Shown piece by piece: positions 1 to 33,437 of a DNA stretch of 33,437 nucleotides. A program made the position numbers and the translations under genes. The notes beneath the pieces were generated by a model. It saw nothing but the letters and a program-made list of their open reading frames with translations. It searched no databases and had not been told where the DNA came from. The number at the start of each line of letters is the position of its first letter. Within the stretch, counting starts at the first letter, position 1. Source of the stretch: Fidelibacterota bacterium (lineage in GTDB: Bacteria; Fidelibacterota; Fidelibacteria; Fidelibacterales; Fidelibacteraceae); the NCBI GenBank assembly GCA_021734505.1, contig JAIPIT010000014.1:1-33437 (forward strand), in the 5' to 3' direction.

Positions 1-85
1 AAACTATTTAAACCCCTGAAATCAGCCCTGCAATTACAAGTAAACGAGAATAATATATGTTAGATTTTACTGGAACTTTTAACCT

Positions 86-135
86 AAAAGTGTTACCTAT
101 GTATTGACATTAAAGTGTTACCCATGTTCTGACTT
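86..135. repeat. Two adjacent 25-bp imperfect direct repeats
   Basis: Positions 86-110 and 111-135 are two copies of a unit built on AAAGTGTTACCYATGT followed by a TGACATT-like end. Repeated GTTACCYATGT words resemble the ends of IS481-type insertion sequences as I remember them, but no transposase is present in the window. It may be the end of an element lying to the left, or a remnant. Confidence 0.55.
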
Positions 136-150
136 TACCCAACTTCTACA

Positions 151-190
151 TCAACCTATCAACCTATCAACCTATCAACCTATCACCCAT
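151..190. repeat. 8-bp tandem array next to the symporter stop codon
   Basis: Four exact copies of TCAACCTA (151-158, 159-166, 167-174, 175-182) are followed by a decayed copy. Read on the strand of the adjacent symporter gene the unit is TAGGTTGA, which contains both TAG and TGA, and the array starts within a few bases of that gene's TAA. It belongs with the stop-associated arrays elsewhere in the window. Confidence 0.9.
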
Positions 191-191
191 C

Positions 192-1649
192 TTACTCTTT
201 CGGCTTCTTGATCAACACCAGCAATCTGTTCATCAATATTGATGACGAAACACCGATTAAAGCATACCATGTCCAGATTATTTTAAATGCATTATTAAAC
301 CACCCTTGCCATCCGGCAACGATAATAAATGTCATGACCGCAATAGAGAAAAAGAAAGGAACAACATACTGCCACAGTTTGCATTTTTTAAAGAAGCGAA
401 CTGCCACGAACACACCCAAGGTTCCACCGTATGTATACGATGCAATTGATAGCCCCACTTCAACCAACGGACTGTTTTGATTTGTGAATATCATGGCTCC
501 AAACACCATTACAACCCCCCAGGTGAGCGTAGCTATACGGCTGATTTTTAGCCATTTACCTTCGTCAGTTATCTTCTTGAAAATGGGTTTAAAGATATCA
601 ACCGTGATCGAACTTGACATAGCGCTCAGTGAGCCGCTGAGCGTTGTCATTGAGGCCGCAAATATACCGGCCACCGTGATCCCCTTAACGACTGGAGGCA
701 AATGGTCGATAATGAATTTTGTAAACAATTCATCGGGTTTTGTAATACCCAAAGCTTCAAAACCGGCACCATTCCATACCATATAAAGCATCGCGCCGAT
801 ACAAAGAAATATGACAAACTGAACAAATACGACCAGACCACTCCCAATCATAGCTTTTTTGGAATCAGCTGTGCTTTTACAACTGAGAATACGCTGAACG
901 ATCAATTGATCGGTCCCATGGCTGGCCATTGAAAGTATTGCGCCTCCAATTACACCTCCGATAAGTGTATATTTATCCTTTAAACCCTCAAAATTCACTA
1001 ATAATAACTTCCCATTTTCTAGCAATTCTGTAACCGAAGCACCTGCATCGGGAAGCATATTCATTCCTATAACCAAGGCACATACTGCAGCGCCCATGTA
1101 AATGATCCATTGGGCAAAATCCATCCACACAACGCCCTTAATGCCCCCCATCAGGGTATAGGCAACTGTAACGATACCTAAGATCAACAAGGAGTAGAAA
1201 TAAGGTAGTCCGGTTATCATACTTAAAGGGATTGCTACAGCAAACAAACGAACACCGTCTGCAAGCAAACGCGTAAGCATAAAAGTGATCGACATGATCC
1301 GCTGCATTGTCACGCCGCCTTTTTCACGGATCGCTTCGTAAACAGAAATATAATTGCCCTTTGCATACATGGGAATAAAAATTCCTGCAACTAAAATTCT
1401 TCCGACGATATATCCGATACATACTTGAAGAAAAGTAAAATTCCCCAAGTACGCAACACCGGGAATAGATAAAAATGTCAATACAGATGTTTCGGCAGCA
1501 ACAATAGAGACCATTACAGCCCACCAGGGAAGCTTATTCCCTGCCGAGAAATAGTCTTTCATATTCTTAACACTTTTCCCCAATAATGACCCGGCAACAA
1601 ATACACCGATCATGAATGCAGCAATAATGGCAATATCTATCCAATGCAT
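192..1649 (-). CDS. Sodium:solute symporter (SSS family)
   Basis: A 485-residue, strongly hydrophobic protein with about 13 membrane spans and an SSS-family layout: an N-terminal helix (WIDIAIIAAFMIGVFVAG), the segment SAGNKLPWWAVMVSIVAAETS typical of the family near residues 36-56, a GGIKGVVWMDFAQWIIYMG motif near 168-186, and SGSLSAMSSSITVDIFKP near 336-353. Family members couple sodium influx to uptake of sugars, amino acids or organic acids across the inner membrane. The substrate cannot be read from sequence. It is the last gene of a minus-strand run behind the outer-membrane protein; a terminator-like hairpin (1684-1707) lies between them, leaving only about 27 bases before the start, so this gene is probably transcribed by readthrough. 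Length is normal for the family. Confidence 0.9.
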   Translation of the reverse strand: MHWIDIAIIAAFMIGVFVAGSLLGKSVKNMKDYFSAGNKLPWWAVMVSIVAAETSVLTFLSIPGVAYLGNFTFLQVCIGYIVGRILVAGIFIPMYAKGNYISVYEAIREKGGVTMQRIMSITFMLTRLLADGVRLFAVAIPLSMITGLPYFYSLLILGIVTVAYTLMGGIKGVVWMDFAQWIIYMGAAVCALVIGMNMLPDAGASVTELLENGKLLLVNFEGLKDKYTLIGGVIGGAILSMASHGTDQLIVQRILSCKSTADSKKAMIGSGLVVFVQFVIFLCIGAMLYMVWNGAGFEALGITKPDELFTKFIIDHLPPVVKGITVAGIFAASMTTLSGSLSAMSSSITVDIFKPIFKKITDEGKWLKISRIATLTWGVVMVFGAMIFTNQNSPLVEVGLSIASYTYGGTLGVFVAVRFFKKCKLWQYVVPFFFSIAVMTFIIVAGWQGWFNNAFKIIWTWYALIGVSSSILMNRLLVLIKKPKE

Positions 1650-1676
1650 ATTTGACCCTTTTCTGTTTATTTATTT

Positions 1677-1707
1677 AAAAAAACCCGTCCGTCAGTTGAC
1701 GGACGGG
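1677..1707 (-). terminator. Hairpin plus T-run downstream of the outer-membrane protein gene
   Basis: CCCGTCCGTCA (1684-1694) pairs with TGACGGACGGG (1697-1707) across a 2-base centre, and the minus strand then runs into seven T (1677-1683). This is an intrinsic terminator form for the gene ending at 1739. The core GTCCGTCAGYTGAC recurs in the hairpin at 27967-27990. Confidence 0.75.
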
Positions 1708-1738
1708 GAAATATACAACAAAGTATTGTGTTTAGAAA

Positions 1739-3364
1739 TTAAAAGTTGAATCCTGTTTCAACATTCATGATCGTTACATTTTCTTCTTTTGGATCAATGA
1801 CTGAATCACCGTTCATATCACGATATGTCAACATGTAATTATATACAATGCTCACACCACCTCCCAGATCCATTCCTAGAGTAGCTCCCATTATAGTACG
1901 TTCTGATGGATGTTTGAAATCCCAGGGATTTGGATCATTGTTACGATGGTAATATGCCGTGATTTCAGATACTAAAGGAATGGTTCCTTTGGGTACAGCG
2001 GCTTCAATCTGAAATGTTTGCAAAACATCACCAACTTTGGATACCATATTCATATAATTGCAATCCAAGGTGAAGAAATTTGCGATATTAATGCCAATAG
2101 CACCATAGAAGCCCTGTAATTGAGGTAAATTTGTTGAAAGCAATTGATCATATTTTGTTTTCGCAACAAAGCTCTGACCATCTTCCTGAACAAAATACAC
2201 ACGATTAAGATCGTAATTTCTATCAAAGAAACCATACTGGAAATTTTCTTGTGCCCAGCGATATTCTAATTTTGCCGTCAAAAAATTGCTTACGGTAAAA
2301 CCGATACCCACCGGTGATGTACCAAGAAATACATCATCCGCAGTAAGTTCCATGACAGACGTATGTCCGTCAAGATAACCTAAAATTGCACCGACCGAAT
2401 AGATCTCCATAGAAAATCCACTACTGCGAATAATGGGAATAGTAATATCGGCTGATGCGGAAAATACAGCCGGATGCTGTGTCATCAGTGTATCTATGGT
2501 TGGCATGTAAAGAGTTTCAACAGTATCTTTACTTTCGTAGCCATCAAATGTTGGGAACATAGGATTTATATAAGTTTCTATTATTTCAGGAGTTAAACCA
2601 GGTACCGGTGTAAATTCCCACTTATTATTCCCGTCATCATCAACATCGGCAGCATCCGCGACTCCATCTCCATCCGTATCAACGTGAAAATTCTCGTTCA
2701 TAGGGAACATATCCATCAGATCGGCATAGCCATCTCCATCAAGGTCATCTTCAAAGGCATTAAAAGGATTCAAATCCGCTACGGCACTTAAGCCGATCTC
2801 AAGAAATCCTCCTATAGCAAAACGACCACCGAGCAACCCGGGCATGCTGCTTACACCCCCGATCTCAGTCCAATCGGCTATGAAGCCATAAAAGCTCATT
2901 GCGATACCGCGATCTTCTTTATGCTTATTGGAAAATCCAAATTCGGTACCAAAACGTTTTTTAACGGGATATTCCAACATATTTGTATATCGGTCTATTG
3001 AAATGCCATTTACAAAAGTAACTTCATCCAAACCACCGACCCTAATGTAAAAAGGATCGTATTTTGTCGCCCAAGAAAAGAAGTACAACATATTCAGGTA
3101 ATCTTTAAATTCATCCCAATTATGCGTACTGATCCTGCCTTCGGCATTGATATACACAGCAAGGTCTAGACCCATGCTTAATTTACCAATGGTAAAGGTC
3201 GGACGAAATGCGATTTGATTGTAGAGTTCTCCATCAATGGAAACTGCCCCAATACCGAAGCCTGTCTCAAACATAGAAGACAAACCTGTGTCTTCTTCCG
3301 CTTGAACCGCTAAAGGCATCATAAATAGCAGTAACGTGATTACTATCAAAAATGTCTTTTTCAT
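1739..3364 (-). CDS. Outer-membrane beta-barrel protein with Ca-binding-type DxDxDG repeats
   Basis: A 541-residue exported protein. It begins with a signal peptide (MKKTFLIVITLLLFMMPLAVQAEE, cleavage likely after QA near residue 22) and ends in ETGFNF, a C-terminal aromatic residue typical of outer-membrane barrels. Alternating amphipathic strands run through most of the length. Near residues 205-245 there is an acidic insert with DLDGDGYADLMD, DTDGDGVADAADVDDDG, which matches thrombospondin type-3-like calcium-binding repeats; a second DMNGDSVIDPKEE lies near the C terminus. No named family is recognised. It lies 76 bp downstream of the UPF0280 gene and upstream of the symporter, so it may help solute entry, but that is inference. 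Confidence 0.7.
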   Translation of the reverse strand: MKKTFLIVITLLLFMMPLAVQAEEDTGLSSMFETGFGIGAVSIDGELYNQIAFRPTFTIGKLSMGLDLAVYINAEGRISTHNWDEFKDYLNMLYFFSWATKYDPFYIRVGGLDEVTFVNGISIDRYTNMLEYPVKKRFGTEFGFSNKHKEDRGIAMSFYGFIADWTEIGGVSSMPGLLGGRFAIGGFLEIGLSAVADLNPFNAFEDDLDGDGYADLMDMFPMNENFHVDTDGDGVADAADVDDDGNNKWEFTPVPGLTPEIIETYINPMFPTFDGYESKDTVETLYMPTIDTLMTQHPAVFSASADITIPIIRSSGFSMEIYSVGAILGYLDGHTSVMELTADDVFLGTSPVGIGFTVSNFLTAKLEYRWAQENFQYGFFDRNYDLNRVYFVQEDGQSFVAKTKYDQLLSTNLPQLQGFYGAIGINIANFFTLDCNYMNMVSKVGDVLQTFQIEAAVPKGTIPLVSEITAYYHRNNDPNPWDFKHPSERTIMGATLGMDLGGGVSIVYNYMLTYRDMNGDSVIDPKEENVTIMNVETGFNF

Positions 3365-3440
3365 ACTTGTAACTCCTCCATTAATTATTAATATCTAAGG
3401 TAATATAAATGACTTTTTGTAAAAATCTAATATTTTTCTT

Positions 3441-4190
3441 TTATTCACCTACTTTTAATTTTCCCCCAATTCCAAATTTGTCGTCCATAAATACAGCAAT
3501 ATGAATTATTTCAGGAATTGTTGAAGCTTCCTTTAAAACAACCTCGATATCATCACTTTTTCGAATTTTATTTGCAAAAGCGGTCGCAAACTGATCCGCT
3601 AAGATAGTATTTTTACACGCAACACTTACCAGATCTGCACTTCCAAAACTTTTCGAGTGTCCGAATTTTCCCGAGGAAGCACATAATCCCAGGGGGGAAT
3701 CTCCAGCTTCAATAATAAGTTTAATTTTATTTGAAAGGGGATGATTTCCGGCAAATAGTTTTACATGAATATCCGATAAGACATCAATATAGTCATCTCC
3801 ACCGTTTTCAACCATGATCTCGTTGAACTCAAACTCTTTTTTACAGGCTTTCCCAATTTCTTCGGAAAATGCACCGGCTATCCCCGCCATGGGACCCACA
3901 CCGGTTTTAAAAGAACATTCCGAAAGTTCTTTAAGTATTTTTGGTGCATCGGATGGTACATTCAGAGGTTTTAAAGTGTGTTCGAATTCAGGTGTGATCA
4001 AAAAATAGTTTTCAAATAACTTCCGTAAATCTCTGCATTTTCTATCTGCGAAATTATTGATCTCAGCTATCTTAACTTTGGAAGAAATATCAAAAGCGAT
4101 CCATATATCCGTTTCCATAAAACGATAAGTAAATGATTTAAAACGCTCCCCCATATTCTGTCTATACCATCGGGGTTCATACATGATCAA
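3441..4190 (-). CDS. UPF0280 (COG2122, ApbE-like) homocysteine biosynthesis protein
   Basis: A 249-residue protein matching UPF0280/COG2122, distantly related to ApbE. Recognisable segments are YEPRWYRQNM at the start, GVGPMAGIAGAFSEEIG near residues 96-112, ENGGDDYI near 128-135 and SPLGLCASSGKFGHSKSFGSADLVSVA near 165-191. In methanogens a COG2122 protein was shown genetically to act with DUF39 (COG1900) protein in making homocysteine from aspartate semialdehyde and sulfide; its exact reaction is less clear. Its ATG overlaps the TGA of the DUF39 gene (ATGA, 4187-4190), so the two are translationally coupled. That pairing strongly supports the call. A second in-frame ATG lies at 4184. Confidence 0.85.
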   Translation of the reverse strand: MIMYEPRWYRQNMGERFKSFTYRFMETDIWIAFDISSKVKIAEINNFADRKCRDLRKLFENYFLITPEFEHTLKPLNVPSDAPKILKELSECSFKTGVGPMAGIAGAFSEEIGKACKKEFEFNEIMVENGGDDYIDVLSDIHVKLFAGNHPLSNKIKLIIEAGDSPLGLCASSGKFGHSKSFGSADLVSVACKNTILADQFATAFANKIRKSDDIEVVLKEASTIPEIIHIAVFMDDKFGIGGKLKVGE

Positions 4191-5332
4191 TCTTCCGCTT
4201 GCAAGCTTTTAAGTTCTTGGTCGGAGGGAAAGGATTGGACTGCTTCACTAAGTTTGAAATCACCACTCAGTATCTGTTCTTTCAATATTTTAGCGATTTG
4301 ACGAGCTTTTTTCAATGAGGACATCGGCTGTGTGGAAACCGTTTCTCCGTTAAGAATGATCTTGCCACTCTGTAATTGCTCGTAATTCACCGTCGCGAGC
4401 ACAGGAGATCCCGGAAGTCCGTAATCTCTCACATAAGTATCTATCTCTTTATTTCTAATTGACACTCTTTTTGCTATATCTTCATCTAAAATCGGAATTG
4501 GGACGCCTATCCCAACGAACATACTCACACCGTACTTTTTATAATAAGCCGCTTTGATAAAATCGGGGTCCATCTTTTTCATATCACCGGTAACCGTAAG
4601 TGTTGCAGATTGCAGTATAGGAACACCGTGTTCGTTCTTCACGGTACGTGTTCGAAATTGAGTTCCGTTCCATGTAACGTAGCCTTGAGCACCTCCCAGA
4701 AAAATACGAGTTCCAATTCCTATCGTTCTTAGTTCAGGATCATTTAAAAGAGGGCTCAATTCACCGGATGTCGAATAAGTCACATTGCCATATTTTGGTT
4801 TTAGTATACCCATGTATGTATATTTTTTATCCGGTGTTGAATTTGTCGCAGCCGGATAATTTTGGTAAGCATTACGAGGATTGTGTAGGACCATTTCATT
4901 GACTGTATCTTTATTGATCGTAGCCTTAAGTGTTTTCCGGGGATAGCAATCTGTTCCTTTTGCACTTGCCCGTAGTTCCACATCTTTACCGGCTATCAGA
5001 TCTTCGATCACGTGTGCACCGCCATAAGTGGGGTCTTTTTCAGATTCCTGAGTTGCACCGATATAAGCATCAGCTGCCGCAATTCCTCCATACGCTTCGA
5101 CACCATTCAATGTTAATCTTTCCATACGCATAGGAGGGTTGGGATGTCCAAAATTTATAAAAGCTCCGGAAGAGCACATAGGTCCGAATGTTGCAGTTGT
5201 AACTACATCCACTTTTTCAGCGATCTCTGCTGCAGAATATTCTTCTGCCATTAAAGAGACTTCTTCCGCTGTCAGCACCACTGCTTCTCCGGCTTCGATC
5301 TTTCTATTTATTTCCTGATAGGTTTTTGCCAT
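4187..5332 (-). CDS. DUF39 (COG1900) homocysteine biosynthesis protein
   Basis: A 381-residue protein of the DUF39 family, which in anaerobes replaces the usual sulfhydrylase route and forms homocysteine from aspartate semialdehyde with sulfide and reducing power. Family segments seen are TTATFGPMCSSGAFINFGHP with Cys53, the block around GTDCYPRKTLK with Cys129, and IFLGGAQGYVTWNGTQ near residues 207-222. Two widely spaced cysteines of this kind are the suspected catalytic pair. The archaeal relatives often carry C-terminal CBS domains; here the protein ends soon after residue 350, with none. The partner NIL-domain ferredoxin seen beside it in methanogens is not in this window. The start has GGGGAG upstream. 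It is the first gene of the minus-strand run. Confidence 0.88.
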   Translation of the reverse strand: MAKTYQEINRKIEAGEAVVLTAEEVSLMAEEYSAAEIAEKVDVVTTATFGPMCSSGAFINFGHPNPPMRMERLTLNGVEAYGGIAAADAYIGATQESEKDPTYGGAHVIEDLIAGKDVELRASAKGTDCYPRKTLKATINKDTVNEMVLHNPRNAYQNYPAATNSTPDKKYTYMGILKPKYGNVTYSTSGELSPLLNDPELRTIGIGTRIFLGGAQGYVTWNGTQFRTRTVKNEHGVPILQSATLTVTGDMKKMDPDFIKAAYYKKYGVSMFVGIGVPIPILDEDIAKRVSIRNKEIDTYVRDYGLPGSPVLATVNYEQLQSGKIILNGETVSTQPMSSLKKARQIAKILKEQILSGDFKLSEAVQSFPSDQELKSLQAED

Positions 5333-5516
5333 TTTTCTCCCCTATTTCTTGAAAATATAATACTTTTTCAAACTAAATTGCGAACGAATAATTGGCAAAA
5401 TTAAAAGTTTACAATAATATTGAAATATAAATCCCCTATAAAAGAAATGGAGCAGTACTCCGATTCTACCGTAAATGGTTGATTACAAATCGGTAATTGA
5501 AGATATAAATTTTCAT

Positions 5517-5545
5517 TTGTCATACTTGGACTAAAAACTTAAATT
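5517..5545 (+). promoter_or_regulatory. Possible sigma-70-type promoter for the epimerase gene
   Basis: TTGTCA (5517-5522), a 17-bp spacer, and TAAATT (5540-5545), about 38 bp ahead of the ATG. Found by eye in A+T-rich DNA, where chance matches are common. An inverted repeat CCGATT...AATCGG (about 5460-5493) lies just upstream. Confidence 0.4.
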
Positions 5546-5582
5546 CATGCGTTAACAGACAATCACTTACTAAGGATTTTAA

Positions 5583-6620
5583 ATGAAGCTTAAAGTACAT
5601 GAATTTGACTTACCTCTAAAATATAAGTTTGGCATATCCCGAGAAACAAGAATCGTTCAGAAAACTGCCATTATTGAAGTTCAAGATGGAAATCTTTCCG
5701 GATATGGAGAATGCGTTGCTAATCACAAATACTATAAGTTCACTATTGAGATGATCCGGGATGATATTGCAAATGTTGCAGATATACTTCAAAGTATAGA
5801 CATTTTAGAAACTCCTCCGGAAATAATCTGGGATATATTAAACGGTAAATTAAAACATAACCCTTTTGCACAATGTGCATTGGATATGGCTTTATATGAT
5901 CTATGGGGTAAAAAACAGAATAAAAGAACTTATGAGCTTTGGGATCTTGATCCTAAAGCAAATCCTGTGACAGATTATACGATCGGAATTGATGAAACCG
6001 ATATCATGATAAAGAAAATGAAAGAGTTTGACGGTTGGCCCGTCTTTAAGATCAAGTTGGGAACTGATCGTGATATGGAGATCATGCATAAATTGCGTGA
6101 TAATACTTCCGCTATTTTACGTATTGATGCCAACTGTGCCTGGACTGCAGATCAAACCATTGAATATTCACATACATTAAAAGAACTTGGCGTTGAATTT
6201 ATTGAACAACCCATGCCGGCTGAAGCTTCAGCTAATGACATGAAAAAGGTCTATGAAAATTCCGTTTTACCTCTAATTGCAGATGAAAGCTGTATTTCGG
6301 AAGAGGATGTTGATAAATGCGCGGGCAATTTTCATGGTGTGAATATTAAAGTAGTTAAATGCGGTGGTCTTACTCCGGCGCGTAGAATGATCGATCGCGC
6401 CCGGGAATTAGGTATGAAAGTCATGGTTGGATGTATGACAGAATCGACGGTCGGTGTTTCCGGGATAGCACAGTTATTACCATTACTGGATTATGTTGAT
6501 ATGGATGGTCCTCTTCTTCTTGCAAAAGATATTGCGACAGGTATCACCATCAATAAAGGTGTAGTTCATTATTCCGATTTACCCGGTAACGGAGTAACAT
6601 TAAATGGATTTCAATTATAA
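5583..6620 (+). CDS. Enolase-superfamily epimerase (dipeptide epimerase / muconate-lactonizing type)
   Basis: A 345-residue enolase-superfamily enzyme with an N-terminal capping domain (about 1-120) and a TIM barrel. The expected catalytic features are present: KIKLG (the KxK base) near residue 157, RIDANCAW (metal Asp) near 180, EQPMP (metal Glu) near 207, ADES (metal Asp) near 231 and NIKVVKCGG (opposite-face Lys) near 255, then GCMTESTVGVS near 281. This arrangement, with a lysine on each side, is that of the MLE subgroup that includes L-Ala-D/L-Glu and other dipeptide epimerases and o-succinylbenzoate synthase. A role in recycling murein peptides is plausible, but the substrate cannot be assigned; no menaquinone genes are nearby. 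AAGGA stands 8 bases before the ATG. Confidence 0.85.
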   Translation: MKLKVHEFDLPLKYKFGISRETRIVQKTAIIEVQDGNLSGYGECVANHKYYKFTIEMIRDDIANVADILQSIDILETPPEIIWDILNGKLKHNPFAQCALDMALYDLWGKKQNKRTYELWDLDPKANPVTDYTIGIDETDIMIKKMKEFDGWPVFKIKLGTDRDMEIMHKLRDNTSAILRIDANCAWTADQTIEYSHTLKELGVEFIEQPMPAEASANDMKKVYENSVLPLIADESCISEEDVDKCAGNFHGVNIKVVKCGGLTPARRMIDRARELGMKVMVGCMTESTVGVSGIAQLLPLLDYVDMDGPLLLAKDIATGITINKGVVHYSDLPGNGVTLNGFQL

Positions 6621-6633
6621 CAGAGAAAATACT

Positions 6634-7065
6634 ATGAATAAAATTTCAGACGCCCCCGAATTATTATCCTGGAAAATACACATGTCGAGACGCAATCCAA
6701 GTCGAGCCATTGCTGTTGTTATTTTAATACTTATCTGCTCATATTTTATTTTTTACACTATGGAAGACTTCTTTTTTACATTTATAGCCACAATTGTTCT
6801 TATCATCATGGTCCTACCCTATTATTTGCCGACTACATTTTCGCTAACTGAAGAAGGTATTACACGAAAAATGCTATTTTCGAAGCAAAGCCGAGCCTGG
6901 AATGAGTTCAACCGCTATGATTCGGATAAAAACACCATCAAATTATACACAATGAAACAATCATCTCGATTAGACAATTATCGCTCTTTTTTGATCATCT
7001 GTAATAAAAACAAGGATGATGTAATGAAAATAGTTCAGGAAAATATAAAGAATTTAGATGCTTAG
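6634..7065 (+). CDS. Small membrane protein, two-span with cytoplasmic tail (unknown)
   Basis: About 143 residues from the ATG at 6634; an earlier in-frame ATG at 6604 would overlap the epimerase stop by 17 bp. After a basic stretch (SRRNPSR) come two membrane spans, roughly VVILILICSYFIFY and FIATIVLIIMVLPYYL, then a soluble tail of about 80 residues that starts with FSLTEEGITRK. Two close spans followed by a small beta-rich tail recall bacterial PH-like (YcxB/bPH) membrane proteins, but I cannot confirm that. It follows the epimerase closely and may be cotranscribed. An 8-bp repeat array covers its stop codon, so the last residues (LDA) are encoded inside repeat sequence. Confidence 0.6.
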   Translation: MNKISDAPELLSWKIHMSRRNPSRAIAVVILILICSYFIFYTMEDFFFTFIATIVLIIMVLPYYLPTTFSLTEEGITRKMLFSKQSRAWNEFNRYDSDKNTIKLYTMKQSSRLDNYRSFLIICNKNKDDVMKIVQENIKNLDA

Positions 7066-7091
7066 ATGCTTAGGTGCTTAGGTGCTTAGAA
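7054..7091. repeat. 8-bp tandem array spanning a stop codon
   Basis: Units GCTTAGAT (7060-7067), GCTTAGGT (7068-7075), GCTTAGGT (7076-7083) and GCTTAGAA (7084-7091), with a partial copy before them. The stop codon TAG at 7063-7065 of the preceding gene is part of the first unit. Every unit carries TAG. The inverse word CTAAGC forms the array at 7552-7601. Confidence 0.9.
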
Positions 7092-7147
7092 TTTTAAATC
7101 AAGAAAGGAATTTTTTAAGGAATAAATATTAAAAAGAGGAGGACAAA

Positions 7148-7554
7148 ATGCATTTGTATTCATTTGAAAAATTGGATATGTGGAAGGATATTCGGAATTT
7201 CGTTAGCGCGGTTTATGAAATAAGTGATAATTTCCCTTATTCGGAATATAAGGGATTACGCGACAAAATACGAAGAGCAACAGTTTCAGTATCTTCCAAT
7301 ATCGCTGAAGGCAGTGGAAGATTAAGTTATAAAGAGCAAGCAAGATTTACACATATTGCTTATTCAAGCCTTCTAGACGTCCTATCACAACTTATGGTAG
7401 CTTATGATAGAAAATATATTAATGAAAGCACATATAAAAAGGTCGCGAACTGATAGAAAATCTATCTCCCGGAATTTCGGCATATAGGAAATATTTATTA
7501 CAAAATGTCAAAGAAATAACAACTTCAGACGCAAATCTCAAAAATATACACTAA
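7148..7554 (+). pseudogene. Four-helix-bundle (S23 / 23S rRNA IVS-type) protein, frameshifted
   Basis: The first frame gives 101 residues starting MHLYSFEKLDMWKDIRNFV and containing YKGLRDKIRRATVSVSSNIAEGSG, the hallmark of the four-helix-bundle family (S23 proteins, first found in insertions within 23S rRNA genes). It then ends early at a TGA (7451-7453). The family's missing last helix is in another frame: KGRELIENLSPGISAYRKYL..., ending at TAA 7552-7554. Adding one A to the AAAAA run near 7436-7440 restores a protein of about 135 residues, the usual length. This is either a real mutation, an assembly error in a homopolymer, or less likely -1 frameshifting on AAAAAG. AGAGGAGG lies upstream of the ATG. 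The function of stand-alone members is unknown. Confidence 0.85.
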
Positions 7555-7601
7555 AGTACTAAAAACTAAGCTCTAAGCCCTAAACTCTAAGCATTAATGC
7601 G
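7552..7601. repeat. 7-bp tandem array beginning at the S23 gene's stop codon
   Basis: Starting exactly at the stop TAA, units are TAAAGTAC, then TAAAAAC (7560), TAAGCTC (7567), TAAGCCC (7574), TAAACTC (7581), TAAGCAT (7588), TAATGCG (7595). Each begins with TAA. The period is 7 after the first unit. Confidence 0.85.
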
Positions 7602-7646
7602 CTTTATTATATTGGACATTCCTCTATTTTTACTTATATTTTTCCG

Positions 7647-7676
7647 TTGTAGTAAATAAAGAAAATTCATTATACT
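7647..7676 (+). promoter_or_regulatory. Possible promoter of the DUF6754-type operon
   Basis: TTGTAG (7647-7652), an 18-bp spacer and TATACT (7671-7676), ending 44 bp before the first gene of the five-gene operon. It lies in the only gap of any size ahead of the operon. Confidence 0.45.
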
Positions 7677-7720
7677 AGATATTGGTTTTTACTATACCGA
7701 TAGCGGGGGTATAAATAGGT

Positions 7721-8062
7721 TTGGAAGATAAAGTATTCGAACAAGAAATGATCGATAAGATCGCAACTAAGATCGTCAGCAGACGTTTATCCGTTCCTGC
7801 TGTCCTTTTTATGGAGATCTTAAAACCTCTGAACTTTTTCGGAGCTCAGACTCTCAACTTTTTTGGGCCAATTATCGAATCACTGATGAAACCGGGAAAT
7901 CGTTATTATGATTTTACCGAATTTCTTGAGAAAAGAGAAAATATCGAGCGTATTTTGCAGAGGATAGAAGAACTTGAGAATGAGTTACCCCCTACGCAAA
8001 AGAAAAGAAAGCAAAGAAAAAATAGAAAAAGTAAACAACATACATTGCAATTGGAGGATTAA
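7721..8062 (+). CDS. Small basic-tailed protein, first gene of the DUF6754-type operon (unknown)
   Basis: 113 residues from a TTG start at 7721, with GGGGG 12 bases upstream; the first in-frame ATG (7748) has no visible ribosome-binding site. Residues 24-52 (RRLSVPAVLFMEILKPLNFFGAQ and on) form an amphipathic to hydrophobic stretch that could lie on or dip into the membrane. A predicted helix (ENIERILQRIEELENE) follows, then a very basic tail (KKRKQRKNRKSK). I recognise no named family. Its stop codon touches the ATG of the next gene with no gap, so it is translated with the membrane proteins and is likely a peripheral, cytoplasmic-side partner of them. Confidence 0.7.
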   Translation: MEDKVFEQEMIDKIATKIVSRRLSVPAVLFMEILKPLNFFGAQTLNFFGPIIESLMKPGNRYYDFTEFLEKRENIERILQRIEELENELPPTQKKRKQRKNRKSKQHTLQLED

Positions 8063-9169
8063 ATGATCGCAAAACGTACTGTATGTATGCTGATCCTTCT
8101 TCTGGGACTTTTTAGTTTTGCATTTGCCGAACTGGCAATATCAGCAAAAGTTGAAAGCTCTGAGGCTGATGGCAATAAAGTAAATATTGTCATCACGCCC
8201 ATGGAAGGCTCTAGCATTTACATTGTGCAGACCAGCTTAGAATCAGGGGTATGGACTACCTTTAGGGAGACCCGTGATCTTGTGTTCAGCAGAAATATCG
8301 AAAATGATATTTCTACACAATTCAAAGTGATAGCTTTGGATGAAAATCGCACCGTTATTGGTGAAGCAATCTCAGAAAAAATCACTACCGAAGCAAAATG
8401 GTTCAATATAAACCGTTTGAATCGTTTTATTGGTTTGATACTTATCTGTGGAGTTATCCTTTATTACATTGGTCGTGCCAGAAAGAATAAAAAGATCTAC
8501 TTACGTCCTGTCGCCGGCTTACAAGCTTTTGAAGAAGCTGTTGGCCGTGCAACTGAAATGGGACGTTCGGTTCTTTTTGTTCCCGGCATTATGGACCTTG
8601 ATCAGGTTGAAACCATTTCGGGTTTGATCATCTTGGGGCATGTTGCTAAAATGACAGCACGATATGAAGCAGAACTAAATGTTCCCGTTTCACGATCACT
8701 CGTAATGGAAGCCGGACGTGAAACAGTTCAGGCATCCTACATTAGTGAAGGCCGCCCTGATCTTTTCTCTTCAGATATGGTACATTATTACACCGATGAT
8801 CAGTTTGCTTTTGCTGCAGCCGTTGATGGTATCATGCTTCGTGAAAAACCCGCAGCAGTTTTCCTGCAGGGTAAATTTTACGCGGAATCACTGATCATGG
8901 CAGAAACCGGCAACTCGATCGGCGCTATTCAGATCGCCGGTACTGGGTCGCCTTCTCAGATCCCATTCTTTGTCACTGCATGTGATTATACATTGATCGG
9001 TGAAGAGTTTTTTGCAGCTTCAGCTTATTTGGGTGATGATCCAAAACTTCTCGGTTCGATCAAAGGCCAAGACATTGTCAAGGCTATTTTAATGGCTTGC
9101 TTGGGATTAGGTGTGCTCTTTGAGACATTTAATCTACATTTCTTTAAAAACCTGTTCGCAGGATCATAA
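8063..9169 (+). CDS. DUF6754-like membrane protein with exported N-terminal domain
   Basis: 368 residues. A signal peptide or first span (about 5-22, ending FAFA) precedes an extracytoplasmic beta-rich domain (about 23-115) resembling a fibronectin-III-like fold. A membrane span lies near 122-140 (FIGLILICGVILYYIG) followed by basic RARKNKK, placing the rest in the cytoplasm. The cytoplasmic part (about 145-335) has LRPVAGLQAFEEAVGRATEMG, VPGIMDLDQVETISGL and CDYTLIGEEFFAASAYLG, which I associate with the DUF6754 family; that identification is from memory. A last span is near 338-356. GGAGG stands before the ATG, inside the previous gene. Function unknown; probably a core part of a membrane complex with its neighbours. 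Confidence 0.75.
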   Translation: MIAKRTVCMLILLLGLFSFAFAELAISAKVESSEADGNKVNIVITPMEGSSIYIVQTSLESGVWTTFRETRDLVFSRNIENDISTQFKVIALDENRTVIGEAISEKITTEAKWFNINRLNRFIGLILICGVILYYIGRARKNKKIYLRPVAGLQAFEEAVGRATEMGRSVLFVPGIMDLDQVETISGLIILGHVAKMTARYEAELNVPVSRSLVMEAGRETVQASYISEGRPDLFSSDMVHYYTDDQFAFAAAVDGIMLREKPAAVFLQGKFYAESLIMAETGNSIGAIQIAGTGSPSQIPFFVTACDYTLIGEEFFAASAYLGDDPKLLGSIKGQDIVKAILMACLGLGVLFETFNLHFFKNLFAGS

Positions 9170-9186
9170 ACAAGAGGTAAACAACT

Positions 9187-10095
9187 ATGTTTTGGAAAAG
9201 AACAATTCCATCTATCATTGTTGCCGCAGTGGGTGTTATTATGCTCCTGTCCTGGTTCATCCCGCACGCGCCTTTCGATGAACTGGAGATCCATGCGACA
9301 CAGTGGTACGATATTATTGCAAGTTTTGCGATGATCCTTGGTGCTTTGAATTTATTGAAGCTTCAAGGTCGCAAAGTTGTTAAACGTCAAAAGGGCTGGT
9401 TATACAGTTTAGCTGCCGTATTGGCTTTCTTTATGACCCTAACTTTTGGCTTTATGGTAAAAGGCGGTTACTATCCTAATTTAGTATCCCTGGGAGATAA
9501 TCCCGAAGCCGTTATTGAAAAAATAGCTGAAGTCAGCAATACTGAACTTGAAGATACCAGGTCTATCTATATTAATCCGGGACCGAATGGAGAAAAAATA
9601 TTACTCTATAAGGCAGTTGTCTCTAAAAAAGCCGCTCAAAAAGTTGTTGACGAATTGGAAGAACTGGGTGCAACCGCTTCTATTGGGGAATTAAAATGGG
9701 GTTCTCATGTTCAGGGTGAAAAGACTTATTACCGATGGGTTTTCTATACCTTCTTTACACCACTATCAGCGACCATGTTTGCTCTTTTAGCTTTCTTTGT
9801 TGCATCTGCATCTTACAGGGCATTCAAAATACGAAATGCCGAAGCAACCGTTCTTCTTGTATCAGGTATCCTTATTATGCTTGGACGAGTTCCGCTTGGT
9901 GCGTATTTAACCGCTTGGACACAGAAAATTTCTTGGTTGGCGTGGTTGCATTTACCAACAATCCAGGAATGGCTTTATCAGTACCCTAATGCAGCAGGCG
10001 CACGAGCCATTATGATCGGTATCGGACTCGGTATCGTCGGTACTTCATTGCGAGTGATCCTCGGGATTGAAAAATCATTTATGGGAGGAGACTAA
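9187..10095 (+). CDS. Polytopic membrane protein, third gene of the DUF6754-type operon (unknown)
   Basis: 302 residues with about six spans, near 7-25, 41-58, 72-91, 186-208, 217-235 and 277-295. Between spans 3 and 4 there is a soluble domain of about 90 residues that holds YINPGPNGEKILLYKAVV and a helix KKAAQKVVDELEELGA; the alternating strand-helix pattern suggests a small alpha/beta domain. No family is recognised. AGAGG precedes the ATG and the gap to the previous gene is only 17 bp. The next gene's ribosome-binding site (GGGAGGAG) lies inside this gene's last codons, so the two are translationally linked. The likely role is structural or transport within the shared complex. Confidence 0.75.
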   Translation: MFWKRTIPSIIVAAVGVIMLLSWFIPHAPFDELEIHATQWYDIIASFAMILGALNLLKLQGRKVVKRQKGWLYSLAAVLAFFMTLTFGFMVKGGYYPNLVSLGDNPEAVIEKIAEVSNTELEDTRSIYINPGPNGEKILLYKAVVSKKAAQKVVDELEELGATASIGELKWGSHVQGEKTYYRWVFYTFFTPLSATMFALLAFFVASASYRAFKIRNAEATVLLVSGILIMLGRVPLGAYLTAWTQKISWLAWLHLPTIQEWLYQYPNAAGARAIMIGIGLGIVGTSLRVILGIEKSFMGGD

Positions 10096-10096
10096 A

Positions 10097-11005
10097 ATGG
10101 CTAAAGTAAGTTTTCTAGAAAAATTAGATACTCTTGATCGCCGGATCATCTTCCTTATTATTGGTCTGGTTGTTTTAATCCCCCTCCTGATTCCATTTGG
10201 CTTGCCCATTGAAACAACTCAATTGACTGAAGATGCCTTCTATGCTCTTGATGAATTACCTCAGGATGCTAAAGTATTGCTATCATTTGAGTATGGTCCG
10301 TCAACCAAACCTGAGATACATCCTATGGCAATCTCGGTGCTTCGTCATTTGTTTTCTAAAGGAAATAAAGTCATTATCATGTGCCTATGGCCTGATGGAC
10401 TTTTTATGGCTAATGAAGCACTTGATCTGGTAGCCCGTCAGGAATTCGGTCTTGAATATGGGGTTGATTACGTCAATCTGGGTTATCGACCCGGAAATGA
10501 AGCGATCATTAAAGGTATCACAAAGAGTTTTGCAGCGAACTTTTCCATTGACTCTAAAGGTACCAATATCTCACAGATCCCTATCATGCATGACATTCAA
10601 ACTGCTCGTGATGTTGATTTTATCTTTTCACTCTCTGCCGGATATCCGGGAGCAATTGAATGGGTCCTCTATGCAGGTGACCCTCTTCAAGTTCCTGTCT
10701 CCAGTGGAAACACTTCCATTCAGGTCAATCAGTTATTGCCCTATGTGAAGTCAGGACAAATGAAAGGTATCGTCGCCGGTATGCCGGGTGCTGCCGAATA
10801 CGAAACCATGGTCATTCGCAAGATCGAGGAAAATATTGGAATTATCACCGATAAGGCTCGTGAATTATTACCGAACTTTAAAGAACGAAGAAATGCAACG
10901 AAATTCATGGATGCGCAGTCAATTGCTCACCTTATGATCGTTCTTTTCATTGTTCTTGGTAATATTTCGTTCTTCGTTAAACGCCGTAAACAAAGAAAAT
11001 ATTAG
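10097..11005 (+). CDS. Bitopic membrane protein with large exported Rossmann-like domain (unknown)
   Basis: 302 residues from the ATG at 10097, chosen because GGGAGGAG stands just upstream; the open frame extends to 10067 but would overlap the previous gene. One span lies near 15-35 (IIFLIIGLVVLIPLLIPFG) and another near 275-293, followed by KRRKQRK. The 240 residues between lie outside the cytoplasm and alternate strands and helices: LPQDAKVLLSFEYGPSTKPEIHP, NKVIIMCLWPDGLFMANEA, YVNLGYRPGNEAIIKGI, RDVDFIFSLSAGYPGAIEWV. This looks like a Rossmann-type or periplasmic-binding fold. Not recognised by name. The gap to the preceding stop is one base. Confidence 0.75.
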   Translation: MAKVSFLEKLDTLDRRIIFLIIGLVVLIPLLIPFGLPIETTQLTEDAFYALDELPQDAKVLLSFEYGPSTKPEIHPMAISVLRHLFSKGNKVIIMCLWPDGLFMANEALDLVARQEFGLEYGVDYVNLGYRPGNEAIIKGITKSFAANFSIDSKGTNISQIPIMHDIQTARDVDFIFSLSAGYPGAIEWVLYAGDPLQVPVSSGNTSIQVNQLLPYVKSGQMKGIVAGMPGAAEYETMVIRKIEENIGIITDKARELLPNFKERRNATKFMDAQSIAHLMIVLFIVLGNISFFVKRRKQRKY

Positions 11006-11015
11006 GAGGTAACCC

Positions 11016-11855
11016 ATGTATATAGGAATTTTTGGTGCATGGATCGCCGTCTTTTTGACATTATCCATCTTGAGTTATCTCTATGAAGACAATGTCTTCT
11101 ATAAATTTGCCGAACATATCTTTGTTGGTGTTTCTGCAGCTCACTGGGCAACCATTGCCTTCTGGAATCAGGTTCAACCAAATCTCTTTGGCCGACTTTG
11201 GCCACAAGCAGAAGTTGCCGCCCTTGATGGTTTTCAGAAGTTCTGGTATGGTATTTATCATGGATTACATGTAATTTTTGGTAAGGTATTTCCGGAAGCA
11301 ACCATCAATGGTGTTCTTTATCGTGGAATTGGAGACCAACCTCAAAACTTAAGCTACCTTATTGCATTTGTTCTCGGCCTTTTCATGCTTTTCCGTCTTA
11401 TCCCTAAGATCGGTTGGTTGAGCAGATGGTCGCTTGCATATGTTATCGGAATGGCAGCCGGTCTCCGTTTATACGGTTATATGAGTTCAGATGTTATTGG
11501 CCAGATCCATGCTACTATGCTTCCTTTGTGGACAGGTAATGTGGGCGACAGTATCAATAATATCATTCTAATTGTGGGTGTGCTAACAGGTCTATTCTAC
11601 TTCTTCTTCTCTGTAGAACACAAAGGCGCCCTCAAAGTCGTGTCACGCATCGGTATTTATTTCCTGATGGTCTATTTCGGTGCTTCCTTTGGTTTCGCCG
11701 TTATGGGTCGTATTTCCCTTCTGATCGGTCGTTTCAACGACCTGATCCTCTACTCAGGCAAAGAATATGGATTCGCAACGCCGATCCTTCTTGTAATTAT
11801 GGTCGTTGTACTTATTCTGACAACTCGAAAGAATAAAACAGAAAAAGAAGTATAA
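11016..11855 (+). CDS. Polytopic membrane protein, last gene of the DUF6754-type operon (unknown)
   Basis: 279 residues with about seven to eight predicted spans, starting near 3-22 (IGIFGAWIAVFLTLSILSYL), with further spans near 108-125, 129-147, 175-195, 205-228 and 240-262, and a basic end (RKNKTEKEV). The segment FAEHIFVGVSAAHWATIAFWNQV near 29-51 is a distinctive hydrophobic, aromatic block. Not a named transporter family that I recognise. AGGAGG lies 7 bases before the ATG, the strongest ribosome-binding site in the operon. A strong hairpin terminator follows 21 bp after the stop, so the operon ends here. Confidence 0.75.
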   Translation: MYIGIFGAWIAVFLTLSILSYLYEDNVFYKFAEHIFVGVSAAHWATIAFWNQVQPNLFGRLWPQAEVAALDGFQKFWYGIYHGLHVIFGKVFPEATINGVLYRGIGDQPQNLSYLIAFVLGLFMLFRLIPKIGWLSRWSLAYVIGMAAGLRLYGYMSSDVIGQIHATMLPLWTGNVGDSINNIILIVGVLTGLFYFFFSVEHKGALKVVSRIGIYFLMVYFGASFGFAVMGRISLLIGRFNDLILYSGKEYGFATPILLVIMVVVLILTTRKNKTEKEV

Positions 11856-11876
11856 CTCTCGCATGACATAAAAAAG

Positions 11877-11913
11877 AAGCCCTGTTCAATTATTTGAACA
11901 GGGCTTTTCTTTT
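11877..11913 (+). terminator. Intrinsic terminator of the five-gene operon
   Basis: AAGCCCTGTTCAA (11877-11889) pairs perfectly with TTGAACAGGGCTT (11894-11906), loop TTAT, followed by TTTTCTTTT. The A-run on the other side makes it potentially bidirectional. Confidence 0.9.
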
Positions 11914-11976
11914 AAATAGCTTTGTTTGTTTTCGCCCCTATGCTTAAATTTATTCACTTTAATAAACGGAATGATA

Positions 11977-12387
11977 ATGAAAACCATTAGTTTCGAAATC
12001 CGCACTTCTTCAAGAACAGCTTTTTCTGATATTACCTCCGATCTGCAAAATTTATTGAATGACAATAATTGCCAGAGTGGTATCATAACTGTTTTTACTC
12101 CGCATACAACCGCCGGGATCACCATTAATGAAAATGCGGATCCCGATGTGCAGCATGATCTGAAATACAAATTAAATGAGATGATCCCTAAAGATGAGGC
12201 ATCTTATCGCCATTCTGAGGGAAACAGTGACAGTCATTTAAAATCATCTTTGTTCTCCCCTTCTTTAAATCTCATTTATGAAAATGGGAAATTGATATTA
12301 GGCATCTGGCAAGCGGTATATTTTTGTGAATTTGATGGACCACGCATACGAAAGGTCCATGTTAAAATAATCGAAGACAATAATTAA
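11977..12387 (+). CDS. yjbQ: YjbQ (UPF0047) family protein
   Basis: About 136 residues from the ATG at 11977 (MKTISFEIRTSSRTAF), with ACGGA 6-7 bases upstream; an in-frame ATG at 11971 and a longer open frame to 11926 exist but fit the family worse. The family signature is clear: GIITVFTPHTTAGITINENADPDV, then HSEGNSDSHLKSSLFSPSL and the C-terminal GIWQAVYFCEFDGPRIRKV. The histidines of HTT, RHSEGNSDSH form a metal-binding-like cluster. Family members are small trimeric or hexameric enzymes; E. coli YjbQ shows weak thiamine-phosphate synthase activity, and the true role is uncertain. It is separated from the operon before it by a terminator and followed 13 bp later by a small exported protein. 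Confidence 0.9.
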   Translation: MKTISFEIRTSSRTAFSDITSDLQNLLNDNNCQSGIITVFTPHTTAGITINENADPDVQHDLKYKLNEMIPKDEASYRHSEGNSDSHLKSSLFSPSLNLIYENGKLILGIWQAVYFCEFDGPRIRKVHVKIIEDNN

Positions 12388-12400
12388 TAACGAGGACACA

Positions 12401-12889
12401 ATGAAACGAACTTTACTACTCTTGATCATAATAAGCATTCTAAGTCTGCCTCTGATTGCTGAAGAAACCGAAGATTCACCTTGGAATATTTACACCGAGA
12501 TTGATATGTATATGGCGTATAAGATGGGAATCAAATACAAAATAAATGAACGGTTTGATTTCGTAACAAGTTTTGGTATCAATATGATAGAAAATACTCA
12601 GTACGCCTACAGTATGTATGCATCTTATCATACCATGTCAGATTATAACAAATTTATTGTTTCGGTAAATTTGGGGATTATTCAAGGTGTTTTTGACATC
12701 ACTACTACGAACTATGATCATTATGTTTTTATCAATCCGGGAGCAACCATGCATATTACATACCCGCTCTTCGACAGATTGCGGATCGGAGCGCAAGGCG
12801 GAATGGTCCTAATGATCGGTTATGATCAAAATACATGGGGAGGCAGTTTGGAGCCCTATGCAGGCATTACATTATGTTTTTCAGAATAA
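12401..12889 (+). CDS. Small exported outer-membrane barrel-like protein
   Basis: 162 residues with a signal peptide (MKRTLLLLIIISILSLPLIAEE, cleavage likely after IA). The mature part is rich in aromatic and alternating polar/hydrophobic residues (YMAYKMGIKYKINERFDFVTSFGINM, FIVSVNLGIIQGVFD, LRIGAQGGMVLMIGYD, LEPYAGITLCF), consistent with an eight-stranded outer-membrane barrel. No family assigned. GAGGA precedes the ATG. The stop codon lies only 3 bp from the stop of the converging large secreted protein, leaving no room for a separate terminator between them. Confidence 0.6.
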   Translation: MKRTLLLLIIISILSLPLIAEETEDSPWNIYTEIDMYMAYKMGIKYKINERFDFVTSFGINMIENTQYAYSMYASYHTMSDYNKFIVSVNLGIIQGVFDITTTNYDHYVFINPGATMHITYPLFDRLRIGAQGGMVLMIGYDQNTWGGSLEPYAGITLCFSE

Positions 12890-12892
12890 AGC

Positions 12893-15800
12893 TTATTTTA
12901 AAAGCAGCATTTTAGCACTCTGCTGAAATTCCCCTGCCTTCATTGTATAAATATATATCCCACTTGCCAATCCAGACGCATTAAATTGAAGCAAATAATT
13001 TCCTGCCTGATGGAATTCATGTGTTAAAGTTGTTACATGTTTTCCGGATAAATCATAAACATTAATTTCCACAAATTCCTCTTGAGGAAGAGTATACATG
13101 ATCTGTGTAACAGGATTAAATGGATTTGGATAATTCTTTTGCAATGAAAATTCTTTAGGTATATCAACAATATCTAATTCAGTATCAATATATACCGTTA
13201 AAGTATCGCTATAGTTAAAAACATCAGACTCATCTATTGCCGCTACGGTCCAGTAGTACTCTGTTTGATCTCGAAAGCGACGTTGATCGTGAAAAGTTTC
13301 CGTAGAATTGATTACATAAACGGATGAACCTTCGTACCAATAAAATACTTTATAATGAACCTGATCACCCGGATCGGGATCTTGAACGCTTGTCCATTCA
13401 AGATGCGGATAACGTGTTGTTTGATAACTGTTGTGAGTCGGGGATATTTGTTTAGGCGCAGGAGGGGCTTCATTTACTGTATTGATACCAAGATGCCGGA
13501 ATTCTTCTGATGAGCGCCTGGAAGCCATAGCAGGGTCAATTGCATCAACATACCAAAGATATCTACCGTTCTCTTTAAAGTCAGCAGTTACTTGGAAATT
13601 GGTTTCAATACCGGAGTAAACACATTCCATACTATCAATATCGGTTCCGATGTAAAGGTTATAATCCAATTGATCGCCCGGATCTATGTCCCGGGATGCC
13701 TGCCACTCAAAGTAGGGTCTAAGTGTATCAAGAACAGCATTATCTTCAGGAAAAGCTAGATCAAACGTTTCGGGTAATGAATTGATCGAATTGACTTTAA
13801 ACGCCCAGGTTCTGGAAACTCTACCATTAATCCCTGAAACCACCCAATAATACGTTTTATTCTCTTTAAGCTCTTCATTTACCTGATAATAATTATTAAC
13901 TGGCCATACAAAGGTGCTCGTTGAATCAAATTCAGGTGTTTCCCCTAAAATTAACGCACTGCCATCATCAACTACTTCCCAGGTCAATACCGGTCTTCTG
14001 GTATTGATAATACTCATACTGTCCGGATAAACAAGCTTGATCTCTGTACCTGAAAATAAATTGCTGGATATATGAATAAGATCCAAATGCGTTATAGATA
14101 GACTAACACCATTTGCCTCAGCAGTTAATGTTACGGTATATGTCCCGGTATCGGCATATGCATGTGAGATGGTGTCCCCTATTCCATAAGAGCCGTCACC
14201 AAAATCCCACGAATAGCTATATGTTCCCGACGCTAAATCGGACAAAGGCCAAAAGTTCACATCATAATCGGGGTAACCGTTCGTATAGTCGCTTGTGAAA
14301 TCCAATTCTTCCTGAGATGCAGGTTCCCATTTGATTGCATCAAAAGTGATCTTTTCACTGGAAACTCCCGTCGAATCTCCAAGATAAATGTAATTCGTTC
14401 CATCCGTTTTCATCAAGTATTTACCCAAAGAGACCCACGTATCCGGATGTGCGGATTGATCAATTATGACATTACTTACTCCGGCAGCATGGTACACTCG
14501 ATATATGGCAGTTGTCGCACTTGCATTTGCAGGAATATAGGCAGATACTTTGTAATAAGCATTTTCTGCCATTTGAGGGGTCCAAACCACATAACAGATA
14601 TCTTCAGCACTTGCTTCGGAATAGGTCCACCAATGATGTCCGCCATAACCGCTTTTAGTACTATGATAATAACGCATTGGAACAATATTGCCTTCAGCTT
14701 TTATATAAAAACCATTATTAAATTGTTTATCATCAACGATCGAATCAATAAGAGCAGGCGCAGTATAAGATGTAGCGATACACCAAGGCATGCTTGTATA
14801 GCTTGAATTGGCATAATTCAAGCTGGCATGACCATGATTATATCCCGGCCAGTCATAGCGAACGACCGCTCCGTTATAATTCGGCCACGTCGATTCATTC
14901 CTGTTTCCATAGGGATCATTGACAATAACTGTTCGTTGATCATTACTTGCTCTTCCCAAACCAACGACAAGATGTCCGCTGCTTGATAGAAAATTGCAGA
15001 TCGAGAACGGTTGTTCTTTATCAATCTCGGTTGTTACTGTAGACCATGTTGTATTCCAAGTCTGATTTCCTGAAACGCCATGTTTATTGTAATAGCCCAA
15101 CATGCGTGAATTTGGGCTTCCACCCGTCCACATATAGCCCATACCGCCATAAGTAGTATAACAAGTTGTTTGCGCAGTGTTACAATCGGTGTATGTCAGA
15201 TCAAAATAATTATCATTATAGTAATAACGTTCATGCACATAAGCGCCATAATTATTTAAATTACCAAATCCCGATATATAAGGCCATTTGGGTAATAACT
15301 CGTAGTATGCAAGTACCATCGCAGCAGTGGTCGGTGCACATGAAGAGTAGCCCCTGGGTCCGGGAGTATCATAAACCTGATGAATATAGGGAACATCAAG
15401 ATACGTATCCTCCGAAGGTACTTCTTGTCCAAAAGATACGGGGGCAGTTGGGAATGCGATGTTTCCAGTATTCTTTTTATGTAGAGAATTGTCCTCCATG
15501 ATCTCTAACGAGCCCAATTCATTAAAATACAATACCTTACCATCTTTTCCATAAAAGGAATTATTTTCTTTTACTTTGGCAGTCTTGGTACTGAATATTA
15601 CCTGATCTTGCATATTCGATACGATGATATCGGTATTAGATATCTCTCTTTCTTCATTCAAAATAAACTTTGTATAAGTAAATTCATTTGAATTATCGGA
15701 CCATCTAAGATTTGCACCATGTCCCAATTCCAGTGTTGATCGCCCAACGCGATCATAGATCTTTAGAACACCGTTTAAACTGTTGAATGCAATAAATCGA

Positions 15801-16378
15801 CTGTCTGCTGACCATGAGGGAAATACATTTCCATACTGGCTATCGGTAATTCGTTCGCGAACATTATCTTCAAGCCTCAATATCCACAATTGATCATTAT
15901 CGTCATTATAGACTAAGTATTCTCCATCGGGAGAAATTGGTGTTAGATTTGCATAATTTCCAAGATCATATACTGAGGTCATATTTTTAGTTTTAACAAA
16001 AAGCGTATTATCAATTGTATATGCTAAATCATTATTATTTGAAAATGAGACTTGCCCTGCACAGAAGACAGGTTCATGCAGAATGGTAATCTCTCCGTCG
16101 GCTATGTTCAAAATAGCAGGTGCTTCTTTTCCGGCAGGATTTTCCCGATATTTGAATCCTAACAGTTTTTTATCCGGTGAAAGTGTATAATAATAACCCA
16201 CTCCAGGTCCGGTTAAAATCGTTTCTGTCCCCGTATTATCTGTATAATAAATTTTTGAATACATTGAATCGGTATAAAAATAGCCATTATCATCGGGAAC
16301 AATATTTTGTGCGGCGGTTAAAACAATTATTGAAATCAATGCAATAAATAAAGAACGAATGATTTTTGTTGTAAGCAT
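12893..16378 (-). CDS. Large secreted C39-like peptidase with PKD, Fn3 and T9SS sorting domains
   Basis: About 1161 residues. The start used is the ATG at 16378, 6 bases after AGGAG; a TTG one codon earlier is also open. In order: signal peptide (about 1-24); a TolB/WD40-like beta-propeller (about 40-290); a C39-type papain-like peptidase (about 325-525) with nucleophile region GYSSCAPTTAAMVL, HLVVGLG and DPYGN; a golvesin/xanthan-lyase-type carbohydrate or surface-binding domain (about 545-690); a PKD domain (WDFGDGSYGIGD) near 725; three Fn3-like repeats (about 790-1070); and a Por-type C-terminal sorting domain (NYPNPFNPVTQIMYTLP to the end). It should cross the outer membrane by type IX secretion. 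The C39 domain without an ABC exporter suggests a free-standing protease rather than a bacteriocin processor. Confidence 0.85.
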   Translation of the reverse strand: MLTTKIIRSLFIALISIIVLTAAQNIVPDDNGYFYTDSMYSKIYYTDNTGTETILTGPGVGYYYTLSPDKKLLGFKYRENPAGKEAPAILNIADGEITILHEPVFCAGQVSFSNNNDLAYTIDNTLFVKTKNMTSVYDLGNYANLTPISPDGEYLVYNDDNDQLWILRLEDNVRERITDSQYGNVFPSWSADSRFIAFNSLNGVLKIYDRVGRSTLELGHGANLRWSDNSNEFTYTKFILNEEREISNTDIIVSNMQDQVIFSTKTAKVKENNSFYGKDGKVLYFNELGSLEIMEDNSLHKKNTGNIAFPTAPVSFGQEVPSEDTYLDVPYIHQVYDTPGPRGYSSCAPTTAAMVLAYYELLPKWPYISGFGNLNNYGAYVHERYYYNDNYFDLTYTDCNTAQTTCYTTYGGMGYMWTGGSPNSRMLGYYNKHGVSGNQTWNTTWSTVTTEIDKEQPFSICNFLSSSGHLVVGLGRASNDQRTVIVNDPYGNRNESTWPNYNGAVVRYDWPGYNHGHASLNYANSSYTSMPWCIATSYTAPALIDSIVDDKQFNNGFYIKAEGNIVPMRYYHSTKSGYGGHHWWTYSEASAEDICYVVWTPQMAENAYYKVSAYIPANASATTAIYRVYHAAGVSNVIIDQSAHPDTWVSLGKYLMKTDGTNYIYLGDSTGVSSEKITFDAIKWEPASQEELDFTSDYTNGYPDYDVNFWPLSDLASGTYSYSWDFGDGSYGIGDTISHAYADTGTYTVTLTAEANGVSLSITHLDLIHISSNLFSGTEIKLVYPDSMSIINTRRPVLTWEVVDDGSALILGETPEFDSTSTFVWPVNNYYQVNEELKENKTYYWVVSGINGRVSRTWAFKVNSINSLPETFDLAFPEDNAVLDTLRPYFEWQASRDIDPGDQLDYNLYIGTDIDSMECVYSGIETNFQVTADFKENGRYLWYVDAIDPAMASRRSSEEFRHLGINTVNEAPPAPKQISPTHNSYQTTRYPHLEWTSVQDPDPGDQVHYKVFYWYEGSSVYVINSTETFHDQRRFRDQTEYYWTVAAIDESDVFNYSDTLTVYIDTELDIVDIPKEFSLQKNYPNPFNPVTQIMYTLPQEEFVEINVYDLSGKHVTTLTHEFHQAGNYLLQFNASGLASGIYIYTMKAGEFQQSAKMLLLK

Positions 16379-16442
16379 CAAATACTCCTAAAGCATTTTA
16401 TATTGAGGAGAACATACAATATTTACTATGCAATGTAAAGCC

Positions 16443-16471
16443 TTGAATTCTACATTATTTATCAATAGATT
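16443..16471 (+). promoter_or_regulatory. Possible promoter for the DUF4835-like gene
   Basis: TTGAAT (16443-16448), a 17-bp spacer and TAGATT (16466-16471), 22 bp before the ATG, in the divergent gap between the two exported-protein genes. A weak match found by eye. Confidence 0.3.
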
Positions 16472-16493
16472 ATGCTAAATAACGGAAGCCTAA

Positions 16494-17339
16494 ATGAAAC
16501 GAATAATAATATTTTTACTCCTAAGCTCTATTCTCTTTGCTCAGACCTTTGTACCTAATGTCAGTGTTGAAGGTAATAATTTAAATGCTCAAGAAGAACG
16601 AATCCTTGAGCAACTGCAAGCAACCATCGAACAGTATATTTTATCTAATAGCTTCAGCAATGAGCGGTATGATTTGGAAATCCCCTATAGGATTACGATA
16701 TATGTAACACAGGTCACAAAAAGCGGCTCAAAATTGAACATTGCTACTAATGCATTTTTCTCAAATGAATATGATCAACGTTACATTGATAACGCCTGGG
16801 TCTTCGAATTCACTGAGGGTGAAGTGTTATACCGTGAAATGATGTATCATCCACTAAGAGATATTATTGATTATTACGGCTATTTAATTATGGCGTCTGA
16901 AATGGATGGCATTGAAGATCTCGGGGGCAATTCTATTTTCGATCTGGCTAATGAGATCTATTCCCGTGGAAGCAGCTCTCGTTGGTCCAACGGTTGGAAT
17001 TCACGCAAAGAAGATTTTGATAAATTAACCGGCGATTTCCGTTTACGGCGGGCCCGTTATTTGTATAATCAAGCTTTCTGGGCACTTGATGACAACCAGG
17101 GAACAAAAGCCTGGTACCTGCTTGAAGATGCTTTGAAATACCTCATAGATTCAAAGAATTTGGACTCTCAGAACAAATTTTTAAATTTCTTTGTTGATAA
17201 GCATTTTAAGGATAGTGAATATTTTATTAGTGTTTATCAGGATACTACGCTTTTACCGCTTTACCGAAAATTATCACCCGAAAATCAAAACTTTTTCGAC
17301 GGGATTGTTGAGAATATTATAGAAGGATTCGATCAATAG
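16494..17339 (+). CDS. DUF4835-like exported protein
   Basis: 281 residues with a short signal peptide (MKRIIIFLLLSSILFAQ). The order of features fits the DUF4835 family known from Bacteroidota: an N-terminal alpha/beta part after EERILEQLQATIEQYI, the block FEFTEGE, then HPLRDIIDYYGYLIMASEMDGIEDLGGNSIFDLANEI, and RWSNGWNSRKEDFDKLTGDFRLRRARYLYN followed by helices ending in LYRKLSPENQNFFDGI. The family is periplasmic or surface-linked and its role is unknown. It reads away from the T9SS cargo gene across a 115-bp divergent gap. Its last 23 bp overlap, tail to tail, the end of tsaC, so the two 3' ends share coding DNA. Confidence 0.75.
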   Translation: MKRIIIFLLLSSILFAQTFVPNVSVEGNNLNAQEERILEQLQATIEQYILSNSFSNERYDLEIPYRITIYVTQVTKSGSKLNIATNAFFSNEYDQRYIDNAWVFEFTEGEVLYREMMYHPLRDIIDYYGYLIMASEMDGIEDLGGNSIFDLANEIYSRGSSSRWSNGWNSRKEDFDKLTGDFRLRRARYLYNQAFWALDDNQGTKAWYLLEDALKYLIDSKNLDSQNKFLNFFVDKHFKDSEYFISVYQDTTLLPLYRKLSPENQNFFDGIVENIIEGFDQ

Positions 17340-17943
17340 TCTCAATTGAGATTGCACCTTCCCGTAATAATCTCCATTTATCATCTTTCGATATCATGAC
17401 CACGGTGCTACCTAAGGCTTTTTCTCTTGCATCCAATTCCGGATCAGAGATCATAAGTTCTATCTCTTTCCCGAATTGTTTTTTTATACTGCGAATATCA
17501 TTTAAGGGCTTATGGCCTGAAATATTGACTGAGGTCGTAATAACGGGTTTGTCAAATTGCTCTATCATGGCATTACAAAAACTCTGGTCGGGAATACGAA
17601 AACCCAAATAACCTTCTACACTGAATAATTTATCAGGTAAAGCGGTATTTTTAGCAGGTAGGATCAGGGTAAGCGCACCCGGTAATAATTCATCGATCAA
17701 TATTCCGGCATTTACTGAAATATAGGCAAATTGTGAAAGCATATCTTTATCACGGACAAGCATGCTGACCGGCATATGTTCCGGGCGTTGTTTTAGCAAA
17801 TAGAGTTTATTTAGCACAAGATCCGATAAAGCATCTCCCCCAAAACCATATAGAGTATCGGTAGGGTAAATGAATACATCTTTATTATTTAATGCTTTCA
17901 AAACGCTTGGAAGTGCTGTTTTGTCATGATAATTGAGGATCAT
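17317..17943 (-). CDS. tsaC: L-threonylcarbamoyladenylate synthase (YrdC/Sua5 family)
   Basis: 208 residues, a single YrdC domain without the Sua5 C-terminal extension. The enzyme makes threonylcarbamoyl-AMP from threonine, bicarbonate and ATP, the first step of t6A37 tRNA modification. Seen are YPTDTLYGFGGDAL near residues 26-39, KQRPEHMPVSMLV near 51-63 (the KxR and substrate-binding loop), LLPGALTLILPA near 85-96, GFRIPDQSF and PVITTSVNISGH near 131-142. It overlaps rlmN by 4 bp (ATGA), so two RNA-modification genes are translationally coupled. Its 3' end overlaps the DUF4835-like gene on the other strand. Confidence 0.92.
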   Translation of the reverse strand: MILNYHDKTALPSVLKALNNKDVFIYPTDTLYGFGGDALSDLVLNKLYLLKQRPEHMPVSMLVRDKDMLSQFAYISVNAGILIDELLPGALTLILPAKNTALPDKLFSVEGYLGFRIPDQSFCNAMIEQFDKPVITTSVNISGHKPLNDIRSIKKQFGKEIELMISDPELDAREKALGSTVVMISKDDKWRLLREGAISIETIDRILL

Positions 17944-18968
17944 GAGTTCATAACCTCATGATATAGTTGTCCGCATGCAGCCTTAATCCCTCTTCCTCCA
18001 CTAAAGCGTAGAGTTACCGCAAACGGAACATTTTCCAAGTTTGTAAGAAAGCGATGAATATCTTTTTCGCTTGGACGTTCAAATCGACCGTCGGTTTCAT
18101 TATACGGTATGACATTAAGTTTTGAAGGAATTGAACTGAGTTTTTCTATGAGTTCGTGAGCATCTTTTGCTGTATCATTCACTCCTTTTAACAAAACATA
18201 TCCAAATGTAACCAGCTTATTGGTCACGATCGTATAATATTTAGCTGCTGAAAGCAGATCATCCAAAGGATATCGACGGTTAATGGGCATCAATTCACTT
18301 CTCTTAGAATTGTTTGCGGAATTCAAGGAAATTGCCAGTTTAAATTGAAAAGGTAAATGCGCAAATTCACGAATGTACGGCACGATCCCGGATGTGGAAA
18401 CAGTGATATGGCGGGCACCGATATTCAAGCCCTTTTCATGATTAATGATCCTTGCCGCTTTAATTACTTCTGCATAATTATTGAAGGGTTCCCCCATCCC
18501 CATAAAAACAATATTAGAGATCGTTTTATCGGATATTCGTTTTGCAAGAATAACTTGTTCGACTATTTCTCCGGATGTAAGCTTACGTTTTAGACCCATA
18601 TCACCTGTTTTACAAAAAGTGCATCCCATTGCGCAGCCTATTTCAGAACTTACACACAAAGTATAGTGATGACCGGAATGTAACAATACGGTTTCTATCG
18701 CATATCCGTCCTTACATTTGAAAAGAAATTTCTCCGAATCGTCATCATTTGAGATTTCCTGTGTTTCGAGATCAAGTAACACAAGAGACCCTTCTTCATC
18801 AAGAATATCTTGTACATTTTTTGAAATATTGTGCATATCGTTTGTGGAATGAATGCCTTTCTGATATATCCATTCAAATATTTGACGACCGACAAAAGGT
18901 TTCAGCCCTTTAGAAACAGCCCATTCCTGCATTTCTTCATAATCGAGATTTTTTACTGATTTTATCAT
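17940..18968 (-). CDS. rlmN: Dual-specificity RNA methyltransferase RlmN
   Basis: 342 residues. A radical-SAM enzyme that methylates C2 of A2503 in 23S rRNA and A37 of some tRNAs. The N-terminal accessory domain (KGLKPFVGRQIFEWIYQKG) is followed by CVSSEIGCAMGCTFCKTG with the CxxxCxxC cluster cysteines near residues 112-119, the GEIVEQVILA and FMGMGEPFNNY segments, then SLNSANNSKRSELMPINRRYP and the C-terminal FSGGRGIKAACGQL, which contains the second catalytic cysteine. Length is normal. The start has no clear ribosome-binding site. It is the first gene of a two-gene operon with tsaC and reads away from the HU genes. Confidence 0.95.
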   Translation of the reverse strand: MIKSVKNLDYEEMQEWAVSKGLKPFVGRQIFEWIYQKGIHSTNDMHNISKNVQDILDEEGSLVLLDLETQEISNDDDSEKFLFKCKDGYAIETVLLHSGHHYTLCVSSEIGCAMGCTFCKTGDMGLKRKLTSGEIVEQVILAKRISDKTISNIVFMGMGEPFNNYAEVIKAARIINHEKGLNIGARHITVSTSGIVPYIREFAHLPFQFKLAISLNSANNSKRSELMPINRRYPLDDLLSAAKYYTIVTNKLVTFGYVLLKGVNDTAKDAHELIEKLSSIPSKLNVIPYNETDGRFERPSEKDIHRFLTNLENVPFAVTLRFSGGRGIKAACGQLYHEVMNS

Positions 18969-19058
18969 GATATAATCTTGATATTTTATTCAAAACAAAC
19001 AAGATAAATTGATGGAAATATACAAGTTTTTGTAAATGTGTATTTTCTATCGTTTTCC

Positions 19059-19087
19059 TTGCATTTTACAGCCTAATCCAATATTTT
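19059..19087 (+). promoter_or_regulatory. Possible promoter for the HU/HU-LysM pair
   Basis: TTGCAT (19059-19064), a 17-bp spacer and TATTTT (19082-19087), about 26 bp before the HU start. It is the only gap ahead of the two genes, which are 11 bp apart. Confidence 0.45.
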
Positions 19088-19113
19088 TAAAAGTAATCCA
19101 TTAAGGAGATATT

Positions 19114-19386
19114 ATGAACACATCAGATTTAATCCAAAGCGTGTCTGAAAAGTCTGAAATTTCTAAAACAGAAAGTAAGGACTTATACGAAGCACTTACT
19201 TCTATTATGGAATCTTATTTTACAAGTGAAACGGGAGTTGTTATTCCACAATTCGGTTCTTTTAACATTAAAGAAAAAAACAGCCGGCAGTCATTCAATC
19301 CCGCAACAAAGGAATATGTATTACTGCCAAAAAAACTGCTTTTGGCCTTTGTTCCGGCTTCTCAGTTAAAAAAAGACCTTAGATAA
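19114..19386 (+). CDS. HU/IHF-family DNA-binding protein
   Basis: 90 residues, the normal HU length. The N-terminal helices (TSDLIQSVSEKSEISKTESKDLYEALTSIMESY) form the dimer body, followed by QFGSFNIKEKNSRQSFNPATKEYVLLPKKLLLAFVPASQLKKDL. The proline of the DNA-intercalating arm is present in FNP, but the usual RNPxTG is altered to SFNPATKE, so it is a divergent member. It should act as a small nucleoid protein that bends DNA as a dimer. AAGGAG stands 5 bases before the ATG. The gene is 11 bp upstream of a second HU domain fused to a membrane-anchored LysM protein, which raises the possibility that the two HU domains pair. Confidence 0.9.
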   Translation: MNTSDLIQSVSEKSEISKTESKDLYEALTSIMESYFTSETGVVIPQFGSFNIKEKNSRQSFNPATKEYVLLPKKLLLAFVPASQLKKDLR

Positions 19387-19397
19387 GGATCAGATCT

Positions 19398-20585
19398 ATG
19401 TCGATTAAAATCACATTCCAACAGCTTGTTGATGAATTCTCCATTTCAACCGGTCGTACAAAAGCCTTTACTAAAGAATTCATCAAAGACGTTTTCACTA
19501 CAATTCAGGAAGGCCTTAGACGAGATGAAAATGTCAATATTAAAGGCTTGGGTATTTTCAAACTCCAGGAAGTTGCAGAAAGAGAAACAGTCAATCCAAA
19601 GACCGGAAAAGTCTCATTAATTGAGGCTCATAAGAAAGTTGTTTTCAAACCCGAGAAAGCTTTGCGGGAAAAAGTAAACGCTAAATATGCCAAATTGAAA
19701 ACTAAAAATATTAAAATGAAGGAAGCTCCCAAACCCGCTCCTGTCATTACTCCTATTGTGGAAAAACCGGTTAAAAAAGAGCAACTTACTTTTGGTGAAC
19801 CTTTACCCAAAGCCCCTGTAAAAAAAACAACTCCTCCCCCTCCTCCTCCGCCACCCAAAAACGATAATAAAAAGATCATGCCGACTTTTATTATTGAGGA
19901 AAAAAAGAAAAAATCCGCATGGCGATGGTTGTTGCCGCTTTTACTTCTTATTTTGATCTTTGTAGTTATTTTTATAGTACCAACAAAATTTGATTCAATG
20001 GAAGATCTTGCTTTTTGGAGAAATTGGAATTGGGGTAAAGACTCGATCCCCGATCATCCAACGGTTATAGAGACTACTGAAGTGGAAACTGAAATTATGC
20101 CTATAAATCAGGCTGAGAACATTTTTGTGCAAGCACCTTTGCCTAATAAGGAATCTGTGCCCGTAGAGAAGCTAGAGCCTATTCTTGAAAAAAAAGAACA
20201 AGACTCAGCTCCCGTTAAACAGGAGGAACCTGTAGAGCCGACTCAATCTGTTGAAATGGAAGATGAGCAAACATTGATCCATATAGTTAAACCGGGTAAT
20301 ACGCTTTGGGGACTTTCTAAACATTACTATTCACGCACATCACTCTGGCCAAATATATACCGGAAAAATGTTGAGATATTAAGAACACCTGATCTATTGC
20401 ATATTGGCAGAGAACTTCTTATTCCCCAGTTGCAGGGTGACTCCTTTGAATTAACAAAATCCGATTCTGCGCGTATAGCGCAAGGTTATTACCTTGCCTA
20501 TCGTGCCTATAAAAAATACGATGCAGAAAAAGCGGAAGGGTACTTGAAAGTAGCTAAGAAATTCAGTACGACGCTTGATAAATAA
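19398..20585 (+). CDS. HU domain - transmembrane - LysM fusion protein
   Basis: 395 residues with three distinct parts. Residues 1-95 are a full HU/IHF domain (GLGIFKLQEVAERE, NPKTGKVSLIEAHKK, VFKPEKALREKVN) with the arm proline kept. Residues 96-168 are a basic, proline-rich linker including eight consecutive prolines (146-153). A KKKKS stop precedes one membrane span (about 176-196, LLPLLLLILIFVVIFIV). By the positive-inside rule the HU domain is cytoplasmic and the rest periplasmic: an acidic, proline-rich spacer (about 200-290), a LysM domain (about 292-345, HIVKPGNTLWGLSKHYYSR...HIGRELLIPQ) that should bind peptidoglycan, and a short helical tail resembling a TPR unit. This layout could tether DNA to the cell wall. 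Bacteroidota have HU-like domains fused to SPOR; this is the LysM counterpart. Confidence 0.88.
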   Translation: MSIKITFQQLVDEFSISTGRTKAFTKEFIKDVFTTIQEGLRRDENVNIKGLGIFKLQEVAERETVNPKTGKVSLIEAHKKVVFKPEKALREKVNAKYAKLKTKNIKMKEAPKPAPVITPIVEKPVKKEQLTFGEPLPKAPVKKTTPPPPPPPPKNDNKKIMPTFIIEEKKKKSAWRWLLPLLLLILIFVVIFIVPTKFDSMEDLAFWRNWNWGKDSIPDHPTVIETTEVETEIMPINQAENIFVQAPLPNKESVPVEKLEPILEKKEQDSAPVKQEEPVEPTQSVEMEDEQTLIHIVKPGNTLWGLSKHYYSRTSLWPNIYRKNVEILRTPDLLHIGRELLIPQLQGDSFELTKSDSARIAQGYYLAYRAYKKYDAEKAEGYLKVAKKFSTTLDK

Positions 20586-20606
20586 GATTAAAGACTAAAG
20601 ATAAAA
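20583..20606. repeat. Short 7-bp array beginning at the HU-LysM stop codon
   Basis: From the stop TAA (20583-20585) the sequence reads TAAGAT, TAAAGAC, TAAAGAT, AAAAG, that is near-7-bp units beginning with TAA. It is short and A-rich, so weaker than the other arrays. Confidence 0.55.
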
Positions 20607-20610
20607 GTAG

Positions 20611-20666
20611 GGGTTGGACACCTGTCCATCGTAGCTTTAGCGCTGATGGATGTCCAACCCTTTTTT
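20611..20666 (+). terminator. Terminator-like hairpin after HU-LysM, with CGTAGCTTTAGCG loop
   Basis: GGGTTGGACA (20611-20620) pairs with TGTCCAACCC (20651-20660); an inner stem TCCATC/GATGGA (20625-20630 with 20645-20650) encloses the loop holding CGTAGCTTTAGCG; six T follow. A 4-base bulge separates the two stems. The loop word recurs at 23537-23549 on the other strand. Confidence 0.75.
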
Positions 20667-20701
20667 ACTGCATATAAATACATTGATAATTGTTTTTGAA
20701 G

Positions 20702-20721
20702 AGACAAGGCATGCCTTGTCT
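20702..20721. repeat. 20-bp perfect palindrome (AGAC...GTCT family)
   Basis: AGACAAGGCA followed by its exact reverse complement. Shares the AGAC/GTCT ends with the palindromes at 23594-23621 and 24640-24682 but has a different core. Confidence 0.85.
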
Positions 20722-20775
20722 TTACAACAAAAAGTATCTAATCGGTACAGCTATTACAAAAGTGAACGATAAGAC

Positions 20776-20798
20776 AAAAGCCGACCTTCGTCGGCTTT
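20776..20798 (-). terminator. Terminator of the tRNA-Pro gene
   Basis: AAAGCCGAC (20777-20785) pairs with GTCGGCTTT (20790-20798) around a 4-base loop, directly downstream of the tRNA on its strand; the minus strand then reads TTTTGTCTT. Confidence 0.75.
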
Positions 20799-20799
20799 G

Positions 20800-20873
20800 T
20801 CGGGATGAAAGGATTTGAACCTTCGGCCTCTTCGTCCCGAACGAAGCGCGCTACCGAGCTGCGCCACATCCCG
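20800..20873 (-). tRNA. tRNA-Pro, anticodon CGG
   Basis: The minus strand folds as a cloverleaf: acceptor stem CGGGATG/CATCCCG (20867-20873 with 20801-20807), D-arm GCGCAGCTCGGTAGCGC, anticodon stem CTTCG/CGAAG around loop TTCGGGA giving anticodon CGG (codon CCG), and T-arm with GGTTCAAATCC. The discriminator base is A. The 3' CCA is not encoded (the next bases are CAA). A TTGTTT-17-TTATAT promoter-like pair lies upstream, and a 17-bp palindrome (20876-20892, TTGAAATT/AATTTCAA) touches its 5' side. Confidence 0.95.
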
Positions 20874-20951
20874 AATTGAAATTTAATTTCAAAAGCCAGG
20901 AAATATAAGGAATTTACTATTAAAGAAACAAGTTGTTTTTATGTATCAAGA

Positions 20952-21713
20952 TTATTCTATCATATCAGCAAGATCTGACATTGTATAGAAAGTCATTTCA
21001 TTGTCATATGCATATTTACAAATTATATTTAAGGTATTGAAACTAACTTGATATTCTCCCGTAACAGTTTCAACTGGTTTATGTGTATAAAACAGAATGA
21101 TCTTGCCTTCTTCATGTGCATATGTGATAAGATCAAGAAAATATTCTTCACTAGAGTGATCGAAATGATCATCAAGACCACAAGCATAGACAAGTCTTGA
21201 ATTATTAAAATAACACCGACTTTTCTCCGGTTTTCTAAATTCATTGCTTGTAGCCCGAAGTATGTCAAAGTAATTAAGCAACTCATTATCAATATAATTG
21301 CTTCTGCTTCCATACGGGTATGAATATGACCTTACGCAAAGAGACTCAGCTTCAAAAAAATCCATCATGGGAGTTATTTCATCTTCAATATATTTTTCTA
21401 TTCCATGAGTCGCCGTATACAATGTAGAATAGACATGAATATAACCATGTCCTGCAATTTCATGCCCGGCATCCTGAAGTTTATGCATTCGTTCTATATC
21501 GGATTCGCTTCTTGTTCCAATTAATGAAACACAAAATGTAACTTTCCATTCATATTTATTTAAAAGCGAATCTGCATGAAGCCAATTGGTGAAATGATGA
21601 TCATCAAATGTTATCACTATTCCACCATTAGTTACGGTGACATCTTCTACCTGAGTACATGATGATGTAATAATAACGATGATCAGGATCGGGATTAATA
21701 GTATTCGCTTCAT
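20952..21713 (-). CDS. Polysaccharide deacetylase (NodB-like) lipoprotein
   Basis: 253 residues. A lipoprotein signal peptide (MKRILLIPILIIVIITSSC) ends in a TSSC lipobox, so the protein is lipid-anchored in the envelope. The NodB homology domain follows: ITFDDHH near residues 33-39 (catalytic Asp and metal Asp), GHEIAGHGYIHV near 82-93 (metal His pair), SYPYG near 129-133, and the late FYTHKP near 213-218. These enzymes remove N-acetyl groups from chitin, peptidoglycan or similar sugars using a divalent metal. The substrate is not determined. It lies 15 bp downstream of recX on the same strand and may be transcribed from the recA-recX unit. Confidence 0.85.
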   Translation of the reverse strand: MKRILLIPILIIVIITSSCTQVEDVTVTNGGIVITFDDHHFTNWLHADSLLNKYEWKVTFCVSLIGTRSESDIERMHKLQDAGHEIAGHGYIHVYSTLYTATHGIEKYIEDEITPMMDFFEAESLCVRSYSYPYGSRSNYIDNELLNYFDILRATSNEFRKPEKSRCYFNNSRLVYACGLDDHFDHSSEEYFLDLITYAHEEGKIILFYTHKPVETVTGEYQVSFNTLNIICKYAYDNEMTFYTMSDLADMIE

Positions 21714-21728
21714 TTTTTATTTCTTTTG

Positions 21729-22349
21729 TCATGTTGCGTTAATCATTATTTCCCTTATCACATTCCATGCAAAGCCCTTGCCCTGCAAAAAACGAACCGC
21801 TTTCGCTGTTTCTTCCCGCGTCTCAAAACTTGTATTGGATTTAAACTTTTTTTCAAAATGAAAGCGACAATTTTCAATTTGAATTTCACGATCATAATTT
21901 GAGAGGATATTTTGAATAAGAGGTGATGCAATGCCACGTTGAAATAACTTTTCTCGCACTTTGGCCGGACCCAATTGTTTTTTTTGGATCAATTCCTGTG
22001 AATATAGATTTGCAAAACGTTCATCATTCAGGTAGTTCTTTTCTTTAAGGTAATCAATGACTTCCGGAATTAGGGCTTTATCGTAGCCTTTTTGTAAAAG
22101 CTTGGTACGGAGTTCACCTGAACCATGTTCGCGCAATGTGAGTAACTCCAGAGCCTTTTCACGTATAAATGCACGATCGGCTGCTACTTTTAAGTTGAGT
22201 ATATCTCCTTCAGAGAGCTCTTTTCCTGAAGATAAATTAAACTTAAATATCAAATCATCAGTAATGCTGATACGTTCATCATTGTCCAGAAAACAATTGT
22301 AACGATTGGAGTGATTTTTTTGCTGTGTCAGGCGTAAAACGGCCGGCAT
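21729..22349 (-). CDS. recX: Regulatory protein RecX
   Basis: 206 residues. RecX binds RecA filaments and modulates their activity. The three-helix repeat pattern is clear: AFIREKALELLTLREHGSGELRTKLLQKGYDKALIPEVIDYLKEKNYLNDERFANLYSQELIQKKQLGPAKVREKLFQRGI, then a last repeat at the C terminus (TAKAVRFLQGKGFAWNVIREIM). An N-terminal extension of about 55 residues is typical for the family. The ATG is 5 bp after the recA stop with no strong ribosome-binding site of its own, which suggests translational coupling and low expression relative to RecA. Confidence 0.92.
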   Translation of the reverse strand: MPAVLRLTQQKNHSNRYNCFLDNDERISITDDLIFKFNLSSGKELSEGDILNLKVAADRAFIREKALELLTLREHGSGELRTKLLQKGYDKALIPEVIDYLKEKNYLNDERFANLYSQELIQKKQLGPAKVREKLFQRGIASPLIQNILSNYDREIQIENCRFHFEKKFKSNTSFETREETAKAVRFLQGKGFAWNVIREIMINAT

Positions 22350-22354
22350 AAGAT

Positions 22355-23374
22355 CTATACGCTTTCTTCGACCTTATTCTTTCCAATTCCCAAAGCATCT
22401 TTAACTTCATCGGCGATAGTTTTTAGAATATCTTCATGTTCTTCAAGAAAAACCTTAGAGTTTTCTCTACCCTGACCGATCTTTTCTTTATTATAACTGT
22501 ACCAGGAACCGGATTTTTCTATAATATTATAAACAACGGCCAGGTCAAGCACATCACCGATGTAAGAGATACCTTTACCATACATAATATCAAATTCTGT
22601 TTTCTTGAAAGGAGGTGCGACTTTATTCTTGACCACTTTTACTGTGGTTCGAGTGCCCGTAAAATCATTTCCATCCTTAATAGCCGTTGAACGACGAACT
22701 TCCAAACGAACGCTTGTATAGAATTTCAGCGCACGGCCTCCGGTGGTCGTTTCCGGGTTACCGAACATTACGCCGATCTTTTCTCTTATCTGATTAATAA
22801 ATATGATCGCGACATGTGATTTGCTTACTAAACCGGTCAGTTTACGTAGGGCTTGACTCATTAAACGAGCCTGCAGTCCCATATGGCTATCGCCCATATC
22901 CCCTTCTATCTCAGCACGGGGTACGAGAGCTGCTACCGAATCGATCACAATGATATCCAAAGCATTACTTCGGACAAGTGTTTCAGTGATCTCAAGTGCC
23001 TGTTCACCGCAATCGGGTTGCGAAACCAATAAACGGTTTGTATCGATACCTAAATTCTTAGCATATCCGATATCCAAAGAATGTTCAGCATCAATAAATG
23101 CAGCATTCCCGCCGGCTTTTTGTGCTTCTGCAATACAATGGAGTGCCAAGGTGGTCTTTCCTGAAGATTCCGGTCCGTAGATCTCTGAAATTCTTCCTCT
23201 GGGAATTCCGCCAATGCCCAAAGCAGCATCCAAACTAAGTGCTCCTGTTGAGATGGCACCAATATTAAGAGGTTTTGAGTCATCACCCATGTACATAACT
23301 GAACCTTTGCCAAATTGACGGTCAATCTGTTCAATAGCTACTTCTAATGCCTTTAGGCGGTCATCTTTTGCCAT
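22355..23374 (-). CDS. recA: Recombinase RecA
   Basis: 339 residues, normal length. RecA forms filaments on single-stranded DNA for homologous recombination and activates LexA-type repressors. Seen are the N-terminal [18 protein letters not shown], Walker [14 protein letters not shown] near residues 66-78, [23 protein letters not shown] (Walker B and loop L1), and loop L2 with [21 protein letters not shown] precedes the ATG. A possible TTGTTT-18-TATATC promoter lies just upstream on the minus strand. I see no obvious LexA box in the 270-bp upstream gap, which instead holds three hairpins. Confidence 0.98.
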
Positions 23375-23471
23375 GATATTATCCTTTCAACGATATAATT
23401 TTATGCCTGCATTTTAAACAAAATAAGTTAGAATTGAAATAAAAAAAGGAAGGCAATTATACCTGGGTGAA

Positions 23472-23493
23472 TTCTTTGACCGGGGTCACAGAA
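23472..23493. repeat. 22-bp near-perfect hairpin upstream of recA
   Basis: TTCTTTGACC (23472-23481) pairs with GGTCACAGAA (23484-23493) with one mismatch and a 2-base centre. First of three inverted repeats between the ROK kinase gene and recA. No T-run follows. Confidence 0.6.
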
Positions 23494-23518
23494 ATTAGTT
23501 TGAGGATTTAAACTGTAA

Positions 23519-23569
23519 AGCCACACCATCCCACTCCGCTGAAGCTACGAGGGAAAAGTTGGTGTGGCT
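23519..23569. repeat. Hairpin with CGTAGCTTCAGCG loop
   Basis: AGCCACACCA (23519-23528) pairs perfectly with TGGTGTGGCT (23560-23569). The loop region holds CGCTGAAGCTACG (23537-23549), whose reverse complement CGTAGCTTCAGCG differs by one base from the loop at 20630-20642, although the stems are unrelated. Confidence 0.75.
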
Positions 23570-23593
23570 CCGCGATTTTTCTTCTCTATAATC

Positions 23594-23621
23594 GTAGAGA
23601 CATGCCATGGCATGTCTCTAC
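23594..23621. repeat. 28-bp perfect palindrome (AGAC...GTCT family)
   Basis: GTAGAGACATGCCA (23594-23607) is followed by its exact reverse complement (23608-23621). The outer GTAGAGAC/GTCTCTAC frame also ends the element at 24663-24686. It lies 25 bp after the ROK kinase stop. Confidence 0.9.
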
Positions 23622-23645
23622 ATGATTAATATTACATTTTCAATA

Positions 23646-24602
23646 CTATTTTAAGTTCGCAACCGCCAATGATGCAGAACCGACCAAACCGGCATCATTA
23701 CCCAGTTGTGCCCGGACAATTTCAACTGCTTCTGCGGGAATAGTATAGGCATGTTTCAGCATACCCATGCGAACAGGGTTCATCAGCAAATCACCGGCAT
23801 TAGAAATACCACCGCCAATGATTATCATTTCAGGATTCAGGATATTAACCAGACTTGCAATAGCATGTCCAAGAATTTCGCCTGTTTCCTTCAGAACTTC
23901 GATCGAGATTTTATCTCCGGCTGTAGCAGCCATAGCGATGGCTTTCGGGGTCACTTTCCCATCTTCCAGATATTTTCCGATAGATGTCTCGATCCCTTTG
24001 CTTTTGTACATTTCAAAGCGCTCAATGATGCCATCTTTGCCAACATAGCGTTCCAAACAGCCGTAATTACCGCATCCGCAGTATTTTCCATCGCGTGCAA
24101 TTGACATATGTCCGATCTCACCGGCGGTAAATGTTGTCCCGCGGTAAAGCTCTCCATTTAGAATGATACCACCACCTACACCGGTTCCTACGGTCAGCGC
24201 GATTACATTTTTCTTGCCTTTCCCACTGCCATAGTAAAATTCACCGAGAGACATAGCATTAACATCATTATCCAGGAACGCCGGTTTATTCAAATGATCT
24301 GAAATACCTTTTGCCAGATAAATACCATTCAGGTTTGGGATATTGGTAACGACCTTCAATTGACCAGTTTCAGGATTCAATAATCCTGGAGATCCAATAC
24401 CAATACCCATGATATCTTCTTGAGGTAATTTTGAATCATCCATCACTTTTTGGGTACATTCGGCAATATGTTTGACAATTTCATCACCGTTTTTCTTGGG
24501 ATCGGTAACAAATGAGTCTTTGATGATAATTTTACCATTCTCATCGATAATACCCACTTTGATACCGGTACCTCCAAAATCAATACCAACATAATACTTC
24601 AT
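23646..24602 (-). CDS. ROK-family sugar kinase (glucokinase-like)
   Basis: 318 residues. ROK kinases phosphorylate glucose, N-acetylglucosamine, mannose or related sugars with ATP. Seen are the phosphate-binding loop DFGGTGIKVG near residues 6-15, GIGSPG near 67-72, FLDNDVNAMSLGE (catalytic Asp) near 101-113, TVGTGVGGGIILNG near 136-149, GEIGHMSI near 158-165, and the zinc-binding CGCGNYGCLERYV near 173-185 that defines the family. There is no N-terminal helix-turn-helix, so it is an enzyme rather than a regulator. The substrate is not certain; position with a SIS isomerase, phosphofructokinase and PIG-L deacetylase suits glucose or an amino sugar. AAAGGAAG stands before the ATG. Confidence 0.92.
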   Translation of the reverse strand: MKYYVGIDFGGTGIKVGIIDENGKIIIKDSFVTDPKKNGDEIVKHIAECTQKVMDDSKLPQEDIMGIGIGSPGLLNPETGQLKVVTNIPNLNGIYLAKGISDHLNKPAFLDNDVNAMSLGEFYYGSGKGKKNVIALTVGTGVGGGIILNGELYRGTTFTAGEIGHMSIARDGKYCGCGNYGCLERYVGKDGIIERFEMYKSKGIETSIGKYLEDGKVTPKAIAMAATAGDKISIEVLKETGEILGHAIASLVNILNPEMIIIGGGISNAGDLLMNPVRMGMLKHAYTIPAEAVEIVRAQLGNDAGLVGSASLAVANLK

Positions 24603-24639
24603 TTATTCTTCCTTTTTGTTTGTTTAATCTTTGTTGTAC

Positions 24640-24686
24640 AGACGCCATGCATGGCGTCTCATAGACGCGATAAATCGCGTCTCTAC
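24640..24686. repeat. Two adjacent palindromes (AGAC...GTCT family)
   Basis: AGACGCCATG plus its exact complement (24640-24659), then AGACGCGAT-AA-ATCGCGTCT (24663-24682) and CTAC. Each has the shared AGAC/GTCT ends and a different core. They fill the gap between the SIS and ROK genes, ending 4 bp from the SIS stop codon. Confidence 0.9.
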
Positions 24687-24689
24687 ATT

Positions 24690-25697
24690 TTATCCAATGA
24701 ATTCATTTCCTACTTTTCTTGCGCGGGTCGGATGATCCAGATCCACACCACAAGCGATCCCTACTTCAACCAGAACATTCCAGCAGGCTTGCAATTGCAA
24801 ATAGGCATCATGACAAGATAGTGATGGAATTTTGATCGTCGGGAACATGGTATCATGATCAGAGATCGCGATCACTTTCATGCCCACACCATCAACCAAA
24901 ACTTCTTTGAACTTTTCTTCTTCTTCTTTGTATGGGTCAACAACGATCACAACTTCATTCTCGCTCATAACCTCTTCAATACCATGAACCGCATAGGTCC
25001 CTTCAAGATACCCCGATTTTTTACGAGTGATCTCGTTCGTTTTAAGAGCTGCTTCCTCGGCAACACCAACATTACGCCCGGCAAAATATATAACATCCGC
25101 TTTGGCTATACTAGCGATCAATTCGGGATCGATCTCCATTTCAAGAACTTCTTTGGATTTATCGGCCAGTTCTTCCATGGTATAGGTACAATTAGCCCCT
25201 AAAAATGATTTGACGAGTTGATGATAGAATAAAGCTTGTTCAATCACACTTTTTGTAGCTGCAACAGCTTCTTCTTTACCACAATTTAAAACAAATTCAT
25301 CATCTGAGATGGCACCAAGGGGTGTATTTTCATGTGCGATCAAGGCAAATTTTCCCGCAGCTTCTTTATTCTTAAAAAGCGAGATGACTTCTTTGGTCTT
25401 ACCAGAATTTGAAGCACCAAAAAGAGTGAATTCTTTCAATTTCAATTCAGCAGCCTGGCGACTACCCTCAGTATAAGCCGTAATACCAAAACCATTTTTC
25501 TGGATCAGATTGATCGTATGTTTTGCGGGGAAAATTCTTGATGAACCTTCACCGGACATGAAAAGTTTTTTTGTCTCTTTTAAAGAATCTATCGCTTTTG
25601 TGAGATCTTTTGTTTTAAAGTTGCGGATGACATCTACAGTTTCAAGCATTTCTTTACAAAGAGCGTATTGCGCATATTTTGGTTCTGATAATTTCAT
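24690..25697 (-). CDS. SIS-domain sugar isomerase/deaminase-like protein
   Basis: 335 residues with two SIS domains. The first has SGEGSSRIFPAKH near residues 49-61 and FGASNSGKTKEVISLF near 93-108; the second has YFAGRNVGVAEEAALKTNEI near 206-225 and YAVHGIEEVMSENEVVIVVDP near 235-255. The double-SIS layout without a glutaminase domain is that of glucosamine-6-phosphate deaminase/isomerases (archaeal GlmD, bacterial NagB-II) and of AgaS/FrlB-type enzymes. The reaction here would be glucosamine-6-phosphate (or another aldose/ketose phosphate) to fructose-6-phosphate, feeding the neighbouring phosphofructokinase. The exact substrate is inferred from neighbours. AAGGA precedes the ATG; the gap to the phosphofructokinase gene is 21 bp. 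Confidence 0.82.
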   Translation of the reverse strand: MKLSEPKYAQYALCKEMLETVDVIRNFKTKDLTKAIDSLKETKKLFMSGEGSSRIFPAKHTINLIQKNGFGITAYTEGSRQAAELKLKEFTLFGASNSGKTKEVISLFKNKEAAGKFALIAHENTPLGAISDDEFVLNCGKEEAVAATKSVIEQALFYHQLVKSFLGANCTYTMEELADKSKEVLEMEIDPELIASIAKADVIYFAGRNVGVAEEAALKTNEITRKKSGYLEGTYAVHGIEEVMSENEVVIVVDPYKEEEEKFKEVLVDGVGMKVIAISDHDTMFPTIKIPSLSCHDAYLQLQACWNVLVEVGIACGVDLDHPTRARKVGNEFIG

Positions 25698-25718
25698 TTT
25701 ATTTTCCTTGGTCTATTA

Positions 25719-26921
25719 TTATTTTTTTTCAATTATTTTCAGTACGCTAAGATCAGCGTATTCGGGTTTTTTCCCCAACAAAGGCCTAATATATTCATTG
25801 AATGCCGGGGTCATATCCATACCGTTTTCCGCAATATATTTTGCGGGAATGGGTTTTTGTTTACCACCGACATCGCATAGAGGAACTTTGCCGATCCGGG
25901 TTTTGTATTCGGGACCTTCCAGGCATTCGATGGTTGTCATGAAACCGGACTCGCCATTGGCGGCCAATTCAACGGCTTTGACACCTAACTCAAATGCTTC
26001 TTTCACATCTATATCAACGGTACGGTCATCTGCGCACATGGGTAAGGATTCGGTGACCTGAAATTCACCACGCATATCGGGGAAATGTTTTGTAATGATC
26101 TTATGGATTTCCATTCCAACGGAAACGCCACCCATAGCACCAAATTCCTTGTTACCAAAATCATCATTGACTTTGGTCGCAGAAACCGGATTGCCGTCTT
26201 CGTCCATCACCCCTTCACCGGTAATAATGGAAACAAATCCGTATTTATCATAACATTCTTTAAAGAACTCTACAAATTTATCTTCATTGAAGGGAGTTTC
26301 CGGCATGAGAATGATATGAGGCGGATCAGATTCCTTTTCCTTGAATCCATAAGGTGCAGCTGCCAGCCATCCGGCCGAACGACCGATCGTCTGATAAATA
26401 ACGAACTGGTCGACTTTTTGCATGTCCTGGGTAAGACGGCCGCCCTGATAGACAGATAGTGCCGTATATCGAGCCGCAGAAGGGAATCCGGGTGTATGAT
26501 CGGTCAATGGCAGGTCATTATCTACGGTTTTGGGACAACCCATGCCTCCCAACTCATAACCTTGCTCTTTACAGTATTTTTCAACTTCATAAACGTTCAA
26601 TTGTGTATCGTCGCCGCCAATCCCAAAAAAATAGCGAATATTGTATTTTTTAAAAACTTCAAGCACACGCGGTATATTTTCAGTATTAAGTTTAATTCTT
26701 GAAGAACCTAAGGCTGAACCAGGTGTTTGTTGAAGCAGATCAACAGGGGCATTGGTAAGATCAATAAAATCTTCTTCCAAAAGACCTTTCATTCCAAAAT
26801 GACATCCCCAAACTTCTTCTACGTTTTCTTCTTTTAGACATTGTGAGATAATCCCGGCCAGACTTGAATTGATCACAGCTGTGGGTCCACCGGTTTGTGC
26901 TACAACAGCAATTCCTTTCAT
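25719..26921 (-). CDS. pfp: Phosphofructokinase, probably PPi-dependent
   Basis: 400 residues of the PFK family, phosphorylating fructose-6-phosphate. Seen are VAQTGGPTAVINSSLAG at the start, FGIGGDDTQLN near residues 98-108 and CPKTVDNDLPLTDHTPGF near 127-144. The second Asp in GGDD (ATP enzymes have GGDG) and the Lys of PKTVDND (ATP enzymes usually have PGTIDND) are the known marks of pyrophosphate use, so the reaction is probably reversible. This is established family knowledge applied to two visible residues. AAAGGAG stands before the ATG. It reads into the SIS and ROK genes as one likely operon. Confidence 0.88.
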   Translation of the reverse strand: MKGIAVVAQTGGPTAVINSSLAGIISQCLKEENVEEVWGCHFGMKGLLEEDFIDLTNAPVDLLQQTPGSALGSSRIKLNTENIPRVLEVFKKYNIRYFFGIGGDDTQLNVYEVEKYCKEQGYELGGMGCPKTVDNDLPLTDHTPGFPSAARYTALSVYQGGRLTQDMQKVDQFVIYQTIGRSAGWLAAAPYGFKEKESDPPHIILMPETPFNEDKFVEFFKECYDKYGFVSIITGEGVMDEDGNPVSATKVNDDFGNKEFGAMGGVSVGMEIHKIITKHFPDMRGEFQVTESLPMCADDRTVDIDVKEAFELGVKAVELAANGESGFMTTIECLEGPEYKTRIGKVPLCDVGGKQKPIPAKYIAENGMDMTPAFNEYIRPLLGKKPEYADLSVLKIIEKK

Positions 26922-26966
26922 TCTAATTGTGCTCCTTTGCTTATTTTGACTTGATCACTGATCCTC

Positions 26967-27085
26967 AGACAGGATTACAGGATATTCCAGGTTGTCTTTA
27001 GACAGGATAACAGGATATTCCGGGATGTCTTTAGACAGGATTACAGGATTTATCGGATTGTCCCCAGACAGGATAACTAGATAAC
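26967..27085. repeat. 33-bp tandem repeat, about 3.6 copies
   Basis: Copies begin at 26967, 27000, 27033 and 27066, exactly 33 bp apart, each starting AGACAGGAT(T/A)ACAGGAT. The first two full copies end in TGTCT, so a copy starts and ends with inverted AGACA/TGTCT. The word ACAGGAT is repeated inside each unit. The array fills the gap between the GATase-like and phosphofructokinase genes. Confidence 0.9.
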
Positions 27086-27168
27086 CATGATGAGGTTTTT
27101 TCTGTATCGTTTGATTTTTTTAAAATCCCGTTAATCGTATTTATCCATCATCCATAATTCCTAATTAT

Positions 27169-27948
27169 TCAAAACATCGATTTCAATAAGTTCGCTACGA
27201 ATTTATAGTACATATTGCCTACTTCGATGAAGCCTGTTTCAAAATCTATATGTTTGCGGTCGGTTCCCCAATCCACAAAACCTCCAACCCAATGTGGTGC
27301 CAGATCAAAAGCCAGAGCGGCAGTTTTACCCTCTCCAATTTGGTCCATGACGAGCAAGGGGATCTCTTCTTTATTCACTTCTGTGCTTAAAATACCGTTC
27401 ATAGCGGATATTTCTATTTTCCGGCCGCATAATATGCATGCGTTCTTATCTTTAGGTTCAAATTCGTTGTATCCACCAATGACTGCGGGACGCATCCAGT
27501 CAAGGTCTTTGCAGATCGGATGATGTATATCGAGAGGTGTCACTGCAATTCCCTGGTCGTAATTTCTACGATCATCGTATTCATTTAATTTAACCGGAAG
27601 AACATCTTCAAGAGGTGAATTTTTGTATTCAATGTTTAAACCTGTAAATGATTCCCAACCACCGATCATTAATAGTGAACCACCCTGCTTCGTAAAATCC
27701 GCAATTTCTTTAAGTCGTTCATCATTGATCTGTTCACGGGGATAGTCTGAGAGAATGATCAGGTCATAAGCAGAAATAGTGATACTTTGTGGAAATGGTA
27801 AAGCGGAGGGAACATAATCCATATCATATCCTTCCGCATGAATGATAGCTGCAAGATATATCGCAGCCATATCAATATCGTCATCTCCGCAAAACAGAAT
27901 ATTTTTCTCTGATCCTTGTATGAATCTTCTTAAAGCAAGAGGTTCCAA
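27169..27948 (-). CDS. Glutamine-amidotransferase-like (DUF1355-type) protein
   Basis: 259 residues from a TTG start, chosen because AGGAG sits 6 bases upstream; the nearer ATG is in a different frame. The alpha/beta fold has KNILFCGDDD, YDLIILSDYPREQI, GGSLLMIGGWESFTG near residues 91-105, and GKTAALAFDLAPHWVGGF near 207-224, which match the putative GATase1-like family (PF07090), related to ThuA-like and class-I amidotransferase folds. The usual nucleophile cysteine of the elbow is not obvious: the GGW position has no Cys, so catalysis of the amidotransferase type is doubtful. It follows the PIG-L deacetylase gene by 58 bp with a hairpin between. Often found near sugar-metabolism genes; role unknown. 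Confidence 0.7.
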   Translation of the reverse strand: MEPLALRRFIQGSEKNILFCGDDDIDMAAIYLAAIIHAEGYDMDYVPSALPFPQSITISAYDLIILSDYPREQINDERLKEIADFTKQGGSLLMIGGWESFTGLNIEYKNSPLEDVLPVKLNEYDDRRNYDQGIAVTPLDIHHPICKDLDWMRPAVIGGYNEFEPKDKNACILCGRKIEISAMNGILSTEVNKEEIPLLVMDQIGEGKTAALAFDLAPHWVGGFVDWGTDRKHIDFETGFIEVGNMYYKFVANLLKSMF

Positions 27949-27959
27949 AACATGCTCCT

Positions 27960-27990
27960 AAAAAAAGGCGTCCGTCAGCTGACGAACGCC
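27960..27990 (-). terminator. Hairpin plus T-run between PIG-L and GATase-like genes
   Basis: GGCGTCCGTCAG (27967-27978) pairs with CTGACGAACGCC (27979-27990) with one mismatch; the minus strand then has seven T. The ribosome-binding site of the next gene starts at the T-run's edge, so there is no room for a new promoter; it may work as a partial terminator or attenuator. Core shared with 1684-1707. Confidence 0.7.
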
Positions 27991-28006
27991 CTTATACATA
28001 TTGTCC

Positions 28007-28804
28007 TTAGAATAGATCCTTGTAGTTGTTCACCGAATAGAATCTAAATTCGATCTCCCTAATATACTCGAAAGGTCCGCCGGCTTTAACGCCTTCTACC
28101 AATGAAGCGATCTGTTCCTGTGATTTATAAGCAAGAATAGCATCTAATTTTGTTTGGAATACTTCTTCAGATGCTTCGATCTTTAGATTGGGAGCATCTG
28201 CAAAATCACAATATACACCAAATTCATAAGCAACGGGAGGAGGTGTCGGTTCACCGAGTTCCGGCCAAATGTTTCCACCTGCATGGAACATGGAGATCAG
28301 AACTTCCTGATAAACGATCTTATGATCAGGGTGAAGATCTTCTCCAGTAGGGAGGAAGATACGGGTCGGCTTAACCTTGCGGATATAATAAGTAAAAGCA
28401 TTTTGAAGTCCGGTATAACCTTCGATAGCGGGATCGCCGGCTTTGGCAGCACGACGGCCAACAAAAGAGGTCGTATCACAATCCGGAAAATCAGCAAAAA
28501 AGAAATGCTCTTCATCAAGACCCATGACCTTGAAAGATTCAATAGTTTCTTCCTGACGGATCTTACCGATGGTCTTTTCCTGCTCCATATGGCAATAGCC
28601 CATGCCGCCATCGGTAGTTACCAATGCATAAACATCAACACCGGCTTCGATAGCTGAGCGCATCGTAATACCGGAGCCTAATACAATATCATCATCATGA
28701 GGACCGATGAACAGCCATGTTTCTTTTTCTTTCCAATCCGGAAAAATTCCCTTCAAATTATCAACACTTTTTACGTCTTTTCCTGTGCGGCGCAAAAACT
28801 TCAT
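28007..28804 (-). CDS. PIG-L/LmbE-family deacetylase
   Basis: 265 residues. PIG-L enzymes remove N-acetyl groups from sugars such as GlcNAc using zinc. The signature GPHDDDIVLGSG near residues 34-45 holds the metal ligands (His, Asp, Asp), and LPTGEDLHPDHKIVYQ near 151-166 gives the second His motif (HPDH). The segment FADFPDCDTTSF near 102-113 is also typical. Length is normal. AAAAGGAG stands before the ATG and it is the first gene of the run that continues through the GATase-like protein, phosphofructokinase, SIS protein and ROK kinase. In Thermococcus a PIG-L deacetylase works with a SIS-type deaminase in chitin breakdown, which is why I suspect an amino-sugar substrate here. Confidence 0.88.
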   Translation of the reverse strand: MKFLRRTGKDVKSVDNLKGIFPDWKEKETWLFIGPHDDDIVLGSGITMRSAIEAGVDVYALVTTDGGMGYCHMEQEKTIGKIRQEETIESFKVMGLDEEHFFFADFPDCDTTSFVGRRAAKAGDPAIEGYTGLQNAFTYYIRKVKPTRIFLPTGEDLHPDHKIVYQEVLISMFHAGGNIWPELGEPTPPPVAYEFGVYCDFADAPNLKIEASEEVFQTKLDAILAYKSQEQIASLVEGVKAGGPFEYIREIEFRFYSVNNYKDLF

Positions 28805-29371
28805 GCTCGCTCCTTTTCGTTATAGGTTTACCTGTCCAGAATCTGATTAGTACCATTATTTATCAATCTTATTAAGATGCACATATTTTCAATCATTTTC
28901 AATTGATTTTTTCATTTTTTTGAATGATTAGCAAGAAATTAAGGATTTTTCCTAACTACCTAAAATTAAGGGAGAAAGGAGTATAGAGTATGGAGTGTAG
29001 AGTATGCAAAAGAAAATATAATATCAAAAGTCAAAATCGGAAGACCCCACTTCTTTGCATTGAAGTAGCTACGCAGGACTGGCGAAATATAGAATATGAT
29101 CAGCAGAAAGCTGGGGGTTGTACCAGTATTTTATTCTTACTTTCTTCTTTGAGACGCGAATATTTAATCCGTCACAGGATCCTGTGGAGCTACAGAGTTC
29201 TTTGGAAATGTGGGCGCAAAAAGCTTTGCTTTTTGTTAGTCTCTCCATCTCACCTTTTCACCTTCTTCTTTACAAAAACACCTTGTATTCACAAGCACTT
29301 TGCTTTAGTTTTCAAAATATTGCACACACGGTAGTTGCAAGGCAAATAAATGATAATGAGGAATAAAATTT
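28805..29371. other. Gap of about 570 bp without a convincing gene
   Basis: Holds a 7-bp array (28979-29006), a 14-bp palindrome CACAGGATCCTGTG near 29174-29187 and a small hairpin AAAAAGC/GCTTTTT near 29218. Two open frames of 82-114 codons exist (28990-29334 and 29118-29366), but both have odd composition, overlap in different frames and match no family I know. It could be a decayed gene. Confidence 0.5.
28979..29006. repeat. 7-bp tandem array, four copies
   Basis: GAGTATA (28979), GAGTATG (28986), GAGTGTA (28993), GAGTATG (29000). Units contain TAG across their joins. This one is not at a visible gene end. Confidence 0.85.
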
Positions 29372-29452
29372 ATCAAAGATCAAAATAATAATTCAGACAA
29401 TAAACTCACGAGTTCGATTCTTAATAAATTTGGAATTACAGCGCTAAATCCA

Positions 29453-30712
29453 ATGCAGGAGGAGGCGGCTGAAGCGATACTGTCGAATTCGGATGTTATC
29501 CTGCTTTCTCCAACCGGGACAGGTAAGACCCTGGCCTTTCTCATACCATTGATCGAGACACTTAATCCGAACTGTGATGAGGTTCAAGTTCTGATCCTTG
29601 TTCCTTCCCGCGAATTGGCTTTACAAATTGAACAAGTATGCCGCGATATCGGATCGGGATTTAAAGTTAATGCCGTGTATGGCGGACGTTCGGGAACACT
29701 TGACAAGATCGACCTGAAACATCGGCCGGCCATTCTTATTGGCACACCCGGACGGATCGCCGATAGATTAAGACGAGACAATTTCCCTTTGGAAAACATC
29801 AATACTCTTGTTTTGGATGAATATGATAAATCTCTGGAAGTCGGTTTTGAAAAGGAAATGACCCAGATCATTGAAAAACTTCCCTATGTGGGTCAAAGAA
29901 TTCTCACATCGGCGACCAGCTATGCCAAAATACCTGAATTTATTGGCCTGCAGGAACCTGTTATTATCGACTATCTTCAGGAAACCGGTTCTCAACTAAC
30001 GGTAAAGATGCTTCTTTCCGATGATAAAGACAAACTGAGATCGTTGAAAAAAGCGCTGGCCTTTATTGGTCCGCAACTCGGCATCATATTTTGCAACCAT
30101 AAAGATGCTTTGGAGCGGATACATGCATTTTTGGCTGAACAGAACATTCAACATGAATGCTTTCATGGCGGCATGGAACAAGTCGATCGCGAACGCGCTC
30201 TGGTCAAATTCCGCAATGGTTCATCTAAACTGCTTCTGGCCACCGACTTGGCGGCACGCGGACTGGATATTCCCGAAATTAAATTCATTCTTCATTATCA
30301 TCTTCCCCTGCATAAAAAAGAATTCATCCACCGGAACGGACGAACCGCTCGTGTGAACGAACATAGCATTGCCTATATACTGCAATGGAAAGACGCCGAG
30401 ATCCCCGATTTTATTAAAGACATAGCGCCCGAGGAACTCAATGTAGACGAGCAGCCGGACAGCACGCTCACGCCGCCCCAAGAATGGAAAACCCTGTACA
30501 TCACAGGCGGACGGCGAGATAAAATATCAAAAGGTGATATCGCCGGATTGTTTTTCAAACAAGGTGAGATCAAAAAAGATCAGCTCGGCCTCATCGAGAT
30601 CAAGCAAACTTGCGCCTATGCAGCTGTCCAAGCCGATGCAGCTGAAAAGCTCATCGAAAAGACACATAATAGCAAACTTAAAAAAAAGAAGGTAAGAATT
30701 AATCTTATATGA
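29453..30712 (+). CDS. DEAD-box RNA helicase
   Basis: 419 residues from the first in-frame ATG, but the gene surely starts earlier. Motifs seen: Q motif (ALNPMQEEAAEAI), I SPTGTGKT, Ia PSRELALQ, GG, Ib TPGRI, II DEYD (a variant of DEAD), III SAT, then the second domain with LIFCN-like GIIFCNHKD, TDLAARGLDIP and HRNGRTARV (VI). ATP-driven RNA unwinding, probably in ribosome assembly or RNA decay. The C-terminal part holds a small DbpA-like RNA-binding domain (about 345-419, TLYITGGRRDKISKGDIAGLFF). The frame stays open back to 29360 and encodes KLTSSILNKFGITALNP, the start of the Q motif, yet has no ATG, GTG or TTG. GAGGA (29358-29362) lies 9 bases before an in-frame ATC at 29372. Confidence 0.9.
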   Translation: MQEEAAEAILSNSDVILLSPTGTGKTLAFLIPLIETLNPNCDEVQVLILVPSRELALQIEQVCRDIGSGFKVNAVYGGRSGTLDKIDLKHRPAILIGTPGRIADRLRRDNFPLENINTLVLDEYDKSLEVGFEKEMTQIIEKLPYVGQRILTSATSYAKIPEFIGLQEPVIIDYLQETGSQLTVKMLLSDDKDKLRSLKKALAFIGPQLGIIFCNHKDALERIHAFLAEQNIQHECFHGGMEQVDRERALVKFRNGSSKLLLATDLAARGLDIPEIKFILHYHLPLHKKEFIHRNGRTARVNEHSIAYILQWKDAEIPDFIKDIAPEELNVDEQPDSTLTPPQEWKTLYITGGRRDKISKGDIAGLFFKQGEIKKDQLGLIEIKQTCAYAAVQADAAEKLIEKTHNSKLKKKKVRINLI

Positions 30713-30722
30713 TCCCTCCTTC

Positions 30723-30740
30723 GTCCCGAAGGATCGGGAC
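30723..30740. repeat. Intergenic hairpin GTCCCGA/TCGGGAC
   Basis: GTCCCGA (30723-30729) and TCGGGAC (30734-30740) with loop AGGA, followed by TACGGCGGGCAGGC and later TTATCCTGAGCA (30771-30782). These words resemble dispersed intergenic repeats I have seen in other bacterial genomes, from memory only. Confidence 0.6.
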
Positions 30741-30806
30741 TACGGCGGGCAGGCATAAGCGAGAATAGTGTTATCCTGAGCATTGAGATAGTTCTAAATT
30801 AAAATC

Positions 30807-31763
30807 ATGTCTATAGAAAATAACCAAGAAACAACAAGCAGATTGCACCCTCGGAATAAAAACCGTGAGCAATATGACCTTGCTGCATTAGTAAGCCTTT
30901 ATCCAAAGCTGGAAAATTATATTAAACCTAACAAATTTGGCGTAAAATCCGTCGATTTTTCAAATCCACATGCTGTTAAAATTTTAAACAAAGCGATACT
31001 AGATCATTATTACGGAATAAAGAATTGGGATTTCCCCAGTGAGAATTTGTGCCCGGCAATACCCGGTCGAGCAGATTACATCCATCATATCGCTGATCTA
31101 CTAAGTGAATATAATTCAGGTGTCATTCCAATCGGAAAGAAAATTACATGTTATGATATTGGTGTAGGAGCCAGTTGCATTTACCCCATTATTGGTGTTG
31201 TAGAATATAATTGGAATTTTATTGGCTCTGAGACTGATCCAAAATCACTTATATCTGCTAATGCTATTGTTAAATTCAATCCATCCCTTAAAAACAAAAT
31301 TGAATGTAAATTGCAAAAAAATCCGAATGATATATTCTTTGGTATCATTGATATGGAAGATAAAATTGACTTATCCATATGTAATCCACCCTTTCATTCT
31401 TCAGCAGAAGAAGCTCAGAAAGTAACTCAAAGAAAAGTCAAGAATCTATCGGGAAGAAATTCAGAATTTCCGACACGAAATTTTGCAGGAATCAGTAATG
31501 AACTCATATGTGATGGTGGAGAATATAAGTTCATTATGAATATGATCAGAGAGAGCAAGCTATTTTCAAAAAACTGTTATTGGTTTTCAACCTTAGTGTC
31601 AAAACAGTCTAATTTAAAAGGGATAACCATAACCCTGAAAAAAGCCGGCGCGACACAGATCAGAACCATCCCCATGGGCACCGGAAATAAATCCACTCGT
31701 ATCGTCGCCTGGACATTCTTCTCTGAAGAAGAACAAAAAGAATGGGCGGAAACGAGATGGTGA
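30807..31763 (+). CDS. rlmF: 23S rRNA (adenine(1618)-N(6))-methyltransferase RlmF
   Basis: 318 residues. RlmF methylates N6 of A1618 in 23S rRNA with S-adenosylmethionine. The family pattern is strong throughout: LHPRNKNREQYDLAALV at the start, NPHAVKILNKAIL near residues 52-64, CPAIPGRADYIHHIADLL near 82-99, IGVGASCIYPIIG (SAM-binding motif I) near 117-129, and the catalytic CNPPFHSS near 197-204, then WFSTLVSK near 257-264. Length is normal. The stop codon TGA is the first three bases of a ten-copy 7-bp array. No strong ribosome-binding site is seen before the ATG. It stands between the helicase and the VF530-type gene on the same strand. Confidence 0.95.
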   Translation: MSIENNQETTSRLHPRNKNREQYDLAALVSLYPKLENYIKPNKFGVKSVDFSNPHAVKILNKAILDHYYGIKNWDFPSENLCPAIPGRADYIHHIADLLSEYNSGVIPIGKKITCYDIGVGASCIYPIIGVVEYNWNFIGSETDPKSLISANAIVKFNPSLKNKIECKLQKNPNDIFFGIIDMEDKIDLSICNPPFHSSAEEAQKVTQRKVKNLSGRNSEFPTRNFAGISNELICDGGEYKFIMNMIRESKLFSKNCYWFSTLVSKQSNLKGITITLKKAGATQIRTIPMGTGNKSTRIVAWTFFSEEEQKEWAETRW

Positions 31764-31830
31764 CTAGTAACTAGTAACTAGTAACTAGTGACTGGTAACT
31801 GGTAACTAGTGACTGGTAACCGGTAACTGG
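31761..31830. repeat. 7-bp tandem array of ten units beginning at the rlmF stop codon
   Basis: Ten 7-bp units, consensus T(A/G)AC(T/C)(A/G)G, start at 31761, 31768, 31775 and so on to 31824. The first unit's TGA is the rlmF stop. Every unit starts with TAA or TGA, and several contain TAG. It ends 9 bp before the next gene's ATG. Confidence 0.95.
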
Positions 31831-31838
31831 TAAAGATT

Positions 31839-32081
31839 ATGGAGAAAAATACTACAGCAAAAATAGAACAACTCAATAATCCCTTACATGGGATTAAATT
31901 GACACATATGCTAGAGTTGTTAGTCAAGCATTTTACGTGGGAACAACTGGCAATAATGGTCAACATCAACTGTTTTAAAAACGATCCTTCAATCAAGTCC
32001 TCCCTTAAGTTTTTAAGAAAAACACCGTGGGCTAGAGATAAGGTTGAAGAATTATATATTGATTTGATCAGTAATCAGTGA
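31839..32081 (+). CDS. VF530 (DUF2132) family DNA-binding-like protein
   Basis: 80 residues, normal for the family. The pattern [57 protein letters not shown] is highly characteristic of VF530. The family has a small all-helical fold with a suggested DNA-binding role, from the Vibrio fischeri structure; the biological function is not known. The ATG follows the rlmF stop-codon array directly; the only upstream purine run is GGTAAAG, itself part of the last repeat unit, so translation signals here are made of repeat sequence. The stop TGA lies in another 7-bp pattern (AGTAATC AGTGAGC AGCCTGC). Confidence 0.93.
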
Positions 32082-32098
32082 GCAGCCTGCCCTTCGTA

Positions 32099-32115
32099 GC
32101 TAAACGAATTTTAGC
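32099..32115. repeat. Small hairpin GCTAAA/TTTAGC with CGTAGC-like flank
   Basis: GCTAAA (32099-32104) pairs with TTTAGC (32110-32115). The surroundings CCTTCGTAGC and TTTAGCGTAG are reminiscent of the CGTAGCTTTAGCG loop word, as if split by an insert. Confidence 0.45.
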
Positions 32116-32159
32116 GTAGTAGGGTAAACAGTAAACAATGAACTATAGTGAGCGGATGA

Positions 32160-32288
32160 AGAAGTAAGCAGTGACCGGTGACCAGCGCTCAGCGCCCAGT
32201 GCCCATCTTCTTACCCTCTTACTCTCTTAACGACCAGCCAGCAGACCTTCGCTCCTCTCAGTGCCCAGCGCCCAGTGCTCATCTTCTT
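32160..32288. repeat. Intergenic 7-bp-period repeats and a 23-bp direct repeat
   Basis: Units AGTGACC, GGTGACC, AGCGCTC, AGCGCCC, AGTGCCC follow one another at 7-bp spacing (about 32170-32204). A 23-bp direct repeat with one mismatch occurs at 32190-32212 and 32266-32288, built on CAGCGCCCAGTGC. The 290-bp gap 32082-32371 has no gene that I believe. Confidence 0.75.
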
Positions 32289-32338
32289 TTCTTCTTCTTG
32301 CATTTCCCCCCATTTCCCTATAAATTTCAAGCTGTTAG

Positions 32339-33437
<1,099 letters not shown>

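Follow-up and report, generated by a model that had tools for sequence, protein, structure and literature searches.

A membrane-spanning HU–LysM protein and its small HU partner in Neomarinimicrobiota and Bacteroidota, a candidate strap between nucleoid and cell wall

To our knowledge, it is not yet settled how bacteria hold their chromosome in relation to the envelope, and demonstrations of a direct link between DNA and wall are scarce. Two adjacent genes of a Fidelibacterota bacterium, found within the stretch of DNA analysed here (the window, 33,437 nucleotides of contig JAIPIT010000014.1), raise the question whether such a link could be built from HU-type proteins, one soluble and the other carried on the inner membrane. 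The genes lie on the same strand, 11 bp apart, and the strong hairpin with a T run after the second stop codon indicates that they are read as one operon (Table 1).

Table 1. Features of the small HU and HU–TM–LysM locus, in window coordinates (TM, membrane span)
Feature	Position	Strand	Basis
Ribosome-binding site AAGGAG of the small HU gene	19103..19108	+	Read from the sequence
Small stand-alone HU, 90 aa, proposed partner subunit	19114..19386	+	PF00216, AlphaFold2; arm-tip Pro kept
HU–TM–LysM fusion protein, 395 aa	19398..20585	+	Pfam domains, AlphaFold2
Fusion, HU domain (residues 8-94), GLGIF core, NPKTG arm tip	19419..19679	+	PF00216, Foldseek
Fusion, cytoplasmic proline-rich linker, net charge +14, EEKKKKSAWRW at its end	19680..19928	+	Mostly disordered (AlphaFold2)
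Fusion, single membrane span (residues 178-196)	19929..19985	+	Hydropathy 3.1; model helix 175-197
Fusion, periplasmic linker, mostly disordered	19986..20270	+	pLDDT mostly <50
Fusion, LysM domain (residues 295-343)	20280..20426	+	PF01476; pLDDT >90
Fusion, C-terminal helical hairpin (residues 354-393)	20457..20576	+	AlphaFold2, alignment of members
Hairpin and T run just 3' of the stop, likely terminator of the two-gene operon	20611..20666	+	-30.5 kcal/mol, z -4.7

The domain build that the initial annotation had read from the letters, namely HU, linker, single membrane span and LysM, is borne out by Pfam, hydropathy, AlphaFold2 and Foldseek. Both window proteins score well within the HU family PF00216 (73 and 77 bits, cut-off 22.4); the match covers residues 1-89 of the small HU (E 2.2e-20) and the N-terminal domain of the fusion (E 1.8e-21). 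AlphaFold2 returns the HU fold for the small protein alone (mean pLDDT 86) and for the fusion (pLDDT 84-91 in most blocks of the HU part, about 90 or more in the LysM domain and the C-terminal hairpin), and the top PDB matches of the fusion model in Foldseek are HU/IHF chains (best E 1.5e-6). Against the NCBIfam equivalogs of IHF alpha and beta, which have a cut-off of 111 bits, the top scores of the window proteins are 47.5 and 51.5, and a Pfam scan of the fusion gave no match to SPOR or to PF18174/PF18175, the HU-CCDC81 families. The LysM domain lies just above its gathering score (PF01476, 23.0 bits against 20.9, E 7.5e-5).

The span is the only strongly hydrophobic segment of the fusion, the runner-up having a mean hydropathy of 0.5, and it is preceded by the KKKK noted at the outset. 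The net charge is +3 over the 15 residues before the span and -1 after it, which favours an N-in/C-out topology and supports the placement of HU inside and LysM outside that had been proposed. Penicillin-binding proteins are encoded in the window genome, so that peptidoglycan is made and available for the LysM domain to meet. Peptidoglycan binding is not universal among LysM domains, and the only PDB LysM matched by sequence is that of the potassium-binding protein Kbp.

A profile search with the fusion across 245 genomes of the phylum Neomarinimicrobiota recovered the complete protein in 17, belonging to four of the 31 families (two of the three genera of f1, together with f16, f23 and f24), and contig-edge fragments in two further genomes, G020 and G178. 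One scan of genome contigs matched just a same-genus relative, and no fusion was found on viral contigs. Absence of the fusion from all relatives, which the initial annotation had named as grounds for giving up the idea, is not what is observed; restriction to the window's genus is likewise rejected, and chance or misassembly as the origin of the fusion is ruled out by the orthologues of the same architecture, with the same partner, in many genomes. Most Neomarinimicrobiota genomes are without the pair, which is therefore not essential to the phylum.

The small HU is tightly tied to the fusion in its occurrence. Proteins of its type score above 100 bits in the same 17 genomes and in G178, and at most 80 bits in any other of the 245; this gap is partly a matter of construction, since the profile was built mostly from these loci (the copies of G178 and G188 lie outside it), whereas the absence of a strong match from fusion-free genomes is not. 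The co-occurrence gives a Fisher p of 3e-25 for genomes that are not independent of one another. In every instance that the contigs allow to be read, the small HU is directly upstream of the fusion in the same orientation, and the two genes either overlap or are separated by 11 bp. In G178 the contig runs out within the first part of the fusion, and in G020 the fusion lies broken at a contig edge on a contig that stops short of the small-HU position; in G188, the 3' end of an extended small HU precedes the fusion, its start being on another contig. The flanking genes vary between families (rlmN/sua5 or recA in f1, a symporter and other genes in f24, gyrB-gyrA-like genes in f16), which makes selection a likelier reason than inherited synteny for the pair staying together, and inherited synteny as the cause was rejected on this ground. 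Beside rlmN in genus g2 of the same family, f1, and in f2, the pair is absent.

Several loci depart from this plan. In part of f24 (L021:776-1501, L025:767-1504) the small HU carries a proline- and acid-rich tail of ~150 residues, which brings this partner subunit to 241-245 aa. In G020 (L014 / L141:5791-6992) the fusion at the contig edge is in two frames between TM and LysM, through a sequencing error or as a pseudogene, and in G019 the gene immediately after the fusion encodes another TM–LysM protein, this one lacking HU (L012:1910-2470). In family f29 (L018, L020, L022, L024, L026, L030, L032) the same TM–LysM–C-terminal module is joined to a DUF1508/YegP-like domain (PF07411, E 7e-8 in L018), not to HU; a partner small HU is absent there and a gene nearby resembles a HydF-type GTPase. 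The window genome also has two near-identical ordinary HU genes (L001 and L002, in G000 C75 and C9) with the arm tip RNISTG, without the usual proline.

The HU–TM–LysM design extends beyond the window's lineage to gut Bacteroidales. A protein search of plasmid records matched four of them, from Bacteroides, Phocaeicola, Parabacteroides and Prevotella; these records, carrying ftsY and rimO, are probably mislabelled pieces of chromosome. In each, the ftsY-rimO flank is followed by a small HU and then by an HU–TM protein of 363-458 aa, and the annotated records describe the products just as 'HU family DNA-binding protein'. The C-terminal domain is weaker here: that of the B. finegoldii fusion scores 20.1 bits for LysM, just below the cut-off of 20.9, the P. 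distasonis protein has a LysM motif visible by eye and below Pfam detection, and in Prevotella, where divergence is greater, the assessment was purely by eye. The helical hairpin at the C-terminus, present in Neomarinimicrobiota members, is absent from the Bacteroidales members read. Conserved pairing with the small HU, the check that had been called for, is positive across two phyla, Neomarinimicrobiota and Bacteroidota.

The bearing of these loci on whether there was one pair or two inventions comes from trees of 50-53 HU domains with ~100 columns, read without a fixed root. The small HUs of Neomarinimicrobiota and Bacteroidales form one clade (support 100/99) and the fusion HUs of both phyla form another (92/91; 86/89 with extra outgroups; 100/100 once three long-branch rows are omitted), the latter clade being likely rather than certain. 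The small-HU clade might have been no more than the usual HU of these phyla; this was rejected by adding ordinary HUs from Neomarinimicrobiota, Prevotella, E. coli, Priestia and Athalassotoga, and ordinary HUs fall outside both clades. With each of the two subunit types grouping across the phyla, the plain reading is that the pair predates the split of the two phyla or was transferred as a unit. The architecture, the conserved pairing and the distinct lineages of the subunits are common to both phyla.

The co-occurrence and the trees together strengthen the case that the small HU and the fusion HU form a heterodimer, which we regard as quite probable. HU homodimers are common, and each of the two subunits folds as HU alone in AlphaFold2, so the fusion might act as a homodimer with the small HU as a mere neighbour; strict co-occurrence and adjacency despite changing flanks, and two subunit clades common to two phyla, make this very improbable.

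Whether such a heterodimer would hold DNA can be judged in part from the arm-tip proline, which in HU drives between (intercalates) DNA bases. Both window subunits have it, and it is present in at least one subunit of all 20 pairs (20/20), never being lost in both members; the fusions of the four Bacteroidales and of L028 lack it, as do the small HUs of L021 and L025. The pattern, which amounts to about three independent losses and carries no statistical test, agrees with a heterodimer for which a single arm may be enough. The basic proline-rich linker of the initial annotation is found in the window protein, and its basic charge is lineage-specific: the net charge of the linker runs from +14 in the window through about -5 to +3 in f24 to -21 to -36 in Bacteroidales, so that a basic linker is not a defining part of the design. 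As the Bacteroidales fusion HU is near neutral and has lost the arm-tip proline, DNA contact there would rest on the small subunit.

The same residues could be read differently, with the HU domains serving as a protein-protein dimerisation module that no longer holds DNA and the whole as an envelope scaffold recruiting proteins at its cytoplasmic end, a role of the kind that has been proposed for the eukaryotic CCDC81. The losses of the arm-tip proline, in the fusion or in the small subunit, agree with this, as do the near-neutral HU and acidic linkers of Bacteroidales and the f29 proteins, where DUF1508 in place of HU implies that the LysM part can work without HU. We consider it rather unlikely, given that at least one arm tip is intact in each pair and that the window protein keeps its NPKTG arm, its GLGIF core, an HU charge of +5 and the +14 linker.

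Proteins of comparable design are known. The HU-CCDC81–TM–SPOR proteins of Bacteroidota were reportedly predicted by Burroughs et al. in 2017 to have a role in chromosome partition. Like the fusion, these have an HU-superfamily domain inside, one span and a peptidoglycan-binding domain outside, but their HU is from another Pfam family and SPOR stands where the fusion has LysM. One of them, of 363 aa (NC_022111.1 107378-108451, L145), shares its Prevotella record with the HU–LysM pair, so that two separate designs are present in one cell there; PF18174 is absent from the window genome and from the five Neomarinimicrobiota genomes tested. IHF and HU heterodimers resemble the pair in having two distinct HU-fold subunits and the arm-tip proline; they are, however, soluble, their genes are unlinked in E. 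coli, and neither window protein comes near the equivalog cut-offs for IHF and HU. A literature search, with many subscription papers outside its reach, returned no description of an HU–LysM protein. The novel part is the LysM variant and its constant small-HU partner, rather than the broader notion of linking an HU to the wall.

The polar landmarks HubP and FimV share with the fusion a periplasmic LysM, one span and a cytoplasmic part by which the chromosome is eventually held, via ParA1; unlike the fusion, they have no HU, and they reach DNA only indirectly, by way of acidic cytosolic modules and ParA1 (PMC8789113, PMC12918733). It is the LysM that places HubP at the pole, being both required and enough for its targeting there, and the origin of chromosome 1 is held by ParA1, the partner of HubP (PMC8789113). 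Mycobacterial Rv3852 likewise combines a nucleoid-associated protein with a membrane helix, C-terminal in this case, and interacts with the polar scaffold Wag31; it is annotated as H-NS type, not HU (PMC8233713), and is not known to have a peptidoglycan-binding domain. By analogy with these proteins, a membrane-bound HU could keep DNA at particular membrane sites, tuning expression or marking poles or septum, while the LysM would do no more than direct the protein to those wall sites. No polarity partner stands in a conserved neighbourhood and the flanks change between families, and we hold this possibility to be unlikely.

In the mechanism that we propose instead, the operon would encode a dedicated, IHF-like HU heterodimer of the small soluble HU and the membrane-borne HU. 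The fusion subunit would be a bitopic inner-membrane protein with its periplasmic LysM holding peptidoglycan, and the heterodimer would bend and grip DNA without strong sequence specificity, as HU does. Such a complex would act as a strap that runs from the nucleoid through the inner membrane to the wall, and might influence nucleoid position, local compaction or segregation alongside ParABS. Replacement of ParABS by the pair is unsupported, ParB_N occurring both with and without it. We judge the chances of the full strap from DNA to wall to be evenly balanced, with DNA binding, dimerisation, wall binding and cellular role deduced from domains, models and comparisons. That it is an ancient, dedicated machine of two subunits, which either predates Neomarinimicrobiota and Bacteroidota or is common to them and which ties the nucleoid to peptidoglycan through an IHF-like heterodimer, is a tentative proposal, somewhat short of probable.

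What these genes offer is a single protein that joins a DNA-binding fold inside the cell to a fold of the wall-binding type outside, together with a fixed partner. The presence of the pair in genetically tractable Bacteroidales makes the strap idea testable by deletion and imaging.
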